NCBI RefSeq assembly: GCF_003611035.1
Contig: NZ_CP030033.1
Coordinates: 1,054,001 to 1,118,000, forward strand
Direction of reading: 5' to 3'
Length of the DNA: 64,000 bases
Source of the DNA: Cryobacterium soli
GTDB lineage: Bacteria; Actinomycetota; Actinomycetes; Actinomycetales; Microbacteriaceae
Position 1 is the first letter of the stretch; each line of letters starts with the position of its first letter. Below are positions 1 to 64,000 of this stretch, piece after piece. The position numbers and the translations under genes are program-made. The notes beneath the pieces were generated by a model. It had not been told where the DNA came from. It worked only from the letters and a program-made list of their open reading frames with translations, and searched no databases.

Positions 1-865
1 CCGTGCCGCGCACGAGATCGAGTCCGATCGCCTCGACCGCGGATGCGGCCAGCACGGGCAGCGCGTCATCCAGGCTGCCGTAGGGTGCTGCCACGAACAG
101 CGCGGGCCTGTTCGGGACGGCGCCGAGCACAGCGTAGGCCCGCGCGAGGGCCGCCAGGGCGGTGTCCCGCGGGATGTCGATGCTCTCACTGACCAGTCCG
201 GGCTCGTCCAGCTGCACCCACTCGGCGCCCGCAGCGGCAAGGCGTTCGATCAGCGTCGCGTACACGGGCAGCAGGTCGTCCAGGCGGTCGAGCGGGTGGA
301 ACCCGGCCGGGGTGTCGCTCGACGGCTTGGCGAGGAGTAGGAACGTGACCGGGCCGACGATGACCGGGCGGGTGAGGAATCCGGCGGCCACTGCCTCCTC
401 GAATTCGCGCACGATGCGGTCGCTGGCGAGCGAGAAGGTGGTCTCCGGGCCGATCTCCGGCACCAGGTAGTGGTAGTTGGAGTCGAACCACTTGGTCATC
501 TCCAACGGCAGGTTCTCTCCCGCGCCGCGCGCCAGGGTGAAGTATCCGGCCAGGTCGAGGTGACCGTCGGCGTCGACGAGGTCGGCGAACCGGGCGGGGA
601 TGGCGCCGACGGTGACCGCCGCATCCAGCACCTGATCGTAGAAGGAGAAACTCTCCGGGATCGACGAGTCGGTGCGCCCCAGGCCCAGCCCGACGAGCCG
701 TTCCCTGGTGGTGTTCCGGAGCGCCGCGGCGGTGGCCTCGAGCTCATCGGCGTCGATCCGGCCGGCCCAGAACGATTCGACAGCCTTCTTGAGTTCGCGG
801 CGGCGCCCGATTCTCGGGTAGCCGAGGATCGTTCCGGTGGGGAATGCGGAAACGGTGGTGGTCAT
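1..865 (-). CDS. metE: 5-methyltetrahydropteroyltriglutamate-homocysteine methyltransferase, 5' part (cut by window edge)
   Basis: Cobalamin-independent methionine synthase, which transfers the methyl group of 5-methyl-THF-polyglutamate to homocysteine in the cytoplasm. Only the N-terminal ~288 codons are inside the window; the reading frame runs off position 1 with no stop. The start gives MTTTVSAFPTGTILGYPRIG, the usual MetE opening (GYPRIG..RELKKA), followed by the N-terminal barrel (ETTFSLAS, WVQLDEPGLV). The ATG (865-863) shares its A with the TGA of metF (TGATG), so the two are probably translationally coupled. MetF supplies the methyl-folate that MetE uses. The zinc-binding C-terminal domain lies outside the window and cannot be checked. 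Confidence 0.95.
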   Translation of the reverse strand, partial: MTTTVSAFPTGTILGYPRIGRRRELKKAVESFWAGRIDADELEATAAALRNTTRERLVGLGLGRTDSSIPESFSFYDQVLDAAVTVGAIPARFADLVDADGHLDLAGYFTLARGAGENLPLEMTKWFDSNYHYLVPEIGPETTFSLASDRIVREFEEAVAAGFLTRPVIVGPVTFLLLAKPSSDTPAGFHPLDRLDDLLPVYATLIERLAAAGAEWVQLDEPGLVSESIDIPRDTALAALARAYAVLGAVPNRPALFVAAPYGSLDDALPVLAASAVEAIGLDLVRGT

Positions 866-1926
866 CAGTAGTCCTTCGTGGAGTGAGTACCGGCAGTGGC
901 GCTGGCAGCGGGGCTGGTGGAGGCAAAGGTCGAGGGCGGGCACTGGGATGCGGCAACCGGTGCGGCCGGCGCGAGCGCCCCCGCCCGGTCGAGAACGGCG
1001 AGCACGGTCTCGTGCTGGTTGAAGGCATAGAGGTGCAGGCCGGGAGCGCCGCCCGCGATGAGTTTCTCGGCCAGCGCGGCGGCATGGCTGATGCCGATCT
1101 CCCGCTGGCCTTCGACGGTGGGTTCCACTTCGAGCTGGATGGACAGCTCGGCGGGCAGCTCCTCGCCGGAGAGCTCGAGGATGCGCCGGAGCCGGCCCGG
1201 GCTGGTCACCGGCATGATGCCGGGCAGGATCGGGAATTCGACGCCGGCCTCCCTGGCCCGCTGGATGAAGCTCAGGTAGTGGTCGGCGTGGAAGAACAGC
1301 TGGGTGATGGCCAGGTTCGCGCCGGCGGCCTGCTTGGCCAACAGGGTGTCGATGTCCTGGGCCGTGGAGCGCGAGCGCGGGTGCCCGTTCGGGAAGGCGG
1401 CGACGGCGATGCGCACGTGCTCGCGTTCGGTCTTGACCGCGCGAGCCTGCGGCAGTCCGGGGATCGGTGTCTCCTGGTAGGGCACCCGTTCGGCCTGCAC
1501 CCGGTGGATGAGCTGAACGAGCTCGCCGGCGCTGTGCAGGTCGCCGAGGAACGCGTCATCCTCGGTCGATCCCGCCGGCGGGTCCCCGCGCAGGGCGAGG
1601 AAGCTGCGCACGCCGGCGTCGAGGAACTCGCGGATCAGGCTGCTGGCCTGGGCATGTGAGGACCCCACGCAGGTCAGGTGCGCCATCGGGTCCACCCGGG
1701 TGGCCGTGCGGATGTAGCGCAGCACGTCGAGGGACGAGGTGCGGGAGGAACCGCTGGCCCCGTAGGTCACCGAGATGAATTCGGGGCCGGCCGCGGCCAG
1801 GGAGTCGATGGTGGCGTGCAGGGCCGTCGCGGCGGCATCCGTCTTGGGCGGGTACAACTCGAACGAGAACGGGGTGCTCGGCGGACAGGCAGGGTCTGCA
1901 GATGTGGACGCAACGGCTGCGCTCAT
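865..1926 (-). CDS. metF: methylenetetrahydrofolate reductase
   Basis: Reduces 5,10-methylene-THF to 5-methyl-THF with FAD, feeding the methyl group to methionine synthesis. The 353-aa protein has the MTHFR signature FSFELYPPKT near residue 21, EFISVTYGAS near residue 50, the HLTCVG strand, LRGDPP, and ITQLFF. A C-terminal tail of about 30 Ala/Pro/Ser-rich residues looks disordered. The start is the ATG at 1926, preceded by a weak GAGGAA ribosome site. It is the first gene of the metF-metE operon and overlaps metE by one base. The 291-bp upstream gap contains no riboswitch that I recognise. Confidence 0.96.
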   Translation of the reverse strand: MSAAVASTSADPACPPSTPFSFELYPPKTDAAATALHATIDSLAAAGPEFISVTYGASGSSRTSSLDVLRYIRTATRVDPMAHLTCVGSSHAQASSLIREFLDAGVRSFLALRGDPPAGSTEDDAFLGDLHSAGELVQLIHRVQAERVPYQETPIPGLPQARAVKTEREHVRIAVAAFPNGHPRSRSTAQDIDTLLAKQAAGANLAITQLFFHADHYLSFIQRAREAGVEFPILPGIMPVTSPGRLRRILELSGEELPAELSIQLEVEPTVEGQREIGISHAAALAEKLIAGGAPGLHLYAFNQHETVLAVLDRAGALAPAAPVAASQCPPSTFASTSPAASATAGTHSTKDY

Positions 1927-2153
1927 GGTTCCTCATTCGGCATGGTCGGTACAACTCGAAGGGCCGGGCGGCCGCGGACCGCCGGCGTGAAAAACCAGGC
2001 GGTCGATCGCGGGCGGGTGCCGGGCTCGGCTGTCGCTCCATGCCGGGCGGATGGTGCTCCCGGCAACGAATGAGATGACTCTAACAACGGGCCTCAGCGG
2101 CGCGCATCCGCATAGCCGAATGTTACGTTCGCGGCCATAATGGGGCCATTAAA
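1927..2153. promoter_or_regulatory. metF upstream region
   Basis: Non-coding stretch between metF and the hflX terminator. It must hold the metF promoter on the minus strand. I see no cobalamin-box sequence and no recognisable SAM-riboswitch core. An AT-richer segment around 2118-2153 contains a short dyad (ccataatgg, 2136-2144) that could be a regulator site; this is inference only. Confidence 0.35.
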
Positions 2154-2207
2154 CGCCGCCAGGCGGCACTCGCGTCTCCGGGGAGATGCGGGTGCCGCCT
2201 GGCGGGC
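2154..2207 (-). terminator. hflX terminator
   Basis: Inverted repeat gccaggcggcac / gtgccgcctggc, with a 22-nt loop, starting 11 bp after the hflX stop. On the minus strand the stem is followed by GTTTAATGG, a short T run consistent with intrinsic termination. Confidence 0.75.
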
Positions 2208-2217
2208 GGAACGGGTA

Positions 2218-3759
2218 CTAGGCGGTGACGGCAGGTGCCACCACGAACGGCGTGAACTGGGCCTCGATACCGGGCGACACGAGCGCCGTCACGAGGGTAC
2301 CGGTTTCGGCGTAGTCCAGCGCGAGGACCTTTCCCTGGCCGTGCAGGATCGGGATGAGGTCACCACGGTCATACGGAATGAGCAGGTCGAGCCGGATTTC
2401 CGGGCGAGGAAGCATGGTCTCGACGGCCGTGAGCACGGCATCGATTCCCTCGCCGGAGCGCGCCGAGACGAAGATCGCCTGCGGCGAGAGTCCGCGCAGC
2501 ACGAGTCGGTCGTCGTCGCTGACCAGGTCGCTCTTGTTGAACACGACCAGCTCGGGGATGGCGCTGGCGCCGACCTCGCCGATGACTTCCCGCACGGTGG
2601 CCAGCTGGCTGGCCGGGTCGGGGTGTGACGCGTCGACGACGTGGATGATGACGTCGGAGTCCGCGACCTCCTCGAGGGTGGAGCGGAACGCCTCCACCAA
2701 CTGGTGCGGCAGGTTTCGCACGAAACCGACGGTGTCGGTGAAGGTGTACAGCCGTCCGTCCGCGGTGCTGGACTTGCGCACGGTGGCGTCCAGGGTGGCG
2801 AACAGGGAGTTCTCGACGAGCACCCCGGCCTTGGTGATGCGGTTGAGCAGGCTGGACTTGCCGGCGTTGGTGTATCCGACGATGGCCACGGAGGGCACCG
2901 CGTTGCGCTTGCGGTTGGCGCGCTTGGCCTCGCGGGCGGGTTTCATCTCGATCATCTGCTTGCGCAGCCGGGACATCCTCGTATGGATGCGGCGACGGTC
3001 CAGTTCGATCTTCGTCTCACCGGGTCCGCGCGAGCCCATGCCCGCTCCGGTGCCACCGACCTGGCCACCGGCCTGGCGGGACATCGAGTCGCCCCAACCG
3101 CGGAGGCGTGGGAGCAGGTAGGCCAGCTGGGCCAGTTCGACCTGCGCCTTGCCCTCCCGGCTCTTGGCGTGCTGGCTGAAGATGTCGAGGATCACGGCGG
3201 TGCGGTCGATGACCTTCACCTTGACTACGTCTTCGAGGGCACGCCGCTGGCTGGGTGCCAGTTCGGAGTCGGCGATCACGGTGTCGGCACCGAGCGCGGC
3301 CACGATGGAGGCCAGTTCGAGGGCCTTGCCCTTGCCGAGGTAGGTGCTGGGGTCGGGGGTGGCGCGGCGCTGCAACAGGCCGTCGAGCACGGTGGCGCCG
3401 GCGGTTTCGGCCAGGGCGGCGAGTTCGCGCATGGAGTTCTCGGCGTCGAGCAGGCTGCGGGCGGAGTAGACGCCGATCAGCACCACGTTCTCGAGACGCA
3501 GCTGGCGGTATTCGACTTCGGTGACGTCTTGGAGTTCGGTGGAGAGCCCGCCCACGCGGCGCAGGGCGTTGCGGTCTTCACGCTCGGTCTGTTCGCCGTC
3601 GTGGTCGCCGCCGTCGAAGCCGCCGTCGGCCGGGCGGGCCTGCAGGGCCTGCGCCGATCCGCTGGCGAAGAGGGAGTAGCCGGACGAACGGCTCTCGGCG
3701 CTGGCCAGCACGCGCGCAACTACATCGTCATCGTCGTGTGGAGCGGTTGATTCAGTCAT
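2218..3759 (-). CDS. hflX: GTPase HflX
   Basis: Ribosome-associated GTPase of the Obg-HflX family, which binds or splits 50S/70S ribosomes under stress. The 513-aa protein has an acidic N-terminal extension of about 80 residues, the HflX nucleotide-binding domain (GKGK near 142-145; RGPGETKIELDRR near 244-256), then the G domain: G1 GYTNAGKS 295-302, G3 DTVG 342-345, G4 NKSD 408-411. Longer than the E. coli protein (about 426 aa) because of the N-terminal extension. It stands alone, divergent from the methyltransferase gene with only 41 bp between the two start codons, and ends at its own hairpin terminator. Confidence 0.96.
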   Translation of the reverse strand: MTESTAPHDDDDVVARVLASAESRSSGYSLFASGSAQALQARPADGGFDGGDHDGEQTEREDRNALRRVGGLSTELQDVTEVEYRQLRLENVVLIGVYSARSLLDAENSMRELAALAETAGATVLDGLLQRRATPDPSTYLGKGKALELASIVAALGADTVIADSELAPSQRRALEDVVKVKVIDRTAVILDIFSQHAKSREGKAQVELAQLAYLLPRLRGWGDSMSRQAGGQVGGTGAGMGSRGPGETKIELDRRRIHTRMSRLRKQMIEMKPAREAKRANRKRNAVPSVAIVGYTNAGKSSLLNRITKAGVLVENSLFATLDATVRKSSTADGRLYTFTDTVGFVRNLPHQLVEAFRSTLEEVADSDVIIHVVDASHPDPASQLATVREVIGEVGASAIPELVVFNKSDLVSDDDRLVLRGLSPQAIFVSARSGEGIDAVLTAVETMLPRPEIRLDLLIPYDRGDLIPILHGQGKVLALDYAETGTLVTALVSPGIEAQFTPFVVAPAVTA

Positions 3760-3800
3760 TGCTTTAACTCTAGTTCCTCTTCTTTCGATAAGTTCGTTGT
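3760..3800. promoter_or_regulatory. divergent hflX / methyltransferase promoters
   Basis: This 41-bp AT-rich gap separates two divergent start codons and must carry both promoters or part of them. GATAAG at 3787-3792 is placed as a -10 for a leaderless plus-strand transcript. Confidence 0.5.
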
Positions 3801-4412
3801 ATGGCTTCCGAACACTATTTCTCGTCGGCTCCGGGCAGCGACCTGAAATTGCGGCAAATCACCGTGAAGATCGCCGGTGCGATCCGCGAGGTCACGACCG
3901 CGAACGCGATCTTCTCACCCGAACACATCGACACCGGCACCAAGGTGCTGATGCGCGAGGCTCCCGAACCCTCCGGTGGCGGCGACATCCTGGACCTCGG
4001 CTGCGGCTGGGGTCCGATCAGCCTGCACCTGGCCCTCGCCGATCCGTCGGCCACGGTCTGGGCCGTGGACGTCAATGAGCGAGCCCTCGAACTGGTGCGG
4101 TTGAACGCCACCAACTTGGGGCTCACCAATGTCAACGCCGTGCTGCCCGAGGATGTTCCCGAGTCGGTGTCGTTCGCCGGCATCTGGTCGAATCCGCCCA
4201 TCCGGGTGGGCAAGGCCGAACTGCACGCCATGCTCAGCCACTGGCTGCCCCGGCTGACCCCGGGCACGGATGCCTGGCTCGTCGTGCAGCGCAACCTCGG
4301 TTCTGACTCCCTGCAGCGCTGGCTCGCCGACGAGTTCTCCGACACCCTCGAGGTCTCCCGCTACGCGATGGACAAGGGCTTCCGCATCCTGCGTACCCAC
4401 CGCCTCCCCTAA
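3801..4412 (+). CDS. RsmC-like class I methyltransferase
   Basis: Single-domain SAM-dependent methyltransferase of the MTS/RsmC-RlmG family, expected to methylate a guanine N2 in rRNA. The 203-aa protein has SAM motif I LDLGCGWG at 64-71, acidic motif II (AVDVNERAL) near 88-96, and the catalytic SNPPIRVGK near 130-138, the NPPF/I motif of N-methyltransferases. It lacks the N-terminal duplicated domain of E. coli RsmC. A -10-like GATAAG ends 8 nt before the ATG and no Shine-Dalgarno is present, so the mRNA is probably leaderless. The specific rRNA target is not predictable from sequence. Confidence 0.85.
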   Translation: MASEHYFSSAPGSDLKLRQITVKIAGAIREVTTANAIFSPEHIDTGTKVLMREAPEPSGGGDILDLGCGWGPISLHLALADPSATVWAVDVNERALELVRLNATNLGLTNVNAVLPEDVPESVSFAGIWSNPPIRVGKAELHAMLSHWLPRLTPGTDAWLVVQRNLGSDSLQRWLADEFSDTLEVSRYAMDKGFRILRTHRLP

Positions 4413-4440
4413 CCCAGCGGTCCCTCCCCGCGATCTACTT

Positions 4441-4503
4441 CCGCGAGCTGTGACTGAAGCACCCCAAAACGCGCGTTTTTAGGGCTTAACTCACAGTTCG
4501 CGG
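4441..4503. repeat. 63-nt palindromic element, family A copy 1 (probable bidirectional terminator)
   Basis: Near-perfect 63-nt palindrome: outer arms ccgcgagctgtgactgaagc and gcttaactcacagttcgcgg (3 mismatches in 20), with a perfect inner palindrome aaaacgcgcgtttt. It sits between the convergent ends of the methyltransferase gene and dapF. A second copy with conserved arms and a diverged core lies at 46594-46656. Confidence 0.85.
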
Positions 4504-4518
4504 GAGGAGACGCGCGGG

Positions 4519-5400
4519 TCAGCCGAGGTGGAGGGTGCCGTCGAAGACCAGCTCGGCGGGGCCGGAGAGCGACACGTGCTCGCCGTCCTCGGTGGGGAAC
4601 ATACGCACACCCAGCACACCGCCGGGCACCTCGACGCGCCACTGGTTGGGAGCGCCGGCGCCGGCCCAATGCCGGGTGGCCAGAGCGGCCGCGACGGCGC
4701 CGGTTCCGCAGGACAGGGTTTCGCCGCTCCCGCGTTCGTGCACGCGCATCCGGATGCGACCCACACCGTCGACCACGAGCGGGTCGTGCGGCAGGACGAA
4801 CTCCACATTGGCGCCGTCGGCGGGCTCCGGGTCGAGCTGGGGAATGAAGGTGAGGTCAGCGCTCTCGAGCTCGTCGGCATCGGCGAGAGCCACGACGATG
4901 TGCGGGTTGCCCACGTTGATGCCCAGGCCCGGCCGGGCCACGGCGAGGTTCTTGGCCCGCACGAGGGTTTCCCCCGGCTCCAGACGCCAGCGGCCCAGGT
5001 CCACCTGGTAGCCGGTGGCGTTGCGCTGCAGGTCGCGCACGCCGCTGCGGGTGCCAATGGGCAGGGTCTCACCGGGTGCGAGCTCGGCGAGGCCCTGCTC
5101 GAGCAGGAAGCGTGTGTAGACGCGGATGCCGTTGCCGCACATCTCCGACACGGTGCCGTCGGCGTTCCAGTAGTCCATGAACCACTCGGCCGTGTCGTCC
5201 TCGGCCAGCGCCGCGGCCCCGGCCTCGAGGTTGGCCGAGCGGACGGCGCGGATGATGCCGTCGGCGCCCACACCGAAGCGGCGGTCGCAGATGCCCTGGA
5301 TCTGCTCCGGGGTGAGGTCGAGGGCGCCGTCCGGATCCGCGATGAGTACGAAGTCGTTGCCGGTGCCGTGGCCCTTGGTGAAGTGGAGATCGATGCTCAT
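4519..5400 (-). CDS. dapF: diaminopimelate epimerase
   Basis: Converts LL- to meso-diaminopimelate for lysine and peptidoglycan. The 293-aa cofactor-independent epimerase shows both catalytic-cysteine motifs: MCGNGIR with C88 and SCGTGA with C231, plus the N-terminal KGHGTGNDF motif. It is the last gene of a minus-strand run miaB-miaA-dapF, 34 bp after miaA, and ends at the 63-nt palindrome. Complements dapA and dapB elsewhere in the window. Confidence 0.97.
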
Positions 5401-5434
5401 CTGATCAGTTTAGGGACTCGGCCGGTCCGGTCCG

Positions 5435-6349
5435 TCAGAGCGCGGGCAGGTGGCGGGCGGCCTGGTCGACCCGGTCGGCGTCGTCGGCGTCGATCCAGTG
5501 CGTGTGCGGGTCGCGCTTGAACCAGCTCACCTGACGCCGGGCGTAACGCCGGGTCAGCTGCTGGGTGGCTTCGACGGCCTCAGGCTGGCTGAGGGTGCCG
5601 CCCAGCTGACCGAGGGCCTGGGCGTAGCCGATGGCGCGGCTGGCCGTGATGCCGGTCTCCAGCCCGGCCGGCAGCAGGCCGCGCACCTCGTCGACGAGTC
5701 CGGCGGCCCACATCCGGTCGACCCGGGCGTCCAGCCGGGGTGTGAGCACCTCGCGGGGTAGGCGGAGGCCGAGGGTGACGGCCGGCATCCAGTAGGCCGG
5801 GTCGCCGGGCAGCACAGCCGCCTGCGGCGCACCGGTGAGTTCGACGACCTCGAGGGCGCGCACCAGCCGGCGGCCGTTGCTGGCGCCGATGCGGGCGGCC
5901 GAGCCGGGGTCCACAGCCTTCAACCGTTCGTACATCAGCCCGGGGCCCTGGGCGGTGAGTTCCCCCTCCAGGCGGGCACGCAGCGCGGCGTCGGTGCCGG
6001 GGAACTGGAAGTCGTAGACCACCGAGGACACGTAGAGGCCGGATCCTCCGACGAGGATGGGCACGGCCCCGCGTTCGACAATGCCGGTGATGGCCGCCCG
6101 GGCCTCGACCTGATAGCGGGCCACCGTGGCCTCGTCCGATACCTCGAGCACGTCGAGCAGGTGGTGCGGGATCCCGCGCCGTTCGGTGACGGGGAGCTTC
6201 GCGGTGCCGATGTCCATGCCCCGGTAGAGCTGCATGGCGTCAGCGTTGACGATCTCGGCCGGCCGCCCGGCCTCCCGCAGCCGTTCGGCGAGGTCGAGGG
6301 ACAGGTCGGACTTGCCGGTACCCGTTGGGCCGACGATGACGACGAGCAC
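5435..6349 (-). CDS. miaA: tRNA dimethylallyltransferase
   Basis: Adds a dimethylallyl group to N6 of A37 in tRNAs that read UNN codons. The 304-aa P-loop protein has GPTGTGKS at 7-14, the substrate-binding [17 protein letters not shown] region near 39-55, and the GGSGLY motif near 100. It starts 5 bp after the miaB stop and acts just before MiaB in making ms2i6A, so the pair is a functional operon. Confidence 0.97.
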
Positions 6350-6354
6350 GCGGC

Positions 6355-8028
6355 TCAGCGTTCCGCGTCGTCGACCGGGTAGATCGGGATGGTCGTGGCG
6401 CCGCCGTGCTGGTTGAGGTTGCTGAGGTTCAGGCCGGCGCCGGCCGGGCCGCCGACCCGCAGGGTGGGCAGGCCGAGGGACACGGCGCCGCCCGTGGAGC
6501 CGGCCGGGGTGGGCACGCCGCAGGACTCGGCCTCTTGCCGGTCCCAGGCGTCGCCGGCGATGGTGCGGCGGATGCGCAGGGGCGCGCCGTCGAGGGAGTC
6601 CGCGATGAGGTGGAACGGCGCGGCCTGAGTGACCGTGACGGTGACCATGTCGCCGGGGCGGGGCAGCTCGGAGCCGGCGGGCACATCGAAGTGCACGAGG
6701 CGGCTGTCGGGTGCGCGCCCGCTCAGCCGGTGAGTGTCGGAGTCCTTGCGGCCCTCACCGTTGGCGACGAGCAGTTCGACCTCACGGCCGACCACCTTGC
6801 TGTTCTCCTCCCAGGAGATGCGCTCCTGCAGGGCGATGAGCCGCTCGTAGCGGTCCTGCACCACGGCCTTGGGCACCTGGTCGGCCATGGTGGCCGCCGG
6901 GGTACCCGGGCGGATCGAGTACTGGAAGGTGAAGGCGGTGGCGAACCTGGATTCCTCGACAACCCGCATGGTCTCGAGGAAGTCTTCCTCGGTTTCGCCG
7001 GGGAAGCCGACGATGATGTCGGTGCTGATCGCGGCATCGGGCATCTGGGCGCGCACCCGCTCGAGGATGCCGAGGAACTTGGTGGACCGGTAGGAGCGGC
7101 GCATGGCCTTGAGCACCCGGTCGGAGCCGGACTGCAGCGGCATGTGCAGCTGCGGCATCACGGCGGGGGTGTCGGCCATGGCGTCGATGACGTCGTCGGT
7201 GAACGCGGCGGGGTGCGGGCTGGTGAAACGGATGCGCTCCAGCCCCTGGATCTGCCCGGCCGCGCGCAGCAGCTTGCCGAATGCCAGCCGGTCGCCGAAC
7301 TCGACGCCGTACGAGTTCACGTTCTGCCCGAGCAGGGTCACCTCGATGGCGCCGTCGTCGACCAGCGCCTGGATCTCGGCGAGGATCTCGCCGGGGCGGC
7401 GGTCCTTCTCCTTGCCGCGGAGGGCCGGGACGATGCAGAAGGTGCAGGTGTTGTTGCAGCCGACCGAGATGGACACCCAGCCGCTGTAGCTGGAGTCGCG
7501 TTTGGTGGGCAGGGTGGACGGGAAGGTCTCCAGGGACTCGAGGATCTCGAGCTGCGCCTCACCGTTGTGCCGGGCCCGTTCGAGCAGGCTGGGCAGCGAC
7601 CCCATGTTGTGGGTTCCGAACACCACGTCCACCCAGGGGGCCTTGGCCAGGATGGTGGCCTTGTCCTTCTGAGCCAGGCAGCCGCCCACGGCGATCTGCA
7701 TGCCCGCGTGCTTGCGCTTGACCGAGGCGAGATAGCCGAGGTTGCCGTAGAGCTTGTTGTCGGCGTTCTCCCGCACGGCGCAGGTGTTGATCACCACGAT
7801 GTCGGCCTCGGCGCCGGCCGCGGACACGTAGCCGGCCGCCTCGAGCGAGCCGCTCAGCCGTTCGGAGTCGTGCACGTTCATCTGGCAGCCGAAGGTGCGC
7901 ACCTCATAGGTGCGCGCCCGGCCGGCGTCGTCCCTCGCCGCCGCCGACGGAGCGATGACTGTCGTCGTGTGCGGCGACGGGTCGAGGGACGACGGGGTGG
8001 CCAGGGATGGTGCGGTGACGCTGCTCAT
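6355..8028 (-). CDS. miaB: tRNA-2-methylthio-N6-dimethylallyladenosine synthase
   Basis: Radical-SAM methylthiotransferase that inserts the 2-methylthio group in i6A37 tRNA. The 557-aa protein has a variable ~40-residue leader, the UPF0004 domain with auxiliary-cluster cysteines C48, C83 and C117, the radical-SAM CxxxCxxC at C191/C195/C198, and a C-terminal TRAM domain. About 50 extra residues after TRAM are Gly/Pro-rich. It lies 37 bp downstream of recX and 5 bp upstream of miaA. Some closer in-frame start could shorten the leader. Confidence 0.96.
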
Positions 8029-8065
8029 AGTTCCCTCAGCTTACGCTTGCGCGCGGCCGGCCGAA

Positions 8066-8692
8066 TCAGCGGAAGCGCACCGTGGAGGCCCGGCCGGAAC
8101 CACGCCGGGAGGCCAGGGCGGCCTTGACGGCGTCGCGCACGACGGACGAGGCGTAGCCCTTACGCATCAGGAAGCCGGTGAGCCTGCGGTCGATGGTCGC
8201 GTCGTCGAAGCGGTCCAGCTGCGTCACGCGCTTGAGCGCGAGCTCCGTGGCACGTTCCGCCTCGTCATCGGGCATCTCCTCGAGCTTCTCGGCGATCAGC
8301 TCGGCACCCAGCCCACGCTGGCGCATTTCGGCCGAGACGCCGCTGCGGCCCAGCCCCTTGCGCTCGTGGTGGCTGTGCATGATCTGGTCGGCGAGCTTCT
8401 CGTCATCGAGGTAGTGCAGTTCGGTGAACCGCTCCAGCATCTCCTGCACGGCCTCTTCGTCGATGTCGGTGGAGCGCAGCAGCTTCTCCGCCTCGACGAC
8501 CGACAAGGACCGTCCGCGCAGCCGCTGCAGGAGCAGCTTCTCGGCGTGATCGCGCTCGTCGGCCGCGTCGTCCGCGGCGGCATCCGCCTGATCGGTGGGG
8601 CTGGCGCCCGGCAGATAGGTCACCGGGGCCAGACCGTCACGATCGGGACCGCGGTCCGCGGAGCGCTCAGGTGAGGCTTCGAAGTGCACCAT
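8066..8692 (-). CDS. recX: recombination regulator RecX
   Basis: Modulates RecA filament activity by binding it directly. The 208-aa protein has the alpha-helical three-repeat RecX fold with typical segments LLRSTDIDEEAVQEML, LHYLDDEKLA and GYASSVVRDAV. It starts 5 bp after the recA stop, so it is co-transcribed and kept at low level relative to RecA. The first ~60 residues are an acidic, poorly conserved extension. Confidence 0.95.
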   Translation of the reverse strand: MVHFEASPERSADRGPDRDGLAPVTYLPGASPTDQADAAADDAADERDHAEKLLLQRLRGRSLSVVEAEKLLRSTDIDEEAVQEMLERFTELHYLDDEKLADQIMHSHHERKGLGRSGVSAEMRQRGLGAELIAEKLEEMPDDEAERATELALKRVTQLDRFDDATIDRRLTGFLMRKGYASSVVRDAVKAALASRRGSGRASTVRFR

Positions 8693-8697
8693 GGTGG

Positions 8698-9840
8698 CTA
8701 GGCGCCCTTCCGCGCGCCAGCCTTGGGCGCGATGGAGGCGACCTTGGCGCCGTCGGTTCCCGTGGCCAGACCATTGGCCGCGGCCTCGGCGGCGGCCGCT
8801 GCGGTGGCAGCGTCGTCGGTGGCCTTCTTGGCAGCCTTGCCCTCGGCGCCCACACCCAACTTGTTGAGGATCTTGGTCTCGATCTCGTTGGCCATGTCGG
8901 GGTTGCGCAGCAGGAAGTTGCGCGAGTTCTCCTTGCCCTGGCCGAGCTGGTCGCCGTCGTAGGTGTACCAGGCGCCGGACTTCTTGACGATGCCCTGGTC
9001 GACACCGAAGTCGATCAGGCTGCCCTCGCGTGAGATGCCGACGCCGTAGATGATGTCGAATTCGGCCTGCTTGAAGGGCGGTGCCATCTTGTTCTTGACG
9101 ACCTTGACCCTCGTGCGGTTACCGACGGCCTCTGTGCCGTCCTTGAGGGTCTCGATGCGACGGATGTCCAGACGCACGGAGGCGTAGAACTTCAGCGCCT
9201 TTCCACCCGCGGTGGTCTCCGGGCTGCCGAACATCACGCCGATCTTCTCGCGCAGCTGGTTGATGAAGATCATGGTGGTGTTGGTCTGGCTGAGGCCACC
9301 GGTGAGCTTGCGGAGGGCCTGCGACATCAGTCGTGCCTGGAGACCCACGTGGGAGTCACCCATCTCGCCCTCGATCTCGGCGCGGGGAACCAGGGCGGCC
9401 ACGGAGTCGATCACGATGAGGTCGATCGAGCCGCTTCGCACGAGCATGTCGGCGATTTCGAGCGCCTGCTCACCGGTGTCGGGCTGGGAGACGAGGAGGG
9501 CGTCGATGTCGACGCCGAGCTTCTTGGCGTATTCGGGGTCGAGGGCGTGCTCGGCGTCGATGAACGCGGCGATACCGCCGTTCTTCTGCGCGTTGGCGAT
9601 GGCGTGCAGGGTGAGGGTGGTCTTACCCGAGGACTCCGGGCCGTAGATCTCCACGATGCGGCCACGGGGCAGCCCGCCTATGCCGAGAGCGACGTCCAGT
9701 GCGATCGACCCTGTAGAGATGGTCTCGACGGGTGCGCGCTCGTCGCTGCCGAGGCGCATGACCGAGCCCTTGCCGAACTGGCGGTCAATCTGGGCGAGGG
9801 CGGTGTCGAGTGCCTTCTCGCGGTCTGCTGCTGATGCCAT
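8698..9840 (-). CDS. recA: recombinase A
   Basis: ATP-dependent strand exchange and LexA co-protease. The 380-aa protein has Walker [10 protein letters not shown] at 67-75, the conserved MAxxxREKAL opening and the [12 protein letters not shown] region. The C-terminal ~45 residues are Ala-rich and variable, as in other actinobacteria. The start at 9840 ([11 protein letters not shown]) is preferred over an upstream ATG at 9924 because AAAGGAG lies at the right distance before it and the 28 upstream residues resemble no RecA. No intein. It is separated from DUF3046 by a terminator and has its own LexA-controlled promoter region. Confidence 0.97.
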
Positions 9841-10045
9841 GGTGTGCTCCTTTGGGTCGTGCGCGTGGCGCCTATAGGCTGTCGTTTCGCTCACCGGGAG
9901 AAACCCGGCGACCGTCCTCGACAAGGCAGGTGCGCAGGTCGTTGACGAGCCCGACTGTACGCGGCGCCTCCGACATTGGCCGGGCTACACCGCGACGGTG
10001 GATAACCCGTCCTCGACTTCTACTGTGGAGGAGCCTACCAACAAC

Positions 10046-10059
10046 CGAACAGGTATTCG
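10046..10059. promoter_or_regulatory. LexA (SOS) box of recA
   Basis: cgaacaggtattcg matches the Gram-positive/actinobacterial SOS consensus CGAACRNRYGTTYG at 13 of 14 positions. It lies about 206 bp upstream of the recA ATG, implying a long leader or a distal promoter. Confidence 0.75.
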
Positions 10060-10146
10060 ACGCTCGTGGGGCGTGTCGGATACCCGGTGTTCGAATCCCT
10101 GGTGTTCCAATCCCTAGTGTCCGCGCCCGGCCGCCCGACGAAACGA

Positions 10147-10178
10147 CGAACGGCCCGGGTGGAGGTCCGGGCCGTTCG
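10147..10178 (-). terminator. terminator after DUF3046 gene
   Basis: Perfect 12-bp stem cgaacggcccgg / ccgggccgttcg with an 8-nt loop, 62 bp after the DUF3046 stop. It isolates recA from the clgR-DUF3046 transcript. Confidence 0.8.
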
Positions 10179-10239
10179 AGGTTCATAATGTCGCTGCCGT
10201 GGGTGGGTGCCGCTGCCGGAGGGCAGTGCGTCGCGCAGC

Positions 10240-10461
10240 TCAGTTACGGGCCGGCGGCAGACCGGCACCGTGGCGCCGGGCGGGCGGCACATCCGTCTCG
10301 TCGCAGAGTGCCAACCAGACGTCCCGGGCGGGGACACCGCCCGCGAGGGCCTGGTCAGCCGTGCGGCCGAGCGGACCGAGCACCAAGTCCTTGGTGAGGA
10401 CCCGGCCATAGCTCTCGCCGAACTCGTCTTTCAGGGCTTGGCGGAATTCGCTCAATCGCAT
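10240..10461 (-). CDS. DUF3046 protein
   Basis: Small (73 aa) conserved actinobacterial protein of unknown role, almost always found between clgR and recA. It matches the family pattern MRLSEFRxxLxxEFGxxYGRVLxxDLVLxxLG and VxxRDVWxALCDxxxVP. No membrane segment or catalytic motif is visible. It lies 59 bp after the clgR stop and is followed by a terminator. Confidence 0.9.
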   Translation of the reverse strand: MRLSEFRQALKDEFGESYGRVLTKDLVLGPLGRTADQALAGGVPARDVWLALCDETDVPPARRHGAGLPPARN

Positions 10462-10520
10462 GGCGCGCTCTGCTGTTCTGGGTTAATACGCTCTGGATGG
10501 GTCAACCGATGGTGGCCGAT

Positions 10521-10829
10521 TCAGCGCACCATCATGCTGGCGTCGAACTTGGCGACCAGCTCGTCGGGCACGGTGTCGGGGAACCTATCGATTCCCTCGA
10601 TCACGGCCAAACGGTCGCCGACTTCGCGCATGATGACTGAGATCGGGGTCTCCAACGCCTCTGCAACGGAGGCCAGAATCTCAGATGAGGCTTCTTTCTG
10701 ACCGCGCTCCACTTCGGACAGGTAGCCCAGGGCCACACTGGCCTTGCTCGCAACCTGACGCAGCGTGCGCCCCTTCTGCAGGCGGAAGTCCCTGAGCACA
10801 TCGCCGATTTCCTGACGAACAAGAATCAT
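10521..10829 (-). CDS. clgR: XRE-family regulator ClgR
   Basis: Helix-turn-helix activator of protease genes (clpP, clpC) in actinobacteria and itself degraded by ClpP. The 102-aa protein has an HTH at about residues 22-41 (TLRQVASKASVALGYLSEVERG) and the family segment ILASVAEALETPIS. The start at 10829 is chosen because AAGGAGG lies 5 nt before it; an in-frame ATG 14 codons earlier has no such site. It heads a two-gene unit with DUF3046. The native C-terminal end is ASMMVR. Confidence 0.93.
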   Translation of the reverse strand: MILVRQEIGDVLRDFRLQKGRTLRQVASKASVALGYLSEVERGQKEASSEILASVAEALETPISVIMREVGDRLAVIEGIDRFPDTVPDELVAKFDASMMVR

Positions 10830-10995
10830 CGGAACCTCCTTCTTCGTGCTGTCTGAACTGCTGGGGCCCACTCAACCGGTCAGTTTCGTGTGGCGGATGG
10901 CCAACAGTACTCTATCCATCCGACACCTCGAGATTACCGAGGATGACTGGACTTTTCTTGTGAATATGTGTTCTGTAACCCACCGGTAACACTAA

Positions 10996-11580
10996 CTATT
11001 CCGTGAATTCCAGCTTTCCAGATTCCATCAGCTGACACACAGCTTCAAGTGCGCGATACACGGTCTGCGCGCGGATCTGACCCCGGTCCCCCGTGAGGTG
11101 GAGCGGTATGGCCCGCACCTTATCCCCGATCGCGACTCCCAGATAGACCGTGCCGACGGGTCGGCCATCCTGCTCGTCGGGGCCGGCGACCCCCGTGGTG
11201 GCCAGACCGATGTCGGCCGCACGGCCGTCGACCGCCAGGGCGTCCCTCACACCGGTGGCCATCTGCCGGGCGACTTCGGGGTGCACAGCGCCCTCGCCGG
11301 CCAGCAGCTCGTCGTCGACGCCCAGCAGGGTGTGCTTGAGGGCGGTCTGGTAGGCGACCACTCCCCCGAGCACGACGGCGGATGCGCCCGGGATACGCAC
11401 AAGCTCGGCCACGAGCAGGCCACCGGTGAGGGACTCCGCGACAGCGATGGTGAGGTGGCGGGAGGTCAGGAGGGCAACCAGTGCGGCCGCGGCGTCGGTC
11501 TGCACGGACTCAGCGGACTCAGCGACGTCGGCGTCACCGGTGGGCTCGGTGCGCGCGGACGACTCTGGCGTGGGCGACAC
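10996..11580 (-). CDS. CinA C-terminal-domain protein / nicotinamide-nucleotide amidohydrolase (PncC-like)
   Basis: The 194-aa protein holds only the CinA-C (PncC) domain, expected to deamidate NMN to nicotinate mononucleotide. Key motifs are AESLTGGLLVAELVRIPGAS near 49-68, GGVVAYQ, and TTGVAGPDEQDGRPVGTVYLG. The first ~30 residues are acidic and unstructured. The N-terminal MoaB-like COG1058 domain of full CinA is absent, as is usual in actinobacteria. Six bp after pgsA; part of ftsK-pgsA-cinA. Confidence 0.93.
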   Translation of the reverse strand: MSPTPESSARTEPTGDADVAESAESVQTDAAAALVALLTSRHLTIAVAESLTGGLLVAELVRIPGASAVVLGGVVAYQTALKHTLLGVDDELLAGEGAVHPEVARQMATGVRDALAVDGRAADIGLATTGVAGPDEQDGRPVGTVYLGVAIGDKVRAIPLHLTGDRGQIRAQTVYRALEAVCQLMESGKLEFTE

Positions 11581-11586
11581 GGGCGA

Positions 11587-12180
11587 TCAGGCCTGGGTCG
11601 AGGACTTGGGCTGCCGGTTCTCCCGGCGGGCGGCGACCAGATACTCGACGCCCGTGTAGACGGTGAGGACCACAGCGATGGTCATGGCGATGCCGTTGAC
11701 CCAGTGGATCCAGTCGCCGAAGACCAGCCAGAGCGGCAGCAGGGCCAGTGAGATGGCCACGGATTGCATGATGGTCTTGAGCTTGCCGCCCCGGGAGGCG
11801 GGGATGACCCGGTCGCTGAGCATGACGAAGCGGAACACCGTGATGCCGATTTCCCGCACGAGGATGATGACGGTGACCCACCAGGGCAGCTCGGCGAGGA
11901 TCGACAGGCCGATCAGGGCCGCGCCGGTGAGGATCTTGTCGGCGATGGGGTCGAGCAGCTTGCCCAGGTCGGTGACCAGGTTGTACCGGCGGGCGATGGC
12001 GCCGTCCACTCCGTCGGTGGCGATCGCCACGATGAAGAGCACGGCGGCCCACCAGCGGAGGGCCTCGTCGGCGCCGTTGTCGGCCAGCAGCATCCAGAAG
12101 AATACGGGCGCCAGCAGGATGCGCACGATGGTGATGAGATTGGGCAGGTTCCAGTTGCTTCCACCGGTGGTGTTCGCCAT
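11587..12180 (-). CDS. pgsA: CDP-alcohol phosphatidyltransferase, probable phosphatidylglycerophosphate synthase
   Basis: Integral membrane enzyme that joins CDP-diacylglycerol and glycerol-3-phosphate. The 197-aa protein has the complete motif D-x2-DG-x2-AR-x8-G-x3-D-x3-D with D56, D59, D77 and D81, and four to six hydrophobic helices. Placement between ftsK (2-bp gap) and cinA (6-bp gap) matches the pgsA position in actinobacteria. Another alcohol acceptor cannot be excluded from the motif alone. Confidence 0.92.
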   Translation of the reverse strand: MANTTGGSNWNLPNLITIVRILLAPVFFWMLLADNGADEALRWWAAVLFIVAIATDGVDGAIARRYNLVTDLGKLLDPIADKILTGAALIGLSILAELPWWVTVIILVREIGITVFRFVMLSDRVIPASRGGKLKTIMQSVAISLALLPLWLVFGDWIHWVNGIAMTIAVVLTVYTGVEYLVAARRENRQPKSSTQA

Positions 12181-12182
12181 GA

Positions 12183-15086
12183 TCAGTCCCTGTCGGTGAG
12201 TTGCCAGGCGTCCTCGTCCGAGTCGCCTTCTTCCTCAGCGTACCCTTCACTCATCTTCGCCACCGGGTCGTCGGCGTAGCGAGGGTCGGGCTCGGGCTGC
12301 TCGTGCGCCTGCGCCCGCTGAGACTCCTCGAACTGGGTGCGTGCGGTGGCGGCGTGATGCTCCGCATCCGAGCCGCGCAGCTTGGCCAGCACGGCCGGCA
12401 GCTGTTCTGCCGTGACGAGCACGTCGCGGGCTTTGGAGCCCTCGGACGGGCCGACGATCTCCCGCGACTCGAGCAGGTCCATCAGGCGGCCGGCCTTGGC
12501 GAAGCCCACGCGGAGCTTCCTCTGCAGCATGGAGGTGGAGCCGAACTGGGTGGACACCACGAGTTCAGCGGCGGCGAGCAGCACCTCGAGGTCGTCGCCG
12601 ATGTCGGAATCGATCTCCTTACGCGGCGCCTCGGCGGAGACGTCAGGCCGATAGTCGGGCCGGGCCTGCTGGGTGACGTGCTTGACGACCTTCTCGATCT
12701 CGGCTTCGTTGACCCAGGCGCCCTGCACCCGTAGGGCTTTGGAGGCGCCCATGGGCAGGAACAGGGCGTCGCCCTGGCCGATCAGCTTGTCGGCGCCGGG
12801 CTGGTCGAGGATGACCCTGGAGTCGGTGACGCTCGTGACGGCGAAGGCCAAGCGGGACGGCACGTTCGCCTTGATCAGACCGGTGACGACGTCCACGCTG
12901 GGGCGCTGGGTGGCCAGCACCAGGTGGATGCCGGACGCACGGGCGAGCTGGGTGATGCGCACGATCGAGTCTTCGACGTCGCGCGGGGCCACCATCATGA
13001 GGTCGGCGAGCTCGTCGACCACCACGAGCAGGTAGGGGTAGGGCTTGAGCTTGCGGGCGCTGCCGGCCGGCAGCACGATCTCGTTGTTCACCACGGCCTT
13101 GTTGAAGTCGTCGATGTGCCGGAACCCGAAGCTGGCCAGGTCGTCGTAACGCATGTCCATCTCCTTCACGACCCACTGCAGCGCTTCGGCGGCCTTCTTG
13201 GGGTTCGTGATGATGGGCGTGATCAGGTGCGGGACGCCGGCGTAGGCGGCCAGCTCGACGCGCTTGGGGTCGATGAGCACCATGCGCACGTCGCTGGGCT
13301 TGGCCCGCATGAGCAGGCTCGTGATCATCGAGTTGACGAAGCTGGACTTGCCCGAGCCTGTGGAGCCGGCCACGAGGAGGTGGGGCATCTTGGCGAGGTT
13401 GGCGATGACGAACCCGCCGCCGACGTCCTTGCCCACGCCGATGGTCATCGGGTGGGTGCTGTTGGTGGCGGTCGTGGAGCGCAGCACGTCACCGAGCGTG
13501 ACGATCTCGCGGTCGGTGTTGGGGATCTCGATGCCGATGGCGCTCTTGCCCGGGATGGGCGAGAGGATGCGCACCTCGTTGGAGGCGACGGCGTAGGAGA
13601 GGTTCTTGCTCAACGCGGTGACGCGTTCGACCTTGACACCCGGGCCGAGTTCGATCTCGTACTGGGTGACCGTGGGCCCACGGGAGAAACCGGTGACGCG
13701 GGCATCCACCGAGAACTGGCTGAGCACCTCTGTGATCGACTTGACGATCTCGTCGTTGGCGGCCGAGCGGGCCTTGGCCGGCGGGCCGGCGGTGAGTGTT
13801 GTGGCGGACGGCAGCACATAGGGCAGCGCCGGCTGCTCGCCGAATTCGTAGTCGTCGACGCTGCGGTCCACGGCGGTGGCGGCCTGGTCGAGCTCGTCCA
13901 GGGCCGGGATCACCTCGGTGAGCCCCTCGGGGTCGTCGGAGGCCAGGCCGGTGGCACGTGGGAGCGCGTCGACCTCGCCGGTGTAGCGCTTGATCGCTTC
14001 CTCGGCCTTGAGCAGGTCCTCGAGCACCTCGGTGCCGTAGTGGTCCTGGTGAACCGGTTCTTTCGGGGACTCCAGGGCCGAGTCGAAGCCGCCCTTGGCC
14101 GCATCAGCCCCGTGATTGAGCAGGGTGCTGAGCGGATCGGCGGCCGGCGGGGCGGGCTCGTCGGACTCACTCGACATGGCGCTGGAGAAGTCGGGGTCTT
14201 CCTCGCGCTTGCTGGTGTTACGCCGCCACCAGGGCAGCGCGGCCTCGTCGGTCTCGTCGTCGTTCTCGGCCTCAAGGCCGTCGAGTTCGATCTGCTTGGT
14301 CTTGAGGGCCTGGATGCGGTCGTGGCGCGCCTCCTTGGCGGCCGCTCGTTCCTCGGGAGCCGGCAGCGGGGCGCCGAAGAGCCAGGCGTAGAGTTCCCGG
14401 CTGCGTTCGCCGATCTTGTTCGGCGGGGTCTTGGTGATGATGAAGAGGCTGAGGATCAGCAGCAGGATGACGACGATGGCCGCGCCCACGGTGGTGATCA
14501 GGAAGATCAGCGGGGCCGCGATCATCCAGCCGATGACGCCGCCGGAGAGGGCGAGCACCTCCACGCCCTGACTCGGTGTCGGCTGCCCGCCGAAGATGTG
14601 GCAGAGGCCCGACACCGTGACCAGCAGCAAAGACAGGCCGATGCCGATGCGACCGTTGTCGTGCACCGAACTCGGATTGCGGAACAGCCAGATCGCGAAG
14701 AGCATCAGGATCACCGGGAGAGCGAACGCGACCCGCCCGAAGAGTCCGCCGAAGGTCCACGCGTCGAGGGTCTGGGCCACAGGGTCGTTGATCAGGAACC
14801 ACTCGATCACTGCGCCGGCGACGGCCAGCAGCACGAGGAAGAAGGGCAGGCCGTCGCGGCGCTCCTCCTTGGAGAGCTGCTCCGGGCCGAGGGCGCGCGC
14901 GGCGCCGCCGGCGACGTGCGCCAGGCCCATCCACATGCGCGCGGCGATCGGCGGTTTGGTCTCCGTCGGGGCGAACTTGACGGTCTTCTGGGTCGCTGTG
15001 CTGCCGGCCTTACCGCGCGGGGTCGTTCCGGTGCCGCGCGCAGGGGTGCTGCGGGCACGCCCGGTCGACTTAGTGCTCGTAGCCAT
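12183..15086 (-). CDS. ftsK: DNA translocase FtsK/SpoIIIE
   Basis: Septal DNA pump that clears chromosome termini during division. The 967-aa protein has a basic disordered leader, four N-terminal membrane segments (roughly residues 60-210), an acidic/Pro-rich linker, the RecA-like motor with Walker [10 protein letters not shown] near residue 573 and Walker B-like [12 protein letters not shown], and the gamma winged-helix ([20 protein letters not shown]) near 850-890 that recognises polarity sequences. The start [11 protein letters not shown] (15086) is chosen; two upstream in-frame ATGs (15116, 15203) are possible, but the residues there are not FtsK-like. First gene of ftsK-pgsA-cinA. Confidence 0.96.
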
Positions 15087-15186
15087 GTGTTCCACGGTAC
15101 CGCCGAGCGCCGACATCGGCGTGAGCCCACGCCCACTTAGCTGAGCGTGAGCGCTCCCCGTCCCCCGCGCCTGACCGCGCCCCGAT

Positions 15187-15219
15187 CCCGCGAAAGCGGC
15201 CATGCGGCTGCTTCGCGGG
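15187..15219 (-). terminator. terminator of the MacB-like ABC operon
   Basis: Arms cccgcgaaagc and gcttcgcggg (one bulged base) 36 bp after the permease stop, on the minus strand. The gap down to ftsK otherwise shows no gene. Confidence 0.6.
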
Positions 15220-15254
15220 GGCCGAGGCGACCATGCGGCCGCTATCGTGAGCGA

Positions 15255-16481
15255 TCAATAGCGGATCGCGTCGATCACCTTGACACGCACCGCCACGAGC
15301 GCGGGCAGCAGACCGGCGAGGGCACCGACCACGGTGGCGCAGGCGAGCCCCAGCAGGGCCGCCTCCACCGGGAAGGGCGGGAAGTCGGTGACCGAACCCT
15401 GGGCGATGAAGCCCTGGATGGCCGGGTTGGTGACGATGAGCACGGCACCGATCACCCCCGCCACCCCGGCCACCAGGGTTGCCACAATACTTTCCATCAT
15501 CACGGCGAAAAACACGCGGCCCGCCGTGGCGCCGAAGCTGCGGCGCACGCCGATCTCCCGGATGCGTTGCTTGAGCGTGACCAGGGCGATGTTCACCAGG
15601 CCCAGCGCACCGAGCAGCAGCACCAGGGCGGCCACCCCGCCGACAAGGAGCTTGATCGACGCGAACGGGTCCTCGTTGTACGCCGCGTAGTCCTGCCGGT
15701 TCACCGACACCTGGGTGCCGGCGCCGAGCGCGCCTTCCATGTCCCGTTGCACGGCGGCCATGATGTCGTCGCTGGCTTCCGGCGGCACCCACAGTTCGTA
15801 GTTGGGCATGATCGCGCCCTGCGCGATCTGGTCCGGCGGCGTCAGGGCGATCAGGGTGTCCATCAGCACGTACATGGCCGGCTCGGTCTCCCAGGTGCTC
15901 ACCGGGTAGACGCCGGTGATCACGGCGGTGGTCGGCTGGGCGCCGAGCAGAGTCGTGGTCGGATGCGTGCTCAGGTCGGGCCGTCCGATGCGGTCGTAGA
16001 AGACCTCGTTCACCAACACCGCCGGGGCGAGCCGTTCGGCGTCGTCCGGGGTGAACCAGACGCCGTCGCTCAGCTTCACGCGGTGCATGGTGCCGTAGGG
16101 CTGGTCGACCCCGATGGCCTGCACGGGCGCCGCGCCATCCGTGAACTGCACGGTCTGGGTGCCGTACATGACCCGGCTCGCGTAGTCGATGCCGTACCGT
16201 TCGATTTCCTTGGCCCAGAGCTCCTGCATGACGTCGGCGTCGACCGGGGTTCCGTCGTTGGACGAGACGTACAGCGACAGGGTGGCCGAGCGTCCGCCGT
16301 TGCGTTCGTTCTGTTCCACGATGGACTGCTGCGCGACGGCGCCCAGGCCGACGACCGTGGTGATGGCGCAGACGGCGACGGCGACGCCGATCAGTGAGAG
16401 CATCACCCGGGTCTTGTGGATACGCAGTTCCTGCCAGGCCTCGACGAACGAGCCGACAACGTTGCTGATGAGCCGGTTCAT
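15255..16481 (-). CDS. ABC transporter permease, MacB/FtsX family
   Basis: Mechanotransmission-type permease for export of peptides, antibiotics or lipids. The 408-aa protein has an N-terminal membrane helix (residues ~24-48), a large extracytoplasmic MacB-PCD domain (~50-270), and three C-terminal helices of the FtsX fold with KQRIREIGVRRSFGAT near residue 310. Its ATG overlaps the ATPase stop by 4 bases. With the ATPase and adaptor it forms a tripartite-like MacA-MacB system adapted to a Gram-positive envelope. Confidence 0.93.
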   Translation of the reverse strand: MNRLISNVVGSFVEAWQELRIHKTRVMLSLIGVAVAVCAITTVVGLGAVAQQSIVEQNERNGGRSATLSLYVSSNDGTPVDADVMQELWAKEIERYGIDYASRVMYGTQTVQFTDGAAPVQAIGVDQPYGTMHRVKLSDGVWFTPDDAERLAPAVLVNEVFYDRIGRPDLSTHPTTTLLGAQPTTAVITGVYPVSTWETEPAMYVLMDTLIALTPPDQIAQGAIMPNYELWVPPEASDDIMAAVQRDMEGALGAGTQVSVNRQDYAAYNEDPFASIKLLVGGVAALVLLLGALGLVNIALVTLKQRIREIGVRRSFGATAGRVFFAVMMESIVATLVAGVAGVIGAVLIVTNPAIQGFIAQGSVTDFPPFPVEAALLGLACATVVGALAGLLPALVAVRVKVIDAIRY

Positions 16482-17227
16482 GCCGGCACCGCCTCGCGCT
16501 CGTCGTCGTGCGGGGCGGGCGGCGCGTCCAGCGCCGCCTGGCCTGTGCTCGCGACGGTGAGCACGCCGTGGTCCAGGCGCAGGTGCCGGGTCGCCAGCGC
16601 GGCGATGGCGGGATCGTGGGTGATGGTGATGAGGGCGGCGCCGGAGCCGGTGGCGACCTCATCGAGCAGCGCCATCACGTCGGCGCCGGTCTCGAGGTCG
16701 AGGGCGCCGGTGGGTTCGTCTGCCAGGATCAGGCGCGGGCCGCGCACGAGCGAGCGGGCGATGGCCACCCGCTGCTGTTCGCCGCCGGAGAGCTTGTCGG
16801 GCATGGCGCCCAGGCGGTGCCCGAGGCCCACCCGGTCGAGCATCTCGGTGGCGATCCGGGCGCGCTGCCAGAACTGCTTGCCCTGCGCGTACAGCAGCGG
16901 GGTCATCACATTCTCCAGCGCGGTGCGGCCCTGCAGCAGGTTGAACTGCTGGAAGATGAACCCCACGTCGCGGCCCCGCACCCGGTCGCGTTCCGCGGAG
17001 GAGAACGACCGCACCGGCCGGCCGTCGAACTCGAGGTCGCCGGAGGTGGGGTTGTCGAGCAGGCCGAGGAGGTTGAGCAGGGTGGATTTCCCGGAGCCGC
17101 TGCGGCCGACGATGGAGACCCGGTCCCCCACCGCCACGTCGAGGTCCACGCCGGACAGGATCGTCAGGGGCGGAGCGTCGATGAGCTGGATGGTGCGGGT
17201 GACCCCGGCCAGGTGTAGGAGGGTCAC
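16478..17227 (-). CDS. ABC transporter ATP-binding protein, MacB/LolD type
   Basis: Energises the adjacent permease. The 249-aa protein has Walker A GRSGSGKST at 41-49, Q-loop FIFQQFNLL near 90-98, signature LSGGEQQR at 146-153, Walker B LILADEP at 166-172, and H-loop ITHDP. It overlaps both neighbours by 4 bases (ATGA), implying tight coupling. Confidence 0.95.
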   Translation of the reverse strand: MTLLHLAGVTRTIQLIDAPPLTILSGVDLDVAVGDRVSIVGRSGSGKSTLLNLLGLLDNPTSGDLEFDGRPVRSFSSAERDRVRGRDVGFIFQQFNLLQGRTALENVMTPLLYAQGKQFWQRARIATEMLDRVGLGHRLGAMPDKLSGGEQQRVAIARSLVRGPRLILADEPTGALDLETGADVMALLDEVATGSGAALITITHDPAIAALATRHLRLDHGVLTVASTGQAALDAPPAPHDDEREAVPA

Positions 17228-18288
17228 CGAGCTATCATTCCGGTGTCGACGCAGACCTCGCTGCCGTCGGGGGCGATCGAGCAGCCATCGGAGGACGGGG
17301 CGACGGCGCCGGGCACGAACTGGTTGATCAGGTCGCCTTCCGCGAGACCGGTGAGGACCTCCACCGAGGTGCCGTCGTTCATGCCCAGGGTCACCGGGCG
17401 TTCCTCGGTGCTGCCGTCCGGCAGCACGAACCAGACGACACCGGTTTCGGCGGAGCCCTTCACGGCGGTCGTGGGCACGACCAGCACGTTCTCGGCCTTG
17501 CCGCCGGCGATGGTGATCTGGGCAGCCAGCCCCGGGAACACCGTGACCTCGGCCGGGATGGCGCAGCTCACTGTGGTGCCGGAGCCGCCCGTGCCGCCGG
17601 TGCCGCTGTCGCCGGGGGTTCCCCCGGTACCGCCGGCATCCGCCCCGGCAAGCGGGGTGGTGATCCGAAGGCCTGTGCAGGTGAACGGTGCGGGCCCGTT
17701 GGTGATGGCGATGGATGCCTCGGTCGGCTGGGTGACCAGGCGGTACTGCTGCTCGGGGCTGAGCGAACCGCTGACCGAGTAGGTCGGTGGTGCCACCTGC
17801 CCCGTGATGTCGCCGATGGCCACGGTCTGGCCGTGGATGACGGTCAGCGCGCTGAGCACTCCGTCCGCCGGCGCGAAGACCTTCTCGTAGGTCACGGTGG
17901 GCTTGGGTTGGTTCACCGTGACAAGCCCTGTGGCGGCATCCGTCGTCTCGACCGGGTCATTGACCGTCTCGACCTTGATGTCGTAGATCTTGTCGCCCGC
18001 GGCGACGCTCTGACCGGCGGTGAAGAAGATCTCGTCGACGGTGCCGATGGCGACGGCCTTCACCGGCACGGCGGCATCCGCGGCCACGGTGCCGGGCAGC
18101 GTCACGTCGTTGGTGATGGTGCCTAGGGCCACCGGCACCTGGGGCTCAACGACCTGGCCGGTCGGCTGGGCCGGGTCGAGGGCCTCCGCGTTGTCGGCGA
18201 AGAACGCCAGCTTCACGAGGGCGACGGCTATGGCCGCGATTACCAGGATCCGGAGGATCGGAAAGACCCATTTACGCATGACGTTCAA
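17224..18288 (-). CDS. efflux adaptor, HlyD/MacA-like
   Basis: Membrane-anchored periplasmic-adaptor-type protein of the ABC export operon. The 354-aa protein has one N-terminal helix (residues ~9-29), a biotinyl-lipoyl-like domain (GQSVAAGDKIYDI; PADGVLSALTVIHGQTVAIGD), and a C-terminal barrel with NVLVVPTTAVKG. A Gly/Thr-rich linker near residues 210-232 and two cysteines around it are unusual. First gene of the operon, likely controlled by the dyad at 18381-18395. Cargo is unknown. Confidence 0.88.
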   Translation of the reverse strand: MNVMRKWVFPILRILVIAAIAVALVKLAFFADNAEALDPAQPTGQVVEPQVPVALGTITNDVTLPGTVAADAAVPVKAVAIGTVDEIFFTAGQSVAAGDKIYDIKVETVNDPVETTDAATGLVTVNQPKPTVTYEKVFAPADGVLSALTVIHGQTVAIGDITGQVAPPTYSVSGSLSPEQQYRLVTQPTEASIAITNGPAPFTCTGLRITTPLAGADAGGTGGTPGDSGTGGTGGSGTTVSCAIPAEVTVFPGLAAQITIAGGKAENVLVVPTTAVKGSAETGVVWFVLPDGSTEERPVTLGMNDGTSVEVLTGLAEGDLINQFVPGAVAPSSDGCSIAPDGSEVCVDTGMIAR

Positions 18289-18380
18289 CTGATTTCCCCC
18301 AGGCTCGGTCGCACCTCAACGGTGTCGGCTGGCTAGAGCCTAGGGGAAATCCTCGCCCCGCCGGGCGGCGAACAGCCAAT

Positions 18381-18395
18381 ATCCTCCTGGAGGAT
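18381..18395. promoter_or_regulatory. 15-bp dyad upstream of the ABC operon (candidate operator)
   Basis: Perfect palindrome atcctcctggaggat, 93 bp before the adaptor start and next to a second hairpin gacaccc / gggtgtc (18396-18417). A position between the divergent-facing rnj terminator and the efflux genes suggests a regulator site, possibly for a two-component response regulator. Inference only. Confidence 0.45.
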
Positions 18396-18432
18396 GACAC
18401 CCGGTTCTGGGGGTGTCCCTCGTGTGCGAACG

Positions 18433-18469
18433 CCGCAACCCCCGGCGCCGAGGCGGCCGGGGGTTGCGG
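18433..18469 (-). terminator. rnj terminator
   Basis: Stem ccgcaacccccggc / gccgggggttgcgg, 14 bp perfect with a 9-nt loop, 20 bp after the rnj stop. Confidence 0.8.
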
Positions 18470-18489
18470 GTGGTGCGGTGTGCCGAGGG

Positions 18490-20166
18490 CTACGCCTCGA
18501 TGATCATCGGGACGATCATCGGGCGACGGCGGAACGACGCCTGCACCCAGCGTCCGACGGTACGGCGCACGACCTGCGTGAGCGCGTATGTGTCGTGGCT
18601 GCCGCTCTGGGCGGCCTCGGCCAGTGCGGCCTCGATCTTGGGCCGCACGGAGTCGAACACCGAATCGTCTTCGGCGAAGCCCTTGGCGTGGATCTCCGGT
18701 CCGGTGATGATCTTGCCGGTGGACTTGTCGACCACGACGATGATCGAGATGAAGCCCTCTTCGGCCAGGGTGCGGCGGTCGGTGAGGTCGGCTTCGGTGA
18801 TCTCGCCCACGGTGGAGCCGTCGACGTAGACGTAACCGAGGTCGAGCTGGCCGACCTTGGTGACCTTGCCGTTGCGGAGGTCGAGCACGGTGCCGTCTTC
18901 GGCGAGGATCGCGTTCTCGACGGGCACCCCGCTCTGCACGGCGAGCTTGGCGTTGGCCACCAGGTGGCGGTATTCGCCGTGCACGGGCAGCACGTTCTTG
19001 GGTCGCAGAACGTTGTAGACGTAGAGCAGCTCGCCGGCAGCGGCGTGTCCGGAGACGTGCACCTTGGCGTTGCCCTTGTGCACCACGTTGGCGCCGAGCT
19101 TCGTGAGGCCGTCGATGATGCGGTAGACCGCGTTCTCGTTGCCGGGGATCAGGCTGGAGGCCAGGATGACGGTGTCGCCGGGGCCGACCTCGATCTGGTG
19201 CTCGTTGTTCACGATGCGGCTGAGCACGGCCATCGGCTCGCCCTGCGAACCCGTGGACATGTAGACGATCTTGTTGTCCGGGATGTTCCCGGCCTTCTTG
19301 AAGTCGATGAGCACACCGTCGGGCACCTTGAGGTAGCCGAGGTCGGCGGCGATGGTCATGTTGCGCACCATCGAGCGGCCGAGCAGCGCCACGCGGCGTC
19401 CGTTGGCGTGGGCGGCGTCGAGCACCTGCTGTACACGGTGCACGTGGCTGGAGAAGCTGGCGATGACCACGCGGCGCGGGGCGCGGGCGATGACGTCTTC
19501 GAGCACCGGGCCGATGGCGCGCTCGCTCGGGGTGAACCCGGGAACGTCGGCGTTGGTGGAGTCGACCAGGAACAGGTCGATGCCTTCGACGCCCAGACGG
19601 GCGAAGTCGCGGAGGTCGGTGATGCGGTTGTCCAGCGGCAGCTGGTCCATCTTGAAGTCACCGGTGTGCAGCACGCTGCCACCCTCGGTCTTGATGGCCA
19701 CGGCGAGGGCGTCGGGGATCGAGTGGTTCACCGCGACGAACTCGAGGTTGAACGGGCCGAGGCGCTCCTTCTGGCCCTCCTTCACCTGCAGGGTGTAGGG
19801 GGTGATGCGGTGTTCCTTGAGCTTGGCCTCGATGAACGCCAACGTCAGGCCGGAGCCGATCAGCGGGATGTCCTGGCGCAGCTTGAGCAGGTACGGCACG
19901 GCGCCGATGTGGTCTTCGTGGCCGTGGGTGAGCACGACGCCGACGATGTCCTTGAGGCGGTCCTTGATCGGGGTGAAGTCCGGCAGGATCAGGTCGACGC
20001 CGGGCTGGTGTTCCTCGGGGAACAGCACGCCGCAGTCGACGATCAGGATCTTGCCGTTGATTTCGAAGGTGGTCATGTTCCGGCCGATTTCGCCGAGTCC
20101 GCCGATGGGCGTGACGCGGAGAGTCCCCTTGGGGAGCGCGGGCGGTGCGTATACGTCGTTGGGCAT
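18490..20166 (-). CDS. rnj: ribonuclease J
   Basis: Metallo-beta-lactamase-fold ribonuclease with 5' exo- and endonuclease activity in RNA maturation. The 558-aa protein has the zinc motif HGHEDH at 81-86, then beta-CASP (GSQGEPMAVLSRI) and a C-terminal RNase J domain. The start at 20166 (MPNDVYAPPALPKG) has TAGGAGG 5 nt upstream; a 32-codon upstream extension lacks family similarity. It follows dapA by 58 bp, the usual actinobacterial order dapA-rnj-ftsK, here with an efflux operon inserted before ftsK. Confidence 0.96.
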   Translation of the reverse strand: MPNDVYAPPALPKGTLRVTPIGGLGEIGRNMTTFEINGKILIVDCGVLFPEEHQPGVDLILPDFTPIKDRLKDIVGVVLTHGHEDHIGAVPYLLKLRQDIPLIGSGLTLAFIEAKLKEHRITPYTLQVKEGQKERLGPFNLEFVAVNHSIPDALAVAIKTEGGSVLHTGDFKMDQLPLDNRITDLRDFARLGVEGIDLFLVDSTNADVPGFTPSERAIGPVLEDVIARAPRRVVIASFSSHVHRVQQVLDAAHANGRRVALLGRSMVRNMTIAADLGYLKVPDGVLIDFKKAGNIPDNKIVYMSTGSQGEPMAVLSRIVNNEHQIEVGPGDTVILASSLIPGNENAVYRIIDGLTKLGANVVHKGNAKVHVSGHAAAGELLYVYNVLRPKNVLPVHGEYRHLVANAKLAVQSGVPVENAILAEDGTVLDLRNGKVTKVGQLDLGYVYVDGSTVGEITEADLTDRRTLAEEGFISIIVVVDKSTGKIITGPEIHAKGFAEDDSVFDSVRPKIEAALAEAAQSGSHDTYALTQVVRRTVGRWVQASFRRRPMIVPMIIEA

Positions 20167-20224
20167 AAGCCCTCCTATATGTGGAGTTGGTGGTGCTGGA
20201 GTTTGTGGGGCGTTGGTGTTTCTT

Positions 20225-21202
20225 TTAGCGTGTGGTTCCGGCGACCTTGGGCAGCGCACCACCGGCGGCGGCGTTGCGGTCGGGGCGGAAGTTGGTGAAG
20301 TCGACGCCCGGGATGTTGCGGACCAGGTCGATCTCGTCTTCGATCATGGCGGCCTCGGATTCCTCCGGGCCGACGAGGGGCAGGCGCACGCGGGGGCTGC
20401 CGATGCGGCCCAACCCGTGCAGGATGTACTTGGCCGCGACGGTGCCGGGCACGTGGGTCATCACGGCGCGCACGAGCGGTTCGAGCTGCTGGTGCGCCAG
20501 GGTGGCGGCCTTGAGGTCGCCGGCGTTGACCGCATCCACCATCTGGCGGTATGGGGTGGCGGCGATGTTCGCGGTGACGCCGATCAGGCCGGTGGCACCG
20601 ATCGACAGGTGCGGCAGCACGTTGGGGTCGTCGCCGGAGAAGTACAGCAGGTCGGTCTGATTGAGCACCCGGCTGACCTGGGCGAGGTCGCCCTTGGCGT
20701 CCTTCACGGCGAGGATGTTGGGGTGCTTTGCGGCGCGCAGGATCGTCTCATAGGTGATCGGGATGCCCGTACGGCCGGGAATGTCGTACAGGATCACCGG
20801 AAGGTCGGTGGCATCCGCGATCATGCGGAAGTGCGTGAGCACACCGGCCTGGGTGGGCTTGTTGTAGTACGGGGTGACGATCATGTTGCCGTCGGCGCCG
20901 GCCTTCTCGCTCTGCTTGGCGAGCTGCATGGCGTGCGCGGTCTCGTTCGAACCGCCGCCGGTGATGATCTTGGCGCGGCCGGAGGCGACATCCTTGCCCA
21001 CCTCGACCAGCCGGATCTTCTCCGGGTCGGTGAGGGTGGAGGTCTCCCCGGTGGTGCCGGTGACCACGATGCCGTCAGCTCCGGCGGTGATGACGTCGTC
21101 GATGTGCTTCTCGACGCCGGCCCAGTCGACCTCTCCGTCTGCGGTGAACGGAGTCACCAGGGCGACAAGGACCTGCCCGAAAGGGTTGAAAGGAGTAGAC
21201 AC
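20225..21202 (-). CDS. dapA: 4-hydroxy-tetrahydrodipicolinate synthase
   Basis: Condenses pyruvate with aspartate semialdehyde, the first lysine/DAP-specific step. The 325-aa TIM barrel has GTTGE at 49-53, TPYYNKP near 110-116, catalytic Tyr in LYDIPGRT (Y139) and Schiff-base Lys K167 in AVKDAKGD. The C-terminal tail beyond residue 300 is Gly/Ala-rich. It precedes rnj; thyX, often found just upstream in related genomes, is not here. Confidence 0.97.
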   Translation of the reverse strand: MSTPFNPFGQVLVALVTPFTADGEVDWAGVEKHIDDVITAGADGIVVTGTTGETSTLTDPEKIRLVEVGKDVASGRAKIITGGGSNETAHAMQLAKQSEKAGADGNMIVTPYYNKPTQAGVLTHFRMIADATDLPVILYDIPGRTGIPITYETILRAAKHPNILAVKDAKGDLAQVSRVLNQTDLLYFSGDDPNVLPHLSIGATGLIGVTANIAATPYRQMVDAVNAGDLKAATLAHQQLEPLVRAVMTHVPGTVAAKYILHGLGRIGSPRVRLPLVGPEESEAAMIEDEIDLVRNIPGVDFTNFRPDRNAAAGGALPKVAGTTR

Positions 21203-21382
21203 GTTTTACAGGTTATCGTCTAGCGCGCCGTCCTGCGCCTCCGCGTGTCCTCTCGCGCGCGTCGACGGGGCGGCAGAGGCCATCCGTCGGCGCGCCGGTG
21301 TCGGGGAGGGCACCCAGGGTGACGGCCGTAATCTGCCGTCACACGAGCACCGATCCGCCGGTCGCGGCGTAATCTCGCCTGC

Positions 21383-21868
21383 ATGACCCCGGCCGCCGCA
21401 CTGCTCGTCCTGGTGGTGCTGGTCGCGCTGTCGACCGGGTTGGGGCTGCTCTGGCGCCGTCGGCAAGGCACGGTGACGGTGCTCGGCACCGGCGCCGAAC
21501 GTGCCGCCGATGCCCCCGGGCGCACGGGAGCGGTCACCGTCACGGCCGCTGAACTGGGTCTGACGGGGGCGGATGCCCCGCCCGAGTTCGGCCGGGAGGC
21601 GACGCTGCTGCAGTTTTCCACCGAATTCTGTTCCCGCTGCCCGGGCACGAGGGTCCTGTTGCGTCAGCTGGCCGCAGACCGCCCCGGCGTGACCCATGTC
21701 GATGTGGATCTGACGCACCGGGCGGACCTGGCCCGGCGGTTCAATATCCTGCAGACGCCCACCACCCTGGTGCTCGACTCTGGCGGTGCCGTCCGGGCCC
21801 GCGTGGGCGGGATTCCGGACCGGGCCGCCCTGCACTCCCGTCTGGACGATCTCGCCCGCACCGGCTGA
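21383..21868 (+). CDS. membrane-anchored thioredoxin-fold protein
   Basis: The 161-aa protein has one N-terminal membrane helix (residues 3-24), then a thioredoxin domain with redox motif FCSRC (C83, C86) instead of WCGPC, and cis-Pro in QTPTTLVLD. It likely faces the outside or the membrane surface and exchanges thiols. A TAATCT hexamer ends 7 nt before the ATG, suggesting leaderless translation. Next to a DUF4395 membrane protein and an OsmC peroxidase, a combination that suggests a thiol-redox module. Confidence 0.85.
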   Translation: MTPAAALLVLVVLVALSTGLGLLWRRRQGTVTVLGTGAERAADAPGRTGAVTVTAAELGLTGADAPPEFGREATLLQFSTEFCSRCPGTRVLLRQLAADRPGVTHVDVDLTHRADLARRFNILQTPTTLVLDSGGAVRARVGGIPDRAALHSRLDDLARTG

Positions 21869-21985
21869 AGACCTGCGCCGGGTCCGCCCGGGGCGCAGGC
21901 TGTCGCCGGAGCAGACCACCCCGCCCTCCCCGCGCACCTCAGGGCACCCTGAACAGCCCGCTCCCCTCATACCCTTGGAGTCCAG

Positions 21986-22471
21986 ATGTCCCCCTCCGAT
22001 CCCTCCACCGCCCCGCGGCCCGGCATCGACCCGCGCGGCCCCCGGTTCGGCGCGGGGATCACTGCCGTTGTGTTGTTGGTGGTGATCTTCCTGGCGCTGG
22101 TCGGCGCATCCGGCCCGGCCCTCGCCCTGCTCGCCCTACAGACGGCCGTCTTCGCCTGGGGCGCCTTCGCCGGCGTGGCCCGGCACCCCTATGGGCTCGT
22201 GTACAAGGCGCTGCTGCGCTCCCGGCTCGGCCCGCCGGCCGCCCTCGAGGACCCGGCGCCGCCCACATTCGCTCAGGGGGTGGGCCTGCTGGTGTCGGTC
22301 GTCGGCGTGGTCCTTGGGTTGGCCGGCATTCCGGCGGCAGTACCGATCGCCGCGGCAGCCGCGTTCGTCGCGGCCTTCCTGAACGCGGTGTTCGACTACT
22401 GCCTGGGCTGCCAGCTGTACCTTCTCCTGGTGCGCGCCCGCATCATCGGGCGGGGCGCGGCGACCTCCTGA
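21986..22471 (+). CDS. DUF4395 membrane protein
   Basis: The 161-aa integral membrane protein has about four hydrophobic segments (residues ~24-42, 45-65, 97-119, 121-148). The end of the last helix carries FDYCLGCQLY with C139 and C142, a CxxC that probably reacts with the thioredoxin domain next door. DUF4395 proteins of this kind commonly sit beside thioredoxin genes. An SD-like TTGGAG precedes the ATG. Biochemical function is unknown. Confidence 0.85.
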   Translation: MSPSDPSTAPRPGIDPRGPRFGAGITAVVLLVVIFLALVGASGPALALLALQTAVFAWGAFAGVARHPYGLVYKALLRSRLGPPAALEDPAPPTFAQGVGLLVSVVGVVLGLAGIPAAVPIAAAAAFVAAFLNAVFDYCLGCQLYLLLVRARIIGRGAATS

Positions 22472-22599
22472 GACGGACGGCCGGCCACGTTCCCTGCTGG
22501 AGGCAGCCTGGGCGTTCTCTGGAGTTTTCCTTCCCGATTCCCTGGGAACGGTCCAGGCGCCGTGGGTAGGCTGGTGATCCACTTCCAGGAGGTAACACC

Positions 22600-23025
22600 A
22601 TGGCCCTGACCAGCGAAGCAACCACCGTATGGACCGGCGACCTGATGACCGGATCAGGCACCGTCACGCTCGACTCCTCCCACGCCGGATCATTCCCGGT
22701 GAACTGGAAGGCGCGCGCGGAAGGCACGGCGAACACGACCAACCCCGAGGAACTGCTCGGCGCCGCCCACGCGGCTTGCTTCTCGATGGCGCTATCGAAC
22801 ATCCTCGCCACGGCCGGCCACCCCCCGACCAACATTCAGACCACCGCTGCGGTGACTTTTGTTCCCGGCACCGGGGTGACGGGCAGTCACCTGCTCGTGA
22901 GTGCGAACGTGCCCGGGGTCACCGAGGCCGAATTCGAGGCCTTCGCGCAGGACGCCAAAGTGAACTGCCCGATTTCGCAGGCGCTCGCGGGAATCGCGAT
23001 CACCATCGAAGCCGAGCTGGCCTGA
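22600..23025 (+). CDS. OsmC/Ohr-family peroxiredoxin
   Basis: Cys-dependent hydroperoxide reductase for organic peroxides. The 141-aa protein has C60 in HAACFSMAL and C123 in VNCPISQAL, the two family cysteines, and reads closest to OsmC rather than Ohr (two-Cys spacing and the ALTSEATTVWTGDL opening). A strong AGGAGG lies before the ATG and TAGGCT (22567-22572) may be the -10. It follows the thioredoxin and DUF4395 genes. Confidence 0.9.
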   Translation: MALTSEATTVWTGDLMTGSGTVTLDSSHAGSFPVNWKARAEGTANTTNPEELLGAAHAACFSMALSNILATAGHPPTNIQTTAAVTFVPGTGVTGSHLLVSANVPGVTEAEFEAFAQDAKVNCPISQALAGIAITIEAELA

Positions 23026-23044
23026 TCGGGCCGGGGTAGACCTC

Positions 23045-23929
23045 ATGCGCGTACTCATCTCCGGGGCCTCAGGGCTCATCGGCACCGAATTGTCCCGGCA
23101 GCTGGAGGCGGCCGGCCACACCGTGCTGCGCCTCGTGCGCCGCCCCACGCGCAGCAGTTCGGAATTCCGCTGGGATCCGGCGACGCTGAGCCTGGACCCG
23201 ACGGTGCTCGACGGCGTCGACGCCGTGGTCAACCTGTCCGGCGCCTCGATCGGGCGCCTGCCCTGGACGCCCTCGTACAAGCGCGAGATCGTCGAATCGC
23301 GCGTGCAGGCCACCCGCACCCTCACCGACGCGATGCGGCGCAGCAGCACGCCGCCCGCGGTGCTCGTGAACGCATCCGCTGTGGGCATCTACGGTAACCG
23401 GCCCGGCGAGGAGCTCACCGAGGACTCCAAGCCCGGAACCGATTTTCTTGCCGCCGTGGTATCAACGTGGGAGGACGAGGCCAACCTCGCTCCGGCGGTC
23501 ACGCGCGTGGTGCTCGCCCGCACCGGCCTGGTGCTGGCGAAGGGCGGCGCCCTCAAGCCGCTCATGCCGATCGTGCGCCTGGGCCTTGGCGGGCCGTTGG
23601 GCCGCGGTACCCAGAACTGGCCCTGGGTGAGCCTGCACGACGAAGCCGCCGCCATCGTGCACCTGTTGGGCTCCGAGCTCAGCGGACCGGTCAACATCGC
23701 CGGACCCACCCCGGCCACCGCGAACGACATCATCCGGGCCGTGGCAACGGCGCTGCGCCGGCCGTTCTTCCTCCCCGTGCCCGAGAAAGTACTCACCCTG
23801 GCGCTGCAGGATGCCGCCCGCCAGCTCCTGCTCGCCGACCAGCGGGTGAGTTCGGCCACGCTGCAGGCCGACGGATTCCGCTTCACCCACCAGACCGCGG
23901 CCGAGGCCGTGACCTGGATGCTGCGCTGA
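23045..23929 (+). CDS. TIGR01777-family epimerase (SDR, SulA-like)
   Basis: NAD(P)-binding short-chain dehydrogenase-like protein. The 294-aa protein starts with GASGLIGTELSRQL (G-x2-G-x2-G nucleotide-binding loop near 7-13), has AVVNLSGASIG near 59-70, the SAVGIYG motif with the catalytic-type Ser/Tyr near 110, and ends with the DUF1731 segment. Only 19 bp after the OsmC stop, so perhaps co-transcribed. Substrate unknown. Confidence 0.9.
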   Translation: MRVLISGASGLIGTELSRQLEAAGHTVLRLVRRPTRSSSEFRWDPATLSLDPTVLDGVDAVVNLSGASIGRLPWTPSYKREIVESRVQATRTLTDAMRRSSTPPAVLVNASAVGIYGNRPGEELTEDSKPGTDFLAAVVSTWEDEANLAPAVTRVVLARTGLVLAKGGALKPLMPIVRLGLGGPLGRGTQNWPWVSLHDEAAAIVHLLGSELSGPVNIAGPTPATANDIIRAVATALRRPFFLPVPEKVLTLALQDAARQLLLADQRVSSATLQADGFRFTHQTAAEAVTWMLR

Positions 23930-24267
23930 CCCGGGCCGCGGCCGGGCCTCGCCGGGCCCCGGCTCGAGCGGTCTGAGCAGGAGGGGCGCGCGGCCACGGC
24001 CGCCGCCCCTTCTGGCTCGACCTCGTGCGACTCGCGCGGGTCACGCGCCACTTCGCGGTTCCTCCCCGTCATACTCGGGCCACGCGCGGGCCCCGCGCCA
24101 CTTCGCCCCCGGCACGCCACCCGCGCAGCGGCGCCTGCCCCGCGCTAGTTCGCCCCCGGCACCCGGGGCTCCAACGGGCGCTCCTCCACAGGTTCCGCGA
24201 GATCGAAAATGTCACCCAGTGCAGGCGACAGCAGGGACCGCGGGTCGGTCGGATGCATCCTCGCCCT
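23930..24267. other. 338-bp GC-rich non-coding stretch with degenerate repeats
   Basis: I see no supported gene. It contains three diverged direct repeats built on cgcgccacttcgc (about 24048, 24106 and 24145, the last read as cgcgctagttcgc) with ccccggcac spacers. The block resembles decayed palindromic elements like those elsewhere in the window. Confidence 0.5.
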
Positions 24268-25248
24268 ATGACGGAACCTCACGACGAACCGGCCTTCCCG
24301 CCCGAAATCCTGCTCGCCGCCGACTTCCGGCGAGCCTTCGGCGCCGACCTCCGACTTCGTCGGAGCGCCGAACGTGGTCAACTGCACCGCATCGGCTGGG
24401 GCCGATACTGCCGCGCAGCAACATGGGCCGCCCTGAACCGCGACCAGCGCTACGCGCTCGTGGTGCGGGCGGCGGCCCTCGCCCGAGCAGAACAACTGCC
24501 GCTGTCGCATCACTCGGCCGCCGTGCTCTGGCAACTCCCGTTGTTGGTGCCTTGGCCGACCGACGTGCACTTCCTGCAGGCCAGGGCCAGTGGAGGTCGA
24601 TCGGATCCCGGCGTCCGAAAACACGCCGTGGGCTTCGATGAGGCCGATGTGGTTGTGCGGGATGGAGTGCTCGTCACGTCGGTGGCGCGAACCGTGATCG
24701 ACCTCGCCACGGTGGTTGACCTCAGGTCGGCGGTAGCCGCAACCGACCGGGCCCTGGCATGGGACCGCTCTGGTCGTGTCCCGCCCCTGACCGACCGCCA
24801 GACCCTCCTGGACACGTGGCACCGAATGTTGCCGTTTCGCGGATCTGTCCGAGCACGCACCGTGATCGACTTCGCTACGCCACTGTCTGGTTCACCGGGC
24901 GAGTCGGGAAGCCGGGTGAGTATTGCGTTGGCCGGCTTTCCGGAACCCGAGCTCCAGCATCCGTTCGTGATCAACGGCCGCACGGTCTTCAGCGACTTCT
25001 TCTTTCCGCGCGAGCAGGGCATTGGCGAGAGCGACGGACGGGTCAAGTATTTCGACCCCGTGATGCGTGATGGTCGCACGGCGGAACAGGTGGTGTACGA
25101 CGAGAAGGTGCGCGAGGACATGATCCGGCTGCAAGTGCGTGGCTTCGTTCGATGGGATCATGCCACGGGGATGAGCGTGCCCCGGCTGACCGATCGACTG
25201 GCGAACCTGGGGGTGATCCCCGGGCATCCCCGTCTGTTCGACCGATGA
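24268..25248 (+). CDS. AbiEi-like (type IV antitoxin family) protein, orphan
   Basis: The 326-aa protein has the N-terminal winged-helix/dRNA-like pattern ADFRRAFGADLRLRRSAERGQLHRIGWGRYCR, the HHSAAVLWQLPL segment and TVIDLA, all typical of actinobacterial 'AbiEi antitoxin C-terminal domain' or DUF559-neighbour proteins. No AbiEii nucleotidyltransferase partner is adjacent. The start is MTEPHDEP; MHPRP at 24253 is an alternative. A role in phage defence or regulation is inference; such orphans are common in Microbacteriaceae. Confidence 0.65.
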   Translation: MTEPHDEPAFPPEILLAADFRRAFGADLRLRRSAERGQLHRIGWGRYCRAATWAALNRDQRYALVVRAAALARAEQLPLSHHSAAVLWQLPLLVPWPTDVHFLQARASGGRSDPGVRKHAVGFDEADVVVRDGVLVTSVARTVIDLATVVDLRSAVAATDRALAWDRSGRVPPLTDRQTLLDTWHRMLPFRGSVRARTVIDFATPLSGSPGESGSRVSIALAGFPEPELQHPFVINGRTVFSDFFFPREQGIGESDGRVKYFDPVMRDGRTAEQVVYDEKVREDMIRLQVRGFVRWDHATGMSVPRLTDRLANLGVIPGHPRLFDR

Positions 25249-25273
25249 GTCAGGGGCCCCCTCCGAACGGTTC

Positions 25274-25389
25274 GCGGGTCAGGCGCCGGTCCGCGGCGGG
25301 CGCGCCACCGGCGAAACGGCGCGTTGCCCGCGGAACTCGGCACCTAACGCGGAGACAAGCCCGAGCGCGGGTCAGGCGCCCCTCCGCGG
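25274..25389. repeat. direct repeat pair gcgggtcaggcgcc..tccgcgg
   Basis: Two 23-bp near-identical copies at 25274-25296 and 25367-25389, 93 bp apart and differing by two bases (gg/cc). They lie in the 213-bp gap between the convergent AbiEi-like gene and the TPR-like gene. No ORF of known type is in this gap. Confidence 0.55.
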
Positions 25390-25461
25390 AGAACTCGCCC
25401 GGGCGGGACCGCACGCGAGGCGCGGAGCGGGAAGGGGAATGCGTGCCACCGGAGCAACCGG

Positions 25462-25905
25462 TTAGGCGGCGGACTTCTCCAGGGACATCGCGGTGCGGAG
25501 GGCGGCGCGGGCGCGGCGCCGGTCGCCGGAGGCGTCGTAGGCCAGACCGAGCCGGAACCAGGCACGCCAATCCTGGGGCGCGGCATCCACGGCCTCACGG
25601 TACTGCGGGAACTGGGCGTCGGCGGCCTCGCGGTAGGGGCGGCCGCTCGGCCGGCTGGGCAGGTCGTTGACCGGGAGCTCTCCCTCGGCCTCGAGCTGCT
25701 TGACCAGGCGTTCGCAGCGGGCGCCGAAGACGATCTCACGCACCAGGGCCCAGGCGCCGATGATCGGCAGCACGATCAGGGCCACGCCGATGAGGATGCC
25801 GACGGGGTCGCCGCTCTGGATGAACAGCACCGCGCGCCAGCCGACCAGCACCAGGTAGAAGACCAGCAGCGCGGCCATCACGACAACGGCGATGCGTCCC
25901 TTCAT
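25462..25905 (-). CDS. membrane protein with TPR-like tail, dapB-linked
   Basis: The 147-aa protein has two membrane helices (residues ~6-28 and 36-58) and a cytoplasmic tail with a tetratricopeptide-like repeat (EAVDAAPQDWRAWFRLGLAYDASGDRRRARAALRTAM). Its ATG overlaps the dapB TGA (ATGA). A conserved actinobacterial protein at this position; function unknown. An overlapping longer frame was rejected. Confidence 0.82.
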   Translation of the reverse strand: MKGRIAVVVMAALLVFYLVLVGWRAVLFIQSGDPVGILIGVALIVLPIIGAWALVREIVFGARCERLVKQLEAEGELPVNDLPSRPSGRPYREAADAQFPQYREAVDAAPQDWRAWFRLGLAYDASGDRRRARAALRTAMSLEKSAA

Positions 25906-26717
25906 TCGCCGGGCTCCATCTCGGCCTCTTCCGGACCAGCCGGCGGGATGGCGGCAGTCGCCGGCTCGTCGGCCGCCGGGCCGGACAGGCCCAGGTCGAT
26001 GAGCTGGTCGAGTCCCACGGTCACGCCCACGCACTCGCGTGTGGCAGCCAGGGCCACGAGGATGCCGCGTTCGTAGGCTTCGGCGGAGAGCGTGTTGTGC
26101 GTGATGGTGAGGGACTCGCCCGAGCCGCCGAAGATGACGTCCTGGCGGGCCAGAACCCCGGCCATGCGCAGACTGTGCACGGGCACCGTGGCGATCTGCT
26201 GCCCCCGGGCGCGCTGGTCGATGTGCGGCGCGGCGACGGGCACCAGCCCCGCGCGGGCGGCCGCCATCAGCTCGGCCGTGCGAACGGCGGTTCCGGACGG
26301 GGAATCCACCTTGCTGGACTGGTGCGCCTCGACGATCTCGATGGAGTCGAAGAACCGGGCGGCGAGGGCCGACAGGGCCGTGCCGAGCACGGAGCCGAGG
26401 GAGAAGTTGGGGATGATGACGACACCCACGGTGTCGCGGCCCTGGATGCGGTGGCGCAGCGAGTCGATCCGGGCCTGGGACCAGCCCGAGGTGCCCACGA
26501 GCACCCGGATGCCGTTGTCCAGCGCATAGTCGACGATGCCCTGGCTGACCGCCGGTACGGTGAGGTCGATCGCCACATCGGCGCCGAGCATCTCGGAGAG
26601 GGCGCTGGAGGAATCGAGCCTGGCAACCAGCTCGTAGTCGGAATCGTTGTCGACCAGGTCGCAGACCAGGCGCCCCATCTTGCCCGTTGCGCCGATGACG
26701 GCCACCCGTGTTGTCAT
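25902..26717 (-). CDS. dapB: 4-hydroxy-tetrahydrodipicolinate reductase
   Basis: NAD(P)H reduction of HTPA in the lysine/DAP pathway. The 271-aa protein has GATGKMG near 9-15, the VGTSGW loop near 79 and the catalytic region EAHQSSKVDSPSGTA (Lys base; the second His of the usual HH is Gln here). A TAGATT hexamer ends 6 nt before the ATG, so transcription is probably leaderless. About 25 extra C-terminal residues are acidic/Pro-rich. Confidence 0.96.
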   Translation of the reverse strand: MTTRVAVIGATGKMGRLVCDLVDNDSDYELVARLDSSSALSEMLGADVAIDLTVPAVSQGIVDYALDNGIRVLVGTSGWSQARIDSLRHRIQGRDTVGVVIIPNFSLGSVLGTALSALAARFFDSIEIVEAHQSSKVDSPSGTAVRTAELMAAARAGLVPVAAPHIDQRARGQQIATVPVHSLRMAGVLARQDVIFGGSGESLTITHNTLSAEAYERGILVALAATRECVGVTVGLDQLIDLGLSGPAADEPATAAIPPAGPEEAEMEPGE

Positions 26718-26742
26718 GCTGCCAATCTACCAAGCGCGGGCG

Positions 26743-26776
26743 TTGCCACCGGCGCGACGGCACGTAGCCTAGGGGC
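26743..26776 (+). promoter_or_regulatory. promoter of the GNAT gene
   Basis: ttgcca (26743-26748), 16-bp spacer, tagcct (26765-26770), then the ATG 6 nt later. It is a good -35/-10 pair with the start codon at or near +1. Confidence 0.6.
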
Positions 26777-27259
26777 ATGCCTGAATTCACCGAGGTGTCC
26801 GTCACGGATGCGGGATCCATCGCTCTACTCACCCAGTACTTCAGTGACCGGGCGTCCACCTTTCCCCGCGCGGGCGGCTATCGCACCACCTTCCCCACCC
26901 CTGAGCAGTTCGTGCCGCCCCGCGGGCAGTTCCTGCTCGTGAGCGAGCAACCCGAGTCGCGCATCTTCGTGGGCTGCGGCGGCATTCGTCGCATCGAGGA
27001 CGGTGCGGATGGTGCGGTGCGCTTCGAGGCGAAGCACCTGTGGCTGCAGCCGCAGGTGCGCGGCCGCGGCTGGGGCGGCCTGCTGCTGGCGGAGCTCGAG
27101 AAGCGGGCCAGGGACTTCGGCGCGGCAGAGCTGGTGCTCGACACCAATGCCAGCCTGGAGGCGGCCGGCCGGCTCTACCAGCGCGCCGGGTACGCTGACG
27201 TGCCGCCGTACAACGACAACCCCAACGCCACGAACTGGTACCGCAAGGTCCTCCTCTGA
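26777..27259 (+). CDS. GNAT-family N-acetyltransferase
   Basis: Acetyl-CoA-dependent acetyltransferase. The 160-aa protein has motif A LQPQVRGRGWGGLLLAELE (R/Q-x-x-G-x-G/A) near 93-110 and motif B LVLDTNASLEAAGRLYQRAGY. Single gene with its own promoter. Substrate cannot be called. Confidence 0.88.
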   Translation: MPEFTEVSVTDAGSIALLTQYFSDRASTFPRAGGYRTTFPTPEQFVPPRGQFLLVSEQPESRIFVGCGGIRRIEDGADGAVRFEAKHLWLQPQVRGRGWGGLLLAELEKRARDFGAAELVLDTNASLEAAGRLYQRAGYADVPPYNDNPNATNWYRKVLL

Positions 27260-27391
27260 CTCTCTCCGGTCGAACCCGCCGCCGATCCCGGCCGTGCTGG
27301 CCGGGTGGATGAATCCGGCCCGGCTGCCCCGTTCCTCCCGGTGAACTGCTAGATTTCGGCCACAGACAACGGACGTGAAGCGGGGGCTCTC

Positions 27392-27841
27392 ATGACAGGT
27401 CGACGAACGCCGGGCATGGCATGGACCGCAGCGGCAGTGGTGGTGGTGTGCTGCCTCGGGCTGACGGGCTGTGCGGCGGACTCCACCTCCCTGGTGCGAG
27501 ACTTCCTGGCCGGCGACCGCCAGCCCGACGACACACTTCCTTCGAGCACCGGGACGCCCGGCATGGACGACCAGTCGACCCGTCTGGCGGGTTCACTGGA
27601 CGGCACCAGCTACTACCTGGCCGAGTATGTCCAGCCCGAGACCGGAACTCCCGGCATCTGTCTCATCCTGGTCGCCACGGGCACCGAGTTCGCGAACTCG
27701 GCGTGCGGACCCGCCGAGCAGCTCCGGACCGTGGGCAGCGAGACCGGAGGGGCCACGATTGTGGAACGGGAAGATCCGGTCCCCGATGGTTGGACTCGAC
27801 TGAGCGATTTCCTCATCGTCAACCCCGACGCCCGGCCCTGA
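27392..27841 (+). CDS. predicted lipoprotein
   Basis: The 149-aa protein has a signal peptide (basic start, hydrophobic stretch ~12-25) and lipobox LTGC near 24-27, so it should be anchored to the outer leaflet. The mature part is small, acidic and Thr/Gly-rich with two further Cys (GICLIL and NSACGP) that could pair. I do not recognise the family. It is followed at once by a GGGTC microsatellite. Confidence 0.7.
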   Translation: MTGRRTPGMAWTAAAVVVVCCLGLTGCAADSTSLVRDFLAGDRQPDDTLPSSTGTPGMDDQSTRLAGSLDGTSYYLAEYVQPETGTPGICLILVATGTEFANSACGPAEQLRTVGSETGGATIVEREDPVPDGWTRLSDFLIVNPDARP

Positions 27842-27842
27842 C

Positions 27843-27873
27843 GGGTCGGGTCGGGTCGGGTCGGGTCGGGTCG
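27843..27873. repeat. (GGGTC)n microsatellite
   Basis: Six consecutive 5-bp units right after the lipoprotein stop and 2 bp before the stop of the convergent phosphatase gene. A G-rich run able to slip or form a quadruplex; it lies outside both frames. Confidence 0.9.
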
Positions 27874-27874
27874 G

Positions 27875-28477
27875 CTAGAACAGCAGCGGGTCGGGCAGGC
27901 CGGTGCGGAGCTCGACCGGCAGGTGGCCGAGGTCGTTGTGGGTCACAAGGGACCAGGGTCGGCCGGGCTTCTGCTGCAGCACGGTGAGGCCGCAGTTGGC
28001 CTGGTTGATGCTGATCCACCGCCAGTCCGGGGCACCGAGCACCTCCCGGACGAACCAGGCGATCACGAAGTTGTGCGTGATGAGCAGGTCGTGCCGGGGG
28101 CCGCGGTGCGGGTGCAGGAACTCCGCGACGGCGTCCTCCATCTGTGCCCGACCGGCCTCGATCTCCTCGTCGGAGATCGCGTTGAAGAACGGCGCGTAGG
28201 AGCTGGGCATCTCGGGCGCGCGGCCCGACGGGACGCAGTCGAACAGCAGCGGTGACGCCTCCGGGGTGAGCGAAGGCAGCCGGTCGGCGATGATGGCGGC
28301 GGTTTCCGCGGCCCGCTGCAACGGTGAATGCCAGGCTCCCGTGAACGGCACCCCACCCAGTCGTTCGGCGATCAGGTGGGCCTGCCGTTTGCCCCGCGGA
28401 GACAGCGGGCCGTCCGGCAGGCCGTATTCGGCGTCCTGTTGCTCGCCGTGTCGCACGAGGTAGAGATATTGGGGCAT
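27875..28477 (-). CDS. histidine phosphatase family protein (phosphoglycerate-mutase-like)
   Basis: The 200-aa protein begins MPQYLYLVRHGEQ with the RHG phospho-acceptor (H10) and has a second catalytic His in ITHNFVIAWFVR. Expected phosphomonoesterase with unknown substrate. Minus strand, 79 bp after the M16 protease stop, so possibly co-transcribed with it. Confidence 0.9.
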   Translation of the reverse strand: MPQYLYLVRHGEQQDAEYGLPDGPLSPRGKRQAHLIAERLGGVPFTGAWHSPLQRAAETAAIIADRLPSLTPEASPLLFDCVPSGRAPEMPSSYAPFFNAISDEEIEAGRAQMEDAVAEFLHPHRGPRHDLLITHNFVIAWFVREVLGAPDWRWISINQANCGLTVLQQKPGRPWSLVTHNDLGHLPVELRTGLPDPLLF

Positions 28478-28556
28478 CGTCGCCCTTTCGGTTGAGCTGG
28501 TGCAGGCGTCCGGCCGGGTCTGGGGCCGAACGTGGAACGGTGGGTCCTTCGAGCAG

Positions 28557-29924
28557 TCAGTTCACGGGCAGCGACACGGAGTCGCGGGGGAAGATCCCAT
28601 CGAAGGCGTCGTCGGCGAGGGCACCGACAGCGGAGATGGAGAACGGCCGGGAGACCATCTCGGCGGCAAGCTGCTGCACGTCGTCGGCTGTCACCAGGGC
28701 CAGACGGCGCAGCGCCTCGTCGAGGTCGACGAACTCGCCCAGGGTGATCTCGGACCGGCCGAGCCGGGACATCCGTGTGTCGGAGTCTTCGAGGGCCAGG
28801 GCGGATGCGCCGGAGAGCTGCCCAGAGGCTCGCGTCATCTCGTCGGCGGTGACGCCGTGGTCGGCGAGCCGGTGCAGCTCGGCCATCATGATCTCGGCGA
28901 CCTGCCCCGCCTTCGCCGGCGTGCAGCCCGCGTACATGCCGAAGAGACCGGCATCCGAGTAGCCGGGCGCGAAGGAGTATACGGAGTAGGCCAGGCCGCG
29001 CTTCTCGCGCACCTCCTGGAACAGCCGGGACGACATGCCGCCGCCGAAGATCGAGGTGAGCACGTTCATCGCCACCCGGCGGTCGTCGTTGGCGACGAGG
29101 CCCGGCGCGCCGAGCAGCAGGTTCGCCTGTTCGAGCGGGCGGTGCACGACCGTGACCGGCCGGCCCTGCTCGATCACAGCGGCCGTGCCGGAGCGCCGGC
29201 CGACGGGCGCGGCGGGCACGCTGAGGTCCCAGCCGGCCTGCAGCAGCGCGCGGGTGACGGCGGCCACAAGAACGTCATGGTCGACGGCTCCGGCCACGGT
29301 GACCACGAGGTCCTGCGGGCGGTAGTTGGCCAGGTAGTGCTCCCAGACGGCGTCACGGGTGGCGGCACGAATGGTGTCCGGGCTGCCGCCGATCGGGCGG
29401 CCCAACGGGTGCCGGCCCATCACGGCTTCGAAGAACCGCTCGTTGGCGACGTCGGCCGGGTCGTCGTCGGCCATCGCGAGCTCTTCGAGGATCACGCCGC
29501 GTTCGGTCTCGAACTCGGCCGGGTCGAGCACCGAGGAGGTGATCATGTCGGTGAGCACATCGACGGCCATGGCCAGGTCGCGGTCCTGCACCTTGGCGTA
29601 GTAGCAGGTGTATTCCTTGGCCGTCATGGCGTTGTGCTCGCCGCCCACGGCGTCGAACGCGATGGCGATGTCCAGTGCCGTGCGCTGCTTGGTGCCCTTG
29701 AAGAGCAGGTGTTCGAGGAAATGCGTCGACCCGAAGTGGCCGGGCTGCTCGTCGCGGGATCCCACCGCCACCCAGTAGCCGATCGTGAGGCTGCGGCTGC
29801 CCGGCACCTGTTCGGAGACGATGCGCACACCGCTGGGTAGCACGGTCCGTCGCACCAGGGAATCACCGGCGGCCCGAAACGAGAGTTCGGTTAGGTCAAG
29901 GGGAAATTCAACGGCGCCGTTCAT
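28557..29924 (-). CDS. M16-family zinc peptidase
   Basis: Pitrilysin-type protease. The 455-aa protein has the inverted zinc motif HFLEH at 68-72 and the third ligand Glu in HNAMTAKEYTCYY; the C-terminal half contains the usual R/Y pair (GGGMSSRLFQEVREKRGLAYSVYSF). The gene normally follows pnp in actinobacteria; here three plus-strand and two minus-strand genes sit between. The start at 29924 has only a weak ribosome site. Confidence 0.93.
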   Translation of the reverse strand: MNGAVEFPLDLTELSFRAAGDSLVRRTVLPSGVRIVSEQVPGSRSLTIGYWVAVGSRDEQPGHFGSTHFLEHLLFKGTKQRTALDIAIAFDAVGGEHNAMTAKEYTCYYAKVQDRDLAMAVDVLTDMITSSVLDPAEFETERGVILEELAMADDDPADVANERFFEAVMGRHPLGRPIGGSPDTIRAATRDAVWEHYLANYRPQDLVVTVAGAVDHDVLVAAVTRALLQAGWDLSVPAAPVGRRSGTAAVIEQGRPVTVVHRPLEQANLLLGAPGLVANDDRRVAMNVLTSIFGGGMSSRLFQEVREKRGLAYSVYSFAPGYSDAGLFGMYAGCTPAKAGQVAEIMMAELHRLADHGVTADEMTRASGQLSGASALALEDSDTRMSRLGRSEITLGEFVDLDEALRRLALVTADDVQQLAAEMVSRPFSISAVGALADDAFDGIFPRDSVSLPVN

Positions 29925-30031
29925 ATCGCTTCAACCTTACGACACCCCTGCGCGCGGGCCGGCCTGGCAGCCGGGTCCGTCACCGACCGCACACCGGATT
30001 CGCAGCGAACCGCCCACCGTCACGCGCTGGT

Positions 30032-31120
30032 TCAGGCGGAGACCCGGTCGAGGTCGACCATGTCGGCGCGTCCCAGCCGCACCGAGCCGGCCGCCACGAG
30101 GGCATCAACCTGGTCTGGGCGGCTCGCGCTGGCCACCGGGGCTGCCACGCCGTCCCGGGCCAGCAGCCAAGCCAGCGCGATCGAGGACGGTGCGACCCCG
30201 TGGTCTTCAGCGATGCGCTCGACGGTGCCCAGGACCTTGAGCCCGGTGCGGTTGAGGTACGCGGATGCGCGCCCAGCCCGGATGGTGTCGGTGAGGTCGG
30301 CCTTGGAATGGTACTTGCCCGTGAGAAAACCGTGGGCGAGGGCGAAGTACGGCATGACCGCCAGACCCTGCGCTCGGGTGACCAGCGCCAGCGACGATTC
30401 GAAGGAGACCCGGTTCATCAGGTTGTACGGCGTCTCGATGGCGGCGAACCGGGGCAGTCCGTTGGCGGCGAGCACCCGGGCCTCCATGAGCCGTTCGGCG
30501 GTGAAGTTGGACGCGGCGATGTACCGCACGGTGCCTGCCCTGATCAGGGTCTCCATGGCGCCGAGGCTCTCCTCGAGGGGAACGTCGAGGTCGTCGTAGT
30601 GGAAGTGCAGCAGGTCGATCCGGTCGGTGCCCAGACGCTCGAGCGACGCGTGCACGGCGCCGACGATGCTGCGCGGGGAGAGCCCGGGGTTGTCCCGGTT
30701 GCGGCCGATCTTGGTGGAGATGACGATGTCGTCTCGCACGCCGCGGGTGCGCATCCACGACCCGATGAGCACCTCGCTGCGGCCGGCGGCGTAGCTGTCC
30801 GCGGTGTCGAGCAGGTTGCCGCCGAGTTCGAAGTGCCGGTCCAGGATCGCCATGGCGGTGTCGCCGTCGGTGGTCCAGCCGAACACGCTGCAGCCCAGCG
30901 CCAGGGGGTGCACCCGCAGATCGGTGTCGCCGAGGGTGCGCCGCACCGCCGTCGCCGTGCCGGTCGAACCAGCGGGGAGGCGTACGGGGCCGGTGTGCTG
31001 CACCTGCACCGGACGGGTCTGCAGGATCAGGGCCTCCAGTGCCGCGCTCGTCGTCTCGGAGCGGGATTCACCGGTGCCGCGAGCCATCCGGACGCTGCCT
31101 GTCCCCGCGCTGCCACTCAT
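30032..31120 (-). CDS. aldo/keto reductase
   Basis: NADPH-dependent oxidoreductase of the (beta/alpha)8 AKR superfamily. The 362-aa protein has the catalytic region: Asp and Tyr in NLLDTADSYAAGRSE, Lys in VISTKIGRN, His in LLHFHYDD. About 70 residues precede the barrel. The start MSGSAGTG (31120) is chosen; the frame runs 64 codons further upstream without AKR similarity. It is divergent from the glutathione peroxidase gene. Confidence 0.88.
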   Translation of the reverse strand: MSGSAGTGSVRMARGTGESRSETTSAALEALILQTRPVQVQHTGPVRLPAGSTGTATAVRRTLGDTDLRVHPLALGCSVFGWTTDGDTAMAILDRHFELGGNLLDTADSYAAGRSEVLIGSWMRTRGVRDDIVISTKIGRNRDNPGLSPRSIVGAVHASLERLGTDRIDLLHFHYDDLDVPLEESLGAMETLIRAGTVRYIAASNFTAERLMEARVLAANGLPRFAAIETPYNLMNRVSFESSLALVTRAQGLAVMPYFALAHGFLTGKYHSKADLTDTIRAGRASAYLNRTGLKVLGTVERIAEDHGVAPSSIALAWLLARDGVAAPVASASRPDQVDALVAAGSVRLGRADMVDLDRVSA

Positions 31121-31310
31121 ACCGTCACCACCCTCGAACGGGTGGCGCTCTTTCGGCGCCGACCCCTGTACAGCCGAGAATAACCCGATCCTGGATTTCC
31201 GCTGGGGGCGCGCGGCAAGCGTTACCGAAACGTTCGGGATTACCCCCCGATCGGCCGGAAATGCCGCCGGGTCCGGCCTGTTCCGAGGTGCCGGGAGTAA
31301 TCTGTTGCCC

Positions 31311-31814
31311 ATGTCCGCCTCCCCGCTCTACGACATCCCGCTCACCCTCATCGACGGCACACCCACCACCTTCGGCCGCTTCGCCGGCAAGACCGTGCTC
31401 GTGGTCAACGTGGCCTCCAAATGCGGTTTCACACCCCAGTACGCAGGGCTGGAGGCGCTCTACAAGCGTTACGCCGACAGCGGCCTGGTAGTGCTCGGCC
31501 TACCGTGCAACCAGTTCATGGGCGAGGAACCCGGCACCGAAGAGGACATCCAGCAGTTCTGCGAGCTCAACTTCGGCGTCACCTTCCCGCTCACCGCCAA
31601 GGTGGACGTGCGCGGCAAGCATCAGCATCCGCTCTACGCCGAGTTGACGAAATTCAAGAAGGGCGTGCTGCCCGGCCTGATCAAGTGGAACTTCGAGAAG
31701 TTCCTGGTGAACTCCGACGGCGTGATCGTCGACAGGTTCGCGTCAACGGTGGAGCCGGAGTCCGCCCAGCTCGTCGCGGCGATCGAGCAGTCCCTGGCCC
31801 GCACCGCGGCCTGA
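31311..31814 (+). CDS. glutathione peroxidase-family protein (thioredoxin-dependent peroxidase)
   Basis: The 167-aa protein has the catalytic Cys (not Sec) at C38 in ASKCGFT, Gln Q68 in LPCNQF and Trp in KWNFEKF. As in bacteria without glutathione, the reductant is probably thioredoxin or mycothiol. TAATCT ends 7 nt before the ATG, indicating leaderless translation. The stop is 4 bp from the convergent pterin/VOC gene. Confidence 0.93.
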   Translation: MSASPLYDIPLTLIDGTPTTFGRFAGKTVLVVNVASKCGFTPQYAGLEALYKRYADSGLVVLGLPCNQFMGEEPGTEEDIQQFCELNFGVTFPLTAKVDVRGKHQHPLYAELTKFKKGVLPGLIKWNFEKFLVNSDGVIVDRFASTVEPESAQLVAAIEQSLARTAA

Positions 31815-31818
31815 GAGC

Positions 31819-32481
31819 TCAGGCATCCCAACTGCACACGCAGAGTTCGTTGCCCTCCGGGTCGGCCAGCACCCACCAGTCCGGGGCGTGCTCGTCGGTG
31901 AGCAGCACTCCCCCGACATCGATGACGTCCTGCACGCGCTCCTCGCAATCGGCGACGGGCACGTAGACATCCAGGTGGATGCGGTTGCGTTCCACCCTGG
32001 GCAGGTCCATGTGCTGGAACCAGACCCTGGGGCCCACGCCGCGCGGGTCAGTCAGTTCGGTCTCACCGGGCTCGCCCGACTCCGCGTAGCCCAGCCCCAC
32101 CCGCCAGAACGGGCGCACGGCATCCGCGTCTGCGCAGTCGATGGCGACGTCGATTCTGGTCGGCAGCAGGTGGGTGGCCCGGGCCTCCTGCTTCGCGGCG
32201 AGTTCCTGGATGCGCAGGGCGAGTCGCAGGTCACGCTGGGTGACCCCGGCCACATCGTGGGAGCTGAGCCGGAACTCCACCGCTCCCCACGCCAGGGCGA
32301 CATCGGGGTGGTGGTTCAGCGCCTCGGCGTCGGCGGCCACCGCGTCGACCAGCCGCACGGCTGTCGCGAAGTCGTCGGTGCGGTAGCTGGCGTAGAGGGT
32401 GCCCTCCAGGTGGATGAAGTCGCCCCCGGCCAGCACAGTGTGGGTCTGGGCAGGGGTCAGGGTGTCGCGCGTGTCAGCCAT
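31819..32481 (-). CDS. pterin-4a-carbinolamine dehydratase / VOC-domain fusion protein
   Basis: The 220-aa protein has an N-terminal 4a-hydroxytetrahydrobiopterin dehydratase-like domain (residues ~10-100, NHHPDVALAWGAVEF and SSHDVAGVTQRDLRLALRI), then a glyoxalase/VOC half (~105-220) ending NELCVCSWDA. Fusions of this type are common in actinobacteria and of unknown function; pterin recycling or a regulatory role are both possible. The start at 32481 follows the PCD domain; the frame extends 34 codons upstream with low similarity. Confidence 0.82.
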   Translation of the reverse strand: MADTRDTLTPAQTHTVLAGGDFIHLEGTLYASYRTDDFATAVRLVDAVAADAEALNHHPDVALAWGAVEFRLSSHDVAGVTQRDLRLALRIQELAAKQEARATHLLPTRIDVAIDCADADAVRPFWRVGLGYAESGEPGETELTDPRGVGPRVWFQHMDLPRVERNRIHLDVYVPVADCEERVQDVIDVGGVLLTDEHAPDWWVLADPEGNELCVCSWDA

Positions 32482-32636
32482 GCGCCTACTCTTCCGCGCC
32501 CAGCCGACCCGGTCAACCCGAGCGAGGCGAGCCAAAGACGCTGCGGCGCCGGCCGTGCGGTTCGCACGGCTCGATTCGGGCACGGTGGGCAGTGTGCCCT
32601 GTTCAGGGGGTAACCCGCGTGCTACGGTCAGGCACT

Positions 32637-33116
32637 ATGCACCACCTGGACCGAGTCGACCTCGAGCTGCTCCGAGCCCTCTGCGCCAAGCCCGACAGCA
32701 CCTACGTGGGTCTGGCGCAGACCCTCGGGCTCTCCCGCAACACCGTGCAGGCACGGATGACCCGGCTCGAGGAGTCGAAGGTGTTCCTCGATTTCGACCG
32801 GCGGATCAACCCCGTCGTGCTCGGCTACCCCCTGACGGCGTTCATCGAGGTGTACATCGCACAGAAGAAGGCCGCGGAGATCATCGCCGAACTGGTCTTG
32901 ATCCCCGAGATCGTGCAGGCACACGGCATGAGTGGCGCAGCCGATCTCCTCGTGCGAGTGGCCTGCGCCGACGCAGAGGACCTCTTCCGGATCGACCGCA
33001 CCATCTTGGCCTGCGACGGTGTGGAACGCACCGAGACGTCCCTGGCGATGGGCGAGCTCATCCCGTACCGGGTGACTCCGCTGCTCGACCGGGGCATCCA
33101 GCCCAAGACCGTCTGA
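32637..33116 (+). CDS. Lrp/AsnC-family transcriptional regulator
   Basis: The 159-aa protein has an N-terminal HTH (VGLAQTLGLSRNTVQARMTRLEES, residues ~26-49) and a C-terminal RAM ligand-binding domain (VLGYPLTAFIEVYI; GAADLLVRVACADAEDLFR). Ligand is likely an amino acid. TACGGT ends 8 nt before the ATG; no SD is seen. Target genes unknown. Confidence 0.9.
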   Translation: MHHLDRVDLELLRALCAKPDSTYVGLAQTLGLSRNTVQARMTRLEESKVFLDFDRRINPVVLGYPLTAFIEVYIAQKKAAEIIAELVLIPEIVQAHGMSGAADLLVRVACADAEDLFRIDRTILACDGVERTETSLAMGELIPYRVTPLLDRGIQPKTV

Positions 33117-33129
33117 CGGCGCACGCGAA

Positions 33130-33161
33130 AAGGCCCGCCCTGCCGAAGCAGGACGGGCCTT
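33130..33161. terminator. bidirectional terminator, lrp-like/pnp
   Basis: Stem aaggcccgccctgc / gcaggacgggcctt with a cgaa tetraloop (two opposed bases bulge the stem), between the convergent Lrp gene and pnp. Confidence 0.8.
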
Positions 33162-33208
33162 CCGTCTGACCGGCACACCTGGCGAGAGGTGGCCGGCAGA
33201 ACTAGTGA

Positions 33209-35497
33209 CTAACCTTCGGCCGGAGCTTCGGGTCCCTCGGATGCGGCGTCGCGACCTTGCGTGTCGGCCTCATCGGCGAGGACCGGGGCGAGCGAAAGCT
33301 TGCCACGGTCGTCAATCTTGGTGATCTCAACGAGGACCTTCTGGCCCACGCCGAGGACGTCTTCGACGTTCTCCACGCGCTTGCCGCCGGCGAGCTTGCG
33401 CACCTCAGAGATGTGCAGCAGGCCGTCCTTGCCCGGGAGGAGCGAGACGAAGGCGCCGAAAGCGGCGATCTTCACGACAGTTCCGAGGAACTGCTCGCCA
33501 ACCTCGGGGTTGGTGGGGTTTGCGACGGAGTTGACCATGATGCGCGCGGCCTCGGCCGAGGGACCATCGACGGCGCCGATGTACACGGTGCCGTCTTCCT
33601 CGATCGAGATGTCGGCGCCGGTCTCGTCCTGGATCGAGTTGATCATCTTGCCCTTCGGGCCGATGAGCTCGCCGATCTTGTCGACGGGGATCTGCACGCT
33701 GATCACGCGGGGCGCGGTCGGTGCCATCTCGTCGGGCTTGTCGATCGCGGCGTTCAGCACGGCGAGGATCGTCGTGCGAGCATCCTTCGCCTGCGTCAGC
33801 GCGCCGGCCAGGACCGACGCGGGAATGCCGTCGAGCTTGGTGTCGAGCTGGATCGCGGTGACGAACTCGCTCGTGCCGGCAACCTTGAAGTCCATGTCGC
33901 CGAGGGCGTCTTCGGCACCGAGGATGTCGGTCAGGGCCGCGTAGCGGGTCTGGCCGTCGACGGTGTCGGAGATGAGGCCCATGGCGATGCCGGCGACCGG
34001 GGCGCGCAGCGGCACTCCGGCGTTCAGCAGCGACAGGGTGGAGGCGCAGACGGAACCCATCGAGGTGGATCCGTTGGAGCTGAGCGCCTCGGAGACCTGA
34101 CGGATGGCGTACGGGAATTCCTCACGCGTGGGCAGCACGGGAACCAGGGCACGCTCAGCGAGCGCTCCGTGGCCGATCTCGCGACGCTTCGGCGTGCCCA
34201 CCCGACCGGTTTCACCGGTGGAGTAGGGCGGGAAGTTGTAGTTGTGCATGTAACGCTTCTTGGTGACCGGGCTCAGGGAGTCGATCGTCTGCTCGAGCTT
34301 GAGCATGTTCAGCGTGGTGACACCCAGGATCTGGGTCTCGCCGCGCTGGAAGATAGCGGAACCGTGCACGCGCGGGATGACCGCGACCTCGGCGTCGAGC
34401 GGGCGGATGTCGGCCAGGCCGCGTCCGTCCATACGAACACCCTCGTTGAGCACGCGCGAGCGCACGACGAGTTTGGTGACGGACTTGTACGCCGCGCCGA
34501 CCTGGTTGTTGGCCGTCGCGGGCAGTTCGCCGGCTTCGACCTTGGCCGCGATGGCGGTCTTGACGGATGCCTTGAGCACGTCGTCGGCATCCTGACGCGC
34601 GATCTTGTCGGCGATGACGTAGACGTCCTTGAGGCCGTCGTACGCCAGGGCTGCGACAGCGTCGTAGACCTCGGTGGTGTACGGCGGGAACAGCGGGTAG
34701 TTGCCGGTGGGCTTGGATGCCGCGGAGGCAACCTGCTGCTGGGCGACGATGAGCTGCTTGATGAACGGCTTGGACGCCTCGATACCCTCGGCGATGACCT
34801 CTTCGTTCGGCTTGATGGCGCCGCCCTGGATCAAGGTCCAGGCGTTGTCGGTCGCTTCGGCCTCGATCATCATGATCGCGACGTCTTCGCTGCCATCGGC
34901 ATCCGTCACAACGCGGCCGGCGACGACCATGCTGAACACGGCCTCTTCAACCTGCGAGTGCTTCGGGAAGGCGACCCACTGGCCGGAGCCGTTGTCGTCG
35001 GGGATGAGGGCGACGCGGACGCCACCGATCGGGCCGGAGAACGGCAGGCCGGCGATCTGGGTCGACATGGACGCGGCGTTGATGGCCAGGACGTCGTAGT
35101 ACTCGTCGGGCGCGATGGCCAGAACGGTCACGACAACCTGGATCTCGTTGCGGAGTCCGTCGACGAACGACGGGCGCAGCGGCCGGTCGATCAGACGGCA
35201 GGTGAGGATCGCCTCGGTCGACGGGCGACCTTCGCGGCGGAAGAAGCTGCCCGGGATGCGGCCGGCGGCGTACATGCGCTCTTCGACATCGATGGTCAGC
35301 GGGAAGAAGTCGAAGTTGTCCTTCGGCTGCTTGCTGGCGCTCGTGGCGGAGAGAAGCATGGTCTCTTCGTCAATGTAGGCGGCGGCTGAGCCCTGCGCCT
35401 GCTGGGCGAGACGCCCGGTTTCGAAACGGATGGTGCGCTTGCCGTACTTGCCGTTGTCGATAACGGTCTCGGCGAACGTGATTTCTGGACCCTCCAT
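33209..35497 (-). CDS. pnp: polyribonucleotide nucleotidyltransferase (PNPase)
   Basis: Phosphorolytic 3'-5' exoribonuclease and degradosome core. The 762-aa protein has two RNase PH domains, the KH domain with [14 protein letters not shown] near 607-620 and the S1 domain ([12 protein letters not shown], ~670-730); the tail is acidic. The start [12 protein letters not shown] (35497) is preferred, with AAAGGAG about 11 nt before it; a longer frame to 36082 is not PNPase-like. In most actinobacteria rpsO lies just upstream; here it is 16 kb away. Confidence 0.96.
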
Positions 35498-35774
35498 ATG
35501 GGGGTTCTCTCCTTTGTTTAGACTCGTTTGCCCGTGTGGCGCGCGAGTGGGACATCGGAGCAGGATCAGGCAGAACATGGCTGCCGAACATGTGTTGGGC
35601 GCCGACGTTGCTGGCCACCAGTAGAAATTCACCAACGTCGCGTGCCTGGCATTCGTGTTTTGTGAACACTGTCGCGTTGGGAAACCACCACCGAGGACCA
35701 GCGTCCTGCCGGTCTGCTCCGGGTAAAGCGGGTAGATCCGAAGAACTACCTGCCCAAGCCTAGCAGAACAGGGG
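35498..35774 (-). promoter_or_regulatory. pnp 5' leader region
   Basis: 277-bp gap after pyrK with a perfect 8-bp stem cgacgttg (35603-35610) / caacgtcg (35633-35640) in the middle. Bacterial pnp leaders often form a stem that PNPase and RNase III act on for autoregulation; that this one does so is inference. Confidence 0.45.
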
Positions 35775-36827
35775 TTAATCGATAGGGATCCGGGCGTCGA
35801 AGACCGGCCCGTCGGCGCAGACCAACGGACCTTCCACACTCGGGTCGGTGCGAACCGGGGCGGCGCAGCCGTGGCAGTAGCCCAGGCCGCACGCCATGTG
35901 CGCCTCGAGCGAGGCCTGCACGGGCACGCCCCAGTGCGCGCCGAGCTCTGCGGCGAGCCGGGCGAGCACGCCGGCCCCGCAGACCAGGACAACGTCGGGT
36001 GGGGTGGCCTCGGGCGTGGAGCCGTCGAACTCGGCGCGCAGCCGGGCACCGAGGGTGTCCAGCCCGCTCGAGCCGTCGTCATCCGTGGCCTCGATCACCC
36101 GCACGCCGAGTTCGGCGCAGTCGGTTCGGCCGAGCAACTGCTCGGGGCGTTGGCCGCTGAGCACCATGGTGGTGCGGATGCCCGCTGCCGCGGCATCCTC
36201 CGCGGCGCCCATCACGCCGCAGATGCCGACGCCGCGGCCGATCAGCAGGGCGGTGCGGGTGCCACGCGGGAACTCGAACCCGCGGCCGAGCGGACCGGTG
36301 ACCTGCAGGCTCCCGCCGACCGGAACGGCAGCCAGGGCGCGGGTGCCGCGGCCGACGACGCCGTAGATGAGCTCGACAGTGCCGGCGATTGCCACGGTCG
36401 CAAGCTGGTCCGCGGTGGCGGGGCGTGCCGGAGCGGCCAGGCGGCGTCGGTGGATCGCCATCGGCCGGGGCAGCAGGACGGTGTCGCCGCCGTTGGGCGG
36501 CACCGTGATCATGAGGAACTGGCCGGCCTGGGCCGCAGCGGCGATGGCGTCGCTGGCCAGGACCAGGCGGCGGTAGCGCTCCCCCGCCGGCTCGTGCACG
36601 AGCACCTCGGCGTCGTCCCAGACCGGTTGCGGGCGCGGCACCAACGAGCGCGGGCGCACCGAGATGAGCCCGTCGAGCGCCGCCGCATCCGCCTCGGCAA
36701 ACGCGCGCTGGCGTGCGGCGGCCGCGCGCCGGGCGGCGTCAACCTCTCTCCGCTGGTCGAGCCCCTTCCGCCCGTCGAGCTCGTCGACTAACGACGGGTT
36801 GCGTTCCGAGAACGGGTTCGGGTTCAC
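35775..36827 (-). CDS. pyrK: dihydroorotate dehydrogenase electron-transfer subunit-like protein
   Basis: Ferredoxin-reductase-type FAD/[2Fe-2S] protein expected to pass electrons from PyrD to NAD. The 350-aa protein has about 90 extra N-terminal residues (coiled, Ala/Arg-rich) before the FAD domain, then the NAD-binding region ([13 protein letters not shown]) and a C-terminal [2Fe-2S] motif CGLGYCHGC with a fourth Cys about 15 residues on. The start is GTG at 36827, overlapping the pyrD stop (GTGA). An ATG at 36884 is upstream in frame but would overlap pyrD deeper. Longer than typical PyrK (~260 aa). Confidence 0.85.
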
Positions 36828-37807
36828 AGTGCGGACTCCAGTTCGAGTAGCTCGCGGATGCTGCCGACCCCGGCGTCGCGGCACCGGTGCCCCAACCCCC
36901 GGGCGATCTCCACGGCAGCGAACGGCCGACCGAAGCTCGCTGTGCCCACCTGCACCGCACTGGCTCCGACCGAGAAGTAGTCCAACGCATCGTCGACAGT
37001 GCCGACTCCGCCGCAGGCGATCACGGGGATCTGCACGGCGCGGGAGGCGAGCCAGACCAGCCGCAGCACGATCGGTTTGATCGACGGCCCGGACAGGCCG
37101 CCGATGACGTTGCCGAGAATCGGCCGGCGGGTGGCGGCATCCAGCGGCATCGCGGGGATCGAATTGGCCACGCAGACGGCGTCGGCGCCGGCTTCCTCGG
37201 CGGCCCGTGCGCAGTCCGCGATGGAGGTGACCAGCACCGGCAGCTTCACGATGATGGGTTTGTCGGTGACCCGCCGCACGGCGCCGACCACGGCGCGGAT
37301 GGCCGCCGGGTCGGAGCCGATGTCGGTGCCGTCCCGGTCGAGGTTGGGGCAGGACACATTGAGTTCGAACGCGCTGCCGTGCTCGCAGAGCGCCTCGACG
37401 ACGGGGGCGTACTCGCCCGGCCGGTGCCCGCCGACGCTGATGATCGTGGGCACACCCAGGGCGGCGTAGCGCGGGTGCAGCTCGGCGAGATAGCCGGCCG
37501 GGCCCCGGCTCGGGATGCCCACGCTGTTCACCATGCCCGCGGGGATCTCGGTGAGCCGGTGCACCGGGTTGCCGCCGCGGGCGGAGCCGAAGACTGTCTT
37601 GGTGACGGTGGCGCCGAGTTCAGCTACCGGGATGAGCGCACCGAGCTCGGGGCCGAAGCAGCCGGATGCGGGCATCACCGGGGTGCGCAGGGTGAGGGTG
37701 CCGATGCGCATTGAGAGGTCAACCGCCAGGTCGAGCGGTTCGGGGCCGGCGGCGAAGAACGCGGCGCGGGCATCCGGAAATACGGGTCCCTCGCGAAGGG
37801 CGACCAT
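36824..37807 (-). CDS. pyrD: dihydroorotate dehydrogenase, class 1B
   Basis: FMN enzyme oxidising dihydroorotate to orotate in pyrimidine synthesis. The 327-aa barrel has the catalytic Cys in NVSCPN (class 1, not the Ser of class 2), FMN-phosphate loops ACGGVG and QVGTA, and MVNSVGIPS. It is paired with pyrK by a 4-base overlap, confirming the two-subunit NAD-linked form. Not clustered with other pyr genes in the window. Confidence 0.92.
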   Translation of the reverse strand: MVALREGPVFPDARAAFFAAGPEPLDLAVDLSMRIGTLTLRTPVMPASGCFGPELGALIPVAELGATVTKTVFGSARGGNPVHRLTEIPAGMVNSVGIPSRGPAGYLAELHPRYAALGVPTIISVGGHRPGEYAPVVEALCEHGSAFELNVSCPNLDRDGTDIGSDPAAIRAVVGAVRRVTDKPIIVKLPVLVTSIADCARAAEEAGADAVCVANSIPAMPLDAATRRPILGNVIGGLSGPSIKPIVLRLVWLASRAVQIPVIACGGVGTVDDALDYFSVGASAVQVGTASFGRPFAAVEIARGLGHRCRDAGVGSIRELLELESAL

Positions 37808-38141
37808 GAAAGACCTGTCTGTCTACGCGGTTGTCACGGCTTCCGTCTCTGCGGAAGCACTCTCTCCAGCGCACTGCGTTTCAGTCTGCCGCCCGGCGCG
37901 CGGGCCGGGCAGAGCCGAAGGTCCCGGCGCACACGCGGGCTTCGGCGCGGTACGCGACAGTCCCGTTGGTCGAGCTTGTCGAGCGAGAGTCGCTCTCCAG
38001 CGCGACCCACGATGGGCGCGACACACACGCACGTCACGAGGTCTCGACCAGCGGACGCGGCACCGGGTGGGCACGCGAAAGCGGCCGTGTGGTCACCTCA
38101 GCGAACTGAGCTGACCACACGACCGCTTCCGTGGAACAGAA
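37808..38141. other. 334-bp gap with palindromic repeat and terminator
   Basis: No gene is visible. It contains ggtcgagcttgtcgagcgag (37968-37987) and a matching half ggtctcgacca (38040-38050), the widely scattered 'ggtcgagcttgtcgagacc' type of actinobacterial palindrome, plus the strong hairpin at 38079-38128. Confidence 0.6.
38079..38128 (-). terminator. hairpin terminator of the FMN reductase/LLM operon
   Basis: 50-nt stem-loop: outer aagcggccgtgtggtca / tgaccacacgaccgctt (one mismatch), inner ctcag / ctgag with a cgaa loop, 14 bp after the FMN reductase stop. Confidence 0.8.
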
Positions 38142-38786
38142 CTAGCGCGGCGGGAACATGCCGGCGGGGTTGAAGCCGGCGGGGAGCTCGAACGGGTCGC
38201 GCACCCGGGTGGACCGGTCGGAGCGGGCGACCAGGGCCGCCAGCTCCCCCGCGGCGCGCTCGATGCGTGCCGGCAGGGTGGCCACGCGGCTGTCGATCCG
38301 GCCGCCGCTGTCGCCGGTACCCCAGTCCTCCGACGCGGCGAACACCGACGTGGGCACCACCACGGCGTGCAGGTAGGTGAACATCGGTCGCAGCGCGTAG
38401 TCCAGCGCGAGCGAGTGCCGGGCCGTGCCCGCGGTCGCGCCGATCAGCACCGGCTGGTCGGTGAGGCTGCGGTTGTCGATCACGTCGAAGAACGTCTTGA
38501 ACAGGCCGCTGTAGCTGGTGGTGAAGATCGGGGTGACGGCGATCAGGCCGTCGGCCGAGGTGACGGCTTCGATCATCTCTTCCAGCCGTGGGTTGGCGAA
38601 CCCGGTGAGCATGTTGTTCATGATGTCCTGCGCATAGTCGCGCAGTTCGTAGGTCACGACCGTCGTGGCGACCCCCTCGTCGGCCAAGCGCGCCACGGTG
38701 GCTGTGGCGAGCTTGTCGGCGAGCAGCCGGGTGGAGGAGGGCTGGCTGAGCCCGGCGGAGACGACCGCCAGAGTGCGCTCGGTCAT
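38142..38786 (-). CDS. NAD(P)H-dependent FMN reductase, CE1759-like
   Basis: Flavodoxin-fold reductase supplying FMNH2. The 214-aa protein has the FMN-phosphate-binding pattern SAGLSQPSSTRLLADKL near residues 10-27 and PIFTTSYSGLFKTFFDV near 87-103. It starts 2 bp after the luciferase-like gene. The pair matches the CE1759 (reductase) and CE1758 (monooxygenase) families, which always occur together. Confidence 0.88.
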   Translation of the reverse strand: MTERTLAVVSAGLSQPSSTRLLADKLATATVARLADEGVATTVVTYELRDYAQDIMNNMLTGFANPRLEEMIEAVTSADGLIAVTPIFTTSYSGLFKTFFDVIDNRSLTDQPVLIGATAGTARHSLALDYALRPMFTYLHAVVVPTSVFAASEDWGTGDSGGRIDSRVATLPARIERAAGELAALVARSDRSTRVRDPFELPAGFNPAGMFPPR

Positions 38787-38788
38787 CT

Positions 38789-39991
38789 CTACGCTCCGGT
38801 CTTGCCTGCGCCGGCCAGGCCGAACGCGGCTCCCGACGCCCTGCGGTGCGGCGCGATCGCTGCGGCCGTGTCCAGGTCGTCACGGTGAGCGGATGCGACC
38901 ACGGTCGGAGCCTGCGCGGCCTCGGCCGCGATCACCAGGGACTCGTGGGTGGGCCCGTCCGGCACGTCGGCCGGGCGGTTCTTCGCGAATTCCTTGCGGA
39001 GCACGGGCACGACCTCCTCGCCGAGGATATCGAGCTGCTCGAGCACTGTCTTCAGCGGCAGACCGGCGTGGTCCATCAGCCAGAGCTGGCGCTGGTAGTC
39101 GCCCACGTAGTCACGGAAACCGAGCGTGCGGTCGATGACCTCCTGCGGGCTGCCGACGGTGAGCGGCGTCTGCGAGGTGAAGTCCTCCATGCTCGGTCCG
39201 TTGCCGTAGACCGGCGCGTTGTCGAAGTACGGCCGGAACTCACTCTTGGCGTCCTGCGAGTTCTTGCGCATGAACACCTGGCCGCCGAGGCCGACGATCG
39301 CCTGCGCGGCGCTGCCGTGGCCATAGTGCTCGAAGCGGTTGCGGTAGTACTTGACCATCTTGGCGGTGTGCGACGCGGGCCAGAAGATGTGGTTGGAGAA
39401 GAAGCCGTCGCCGTAGTACGCGGCCTGCTCCGCGATCTCGGGGCTGCGGATGCTGCCGTGCCAGACGAACGGAGGTACGCCGTCGAGCGGGCGCGGAGTG
39501 GACTGGAAGCCCTGCAGCGGGGTGCGGAACTGGCCTTCCCAGTCGACGAAGTCCTCGCGCCACAGCCGGCGCAGCAGCGCGTAGTTCTCCAGGGCGAGCG
39601 GGATGCCCTGGCGGATGTCCTGGCCGAACCAGGGGTAGACCGGGCCGGTGTTGCCACGGCCCAGCGTGAGGTCCACCCGGCCGTCGGCGATGTGCTGCAG
39701 CATCGCGAAGTCCTCGGCGATCTTCACCGGGTCGCTCGTGGTGATCAGCGTGGTGGCGGTGGAGAGGATGATCCGCTCCGTCTTGGCCGCGATGTAGCCG
39801 AGCATGGTGGTCGGCGACGACGGCACGAAGGGCGGGTTGTGGTGCTCGCCCGCGGCGAAGACGTCGAGGCCGACCTCTTCCGCCTTCTGAGCGATGGTGA
39901 GCATGGCCTTGATGCGCTCGTGCTCGGTGGGGGTCTGCCCCGTGGTGGGATCGGTGGTGAGATCGCCGACAGTGAAGATTCCGAACTGCAT
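38789..39991 (-). CDS. luciferase-like FMN-dependent monooxygenase, CE1758-like
   Basis: Bacterial-luciferase-family oxygenase using FMNH2 from the adjacent reductase. The 400-aa protein opens MQFGIFTVGDLTTDPTTG, has GLDVFAAGEHHNPPFVPSSP and the DLTLGRGNTGPVYPWFG segment typical of LLM enzymes. Operon with the reductase, ending at the strong hairpin terminator. Substrate unknown. Confidence 0.88.
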   Translation of the reverse strand: MQFGIFTVGDLTTDPTTGQTPTEHERIKAMLTIAQKAEEVGLDVFAAGEHHNPPFVPSSPTTMLGYIAAKTERIILSTATTLITTSDPVKIAEDFAMLQHIADGRVDLTLGRGNTGPVYPWFGQDIRQGIPLALENYALLRRLWREDFVDWEGQFRTPLQGFQSTPRPLDGVPPFVWHGSIRSPEIAEQAAYYGDGFFSNHIFWPASHTAKMVKYYRNRFEHYGHGSAAQAIVGLGGQVFMRKNSQDAKSEFRPYFDNAPVYGNGPSMEDFTSQTPLTVGSPQEVIDRTLGFRDYVGDYQRQLWLMDHAGLPLKTVLEQLDILGEEVVPVLRKEFAKNRPADVPDGPTHESLVIAAEAAQAPTVVASAHRDDLDTAAAIAPHRRASGAAFGLAGAGKTGA

Positions 39992-40052
39992 TTTCAGCCT
40001 CCAAGACTCAATGCGTTTGCATGTACCGGTGTCAACGGCAGAAAAGCCGATC

Positions 40053-41261
40053 CTATTCCCGACCCATTATGGGTGTGGCAACCCGGGTTTCGCTGGATGG
40101 TTCCGGAACGGTCAGCCCGGCCAGAGTGTGCTGGATCGCGACGGCGGCCGCTCCCCGGGCCCAGGAGGAGACGCCGGTGTCGTCGATGCTGATCTGCAGG
40201 GGGGTCGCTTCCGGGTCCCGGCCGCTGCGGGCCGCACCGATGACCTCGTCGGAGACGACCGCCCAGAGCCCGATTCCCTCACCGGCCAGCACCACGGTGT
40301 CGAGCATGGCGAGGTTGGCGATGAGCGCGACCAGACGCCCCAGTGCCCGCCCAGACGCCCGCAGCACCTCGAGGGCGGCAGGGTCGCCGGCCGTGCCGAG
40401 CGCGAGCACCTCGTCGTAGGTGACCTCCCGGCCGAGCAGCCGGCCGACCGCCGACCGGATCGAGGGCTCGGTGAGCATGGCGTCGGAGCATCCGCGGTGC
40501 CCGGAGTCGCAGAGCGGTCCGTTCTCGTCGAGCGGAACGTGGCCGCCGAGGCCCAGCCCGCTGTCGCTCGTGGTGATGACCTGATCGTTCACGACAAGGC
40601 CGTAGCCCACTCCGGCGCCGATGGTGAGCACGGCGAACGTCGATGTGCCGCGGCCGGCACCGAACCACTGCTCGGCTGCGGCCAGCCCCGCCACATCGTT
40701 CTCCACGAAGACCGGCACACCGAGAGCCTTTTCCAGCGCCGTCGCCAGGTGCACGTCGCGCCAGCCGAGGAACGGCGCGCGGGTGACGACCCGGGAACGG
40801 GCGACCTTGCCGCCGACCGAAACGCCGACGGCGGCCAGGGATCCGGATTCCGCCCCGTCATCGGCAAGTTCGCGAATGAGGTCTGCGAGGTGTGCCACGA
40901 CGGTGTCCTCATCGCGGCCGCTCAGCGAGCGCTGGCCGGCGGCGAGCTCCTTGGCACGCAAGTCGGTCAGGACGCCGAAGGCGTCGTCGGCGGTGAGCTT
41001 CACGCCGACGAACCGTCGGCCGTCCACCCGCACATCGAGCGGTCGGGTCGGACGGCCGACCCCTCCGCTCTGATCATCGCTGAGTTCGATGAACAAGCCG
41101 CGGTCGAAGAATGGCTTGCTCAACCGGGTGAGGCTCGCCGGGGACAGGCCGAGACGACGGCCCAGCTCGCCGCGGGAGATCGGGCCATGCATGAGCACGG
41201 CACGCGCCAGGCTGACCGCTGACTCACCGAGCGGTGGCAGGGCCTCGTAGCTCCCGTGCAT
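40053..41261 (-). CDS. ROK-family transcriptional regulator
   Basis: Sugar-responsive repressor. The 402-aa protein has an N-terminal winged HTH (residues ~28-58, ISRGELGRRLGLSPASLTRL), then a ROK sugar-kinase-like domain with VGVSVGGK, GAGVGYG and zinc-site GLGLGGHVPL. The usual CxCGxxGCxE is altered to CDSGHRGCSD. The start at 41261 has AGGAAGG about 8 nt upstream; an earlier ATG at 41303 is possible. Divergent from an alpha-glucosidase, its likely target. Confidence 0.87.
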   Translation of the reverse strand: MHGSYEALPPLGESAVSLARAVLMHGPISRGELGRRLGLSPASLTRLSKPFFDRGLFIELSDDQSGGVGRPTRPLDVRVDGRRFVGVKLTADDAFGVLTDLRAKELAAGQRSLSGRDEDTVVAHLADLIRELADDGAESGSLAAVGVSVGGKVARSRVVTRAPFLGWRDVHLATALEKALGVPVFVENDVAGLAAAEQWFGAGRGTSTFAVLTIGAGVGYGLVVNDQVITTSDSGLGLGGHVPLDENGPLCDSGHRGCSDAMLTEPSIRSAVGRLLGREVTYDEVLALGTAGDPAALEVLRASGRALGRLVALIANLAMLDTVVLAGEGIGLWAVVSDEVIGAARSGRDPEATPLQISIDDTGVSSWARGAAAVAIQHTLAGLTVPEPSSETRVATPIMGRE

Positions 41262-41472
41262 GGCGTGCGCCTTCCTGTCCCCCATAAACGGGTTGGCACT
41301 CATCTTGACATAGACGCCGACGCCCTCGTGTCCCCGGCGTTGCGTGCCAGGCACTGCCTGCCTGAGCGGGGCCTGGCGCCCGCGCCGCGCGAGGCCCGCC
41401 GCGGCGGCCGGAGGCGGGGGACGTCCCCCGGAGTGGTGCCACTCACGCGGCGGACGCTACATTGGACGGACG

Positions 41473-41496
41473 ATTTATTTCTATCGGTAAACCAAT
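41473..41496. promoter_or_regulatory. AT-rich imperfect dyad, candidate ROK operator
   Basis: atttattt and aaaccaat flank ctatcggt; the second arm read in reverse complement matches the first at 6 of 8 positions. It sits 59 bp before the glucosidase start in the ROK/glucosidase intergenic region (41262-41554), which otherwise shows no gene. Speculative. Confidence 0.35.
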
Positions 41497-41554
41497 TCGT
41501 TCAGCACCGGATTCCCAGCGCCTGTGCGCTGGTTCTCCGGCCAGGGAGGACCCC

Positions 41555-43270
41555 GTGACCGCAGTCGAGCCCCGAACCCCCGCGGCACCCGCCGCCACCA
41601 CCGGGCACGCGCCCGCCGCAGCCCCCTGGTGGACCACGGCCGTGGTGTACCAGGTCTATCCGCGCAGCTTCGCCGATTCCGACGGCGACGGCATCGGTGA
41701 CCTCGGCGGGGTGCGCGCCAAACTCGACCACCTCGCCGAACTGGGCGTCGACGCCATCTGGCTGTCGCCGGTCTACCCGTCCCCGCAGCACGACAATGGC
41801 TACGACATCCGCGATTACCAGGACATCGACCCGGTGTTCGGCAGCCTCGAGGAGTTCGACGCCCTGCTCGCGGAGGCCCACGAGCGCGGCATCAAGATCG
41901 TGATGGACCTGGTGGTGAACCACACGAGCGACGAGCATCCGTGGTTCGTCGAGTCACGGTCGTCAACCGACAACCCCAAGCGCGACTGGTACTGGTGGCG
42001 TCAGCCCGGCGCGGCCGGCGCCGAACCGAACGGCTGGGGCAGCGCGTTCAGCGGCCCGGCCTGGACCCTGGACGAGACGACAGGCGAGTACTACCTGCAC
42101 CTGTTCGCCAAGCAGCAGCCCGACCTCAACTGGGAGAACCCCGAGGTGCGCCAGGCCGTCTACTCGATGATGAACTGGTGGCTGGACCGCGGCGTCGACG
42201 GGTTCCGGATGGACGTGATCAACTTCATCGCCAAGCAGCTCGACCTGGTCAGCGGGCCGGCCGCTGCCTCCGACGGCGGCTCCCCGATGGGGGCGCAGAT
42301 CCACGACTACCTGCAGGAGATGCATCGCGAGGTCTTCGCCGGTCGCCCCGGCGAGCACCTCACCGTGGGCGAGATGCCGGGGGTGAGCATCGACGACGCC
42401 GTGCTCTTCACGGATGCCGCGCGCGCGGAGGTCGACATGATCTTCCAGTTCGAGCACGTCTCGCTCGACCAGGGCGTGCACAAGTTCGATCCGCTGCCGC
42501 GCGACCTGGTCGCACTCAAGCGCAGCCTGGCGCGCTGGCAGGACGGCCTGGCCGAGACGGGCTGGAACAGCCTGTACCTGAACAACCACGACCAGCCGCG
42601 CCTGGTGTCCCGGTTCGGCAACGACACCTCGTGGCGCTACGAGTCGGCCACGCTCTGGGCCCTGGTGCTGCACCTGCACCGCGGCACGCCCTACATCTAC
42701 CAGGGCGAAGAGATCGGCATGACGAACGTTCGGTTCGAGGGCATCGAGGACTACCGCGACATCGAGTCGCTCAACCACTACCGCGAGGCCGTGGAGCAGT
42801 TCGACCAGTCCCCCGCGAGCGTGCTGGCCGGGGTGCATGCAATGGGCCGCGACAACGCGCGCACTCCCATGCAGTGGGATGCGTCCGCCCACGCCGGTTT
42901 CACCACCGGCAGCCCCTGGATCGCCGCGAACCCGAACCACACCGAGATCAACGTGGCGGCCGACCGTGCGGCCGAGCGGAGCGTCTTCCGGTTCTACCAG
43001 CGGCTGATCGCGCTGCGGCACGACGACCCGGTGGTGGCGCTGGGCGCCTTCGAGCTGCTCGAACCCGAGCACGAACAGCTGTACGCGTTCACCCGCACCC
43101 TCGACGGCCAGGTGCTCCTGGTGCTCGCGAACGCGTCGGACACCCCGCTGACCCTGCAGGGCGAGTGGCTGCCCGACGACATCTCCGGCGCGGAGCTGCT
43201 GCTGGGCAACTACCCCGGCGACGGCGCCGCGGCGCTCCGCCCCTGGGAGGCCAGGCTCTACCGGCTCTGA
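41555..43270 (+). CDS. alpha-glucosidase / oligo-1,6-glucosidase (GH13)
   Basis: Retaining glycoside hydrolase acting on maltose-, sucrose- or isomaltose-type oligosaccharides in the cytoplasm. The 571-aa protein shows all GH13 regions: DLVVNHTS (~117-124), GFRMDVIN with nucleophile Asp ~219, VGEM with acid/base Glu ~273 and NNHDQPR (~343-349). The start is the GTG at 41555 with GGGAGG six nt before it. No signal peptide. Probably repressed by the divergent ROK protein; no sugar ABC genes are adjacent. Confidence 0.93.
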   Translation: MTAVEPRTPAAPAATTGHAPAAAPWWTTAVVYQVYPRSFADSDGDGIGDLGGVRAKLDHLAELGVDAIWLSPVYPSPQHDNGYDIRDYQDIDPVFGSLEEFDALLAEAHERGIKIVMDLVVNHTSDEHPWFVESRSSTDNPKRDWYWWRQPGAAGAEPNGWGSAFSGPAWTLDETTGEYYLHLFAKQQPDLNWENPEVRQAVYSMMNWWLDRGVDGFRMDVINFIAKQLDLVSGPAAASDGGSPMGAQIHDYLQEMHREVFAGRPGEHLTVGEMPGVSIDDAVLFTDAARAEVDMIFQFEHVSLDQGVHKFDPLPRDLVALKRSLARWQDGLAETGWNSLYLNNHDQPRLVSRFGNDTSWRYESATLWALVLHLHRGTPYIYQGEEIGMTNVRFEGIEDYRDIESLNHYREAVEQFDQSPASVLAGVHAMGRDNARTPMQWDASAHAGFTTGSPWIAANPNHTEINVAADRAAERSVFRFYQRLIALRHDDPVVALGAFELLEPEHEQLYAFTRTLDGQVLLVLANASDTPLTLQGEWLPDDISGAELLLGNYPGDGAAALRPWEARLYRL

Positions 43271-43282
43271 CCCACGCCACTT

Positions 43283-43344
43283 CTGTTCCCCAAGCGGACT
43301 TCTGCGGCCGGTACGCCGGACGCAGAAGTCCGTTCGGGGAACAG
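43283..43344. repeat. 62-nt palindromic element, family C (probable bidirectional terminator)
   Basis: Outer arms ctgttcccc / ggggaacag (9 bp), symmetric 3-nt interruptions, inner arms cggacttctgcg / cgcagaagtccg (12 bp), 14-nt loop. It lies between convergent glucosidase and permease genes. Confidence 0.85.
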
Positions 43345-43354
43345 TTGTGCGGAC

Positions 43355-44893
43355 CTACTCGCCGCGGACGGCGCGTTCTTCGCGTTCGATCTCCTCGCGC
43401 CGGGTGGCGTCGACGAGCAGCTTGGCGTTGATGCCCACGAGCGAGTGGCGACGTCCGTAGGCGAAGTACACGATGAAACCGAGCACCAGCCAGACCAGGA
43501 ACCGCACCCAGGTGAGCGTGGTGAGGTTGAGCATCAGCCAGAGGCAGAGCGCGGCCGAGAGGATCGGCAGGTACGGCGACAGCGGCACCTTGAACGAGCG
43601 CTTGAGGTCGGGGCGCTTCTTGCGCAGCACCACCACCGCGATGCTCACGAGCACGAACGCCGAAAGGGTTCCGATGTTGATCATCTCTTCGAGCACACCC
43701 ACATCGGTGAGGCCCGCGATGAGCGCGACCGCGGCGCCGGTGATGATCTGGATGCGCACCGGCGTGCGGCGCTTCTCCGAGGTGACGCTGAGCCAGCGCG
43801 GTAACAGGCCGTCCCGGCTCATGGCGAAGAGCACCCGGGAGAGCCCGAGCAGCAGCACCATGATCACGGTGGTGAGGCCGGCCAGGATGCCGATGGAGAT
43901 CACCTGGGCGGCCCAGCCGGCGCCGACGGCGATGAACGCCGTGGCCAGCGAGGCATCCTTCGCGTCCGCGAGCACGGTGTACGGCACCATGCCGGTGAGC
44001 ACCAGGCTGACACCCACGTAGAGCACCGTGACGATGGCCAGGCCCGCGAAGATGCCGCGCGGCAGGGTCTTCTGCGGGTTCTTGACCTCTTCGGCGCTCG
44101 TGGCCACCACATCGAAGCCGATGAACGCGAAGAACACCAGCGAGGCACCGGCGAGCAGGCCGAAGATGCCGTACTGGGCGGGGGCGGCACCGGTCATGAA
44201 GGAGAACAGCGACTGGGTCCACACGTCGCTACCGACACCATCCGTGGTGGGCACGGACTCGGGGATGAACGGCGAGTAGTTGGCCGGGTTGATGAAGAAC
44301 GCGCCCACGACGATGACGAAGAGCACGATCGCCACCTTGACGATGGTGAACACGCTGGCGACCCGGGCGGAGAGCTGGGTGCCGAGCACCAGCAGGGTGG
44401 TGAAGATCGCGACGATCACGAACGCGCCCCAGCTCACGTTGAGGCCGAGCACGTTGATGGTGTCCGGGATGTTCCAGTTCCAGAGTTCGAAGACGTCGCT
44501 GAGGTAGATGCCCCAGTACTTGGCGATCACGGCGGCGGCGGTGAGCATCTCGAGGATCAGGTCCCAGCCGATGATCCAGGCGAGCAGCTCGCCGAGCGTG
44601 GCGTAGGTGAACGTGTACGCGGAGCCGGCGACGGGCACCGCGGAGGCGAACTCGGCGTAACACATGATCGCCAGGGCGCACGTGACGGCCGCGAGCACGA
44701 AGGCGAGGGTGACCGACGGTCCGGCGTAGCTGCCGGCGGCCTTGGCGCCTACTGAGAAGATGCCGGCGCCCACGGCGACGGCCACGCCCATGACCATCAG
44801 GTCCCACGTGCCGAGGGTGCGTTTGAGGCTGTGCCCCTTCTCGAGGGAATCAGCCATCGACGATTCGATGCTCTTGGTACGCCAAAGACTCAT
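43355..44893 (-). CDS. amino acid permease (APC superfamily, CAT-like)
   Basis: The 512-aa transporter has about 12 membrane helices and APC motifs GAGIFSVGAKAAGSYAGPS in helix 1 and CYAEFASAVPVAGSAYTFTY near helix 3; FFAFIGFDVVATSAEEVKNPQ is helix 6/7 region. Likely a cationic or neutral amino-acid transporter. The start MSLWRTKS at 44893 follows alignment; the frame extends 48 codons upstream with no similarity. Divergent from the PfpI gene by 263 bp. Confidence 0.92.
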   Translation of the reverse strand: MSLWRTKSIESSMADSLEKGHSLKRTLGTWDLMVMGVAVAVGAGIFSVGAKAAGSYAGPSVTLAFVLAAVTCALAIMCYAEFASAVPVAGSAYTFTYATLGELLAWIIGWDLILEMLTAAAVIAKYWGIYLSDVFELWNWNIPDTINVLGLNVSWGAFVIVAIFTTLLVLGTQLSARVASVFTIVKVAIVLFVIVVGAFFINPANYSPFIPESVPTTDGVGSDVWTQSLFSFMTGAAPAQYGIFGLLAGASLVFFAFIGFDVVATSAEEVKNPQKTLPRGIFAGLAIVTVLYVGVSLVLTGMVPYTVLADAKDASLATAFIAVGAGWAAQVISIGILAGLTTVIMVLLLGLSRVLFAMSRDGLLPRWLSVTSEKRRTPVRIQIITGAAVALIAGLTDVGVLEEMINIGTLSAFVLVSIAVVVLRKKRPDLKRSFKVPLSPYLPILSAALCLWLMLNLTTLTWVRFLVWLVLGFIVYFAYGRRHSLVGINAKLLVDATRREEIEREERAVRGE

Positions 44894-45156
44894 GGGTGTA
44901 TCCGATCGTGTAAAGCTCAAGTTTATGGCGGACGGGCGTCCAGCGGCAGACCGAAGGTCCCGGCGGCGCCCAACCACCCCCGCTCGACCGATGCTGGAGG
45001 AGGCTGTCCAGCGGGCGCCGGCTGAATGAATCCTCAATGTTCGGTGGGGAGGGGCGCACGCGCGCCGACCCGTGACTAGCGTGGAATGTGGCGACGCCGG
45101 CCGTGTCCGGCCCGCCCGAAGCCATCCGCTTCACTCGACCGACGACAAGGAGAACC

Positions 45157-45711
45157 ATGACGACCACCGAACTTTCCGGCAAGCGCATCGCCTTCCTGCT
45201 CACCGACGGATACGAGGACAGCGAGCTGTCGAGCCCCTGGCAGGCCGTGACCGAGGCCGGCGCCACCGCCGTGCTGGTCTCCCCCGCCACCGAGAGCATC
45301 ACCGGCAAGAAGGGCCACTCGCAGTATGTCGACCTGGCCGTCGCCGACGCCCGCGCGGACGACTTCGACGCGCTGGTGCTGCCCGGCGGTGTCGTGAACG
45401 CCGACCACCTGCGGATGGACCAGAACGCCATCGCCTTCACCCGCGACTTCTTCAGCGCGCACAAGCCTGTGTCGGCCATCTGCCACGCCGCCTGGATCCT
45501 CATCGAGGCGGGCGTGATCGAGGGCCGCACCCTCACCTCCTACCCCAGCCTGAAGACCGACCTGCAGAACGCCGGGGCCACCTGGGTCGACGAAGAGGTC
45601 GTGGTGGACAACGGCCTTGTGTCCAGCCGCACCCCCGACGACCTGCCGGCGTTCAACGCCAAGGTCATCGAAGAGGTCGCCGAGGGCGCCCACGCCGGAC
45701 AGACCAGCTGA
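45157..45711 (+). CDS. DJ-1/PfpI-family protein
   Basis: Type-1 glutamine-amidotransferase-like enzyme, a glyoxalase/deglycase or protease candidate. The 184-aa protein has the nucleophile C109 in SAICHAAW, GYEDSEL with the conserved acidic residue E20, and LVLPGGVVN. AAGGAG lies just before the ATG. It is convergent with a fructosamine kinase, so both may deal with glycated or carbonyl damage; that link is inference. Confidence 0.88.
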   Translation: MTTTELSGKRIAFLLTDGYEDSELSSPWQAVTEAGATAVLVSPATESITGKKGHSQYVDLAVADARADDFDALVLPGGVVNADHLRMDQNAIAFTRDFFSAHKPVSAICHAAWILIEAGVIEGRTLTSYPSLKTDLQNAGATWVDEEVVVDNGLVSSRTPDDLPAFNAKVIEEVAEGAHAGQTS

Positions 45712-45736
45712 CCTGTCGCGGTCACCGGGCCATCGG

Positions 45737-46540
45737 TCACCGGGCGTTGGGCAGTTCGAGCACGGCCTCGGCGGCCTGCTCGAGCGCCCGGCCGTAGGCG
45801 GCTCCGTGGCCGGCCGCGTGCACGGCGAGCGGATGCAGCTGGTGCAGCGGCGTCCGCGCCCGCCAGCCTGCCCGCAGGGGCGCCGCCGACTCGTAGCCGG
45901 CGGTGATCTCCTCGAGGTAGGGGCAGCCGAACAGGGCCAGCATCGCCAGGTCGGTTTCGCGGTGGCCGCCGTGCGCGGCCGGGTCGATGAGCACCACCCC
46001 GTCCGCCGACCAGAGCACATTACCGGTCCAGAGGTCGCCGTGCAGCCGGGCGGCCGGCGCCCCGTCATCGAAGTCGCCGGCCTCGATACGGGCGCACGCC
46101 GCATGAACGACCTCGGACTGGCGGGCCGTGACACCGCCCACGTCGAGGGCGATGTCGAGGTACGGCAGCACCCGGTACCGGGCATAGAAGGCGCCCCACG
46201 TGTCCTCGTACGCGGCGGGCAGGCTGCGGTTGCCGATGAACAGCGGGCCGCTCCAGTTGTCCGGCGGTGCGCCGAAGGCCGCGGCACCGGCCGAGTGGGT
46301 CACCGAGAGCTGGGCGCCGAACGCCCGGGCCGCGGCGGCGGCGGGCGGCACCTCGTCGATGGTCTCGAGCACGATGTGGCCGGGCTCCAGATCGATGACC
46401 TGCGCCGTGCGCACTCCCCCGGGCACGGCGAGCCAGACCAGCCCGGCCGCCTCGGCCTCGAAGAACCCGGACGGTGCGCCGTGCCGCCTCTTGTCGAACC
46501 CACGAGGGTCGCCGCCGGGTGAATTGACGAAGTCGCTCAT
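45737..46540 (-). CDS. fructosamine kinase-family protein
   Basis: Aminoglycoside-phosphotransferase-fold kinase that phosphorylates ketosamines so they can break down from glycated protein. The 267-aa protein has the catalytic loop LHGDLWTGNVLW and the metal-binding DPAAHGGHRETDLAML. The start MSDFVNSPG at 46540 has GGAGGG very close. 26 bp from the convergent PfpI gene. Confidence 0.88.
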   Translation of the reverse strand: MSDFVNSPGGDPRGFDKRRHGAPSGFFEAEAAGLVWLAVPGGVRTAQVIDLEPGHIVLETIDEVPPAAAAARAFGAQLSVTHSAGAAAFGAPPDNWSGPLFIGNRSLPAAYEDTWGAFYARYRVLPYLDIALDVGGVTARQSEVVHAACARIEAGDFDDGAPAARLHGDLWTGNVLWSADGVVLIDPAAHGGHRETDLAMLALFGCPYLEEITAGYESAAPLRAGWRARTPLHQLHPLAVHAAGHGAAYGRALEQAAEAVLELPNAR

Positions 46541-46593
46541 CCCTCCACTCTGACCGTTTGCACGGCTGGGCGCTACGGGACGCGCGGCAACCT

Positions 46594-46656
46594 CCGCGAC
46601 CTGTGAGAGAAGCACGCGTCCGGGCCCGAGAGTGGGGCTTGACTCATGGCTCGCGG
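46594..46656. repeat. 63-nt palindromic element, family A copy 2
   Basis: Same length and arms as 4441-4503 (43 of 63 positions identical, nearly all in the arms). The right arm covers the last four codons and stop of the ferredoxin gene, so the protein end FREP is encoded by the repeat. Confidence 0.8.
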
Positions 46657-46925
46657 AAGAGGGCGAGGGCTTGGCGGGGGCAGAGGGACACCGCGTCGGT
46701 GGCCGCGGTGAGCAGCTGAGCGGGCACCGGCACGTCCGAGCCGTAGCCGAGCGCCAGCGGGTAGCCCCAGTCGTCGCGCTGCAGCCGCTCCGGCAGTAAT
46801 TCGGTGCACAGTCCCCGGCCGTCGCAGGACGTCCAATCGATGTGCAGCACCGCGCGGGCACCGGAGCCCGCGGCGGCGGCGCCGGCTGCGCGGCGGCCGG
46901 TGGAGGCGAGCATCCGGGCGCTCAT
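46644..46925 (-). CDS. [3Fe-4S]-type ferredoxin
   Basis: The 93-aa protein has an Ala/Gly-rich N-terminal segment (~25 residues), then a short ferredoxin with C34, C40 and C82-Pro (CDGRGLC ... LCP), three ligands as in single-cluster [3Fe-4S] ferredoxins. It overlaps the NuoF-like gene by 4 bases. Last gene of the flavin/Fe-S operon; likely acceptor or donor for the NuoF-like protein. Confidence 0.85.
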   Translation of the reverse strand: MSARMLASTGRRAAGAAAAGSGARAVLHIDWTSCDGRGLCTELLPERLQRDDWGYPLALGYGSDVPVPAQLLTAATDAVSLCPRQALALFREP

Positions 46926-48301
46926 GCGTGTACCTTCGCGCAGGTGCCGTGCAGGTGGGCGTCGACGTCGGCCGCGAACACCGTCAGGGTGCTCAGCACG
47001 AACCGGGCGGTGCCGTCGGGATGGTGGCAGGAGCCGCGCCCGGTCACCAGGGCGGCCAGACGTGCCACCTCACCGGGCAGCCCCGGGTGGCGCTCCCCCG
47101 CGGCGAGGCGGCTGAGCACCGCTGCCATCGCCGGGAGGCCGTTCACGCACGGCCCGCACTGGCGGGCGCTCTGGCCGGCCAGATAGTCGGCGATCGACGC
47201 GGCCAGCGTGAGCGGGCAGCGGCCGGTCTCCAGGGCCAGCAGGATGCCCGCGCCCGGGCCGACGCCGAAGGGCGCCAGGCTCACCCGGTCCAGGCCGGTG
47301 TGCAGGGCCGAGGCCGGCAGCCAGGCGCCGTGGTACCCGCCGACGAGCACGGCCTGCACCGCGGCCGGGTCGATCCCGCCGAAGCGCAGGAGTTCGTCGA
47401 TACGGCTGCCGCCGATGACCTCGAGCACGGTCGCGGTGGCCCCGGCGGGCGCAGCACCTGGCGCGCCGGCAGGCACGCTGCCGGTGGCGCCGGCGGAGAC
47501 CCCGGCTGAGACGCCGCCGGCCCAGAGGCCCCGGCTCACCGTCACGAGGCGGGTGCCCGGATCGGTCTCGGTGCCGAGCGCGCGGAACCAGTCCGCGCCG
47601 AACCGCACGATGAGGGCGATGTGCGCCAGGGTTTCGATGTTGTGCAGCAGAGTGGGCCGCTTGCCCAGCCCCGAGGTGGTGAGGCGGATGCTGCGGTCGG
47701 CGGGCAGCGCCGGACGCCCGGCGAGGGCGTTGACCACAGCGGATGCCTCACCGGAGATGAAGCTCTCCGCGCAGGCTCGTACGGCCACACCGTCGGCATC
47801 CGTGCGCTCGGCCAGGGCGTACGCCACGATCGGCAGCAGCGCGGCCGGCGCGTAGAGGTAGACCTCGGCCGCGTTGACGGCAGCGGCCACCGTGAGGAGT
47901 CCGTCGATGACCAGGTGCGGAGCCGTGCCCAGCAGGGTCGCGTCCTTCACCGACAGCGGTTCGCCCTCCGCGGCGTTGCCGATCACGACAGGCCGGCGAC
48001 TGCCGAACCGGCCGTTTGCGGAGCCCGTCGAGACCGCAGCGAGCTTGCGCCAGGCGGGGAAGCCGGCCCCGCCGCGGCCCTCGAGGCCGGCGGCGCGCAC
48101 GGTCTCCAACAGCGTGCCCGACACGGGAGCGGACGGAAGGACCCCGAATTCGGTCAGGTGCCGCGCGAGGTCGGGTCCGGGCGCCCGGGTGAGCCGGGCA
48201 GTGCCGAGCGGGGCCGGAACGTGTTCCGCCGCGCGGGAACGCCGGGCAGAGAAGGCCGGGGCGCTGATCGCCTGGGCGGCCGCGCTGCTGGCGGTGGTCA
48301 T
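46922..48301 (-). CDS. NuoF-like flavin/iron-sulfur oxidoreductase
   Basis: The 459-aa protein resembles the 51-kDa subunit of complex I. FMN/NADH region: GRGGAGFP at 75-82 and NAAEGEP near 109-115; SLBB-like middle; C-terminal cluster site with QCGPC (C~382, C~385) and a distal GSCHH (C~425). The canonical first Cys of SCGxCxPC is replaced (SARQCGPC), leaving three of four ligands. No 24-kDa NuoE partner is present. An Ala/Gly-rich insert near 265-295. It overlaps the downstream ferredoxin and the upstream ferric-reductase-like gene by 4 bases each. Confidence 0.83.
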   Translation of the reverse strand: MTTASSAAAQAISAPAFSARRSRAAEHVPAPLGTARLTRAPGPDLARHLTEFGVLPSAPVSGTLLETVRAAGLEGRGGAGFPAWRKLAAVSTGSANGRFGSRRPVVIGNAAEGEPLSVKDATLLGTAPHLVIDGLLTVAAAVNAAEVYLYAPAALLPIVAYALAERTDADGVAVRACAESFISGEASAVVNALAGRPALPADRSIRLTTSGLGKRPTLLHNIETLAHIALIVRFGADWFRALGTETDPGTRLVTVSRGLWAGGVSAGVSAGATGSVPAGAPGAAPAGATATVLEVIGGSRIDELLRFGGIDPAAVQAVLVGGYHGAWLPASALHTGLDRVSLAPFGVGPGAGILLALETGRCPLTLAASIADYLAGQSARQCGPCVNGLPAMAAVLSRLAAGERHPGLPGEVARLAALVTGRGSCHHPDGTARFVLSTLTVFAADVDAHLHGTCAKVHA

Positions 48302-49107
48302 GGTCGTCTCCCAACCGGTGAGCTCAGGTGGTGCGGGGATCGGTGTGCGTCGAGCGGGATGGTCGGCCGCGCTGAACCCTGCCCGGCCGCGGTGCCCGGG
48401 TCGGCGGCGGCGGTGAACCGACGGTCGACCTCGGTGACGGACCCCGCGGCAGTGAACCTCACGGTGGAGTCGGTGGAACTGGCCGGTCGGGTTGACGGCG
48501 GCGAACCGATGGACTGGCCGCTGTGGGCGGCGAGGGCGGACAACTCGCCGACGAACCGCTCGGCGCGGCGCTCACCGCGGTATTCGACGAACCCGGCGGT
48601 GATGCGCCAGACCACCGCGGCGAGCACCGCAGCGGTGCAGGCCACCGCGAGAGCGAGGAACCAGCCCTCGCCCGCATCCGTGCCGGTGCCCAGGGAGTGC
48701 GCGAGGGCGATCGGCCACATCAGGTAGGTCGACCAGTGGACCACGCGGAAGACCCGTTGCCCGACGTACCGGCGCAGCAGGCTGGTGACCACGACCGCGA
48801 GGAGGAGGTCGACCGCAAGCGTGCCCAGGCCCAGCCAGAACGGCCGGTAGGCGCCGAGGAACGGGAACACGAGGTCTACCAGGGTGAGCTGGGCGTAGGA
48901 GTCGGCCAGCAGCGAGAGCATGTGGATGACGATGAACGCCGTCGCGAGCAACGACACGTTGCGGTGGATGAGCGTGATGGAGAAACGCGGCAACGTGAAC
49001 AGCGGCCGGCCGCTGCGGGTGAGGATGCCCAGCAGCACCGACAGGGTGAACAGCACGAGGGCCACAACGCCGGTGCCGCGGCCGAGGGCCCAAAATGCCT
49101 CGTCCAT
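48298..49107 (-). CDS. ferric-reductase-like transmembrane protein
   Basis: The 269-aa protein has about six membrane helices with two pairs of heme-ligand-type His: H48, H62, H124, H137 (LIHRNVSL, VIHML, VVHWS, LAHSL), matching the FRD/YedZ-type di-heme fold. The C-terminal ~80 residues are Ser/Thr-rich and cytoplasmic or exposed, with no FAD/NAD domain. The start at 49107 shares bases with the ApbE stop (TGATG). Probably carries electrons across the membrane. Confidence 0.85.
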   Translation of the reverse strand: MDEAFWALGRGTGVVALVLFTLSVLLGILTRSGRPLFTLPRFSITLIHRNVSLLATAFIVIHMLSLLADSYAQLTLVDLVFPFLGAYRPFWLGLGTLAVDLLLAVVVTSLLRRYVGQRVFRVVHWSTYLMWPIALAHSLGTGTDAGEGWFLALAVACTAAVLAAVVWRITAGFVEYRGERRAERFVGELSALAAHSGQSIGSPPSTRPASSTDSTVRFTAAGSVTEVDRRFTAAADPGTAAGQGSARPTIPLDAHRSPHHLSSPVGRRP

Positions 49108-50213
49108 CAGGCCACGACCCGTCTGCGCTCGTGCCCGATGGGGGTGCCGTCCTGGTAGCGGGCCGGTCGGTCGCTGGGCCGGCGCACCTCGAGGGTGTGG
49201 GCGGATGCCCGTTCGCCCCGGGTCGGCTCCGGCTCCGGTTCGGCCGGCCAGCCGCCGAGCACCGTGACGGAGCCGGTGACGTCGACGAGCCTGGCGGCCG
49301 TCCCGAGTTGGCAGAGCCACGGCAGCGCGGCCGTGCCCCGCACGATCGCGGCCGTGCTCAGGGTGTTTGCCCGGTGGCAGCTCGAGGCGGCCACGGTGAC
49401 GCTGCGCCAGACCGGTTCGGCGGGGCGTCCCGTGCGGGGGTTCAGGATGTGGTGTTGTGTCTGACCGGCCATGGTCCACCGCCGGTGTTGGGTGCTCGAG
49501 GTGGCCAGGGCCATGCCCGGCACGAGGGTGACTGTCGCGGCGGGGTCGGCCGGCGCATCCTGCACCCGCACCTGCCAGCCACCCTCGGGCGCGGGGCCGG
49601 CGGTGGCGATGTCGCCGCCGAGGCTGAGGAGCACGCCGCAGCCGAGTGCGGCACTGATCACCGTGGCCGTCCAATCGGCCGCGACGGCCTTGGCGGTGGC
49701 GCCGAGGTCGAGGGCCAGATGTGCCGGCACGCGCAGCCGGTTGCCGACCAGCGACACGCTCTTCCAGCCCGGGCGGCGGGATACGACGGCCCGCACGGGC
49801 ACGCCGTGGTCTTCGACGAGGCGGATGTCGCGGTCGTAGCCGACGGCGTCGAGCGCGTACCCGAGGGTGGGGTCGACGTCACCGTCGGTGAGTGCCGCCG
49901 AGGCGAGGGCCTGGCGCACGAGGTCGGCCAGGGTGTTGCTCACCTCGACGCCGGCGTGCAGCCGGCCCGCGACCAGCTGGAGTTCGGAATCGGTCCGGAA
50001 CCGGCTCGCGGCACGGTCGACGTCGGCCAGTAGGGCGTCGGCCAGGGTGGCGGCCAGCCCGATCTGGTCGGGGTCGGTCACGACAAGACGGGCGCTGGTG
50101 CTCCAGAGCGTCCAGTCGCGGGATGCCGTGCGGGCCGGGACGGTCGGCAGCGGGCCAGGGGTGAGGTCGGACACCGGGGTCAGTGGGGTGCCGCGGGTCG
50201 GTGTGTGCGTCAT
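49107..50213 (-). CDS. apbE: FAD:protein FMN transferase
   Basis: Attaches FMN to a Thr/Ser of exported redox proteins. The 368-aa protein has DLGATAKAVAAD, LLSLGGDIA and the HHILNPRTGRPAEPVWRSVTVAA motif of ApbE. No clear signal peptide or lipobox is visible. It begins 1 bp after the stop of the Ser/Thr-rich protein. The upstream in-frame extension to 50438 is basic low-complexity and not ApbE-like. Confidence 0.9.
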   Translation of the reverse strand: MTHTPTRGTPLTPVSDLTPGPLPTVPARTASRDWTLWSTSARLVVTDPDQIGLAATLADALLADVDRAASRFRTDSELQLVAGRLHAGVEVSNTLADLVRQALASAALTDGDVDPTLGYALDAVGYDRDIRLVEDHGVPVRAVVSRRPGWKSVSLVGNRLRVPAHLALDLGATAKAVAADWTATVISAALGCGVLLSLGGDIATAGPAPEGGWQVRVQDAPADPAATVTLVPGMALATSSTQHRRWTMAGQTQHHILNPRTGRPAEPVWRSVTVAASSCHRANTLSTAAIVRGTAALPWLCQLGTAARLVDVTGSVTVLGGWPAEPEPEPTRGERASAHTLEVRRPSDRPARYQDGTPIGHERRRVVA

Positions 50214-50214
50214 G

Positions 50215-50595
50215 TCAGGATCCGCTCGAGGTCGCGTCGGAGGTGGTGCCGGTGGCGGGGCTGACCGCCGAGCTGGAGCCGGTGCTCGACGAATCCGTGC
50301 TCGACGAACCGGTGCCCGTCGAACCCGTGCCGGACGACTCAGTACTACCCGAGTCGGTGCTGCTCGTGGCGGTGTCCGAGGAATCTGTGCTGGACGAGCC
50401 CGTGCCGGAGGAAGCCGACGAGTCGGTGCTCTCGGCATCCGTTGTCGTGGTGGTCGAGGTCGTCCCCGACACGCTGGTGGCTTCGGTGTCCGCCCACTCG
50501 TGCAGGCCGAGCGCCGACGCGGCGATCACGGCTGCCAGGCCCACCGTGCTTGTGACGATGGTGGCCAGTCTCGTGCCTCGCTCGTGCAGGTTCAT
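50215..50595 (-). CDS. Ser/Thr-rich single-span membrane protein
   Basis: The 126-aa protein has one N-terminal helix (residues ~10-32) and an almost pure Ser/Thr/Gly/Ala/Asp tail of about 90 residues (short SSTDS-, STESSGTG-type units) ending ATGTTSDATSSGS. First gene of the ApbE operon. I do not recognise a domain. The tail resembles an exposed linker or flavinylation substrate; that is inference. The start MNLHERG at 50595 is preferred over an upstream frame to 50715. Confidence 0.65.
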   Translation of the reverse strand: MNLHERGTRLATIVTSTVGLAAVIAASALGLHEWADTEATSVSGTTSTTTTTDAESTDSSASSGTGSSSTDSSDTATSSTDSGSTESSGTGSTGTGSSSTDSSSTGSSSAVSPATGTTSDATSSGS

Positions 50596-50765
50596 CTTCC
50601 GTGCCGCCTTCCGCAGGTCAGGGTGGGCGACGATCCGGGTGCCGGCCGCCGCTCTCGATGACTCCACTCTGCGACCGGCAACTATGCGCTCGCTATGAGC
50701 AAGCTGTGCGGGCACCTCAGGTATCGGGTGTGCACCCTGTGGACGACAGTGGCGACATCGACGTC

Positions 50766-50810
50766 GTCAAGATTTTCTTGACATTCTTCCACCGTCAAGA
50801 CATCCTTGAC
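50766..50810 (+). promoter_or_regulatory. promoter with two tandem dyads (gtcaag-N5-cttgac)
   Basis: Two identical-arm palindromes at 50766-50782 and 50794-50810. The first overlaps a perfect -35 ttgaca (50778-50783), the second a -10-like catcct (50801-50806) 17 bp downstream. The ATG of the next gene starts at 50813, so the transcript is probably leaderless and repressible. Confidence 0.75.
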
Positions 50811-50812
50811 AC

Positions 50813-51112
50813 ATGAACACGACAACGCGCAGCACCACCGACCCGACCCGCCCCCGTTGGTACGCTCCCGCCATCGGGGCCGCCGTCCTGTGCATCGCCG
50901 CCCTGTCCGTGGGCGCCCTCGTCGTCGACGACGATGCCGCGGACTCCGTCCTGGGCTTCTTCACCGGAGCCTTAGCCACGCTCCTGATCGCCCTGGTGGC
51001 CTGGACCGAGGTCGTCCGACACATCGTGGCGAGAAGGCGCGATGCGGCGGCGCTCGACGATCTCGAACCGTTGCGGGCCGCCACCGAATCCGACCGCGGC
51101 GACGAACGATGA
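50813..51112 (+). CDS. small two-helix membrane protein
   Basis: The 99-aa protein has two membrane segments (residues ~18-37 and ~45-65) and a charged C-terminal tail. No family recognised. It overlaps the downstream HTH gene by four bases (ATGA) and is controlled by the tandem dyads. It may be a target or partner of that regulator. Confidence 0.7.
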   Translation: MNTTTRSTTDPTRPRWYAPAIGAAVLCIAALSVGALVVDDDAADSVLGFFTGALATLLIALVAWTEVVRHIVARRRDAAALDDLEPLRAATESDRGDER

Positions 51113-51720
51113 TGGCCGGCGCCAGTGGTCGCCTGCGGGATGCCCTCACCCCTGCGGAAGCGAACGCCGTGCGGGATGCGGTCGCCGAGGCCGTGCTCGG
51201 CACCCCGGACGGTCTGCGGGCGGACCTGGAGACCGACCCGGATGCCTACCTCCGGCTGGTCAGCGCCAGCCGCACCGCCGCCGAGGAGACCAGCCGGCTG
51301 CTGCGCGATTCCATCAACGGGGCCCGTGCCGCCGGGCACAGCTGGGACACCCTCGGCCGGCTCCTCGGCGTGAGCCGGCAGGCCGCCCAACAGCGCTTCT
51401 CAGCGCCGGCGCAGGTGCCGGGCGCAGGCGCCGAGCCCGGGCATCCGCCCCGCAAGGTGATCAGCCCGGTCACGGCTTTCGACGAAATGGCCATTCTCGC
51501 CGACGAGGGCCGCCGGGGCTGGCACGTCGTGGACTACGGCACGCTGTCCCATGTGCTGGAAGCCTCCGAGCGGCAGTGGGAACACCGGCGGATGCCGTGG
51601 ACACCGGGGAACGCGGCCAGGCGCCACCTCGAGGCCGATGGCTGGCGGTTGGTGCGGGAGACCACCTTCCCCTGGGGGTATTACACCCGGGAGCTCGATA
51701 TCCCGGCCGACCCCGCCTGA
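51109..51720 (+). CDS. HTH-domain protein, probable autoregulator of the two-gene operon
   Basis: The 203-aa protein has an N-terminal helical region, a short HTH of the actinobacterial type SWDTLGRLLGVSRQAAQQRF (residues ~78-97), and a C-terminal region without match (GWHVVDYGTLSHVLEASERQW). Because it is in the operon with the dyad-bearing promoter it likely binds there; this is inference. Start at the first of two adjacent ATGs. Confidence 0.7.
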   Translation: MMAGASGRLRDALTPAEANAVRDAVAEAVLGTPDGLRADLETDPDAYLRLVSASRTAAEETSRLLRDSINGARAAGHSWDTLGRLLGVSRQAAQQRFSAPAQVPGAGAEPGHPPRKVISPVTAFDEMAILADEGRRGWHVVDYGTLSHVLEASERQWEHRRMPWTPGNAARRHLEADGWRLVRETTFPWGYYTRELDIPADPA

Positions 51721-51755
51721 TACCGGCCGCGGCACCACCGGCATCCGGGTACACA

Positions 51756-51790
51756 AAACGGGCCGCCACCCGAAGGGTGACGGCCCGTTT
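51756..51790. terminator. bidirectional terminator, HTH gene / rpsO
   Basis: Stem aaacgggccg / cggcccgttt with inner caccc / gggtg and a gaa-type loop, between convergent ends. Confidence 0.85.
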
Positions 51791-51830
51791 CGAAGAAGAT
51801 CGCGTTATCAGCGAACCTTTCGGCTACTAC

Positions 51831-52100
51831 CTAGCGGCGCAGGCCGAGACGCTCGATGAGCGAGCGGTAACGGTTGATGTCCACGTCGGACAGGTAGCCG
51901 AGCAGACGGCGACGCTGACCAACCAGGAGGAGCAGGCCACGACGCGAGTGGTGGTCGTGCTTGTGCTCTTTGAGGTGCTCCGTGAGGTCGAGAATGCGCT
52001 GCGTGAGCATTGCAATCTGGACTTCGGGGGAACCCGTGTCGCCCGGGTGGGTAGCGTACTTTTCGATGATCGCCTTCTTAGCATTAGCTTCGAGTGCCAT
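51831..52100 (-). CDS. rpsO: ribosomal protein S15
   Basis: Primary 16S rRNA-binding protein of the 30S platform. The 89-aa protein matches the family throughout ([45 protein letters not shown]). A single gene here; its usual partner pnp lies 16 kb away. Confidence 0.98.
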
Positions 52101-52311
52101 AGATGGGATCCCCTTTCTCTCACTGCGCGGTGCTCGGGGCAGAATGCCTGAGCTCTCTTTATCCGCGGCCGTTGAACGGCAACCTCAAGAGACTAGCAGA
52201 GTTCGCTCCCCTCTGGCGGGTCGAGAGGGTTCCTCTCGTCACCGATGATTGACTGGGTGCCCCTCTTCGAGGGTCACGCACAGCGGAATCCGGCACGACG
52301 AGGAGAATCAC

Positions 52312-55300
52312 GTGGAATCGACCGAACACGACTCGAGCACCCCCCAGCCCGTCGTCCCCACTGACCACAACCTCACCATCGCCCTCACCGTGACGCCCGT
52401 GCTCAGCTACGCCCTGGCCCACAACCGCATCAACGTCGTGGGCCGGGTCGAGGTCGACAATCGCGGCGCGGCCGTGCGCGAAGCCGTGCTGCGGCTCGAG
52501 GTGGTCAGCGCCGGCGACACCCTCGGCAGCGCGCGCGACCTGCTCGTCGACCTCGCCGCCGCCCGCACCGCGACCTTCACGGATGTCTCTCTCACCGTCG
52601 ATCCCGCAGCGATGCTGCTCGTCGAGGAACAGCGGCCCGCCACGATCCGGGCCAGCCTGCTGATCGACGGCGCCGTCGCCGCGCAGGCCGACGAGCCGAT
52701 CCAGCTGCTGGCCGCCCAGCAGTGGGTCGCCCGGCCGGTGGACCTGGCCCTGGAGATGCTCTCGGCGCACGTGCTCCCCAACCATCCCGCCGTCGCCACC
52801 CTGCTCGGTGAAGCCGCCGTGCTGCTGGCGGCCCGCACCGGATCCGCCTCGATGCCCGGCTACCAGGCCGGACCGGAGCGGGTCGACCAGGTGGTGGAAG
52901 CGGTCTTCGAGGCCATGCGCGCCCGCGGCATCCGCTACGCCACACCGCCGGCCAGCTGGGCCGACGACGGCCAGAAGGTGCGCACCCCCGGCGAGGTGCT
53001 CGGCTCCGGCGGGGTCGACGCCGCGGGCGCCGCCGGCGCGGCCGGCGCGATCAGTGCGAAGGGCGGGGTGGGCACCTGCCTCGACACCGTCGTGGTGATG
53101 GCCGCGGCCCTCGAGCAGGCCGGCCTGCACCCGCTGCTCTGGATCGTCACCGGGCACGCGTTCCTGGGCTACTGGCGTGAGGAGGAGACCCTGGGGGCTC
53201 CGGCCCTCACCGATGTGGCCGAGGTGATCAACCTCATCGACCTCGACCTGATCCGGCTCGTGGAAACCACCCAGGTCACCGACCAGGGCGCCGGCCGGCC
53301 GGCCGACTTCGCCGAGGCCCAGCGCTCCCCCTACCTGGAACGCCTCGCCGACCTGAGCAGTGTGATCGGCGTCGTCGACGTCGTGCAGGCGCGGCGCACG
53401 CACATCCTGCCGCTGCCCGCCCGCACCGTCACCGGCGACGGCACGGTACTCGTCACCGAGTACCGGCCGGGTTCGCCGGGGTCCGGCGTGCCTGCTGCGA
53501 TCGTGACGGATGCGCCGTCCGACGCGGCGGCCGCGGACTCGGGCGTCGTGGACTCGGGCGCACCCACCCGCCTCGCCCCGCCCCGGATCACGCAGTGGAA
53601 GAACGCCCTGCTCGACCTCAGCCTGCGCAACCGGCTGATCAACTTCACCGAGCGAGGCGCCCTGGCCCTCACCGTGCCCGACCGGCACCTCGCCGACCTG
53701 GAGGACCTCGTCACCGGCGGAACCGGGCTGACCCTGCTGCCGGCGGACCGGATGTCCTCGACCGACAAGGAGCGCGGCATCCGTTTCGGCCGCGACCTGC
53801 CGACCGACCAGCTGGCCGCCCTGCTGGCCGGCAAGAAGGCCGTCTACGCCGACGTCACCGACGCCGCCTATGCCACGAAGCTGCGCGCGCTGGTGTACAA
53901 GGCGCGCACCGTGGTGCAGGAGACCGGCGCCAACAACCTCTACCTGGCCTTCGGGTCGCTGGTCTGGACCGCGAATGACCGGGAACTGCGCAGCCCCCTG
54001 GTGCTCGTTCCCGTGGTGCTCGAACCGGCCGGCCGGGGCGGCGACTACAGGGTGCGGCTCGACGAGGCCGGCGCCTCCACGCCCAACTACTGCCTGCTCG
54101 AGAAGCTGCGCCAGCTGCACGGGCTCAGCATCCCCGGGCTGGAGAACCCGCAGGACGCGTCCCGCACCGACACCTCCGGCATCGACCTGGCCGGCGCCTT
54201 CCGTGCCACCCGCGAGGCCCTGTTGGCCGCCGGGCTGCCGTTCCGGGTGGAGGAGACCCTCGACCTGTCGATCCTGCAGTTCGCGAAGTTCCGGCTGTGG
54301 AAGGACCTCGACGAGAACTGGGAGACCCTGGCGCAGAACTCGCTCGTGAACCACCTCGTACACACGCCCACCCAGCCGTTCGTCGACCCGGTGCCGCTGC
54401 CGGAGCCGGCCGACCTGGACGCTCTCGGCGCCGAATGCCCCGTTCCGGGCGACTCGTCGCAGCTCGCCGCCGTGGCCGAGGCCATCGCCGAGCGCACCTT
54501 CGTGCTCGAGGGTCCTCCCGGAACCGGCAAGTCGCAGACCATCACCAATCTGCTCACCCGCGCCGTGTACGAGGGCAAGAAGGTGCTCTTCGTGGCCGAG
54601 AAACGCGCGGCCCTGCAGGTGGTGCAGGCCCGGCTGAACGAGGTGGGCATGGGGCCGTTCGCGCTCGACCTGCACGCGTTGGCCACCAAGCCGGCCGCCG
54701 TGCGCGCGCAGATCCGGCAGGCCCTCGAGCACGAGGTGACCGTGGACGGGCAGGGCCTCAAGAACGACCTCGACGTGCTCGGCACCGCCCGGCGCAGCCT
54801 GGCCCGGTACACCGACAGGCTGCACGAGCAGAACAGCGCAGGGCTGTCGTTCTACTCCGCCCGCACCGCGCAGCTCACCGCCGACGACGACGTTCGGGCC
54901 CTGCCGGTGCCAGCCGATCTGCCCGCGCGGATCACCGCCGACGAGCTGGACCAGCTGCGCCGGATGCTGCGGGACCTGCCCGACGTGACCGATCCGGTGC
55001 GGCCGCGGCCGCAGCATCCGTGGGCGTTCGTGACCGCGCCGCCGGCCGCGCCGCTGGACCTGCCGGCCGTGGCCAGGGCCGCCGCCGCGCTCGACGAGGC
55101 GCTGGCGGCGCTGCCCGTCGCCGGGTCCAGCCTGGCGTCCACGGACGCTGCCGCCGACCCCGCGGCGGCCGGTCACCGAGCCGCCGCCGCCGTGTCCAGT
55201 GCGGCCAGCCCCACCGAGTTCGTCACCCTGAGCAGCCTCGCCGCCGCCGAGCGGGTGCCGCTGACCACCCTCGACGGCACCCGCTCCCCCGCCTGGGCGG

Positions 55301-57837
55301 CCGCCGCCGCCGACGCCGAAACGGCCACCGCCCGGTTCACGCAGGCGCCGCATCCGGCGCTGGCCGTGCTCAAGCCGGAGGCCTTGCGGCTCGATGCCGC
55401 CGCCCTGCACCGTGACGCGCAAGCAGCGGATGCCGCGGGCTTCTTCGGCCGCCGCGGCCGGCGGAAGGCCGTGCTCGCGCGCCTGGCCGCGGAGCTCATT
55501 CCCGGCAACACCGTGCCCCTCAAGACTCTCTCGACCGTCACCGGCCAGCTGGCCGACAGCCAGGCGCAGCTGCAGGCCCTGCGCGCGCGGGTGCGCCTCG
55601 TGGACGGTGTCACCCTCGCCGACGACTGGAATCCGCTGGTCGGCTCCGCCGGGCACACCGGCCGTGACGAGTTCAGCGCCCGCCTGGCCTGGCTGCGCTG
55701 GGCCGGCGGTGCCGTCGCCCCGGGCCACAGGGAGCTCGGCGCCGACTTCGTGGCCGCCCTGCGCGACTACCTCGAAAGCACCCCGGCACCGGATGCCGAC
55801 CTGGCCGCGGCACTGAACCGGGCCCTCCTGGCCCTGCAGTCCGTGATGACCGCAACGGGCGCCGGTCCGGCCGCCGTCGCCGCCTGGGCCGCGGGCGGGG
55901 GCCTCGTGGCCGTCTGGTCCCGCGGCACCGAGGAGCGGGACGCGCAGGCCCCCGGGCTGCCCTCCCTCACCCGGTGGGTCGCCCTGCTCGAGCACCTCGA
56001 GCCGCTCCGCTCTCTCGGCCTCACGGCGGCGCACACGGCGGTGCTCCGCGGCGAGGTCGACGCCGACGACGCCGGGCTGGCGTTCGAAAAGGGGCTTGCC
56101 ACCGCCTCCGTCGCCGAACGCGGCCAGGCCACCACCCTGGCCCAGTTCGACGCCGCCGCCCAGAACCGCTCGATCACCCGGTTCACCACCGCGTCCGGCG
56201 CCGTGCGCCGGCACCTGCCCACGTTCATTCCGTACAGCGTGCTTCGGCGGCGCAGCATCGGCGGGGCGGGCGCGCCCACCGAGGCCGCCAGTGCCGCCGG
56301 GTCAGGGTCTTCGTCCGAGTCGGCCGAGTCCGCCGCGAGGCTGGGCCTGCTCAAGCGTCAGCTCGACCGCCAGCGCGGCGGCATGGGAGTGCGCGAGCTC
56401 ATGCACGAGTTCGGCGACCTGATCACCGACATCCTGCCGTGCATGTTGATGAGCCCGGAGTCGGTGGCCCGGTTCTTCCCCGCTCAGGCAGGGCTCTTCG
56501 ACATCGTCGTCTTCGACGAGGCTTCGCAGGTGCGGGTGTCCGACGCCGTCGGCGCCATGGGACGGGCCCGCTCGGTGGTGGTCGTGGGCGACAGCAAACA
56601 GATGCCGCCCACCTCGTTCGCCGAGTCCGCGATCGGCTCCGGCGAGGAGGACGGCGAGACCCTGGAGTTCGTGCGCGACGAGGAGTCGATCCTCTCGGAG
56701 TGCGTCCAGGCCCAGGTGCCCGGCAAATGGTTGTCCTGGCACTACCGCAGCCAGGACGAATCGCTCATCGCCTTCAGCAACCGGGCGTACTACCGCGACC
56801 GGCTGTCATCGTTCCCGGCGCCGCACCACGGCGCGGGCCCGGTGGCTGCCGCATCCGGCACGCTCGCCGACGCCGACACAGCAACCGAGCCGGTCCCCGG
56901 CGTGGCCGGCTACGGCGTGAGCCTCCGCCGGGTCGACGGGACCTTCCTCCGCAGCGGGAAGGGCAAGGACCTCCGCACCAACCCGGTGGAGGCGCAGGCG
57001 ATCGTGGCCGAGATCCTGGCCCGGTTCGCCGCCGAGCCCGACAGCATCCCGTCGATCGGCGTGATCACGTTCAACGTGCAGCAGCGTGCGCTCATCGAGG
57101 GAAGCCTGCGTGACAGCGGCGACGATCGCATCGTGCGCGCGCTCGAGAGCGAGACCGACGGTCTGTTCGTGAAGAACCTCGAGAATGTGCAGGGCGACGA
57201 ACGCGACACCATCCTGTTCTCCACGGCGTTCAGCGCGGATGCGTCCGGCCGGCTGCCGCTGAACTTCGGCCCCCTGAACCTGCCGGGCGGCGAGCGCCGG
57301 CTGAACGTGGCGATCACCCGGGCCCGCCGCCAGGTGATCGTGTTCAGCAGCTTCGACCCGCAGGACCTGCGCGCCGAGGAGACCATCTCGGCCGGGGTGA
57401 AGGACCTGCGCGCCTACCTCGACCTGGCCGCCGGCGGATCCGACGGGCTCGCGAGCCCGCTGCGCCAGTCCGGCGCGCTCGACCGGCACCGGGAGCAGAT
57501 CGCCGAGGCGCTGCGCGAGCGCGGCTTCGCCGTGCAGACGGATGTGGGCCTGTCCGACTTCCGGGTGGACCTCAGCGTGGCCACGGCCGGTTCGCCCGGG
57601 CATCCGGTGATGGCCGTGCTGCTCGACGGCCCCACGTGGGCGGCCCGCCGCACGGTCTCCGACCGCGACGGCCTGCCCGTCGAGGTGCTCTCCCGGCTGA
57701 TGGGCTGGCCCGCGGTGGAACGCGTGTGGATGCCCGAGTGGCTCGGCGAGCAGGGCGCGGTGCTCGACCGCCTGGACGAGAAGCTGACCGCCCTCGATGC
57801 CGCCCGACAGGCGCACGAGGCTGCCGCCCTGGCCTGA
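52312..57837 (+). CDS. DUF4011-helicase-Vsr-like protein (Hhe-type defence candidate)
   Basis: The 1841-aa protein has a transglutaminase-like segment (Cys in GTCLDTVVVMAAALEQ near 255), DUF4011 (ITQWKNALLDLSLRNRLINF, ~426-680), Walker A EGPPGTGKSQT (~732-742), a 650-residue insertion, then SF1 motifs: DIVVFDEAS (~1396), GDSKQMPPTS (~1425), WHYRSQDESL (~1476), VQGDERD (~1626), RLNVAITRARR (~1663), and a C-terminal Vsr/MTES_1575-like region (~1720-1825). The order matches the single-gene defence architecture DUF4011-helicase-Vsr, named Hhe in a published survey (from memory). The acidic pair of the nuclease (usual ECDG) reads VLLDG here. The start is GTG with AGGAG upstream. Confidence 0.8.
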   Translation: MESTEHDSSTPQPVVPTDHNLTIALTVTPVLSYALAHNRINVVGRVEVDNRGAAVREAVLRLEVVSAGDTLGSARDLLVDLAAARTATFTDVSLTVDPAAMLLVEEQRPATIRASLLIDGAVAAQADEPIQLLAAQQWVARPVDLALEMLSAHVLPNHPAVATLLGEAAVLLAARTGSASMPGYQAGPERVDQVVEAVFEAMRARGIRYATPPASWADDGQKVRTPGEVLGSGGVDAAGAAGAAGAISAKGGVGTCLDTVVVMAAALEQAGLHPLLWIVTGHAFLGYWREEETLGAPALTDVAEVINLIDLDLIRLVETTQVTDQGAGRPADFAEAQRSPYLERLADLSSVIGVVDVVQARRTHILPLPARTVTGDGTVLVTEYRPGSPGSGVPAAIVTDAPSDAAAADSGVVDSGAPTRLAPPRITQWKNALLDLSLRNRLINFTERGALALTVPDRHLADLEDLVTGGTGLTLLPADRMSSTDKERGIRFGRDLPTDQLAALLAGKKAVYADVTDAAYATKLRALVYKARTVVQETGANNLYLAFGSLVWTANDRELRSPLVLVPVVLEPAGRGGDYRVRLDEAGASTPNYCLLEKLRQLHGLSIPGLENPQDASRTDTSGIDLAGAFRATREALLAAGLPFRVEETLDLSILQFAKFRLWKDLDENWETLAQNSLVNHLVHTPTQPFVDPVPLPEPADLDALGAECPVPGDSSQLAAVAEAIAERTFVLEGPPGTGKSQTITNLLTRAVYEGKKVLFVAEKRAALQVVQARLNEVGMGPFALDLHALATKPAAVRAQIRQALEHEVTVDGQGLKNDLDVLGTARRSLARYTDRLHEQNSAGLSFYSARTAQLTADDDVRALPVPADLPARITADELDQLRRMLRDLPDVTDPVRPRPQHPWAFVTAPPAAPLDLPAVARAAAALDEALAALPVAGSSLASTDAAADPAAAGHRAAAAVSSAASPTEFVTLSSLAAAERVPLTTLDGTRSPAWAAAAADAETATARFTQAPHPALAVLKPEALRLDAAALHRDAQAADAAGFFGRRGRRKAVLARLAAELIPGNTVPLKTLSTVTGQLADSQAQLQALRARVRLVDGVTLADDWNPLVGSAGHTGRDEFSARLAWLRWAGGAVAPGHRELGADFVAALRDYLESTPAPDADLAAALNRALLALQSVMTATGAGPAAVAAWAAGGGLVAVWSRGTEERDAQAPGLPSLTRWVALLEHLEPLRSLGLTAAHTAVLRGEVDADDAGLAFEKGLATASVAERGQATTLAQFDAAAQNRSITRFTTASGAVRRHLPTFIPYSVLRRRSIGGAGAPTEAASAAGSGSSSESAESAARLGLLKRQLDRQRGGMGVRELMHEFGDLITDILPCMLMSPESVARFFPAQAGLFDIVVFDEASQVRVSDAVGAMGRARSVVVVGDSKQMPPTSFAESAIGSGEEDGETLEFVRDEESILSECVQAQVPGKWLSWHYRSQDESLIAFSNRAYYRDRLSSFPAPHHGAGPVAAASGTLADADTATEPVPGVAGYGVSLRRVDGTFLRSGKGKDLRTNPVEAQAIVAEILARFAAEPDSIPSIGVITFNVQQRALIEGSLRDSGDDRIVRALESETDGLFVKNLENVQGDERDTILFSTAFSADASGRLPLNFGPLNLPGGERRLNVAITRARRQVIVFSSFDPQDLRAEETISAGVKDLRAYLDLAAGGSDGLASPLRQSGALDRHREQIAEALRERGFAVQTDVGLSDFRVDLSVATAGSPGHPVMAVLLDGPTWAARRTVSDRDGLPVEVLSRLMGWPAVERVWMPEWLGEQGAVLDRLDEKLTALDAARQAHEAAALA

Positions 57838-57853
57838 ATGGCACGGCTGCCCC

Positions 57854-57990
57854 CACCAAGACTGGCCCACTTTCGCTAGTCGGCACACCCCGCGCACTAG
57901 CGAATTCGGGCCAGTCACCCCAGGCACCACCAAGACTGGCCCACTTTCGCTAGTCGGCACGGCCCGCGCACTAGCGAATTCGGGCCAGTC
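57854..57990. repeat. tandem pair of 63-nt palindromic elements, family B
   Basis: Copies at 57854-57916 and 57928-57990 differ at two bases of 63, period 74 bp. Each folds: gactggccc / gggccagtc (9 bp), 2-3-nt interruptions, ttcgctagt / actagcgaa (9 bp), 15-nt loop. They lie between convergent helicase and DinB-like genes, and the pair may act as a double terminator. Confidence 0.9.
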
Positions 57991-58006
57991 TGAGCTTGGC
58001 GGTGTC

Positions 58007-58684
58007 TCAGAGCACGGTGAAGCCGGCGGGGAGCGGCGCCCGGCCGGTGGCTGCGCGCAGCAGCGGGGCGGAGACGCCCTTCTGGGCGGCGAGGTCGGCT
58101 AGCACGTGCAGGGTCGCGGCGGCGGCGGGCTCCGGCACGGTCTGCTCGGCGGCCGGCACCCCTTGGCTCTGGAGCAGGTCGCTAGTGTGCACCGTGAGCT
58201 CCAGCGTGCGCGACGGCAGGTACTCGGCAATACGGATGCGCCCGGCTGGGGTGTCGGCCGGCTCGGCGCCGGTGAGGGTACCGACCCGTGCCAGCACCCG
58301 GGCGGCGAGCGCCGCCACCGCCTCGGCCGGCCGGGCGCCGAGGGTGGCGGCGGTCTCGCGTCCGCGCTGGGCGATCACCTCCGGGGTGCCGGCCGCGAGG
58401 GCGCGCTCGTAGTAGGCGGCCGGGGACGTGACCGTGATGCTGGCGGCCACGCCCGCGGCATCCTCTTCTGCGGCGATGTCGAGGTAGGTCTCGATGGTGG
58501 ACAGTGCCCGGCTGGTGTGCCCGACGAGGTCGCGCACACTCCACTCGCCCAGGCCCACCTCCGTCCAGACCCCCTCCTCGCCGTCCGCGCGTTCGGCGAT
58601 GCCGGCGGTCACCGCCACAAACCACCTCGTGGCGGCGTCGAAGGCGAAAAGCGTCTCTGACCAGTCCGTGCGAGTCTCACTCAT
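58007..58684 (-). CDS. mycothiol-dependent maleylpyruvate-isomerase/DinB-fold protein
   Basis: The 225-aa protein has the N-terminal MDMPI/DinB four-helix domain with the metal-binding-type motif WSVRDLVGHTSR and ELTVHTSDLL for the second His. Common in mycothiol-making actinobacteria; substrate unknown. The start ATG 58684 is used; GTG at 58690 is an alternative two codons upstream. Confidence 0.82.
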   Translation of the reverse strand: MSETRTDWSETLFAFDAATRWFVAVTAGIAERADGEEGVWTEVGLGEWSVRDLVGHTSRALSTIETYLDIAAEEDAAGVAASITVTSPAAYYERALAAGTPEVIAQRGRETAATLGARPAEAVAALAARVLARVGTLTGAEPADTPAGRIRIAEYLPSRTLELTVHTSDLLQSQGVPAAEQTVPEPAAAATLHVLADLAAQKGVSAPLLRAATGRAPLPAGFTVL

Positions 58685-58717
58685 GGCCACAGAGTAACGT
58701 CATGCCGGAGCCGGTGG

Positions 58718-59713
58718 TCAGAAAATGCGGGCCGCTATCTCGGCGGGCGCCTCCAGCAGGGCCTCGATCTCGTCGTCGAGCCGCACCAGGGTGAGCGACG
58801 CACCGGCCATGTCCAGCGAGGTGCAGTACTCCCCCACGTAGCTGCGCCCCACCGTGATGCCCAGCTCGGTGAGCCGTTCGTGCGCGTGCCCGTACAGGAT
58901 GTACAGCTCGCTGATGGGAGTGCCGCCCAGCCCGTTGATCATCAGGGCCACCCGGTCGCCCGCCACATACGGCAGGTCGTTGACCACCGCATCCAGAAGC
59001 TCGTCGGTCATCTCGTTGGCCGTGGTGAGCTTGGCGCGCCGCCGGCCGGGTTCGCCGTGGATGCCCACGCCCACCTCGATCTCGTCGTCGCCGATCTCGA
59101 ACAGCGGCGAACCCTTGGCGGGCGGGGTGCAGGAGGTGAGGGCGATGCCCATGGTGCGGGTGACGCTGTCGACCTTCTCGCCGATGCGCACGAGTTCGTC
59201 GAGGTCGGCGCCCTGCTCGGCGGCGGCACCGACGGCCTTCATCACGAAGAAGTTGCCGGCCACCCCGCGCCGGCCCACGGTGTAGGTGGAGTCCTGCACG
59301 GCGACGTCGTCGTCGATGAACAGGGTCTTCACGTTCACACCGTCGGCGGCACTGAGTTCCTGGGCCATCTCGAACGCCATCCGGTCGCCGGTGTAGTTGT
59401 TCACCAGCAGCAGCACGCCCTTGGGCGAGGCCAGCAGCTTGGTGGTCTCGTAGACGTAGTCCATCGGCGGGGCCGAGAACACGTCGCCCGGACACGCGGC
59501 GTCGAGCATGCCGCGGCCCACCGTCATCACGTGGGCCGGCTCGTGCCCTGAGCCTGAGCCCTGGATGATCGAGACCCGGTCTGGGCTGGGGCTGTCTGAG
59601 CGCATGATCAGGTTGTACGCGGGCACATACTTCAACGTGTCCGGGTTGGCCAGCGCGATGCCCTTGAGCATCTCCGGAACGTACTGCTTCGGGTCGTTGA
59701 CGAATTTCTTCAT
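58718..59713 (-). CDS. dhaK: dihydroxyacetone kinase subunit DhaK
   Basis: Substrate-binding subunit that holds the ketone as a hemiaminal. The 331-aa protein has GSGHEP at 54-59 and the covalent His H219 in GIHGEPG. With DhaL it should phosphorylate dihydroxyacetone or a related short ketose. No DhaM (PTS phosphoryl donor) is in the window, so an ATP-dependent system is likely. Separated from dhaL by 154 bp of tandem repeats. Confidence 0.93.
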   Translation of the reverse strand: MKKFVNDPKQYVPEMLKGIALANPDTLKYVPAYNLIMRSDSPSPDRVSIIQGSGSGHEPAHVMTVGRGMLDAACPGDVFSAPPMDYVYETTKLLASPKGVLLLVNNYTGDRMAFEMAQELSAADGVNVKTLFIDDDVAVQDSTYTVGRRGVAGNFFVMKAVGAAAEQGADLDELVRIGEKVDSVTRTMGIALTSCTPPAKGSPLFEIGDDEIEVGVGIHGEPGRRRAKLTTANEMTDELLDAVVNDLPYVAGDRVALMINGLGGTPISELYILYGHAHERLTELGITVGRSYVGEYCTSLDMAGASLTLVRLDDEIEALLEAPAEIAARIF

Positions 59714-59731
59714 GGCTCCCTCTCGTGACAG

Positions 59732-59833
59732 GCGGTGCTCGGTCGGATGCGGTGCTCGGTCGAAGGCGGTGCTCGGTCTCTGGCGGTGCTCGGTCTATGG
59801 CGGTGCTCGGTCTCTGGCGGTACGAAGTCGGTC
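59732..59833. repeat. 17-bp tandem repeats between dhaL and dhaK
   Basis: Five perfect-phase units gcggtgctcggtcNNNN (59732-59816) plus a degenerate sixth (59817-59833). The first 13 bases are invariant and the last four vary. Related decayed copies run on to 59870. Confidence 0.9.
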
Positions 59834-59867
59834 GGACAGCGAAACGGATGTGCTCGGTCGGTATGGC

Positions 59868-60584
59868 TCAGTCGGTGTGGCTGGATGGCCGGTCGGTGCC
59901 GGCTGGGGTGCTGCTGGATGCGCCTGTCGACGTTCCTGTTCCCGACTCCTCCCTGGCATCCCATTCGGTGCTGAGCCGCTCCAGGATCACGGCGATGGCC
60001 ACGGCCCCCGGGTCGGGCGAACCGATGCTGCGCTCCCCCGTGTAGCTGGCCCGGCCGCGGCGGGCCTGCATCATCGACGTGGCGTCGGAGCTCTGCCGGG
60101 CGACCTCGGCCAGACGGTGCAGCGTGACGGGCGCCAGGCTGCCGGCCCGCACCTCCGCCTCGAGCGCATCCGTCACCGGGACCAGCGCGTCGAGCAGGGT
60201 CTTGTCGCCCACATCCGAGTTGCCACGCGCCTTGATGCCGTCGATCGCCGAACGCAGCATCGTGACGACGTCGCCGCCGCTCACCTCGTCCCTGCCCTTG
60301 ACGGCCATCGACGCCCGCAGGAACGCCGTGCCCCAGAGCGGTCCAGAGGTGCCGCCGATGCGCCCGGAGATGACCATGCCGATTTTCTGCAGGAAGGCGC
60401 TCGCGCTGGAGCGGTCGAAACTGTCCCAGTCCGCCAGCACGATCTCGAAACCGCGGGCAAGTGAGTAACCGAAGTCCCCGTCGCCGACGACGGCATCGAG
60501 GTCGCCGAACTCCTTCTCGTTGTCGACCGCGGTCTGCGCGATGCTGCGCACCACGAATTCGGTGTCGGCCAGGCTGCTGGTCAT
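59868..60584 (-). CDS. dhaL: dihydroxyacetone kinase subunit DhaL
   Basis: ATP-binding helical-barrel subunit. The 238-aa protein has Mg-ligating aspartates D30, D35, D37 (GDLDAVVGDGDFG; the usual GDGDHG has Phe at 38) and IGGTSGPLWGT near 72-82. The C-terminal tail beyond residue 215 is Ser/Thr/Gly-rich and near the repeat-like DNA. It overlaps the HAD gene by 4 bases. Confidence 0.9.
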   Translation of the reverse strand: MTSSLADTEFVVRSIAQTAVDNEKEFGDLDAVVGDGDFGYSLARGFEIVLADWDSFDRSSASAFLQKIGMVISGRIGGTSGPLWGTAFLRASMAVKGRDEVSGGDVVTMLRSAIDGIKARGNSDVGDKTLLDALVPVTDALEAEVRAGSLAPVTLHRLAEVARQSSDATSMMQARRGRASYTGERSIGSPDPGAVAIAVILERLSTEWDAREESGTGTSTGASSSTPAGTDRPSSHTD

Positions 60585-61396
60585 GGCGTCTCGCTTTCTG
60601 TCTCGGCGGCGGCGGATGCGCCCGATGCGGTCTGCAGGATCGCGGCCAGGTGCTCGAGCCGCACGTACGGTTGGGGCCGGATGCCCGCCGGGTCGCTCAG
60701 CACCTCTGTGGCCGGGCCGCCCGGGTCGCCGAGCGAGGAGACCACGAGCGCGGCCCCGGCGAAGTCCTCGTCGACCGTGTAACTGCTCACGGTGACCACC
60801 GTGGTCAGGCCGGCGGCGAGCGCGGCCTGCAGCCCGTTCGCACTGTCTTCGATCACGAGGGCCTCGGCCGGGTTGACGCCCAACTCCCGGAGGGCGTGCA
60901 GGTAGATGTCGGGCGCGGGTTTCTTGGCCGGCACGATGTCCCCCGCGAAGACCGCGAACCGCCCGGCCAGCTCCTCCCCCACGGCGTGCTGGAGAACCGC
61001 CCGCACCGACGCCTCAGCCGAGGTGGACGCCACAGCGAGGGTCCAGCGGGCGGCCACGGCTTCCTCGGTGATCCGGCGCACCCCCGGCCGGGCCGGCAGC
61101 ACGCCGGCGGCCACCCGGTCGGTGTAGATGGCGGTCTTCCGCCGGTGCCAGGACTGCACGGTCTCCGCCCAGGCGGCGGGGTCGTCTGGCAGGCCGAGCC
61201 GGCGGGTGAGGTCGGGGGTGAGGATGCTCCGCATGCGTTCCTTGCCCCCGCCGATCTTCACCTTCTCGGCGTAGTCGGCGTCGCTCCAGTGCACGGGCAC
61301 ACCGAACTCCTCGAAGGTCTGGTTGAACGCCGGCAGGTGGCCGTCCCGTTCGGTGTCGGCGAGTACCCCGTCGCAGTCGAAGATCAACGCCGGCAT
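60581..61396 (-). CDS. HAD-family sugar phosphatase/phosphoglucomutase-like
   Basis: The 271-aa protein has HAD motif I FDCDGVLADTE (D7 nucleophile, D9), motif II STSA, Lys in KKPAPDIY and motif IV VIEDSANG. Similar to CbbY/beta-PGM-type enzymes. In an operon with the aldolase (1-bp gap) and DhaKL, so it probably dephosphorylates or rearranges a sugar phosphate in the same pathway. Confidence 0.87.
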   Translation of the reverse strand: MPALIFDCDGVLADTERDGHLPAFNQTFEEFGVPVHWSDADYAEKVKIGGGKERMRSILTPDLTRRLGLPDDPAAWAETVQSWHRRKTAIYTDRVAAGVLPARPGVRRITEEAVAARWTLAVASTSAEASVRAVLQHAVGEELAGRFAVFAGDIVPAKKPAPDIYLHALRELGVNPAEALVIEDSANGLQAALAAGLTTVVTVSSYTVDEDFAGAALVVSSLGDPGGPATEVLSDPAGIRPQPYVRLEHLAAILQTASGASAAAETESETP

Positions 61397-61397
61397 C

Positions 61398-62255
61398 TCA
61401 GGCCTTCCCCGCGCTGCCGAACTGTTCGGCCAGCCCGCGGGTGAGGTCCACGACGTCGGTGCGCACCTTGGCGAACAGCGACGGCGGGTCCCATTTGTCG
61501 CGGGCCTGCGCATCCGTGAGGTACGACAGGCTCGACTTCATGAAGGTGATCTTGAGCGCCGTGGAGATGTTCACCTTGGCGCAGCCCCTGGCGATGAGGT
61601 CGGTGAACTGCGCATCCGTCATGCCGCTGCCGCCGTGCAGCGCGATGGGGATGGGGTGGGCGGCGACGAGGTCGCTGACCCGTTGGAAATCGAGCACCGG
61701 CTCGCGCTTGTAGACCCCGTGGGCATTGCCGATCGCGGGCGCGAACACGTCCACGCCGGTCTCCTCGAGGAACTTCAGTGACACGGCGAGACTCTGCCTG
61801 GCCGCCTCTGTGTCGCTGCCCACCCCGTCTTCGACGCCGGTGATCGATTCGATCTCGCCCTCCACATGAGCGCCGAAGGTGCGGGCCTCGGCAACCACCT
61901 CGATGGTCTGCCGCTGGTTCTCTTCCACCGGCAGGGTGGATGCGTCGAACAGTACCGAGTTCCAGCCGCGGCGCAGGCACTCCGTGATCACCGCCCGGTC
62001 GGGGCAGTGGTCAAGGTGCAGGGCTACCGGCACCTCGATGCCGGCGGTCATGGCCGACCACATGGCGAACAACACCTCGGAGCCGATCGACTTGACCGTC
62101 TTCACCGAGGTCTGCACGATCACGGGCGAGCGGGCCTCCACGGCCCCGGCCAGGACCGCCTCCATCGTGAGATCGTTCACGATGTTGATCGCCGGAACAC
62201 CGTACCGTTCGGCGAAGGCGCGATCGACGATCTCCTTGAGAGTGCTCACGGCCAT
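61398..62255 (-). CDS. class II ketose-bisphosphate aldolase (GatY/KbaY/FbaA-like)
   Basis: Zinc aldolase cleaving a ketose (bis)phosphate to dihydroxyacetone phosphate and an aldehyde. The 285-aa protein has the base D82 and zinc His H83 in HLDH, H179 in NAHGVYK, H207 in LHGGSG. First gene of the four-gene operon aldolase-HAD-dhaL-dhaK. Not a glycolytic FBA by context; physiological substrate unclear. Confidence 0.9.
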   Translation of the reverse strand: MAVSTLKEIVDRAFAERYGVPAINIVNDLTMEAVLAGAVEARSPVIVQTSVKTVKSIGSEVLFAMWSAMTAGIEVPVALHLDHCPDRAVITECLRRGWNSVLFDASTLPVEENQRQTIEVVAEARTFGAHVEGEIESITGVEDGVGSDTEAARQSLAVSLKFLEETGVDVFAPAIGNAHGVYKREPVLDFQRVSDLVAAHPIPIALHGGSGMTDAQFTDLIARGCAKVNISTALKITFMKSSLSYLTDAQARDKWDPPSLFAKVRTDVVDLTRGLAEQFGSAGKA

Positions 62256-62380
62256 GTGATGCGCCTCGCTTCCTTGCGTGTTGCTGGGGCGTGTTGCTGG
62301 GGATGGTAGGCGCGAACGACGTAACCGGCAATGGCGGCCTGCCAGGCGGCCGCCCGCCCGCCATGCGCATAATTGTCGCT

Positions 62381-63961
62381 ATGGACCCCGTGAGCACCAT
62401 TGAGTGGATTGTCGCCTTCGTCGTGGTCACGGTCACCGTGACCGGGTTCTCCCGGCGGATCGGCTGGTCTGCGCCGTTCGTGCTCGTCGTCGTCGGCGCA
62501 CTGGCCTCGTTCCTGCCGTCGGTGCCGCGCATCCAGATCGACCCCGAGCTCGTGCTCTACGGGCTGCTGCCCCCGTTGTTGTTCGCGGCGGCCATCCGCA
62601 CGTCGATCGTCGATGTGCGGGCCCGGCGTGACGGCATCCTGCTGCTCTCGGTGGGGCTGGTCGCCTTCACCGTGGTCGTCGTGGGGCTCACGGCCTGGCT
62701 GGTGGTGCCCGCGATCACGCTGGCGGCGGCCTTCGCGTTCGGCGCGGTCGTGGCGCCGACGGATGCGGTGGCCATCACCGCGATCTCCGGCCGGCTGGGC
62801 CTGCCTCGGCGGGTCGTCACCGTGCTCGAGGGCGAGAGCCTGCTGAACGACGCCACCGCCCTTGTGGCCCTCAACGCGGCGATCGCGGCGATTCTGAGCA
62901 CCGTGAACCCGTGGTCGGTGACGGGCGACTTCGTCGTCGCCGTCGTCGGCGGCGTGGGCGTGGGGTTGGCCGTCGGGTGGCTGCTGTCGGTCATCCGCAA
63001 GCAACTGCACGCGCCAGTGCTGGACACCAGCCTGTCGCTCATCACCCCGTACCTGGCGTTCATCCTGGGTGAGCTCGTGCACGGGTCCGGGGTGCTGGCC
63101 GTGGTCGTCGCCGGACTGTTCCTGGGTTACCGGGCCCCGGTGATCCAGTCGGCGGAGGCCAGGATCGCCGAGTCGATCAACTGGCGCACCATCCAGTTCC
63201 TGCTCGAGAACGCCGTGTTCCTCTTCATCGGGCTCAACCTGGAGGCGATCCTCGAGGGCGCCATCACGAACGGGCCCGGGTTCTGGGCCGCCGTGGGAAT
63301 CTCCCTGGCGATCCTGGCGTCGCTGCTGGTCTCCCGCTTCGCCTGGATGGCGGTCACCACGTGGATCTATCGGCACGGTCCGCGCCGGTTGCGGGAGCGC
63401 GGCTGGAGTTGGCGCACCGGGATCGCGGTCTCGTTCGCGGGGATGCGCGGGGTGGTCACCCTCGCGGCCGTGTTCCTGCTGCCGCCGGAGACCCCGCAAC
63501 GGGAGTTCCTGCAGCTCTTGGCGTTCATCGTGGTGGTCGGCACGCTGCTGGAGGGTTTGGCGCTGCCGTGGATCATCCGCCGGTTGCGGCTACCGCCGCC
63601 GGACCGGTCGCAGGAGCGGATCGAGGCGCAGATGCTGCTGGCCGAGGCGCAGACCGCCGGCCTGGCCCGGCTCGATGCGGAAGTGACCGACGCCGACGAG
63701 GAGCGGGTGATCGGCCGGTTGCGCACCAATGCCCGGTTCCTGGCCGATGCGCTCGACAACCCGGCGCCCGACGACGCCGAGCCGCTCCCCTCCGCCTACA
63801 CGCGCCTGCGCCGGGCGATGATCGAGGCAGAGCGCGAGGCCGTACTGGCCGCCCGCATGGAGGGACGCTACCAGGAGCCGGCCATCCGTTCGGCGCTGGC
63901 GTTCATCGATGTGGAGGAGACCGCGCTCAAGGCCGGCTCCCCCAAGCGCCTCGAGAGCTGA
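62381..63961 (+). CDS. Na+/H+ antiporter, CPA1 family (NhaP-like)
   Basis: The 526-aa protein has about 12 membrane helices, the ion-binding APTDAVAI (125-132) and ESLLNDATALV (~152) motifs of CPA1 exchangers, and a hydrophilic C-terminal ~95 residues. CATAAT ends 7 nt before this ATG, so leaderless translation from 62381 is preferred to in-frame ATGs upstream. Divergent from the aldolase operon by 125 bp. Confidence 0.92.
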   Translation: MDPVSTIEWIVAFVVVTVTVTGFSRRIGWSAPFVLVVVGALASFLPSVPRIQIDPELVLYGLLPPLLFAAAIRTSIVDVRARRDGILLLSVGLVAFTVVVVGLTAWLVVPAITLAAAFAFGAVVAPTDAVAITAISGRLGLPRRVVTVLEGESLLNDATALVALNAAIAAILSTVNPWSVTGDFVVAVVGGVGVGLAVGWLLSVIRKQLHAPVLDTSLSLITPYLAFILGELVHGSGVLAVVVAGLFLGYRAPVIQSAEARIAESINWRTIQFLLENAVFLFIGLNLEAILEGAITNGPGFWAAVGISLAILASLLVSRFAWMAVTTWIYRHGPRRLRERGWSWRTGIAVSFAGMRGVVTLAAVFLLPPETPQREFLQLLAFIVVVGTLLEGLALPWIIRRLRLPPPDRSQERIEAQMLLAEAQTAGLARLDAEVTDADEERVIGRLRTNARFLADALDNPAPDDAEPLPSAYTRLRRAMIEAEREAVLAARMEGRYQEPAIRSALAFIDVEETALKAGSPKRLES

Positions 63962-64000
63962 GCCGCCCCGCCTAGTGCTCGCGACGTGCTCAGGCGGACG

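Follow-up and report, generated by a model that had tools for sequence, protein, structure and literature searches.

Giant bacterial proteins that join a HEPN domain, a transglutaminase, an SF1 helicase, a Vsr domain and a wHTH in one chain were described as the MTES_1575 type by Anantharaman et al., 2013 (PMC3710099). The available text of that work already proposed that the transglutaminase domain cleaves proteins; Vsr is treated there as a DNase, and a loss of its catalytic residues goes unmentioned (PMC3710099). MTES_1575 itself comes from Microbacterium testaceum, which shares its bacterial family with Cryobacterium. A precedent of another kind is FASTKD4, a mitochondrial RNA maturation protein whose RAP domain has a Vsr-like fold inferred to bind RNA, and for which the authors, in the available part of their paper, infer no nuclease activity (PMC11879112).

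Two NCBIfam profiles, 'anti-phage protein ProA' (NF058533) and Hhe (NF042953), and the PADLOC model PDC-S37 come closest to the protein studied here. PADLOC names starting with PDC denote candidate systems. In the literature searched, with preprints and most subscription papers beyond reach, we found, among the papers listed, no experimental anti-phage work on ProA, no paper using the name PDC-S37, none on DUF4011 together with Vsr, and none reporting an activity of the present protein; a term search found no mention of ProA, DUF4011, Hhe or Vsr in PMC13092281, nor of Hhe, DUF4011 or Vsr in PMC9122126. Since no ProA paper was found, NCBIfam is the sole source of the anti-phage label used here.

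We analysed a window of 64,000 nucleotides from Cryobacterium soli (the term stands for the whole stretch of DNA) and, within it, one long open reading frame. Judging from sequence comparison, it may encode a short-form ProA-type DUF4011 helicase with a dead nuclease site, in which a transglutaminase-like (TG) enzyme is the only intact candidate effector, a reading to which we give a probability of about 0.45.

Domain architecture and family assignment

The protein consists of an Ig-like domain, a TG-like domain, DUF4011, an SF1 helicase split in two and a Vsr-like fold, in that order (Table 1). This agrees with an earlier, sequence-only reading of the same DNA, which had noticed a TG-like segment, DUF4011, a split SF1 helicase and an altered Vsr-like domain. 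Walker A, Walker B and the AAA_11 and AAA_12 halves are all present, as an SF1 helicase requires, and residues 1728-1825 match PF18741 (REase_MTES_1575) with 51.7 bits, against a Pfam gathering score of 38.2. Structures were modelled as two separate pieces, one N-terminal and one Vsr-like. Among the 50 Foldseek matches listed for the N-terminal model, Ig-like domains predominate and the TG part is weak (3kd4, 6a8p), being clearer in VIA-align. The fold predicted for the C-terminal domain is Vsr-like; in Foldseek no PDB entry matched its model with an E below 0.001, the best being 3hrl at 0.013.

Table 1. Features of the ProA-type gene and its neighbours (positions in the window).
Feature	Position	Strand	Remarks
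ORF, 1841 aa, short-form ProA-type protein	52312..57837	+	
Ig-like beta-sandwich domain, residues ~25-135	52384..52716	+	AF2 model; VIA-align
Transglutaminase-like (TG) domain, residues ~139-372	52726..53427	+	
C256, putative catalytic Cys of TG domain	53077..53079	+	
H282, putative catalytic His of TG domain	53155..53157	+	
E318, putative third triad residue of TG domain	53263..53265	+	
DUF4011, residues 433-599	53608..54108	+	
SF1 helicase first half, Walker A 734-741	54451..54720	+	
Faster-evolving insert separating the helicase halves, residues 861-1369	54892..56418	+	dN/dS 0.30
SF1 helicase second half, Walker B 1399-1406, AAA_12	56419..57456	+	
Vsr-like / MTES_1575 domain, residues 1728-1825, without catalytic Glu and His	57493..57786	+	
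D1753, Asp kept in VDLSV	57568..57570	+	
L1770-A1777 (LLDGPTWA) replacing ECDG..YH	57619..57642	+	
rpsO, left neighbour of the ProA-type ORF	51831..52100	-	
MDMPI_N gene, right neighbour of the ProA-type ORF	58007..58690	-	

The same reading had called the protein Hhe-type, a name that we abandon: the Hhe profile scores 540.7 bits over residues 1218-1835, far from its cut-off of 2000, while ProA reaches 1569.5 bits over residues 32-1838 (1569.9 in the genome search) against a curated cut-off of 1500, and PADLOC ranks PDC-S37 (802.6 bits) first, ahead of Hhe (367.2 bits). The margin over the ProA cut-off is only 69 bits, and the profile is matched to position 1716 of 1903, the C-terminal DUF3320/wHTH part beyond about 1716 being absent. 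Another member, L214, also passes the cut-off without DUF3320. High-scoring members (L210, L214) carry the Vsr Glu and His, our protein having LLDGPTWA where they have ECDGATYH; demanding both residues of a ProA is our own criterion and lies outside the NCBIfam rule. Profile matches alone would name the protein an anti-phage helicase with a Vsr-type nuclease, and a Pfam MTES_1575 match is no proof of nuclease activity.

The Vsr-like site and its branch

To place the altered site, 261 proteins were gathered, 121 from one protein search (the query and the best 120 of 3081) and 140 from genome loci and the window. Removal of duplicates by a 600-residue core left 244, and 241 once L119, L120 and L197, with no scorable Vsr-like domain in the frame used, were taken out. 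We defined a branch by Trp at the Tyr position together with no Glu at IECDG (n=159); both features are therefore true of it by construction, and its count is skewed to near kin, 120 of the 159 coming from the closest-match list and 39 from loci.

The residues of active Vsr/EDxHD sites correspond here to R1727, D1753 and A1777, so that only the Asp is kept, and the helix Glu and the His are gone. The catalytic His is absent from all 159 branch proteins, with seven different residues in its place, and the helix Glu is Arg in 151 and Glu in 2. At position 1753, 157 proteins have Asp and 2, including the short form of genome G007, have Glu, and at position 1772 all have Asp; expressed as conservation, D1772, D1784 and R1785 reach 100%, D1753 98.7% and D1786 96.8%. 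A Microbacterium sp. C7(2022) relative (L183) has the same altered site. The apparent inactivity proposed from the sequence, with one Asp surviving in VDLSV, is borne out by this comparison: helix Glu, strand Glu and His are all replaced, and the VLLDG position lacks Glu (by branch definition) throughout the branch. An intact, shifted PD-(D/E)xK site was sought by eye in the alignments and none was seen.

Outside the branch (n=82), the strand Glu is present in 65 proteins and is joined by the His in 53. Of these 53, 52 also have the helix Glu, which is missing from all 12 that have Glu but no His, and among the 17 proteins without Glu the His is never found. The helix Glu, strand Glu and His are hence gained or lost together and behave like parts of one site. 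A tree was built from 117 chosen helicase rows out of the 261 by a quick method, with SH-aLRT support only and an unsure placement of the long rows L103, L193, L117, L110 and L107. In it the branch is a single clade of 53 rows (SH-aLRT 100), and the absence of Glu calls for at least four changes, two of them forced by starred branches. The Glu-lacking neighbours of the branch (L254, L205, L245, L201, L213, L222, L238 and L206; support 89) suggest that Glu was lost before the branch arose. As far as these sequences go, the altered site is the rule of an old, large, mostly actinobacterial branch and not the quirk of one gene. The comparison indicates a whole family branch unable to cut by the usual mechanism: the combined changes make ordinary Vsr-type cleavage by its proteins unlikely, and the site of the present protein is in all likelihood dead.

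The domain does retain the acidic residues D1753, D1772, D1784 and D1786, and it could be argued that it is still a nuclease, with a site rearranged around D1753, D1772 and D1784/D1786. The conservation of these positions and of R1785 in the branch would fit such a site, as would the constraint on the domain, whose dN/dS (0.13) equals that of the second helicase half. Trp in place of Tyr is by itself no mark of a dead site, being found alongside Glu and His in L122 and L128, and Escherichia coli Vsr itself is not known to have a Glu at the IECDG position. However, all three residues that mark the intact relatives have been replaced, the helix Glu almost always by Arg and the His by an assortment of residues, and in FASTKD4, where Asn takes the place of the His, mutation of the putative catalytic Asp was without effect according to the part of the paper at hand (PMC11879112). 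We consider a rearranged nuclease very improbable.

The transglutaminase-like domain and the loss of other modules

The C..GHA..EST pattern of standalone relatives, most of which have 361-371 residues, finds its counterpart in Cys256, His282 and Glu318, and the protein has a Cys-His-Asp/Glu triad in a TG fold. N307, proposed as third residue from 50 close sequences, was dropped in favour of E318, which in the wider alignment stands opposite the Glu of the standalone relatives' 'IEST'. Of the 155 branch proteins having the domain, 146 show an intact triad (C-H-E or C-H-D), and C, H and E are present in all 12 short forms; the nine exceptions lack the Cys or more. Branch conservation is 100% for H282, 98% for E318 and 94% for C256 (ranks 1, 22 and 43 of 341 N-terminal columns), the Cys being less conserved than many neighbouring columns. 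An intact triad and the Vsr Glu and His occur together in 34 unique proteins, all outside the branch; the TG domain therefore did not originate as a substitute for the nuclease, and a mutual exclusion of TG and intact Vsr site, which had seemed to hold in an Actinomycetota sample, is ruled out.

Related TG domains are also found in other settings. Ten standalone TG-like proteins of other Actinomycetota (L165-L174), eight of them of 361-371 aa, have C..GHA..EST as in ProA and mostly an apparent N-terminal membrane anchor (by eye), and a relative from a deltaproteobacterial MAG (L234:953-3148) has a protein kinase domain fused ahead of the TG-like domain.

In the reading that we prefer, the SF1 helicase and DUF4011 would form a sensor and motor engaging invading or abnormal nucleic acid, and the dead Vsr-like domain would hold it as a non-cutting clamp, as proposed for FASTKD4. 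ATP-driven movement would then turn on the TG-like domain (C256-H282-E318), which could act as a cysteine peptidase or amidase modifying a protein, and the outcome would be anti-phage or anti-plasmid defence. We regard it as probable that the short form is still a defence protein; that the TG domain is its effector we hold at slightly below even odds. A different effector, with the TG-like N-terminus as example, had been suggested from the sequence alone. The suggestion is still alive, and the nine exceptions count against it as a general rule. More speculatively, a single helicase family may have switched effector from DNA cleavage to protein modification: Vsr would have been disarmed yet retained to read nucleic acid, the HEPN and wHTH modules would have been shed, and the Cryobacterium short form would have a helicase-triggered TG-like cysteine enzyme as its one remaining weapon, a scenario that we put forward tentatively.

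Six of the nine exceptions (P0079, P0113, P0116, P0120, L181 and L185) also lack HEPN, so that the family can persist without a recognisable intact effector and TG catalysis cannot be needed in all members. With Vsr and TG both non-catalytic, these six are what would be expected under the main rival of a TG effector, namely that the helicase or translocase is active alone and binds, displaces or blocks invading nucleic acid, the TG-like and Vsr-like domains being structural or sensory. The same can be said of P0107, whose HEPN lacks Rx4H, of L186, whose HEPN has no clear Rx4H, and of L102 (genome G376), a ProA relative with HEPN, TG and Vsr sites all devoid of catalytic residues; the lowest dN/dS, 0.08, is also found in the first helicase half (0.13 in the second). 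The six, P0107 and L102 rule out that every branch member has at least one intact effector. However, some of these exceptions (L181, L186, P0107) come from MAGs or are known as single metagenome sequences, and a triad kept in 146 of 155 proteins is seemingly more than a structural role needs. On balance, action by the helicase alone appears rather unlikely.

Other modules have come and gone. The present protein has neither HEPN_Swt1 with its Rx4-6H nor DUF3320. With a HEPN profile of our own, built from 11 actinobacterial proteins and liable to miss distant HEPN, the domain was found in 25 of the 159 branch proteins, an RNxWAH motif being visible in 18, and in no protein among the 82 outside; L102, whose HEPN was found by Pfam, is additional to these. 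The short form (99*) has L007 and L029 as its sisters on the tree (95*), both with DUF3320 and no HEPN; outside them stand P0022 (81) and P0121 (83), which have both domains. On the simplest reading, HEPN would have been lost first and DUF3320 afterwards. All 20 short forms of A1 end 31 residues past an RVW[LM]PEW-type motif, an ending also seen in Herbiconiux P0078, whose place in the tree is a different one. Six-frame scans of window positions 57001-59800, on the downstream side, and of 11 short-form loci gave no remnant of DUF3320 or HEPN. The comparison indicates that HEPN, Vsr site, TG site and DUF3320 vary and disappear separately and that the helicase stays.

Some relatives deserve mention for their own sake. 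Genome G007 has a short form plus a HEPN-bearing long form, and the 2406-aa protein of Phytoactinopolyspora halophila (P0096) an extra exonuclease domain (PF00929). Genomes G043 and G056 were considered as carriers of a broken long ProA and discarded, both having an intact GVECDG..YH; the former holds a TG-less relative (L036), and the latter (L038) is known from an 880-aa end only.

Locus, selection and comparison with known systems

The short form is present in 12 of 57 genomes of the genus and absent from 45. In all 12 (in G007 by coordinates) it has rpsO on one side and on the other a 227-aa MDMPI_N gene, after which comes dhaK. With identity of 82% or more, this MDMPI_N neighbour is confined to the same 12 of the 57, ten others having a relative at 45-57%. 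A long form sits with other genes inside the rpsO-dhaK interval in G003 and G047; rpsO directly adjoins dhaK in G041 and G012; and only the MDMPI_N relative, with no ProA, fills the interval in G005, G045 and G051, a comparison that leaves aside the remaining 38 of the 57. Across the genus this interval (window 51831-59713; L256) is variable, holding ProA, a rhodopsin-like gene, a dehydrogenase (both by eye), MDMPI_N or nothing. In G047 a frame in the gap from rpsO to the long form, tried as a HEPN partner gene, is rhodopsin-like by eye and was rejected.

Two further features of the genome were noted. The gap between proA and the MDMPI_N gene (window 57860-57990) contains a pair of palindromes in tandem (GACTGGCCC..TTCGCTAGT and its inverse). 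With 29 genome-wide matches at up to 2 mismatches against 0 for a reversed control, and an RNA fold z of -9.2, they resemble a repeat family of the REP type. The other feature is a second helicase, shorter at about 1252 aa (G000:C1:3678383-3681691), to which the ProA profile aligns with its DUF4011 and helicase parts; helicases similar to it supply matches in genus genomes without ProA.

The locus sits among housekeeping genes. PADLOC recognised no defence gene in ten neighbouring frames, its single match, to a generic transporter model, being that of an amino-acid permease. These surroundings, the fixed position and shared neighbour gene of the 12 short forms and their mostly intact frames (11 of 12) would be consistent with recruitment of the gene to a housekeeping role in this Cryobacterium clade, with loss of defence. 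A DUF4011 gene is also known to flank a Pseudomonas aeruginosa defence hotspot in every isolate, according to the available part of the report (PMC10250203). However, with most genomes of the genus lacking the short form, and at least five having the rpsO-dhaK interval without ProA, it is not a core genus function, and some of its near relatives (P0022, P0121) carry a HEPN RNase domain, a usual signature of defence. We therefore find a housekeeping role improbable.

All domains of the short form are under purifying selection. As ratios of mean pairwise values over the 12 short forms, dN/dS is 0.21 for the Ig-like and for the TG domain, 0.13 for DUF4011, 0.08 and 0.13 for the helicase halves, the first being the most constrained part, 0.30 for the insert, 0.13 for the Vsr-like domain and 0.17 for the last 29 residues; the presumably dead domain is therefore as constrained as the second helicase half. 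It had been suggested that this might be a decayed defence gene, and broken copies do exist: the short form of G011 (a MAG locus) is split by an internal stop, and G045, G051 and G066 have long copies that are incomplete, being split or partial. Yet values of 0.08-0.30 in every domain, open frames in all the other short forms and site changes common to the 159 sampled branch proteins speak against it, so that the VLLDG site is not the decay of this one gene and simple decay is scarcely credible.

The overall architecture is older knowledge (Anantharaman et al., 2013; PMC3710099). Like the proteins described there, ours carries transglutaminase, SF1 helicase and Vsr in a single chain, but it has neither HEPN nor wHTH (PMC3710099, available text). 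With FASTKD4, for which the part described includes no helicase, only the principle of a non-cutting Vsr-like fold is in common. Hhe belongs to the DUF4011 helicase family too, and our protein remains far below its cut-off; PDC-S37, a candidate system, is its top PADLOC match. The nearest named family is ProA, whose TG-like domain, DUF4011, split SF1 helicase and MTES_1575 are all found here, with the difference that relatives with an intact site, such as Pseudomonas jessenii L210 (2316.3 bits), have GVECDGATYH and DUF3320, and our protein lacks the Glu, the His and DUF3320. With a natural protein reduced to a helicase and a TG-like enzyme, it can be asked directly whether a helicase-based defence can have a cysteine enzyme as its effector.
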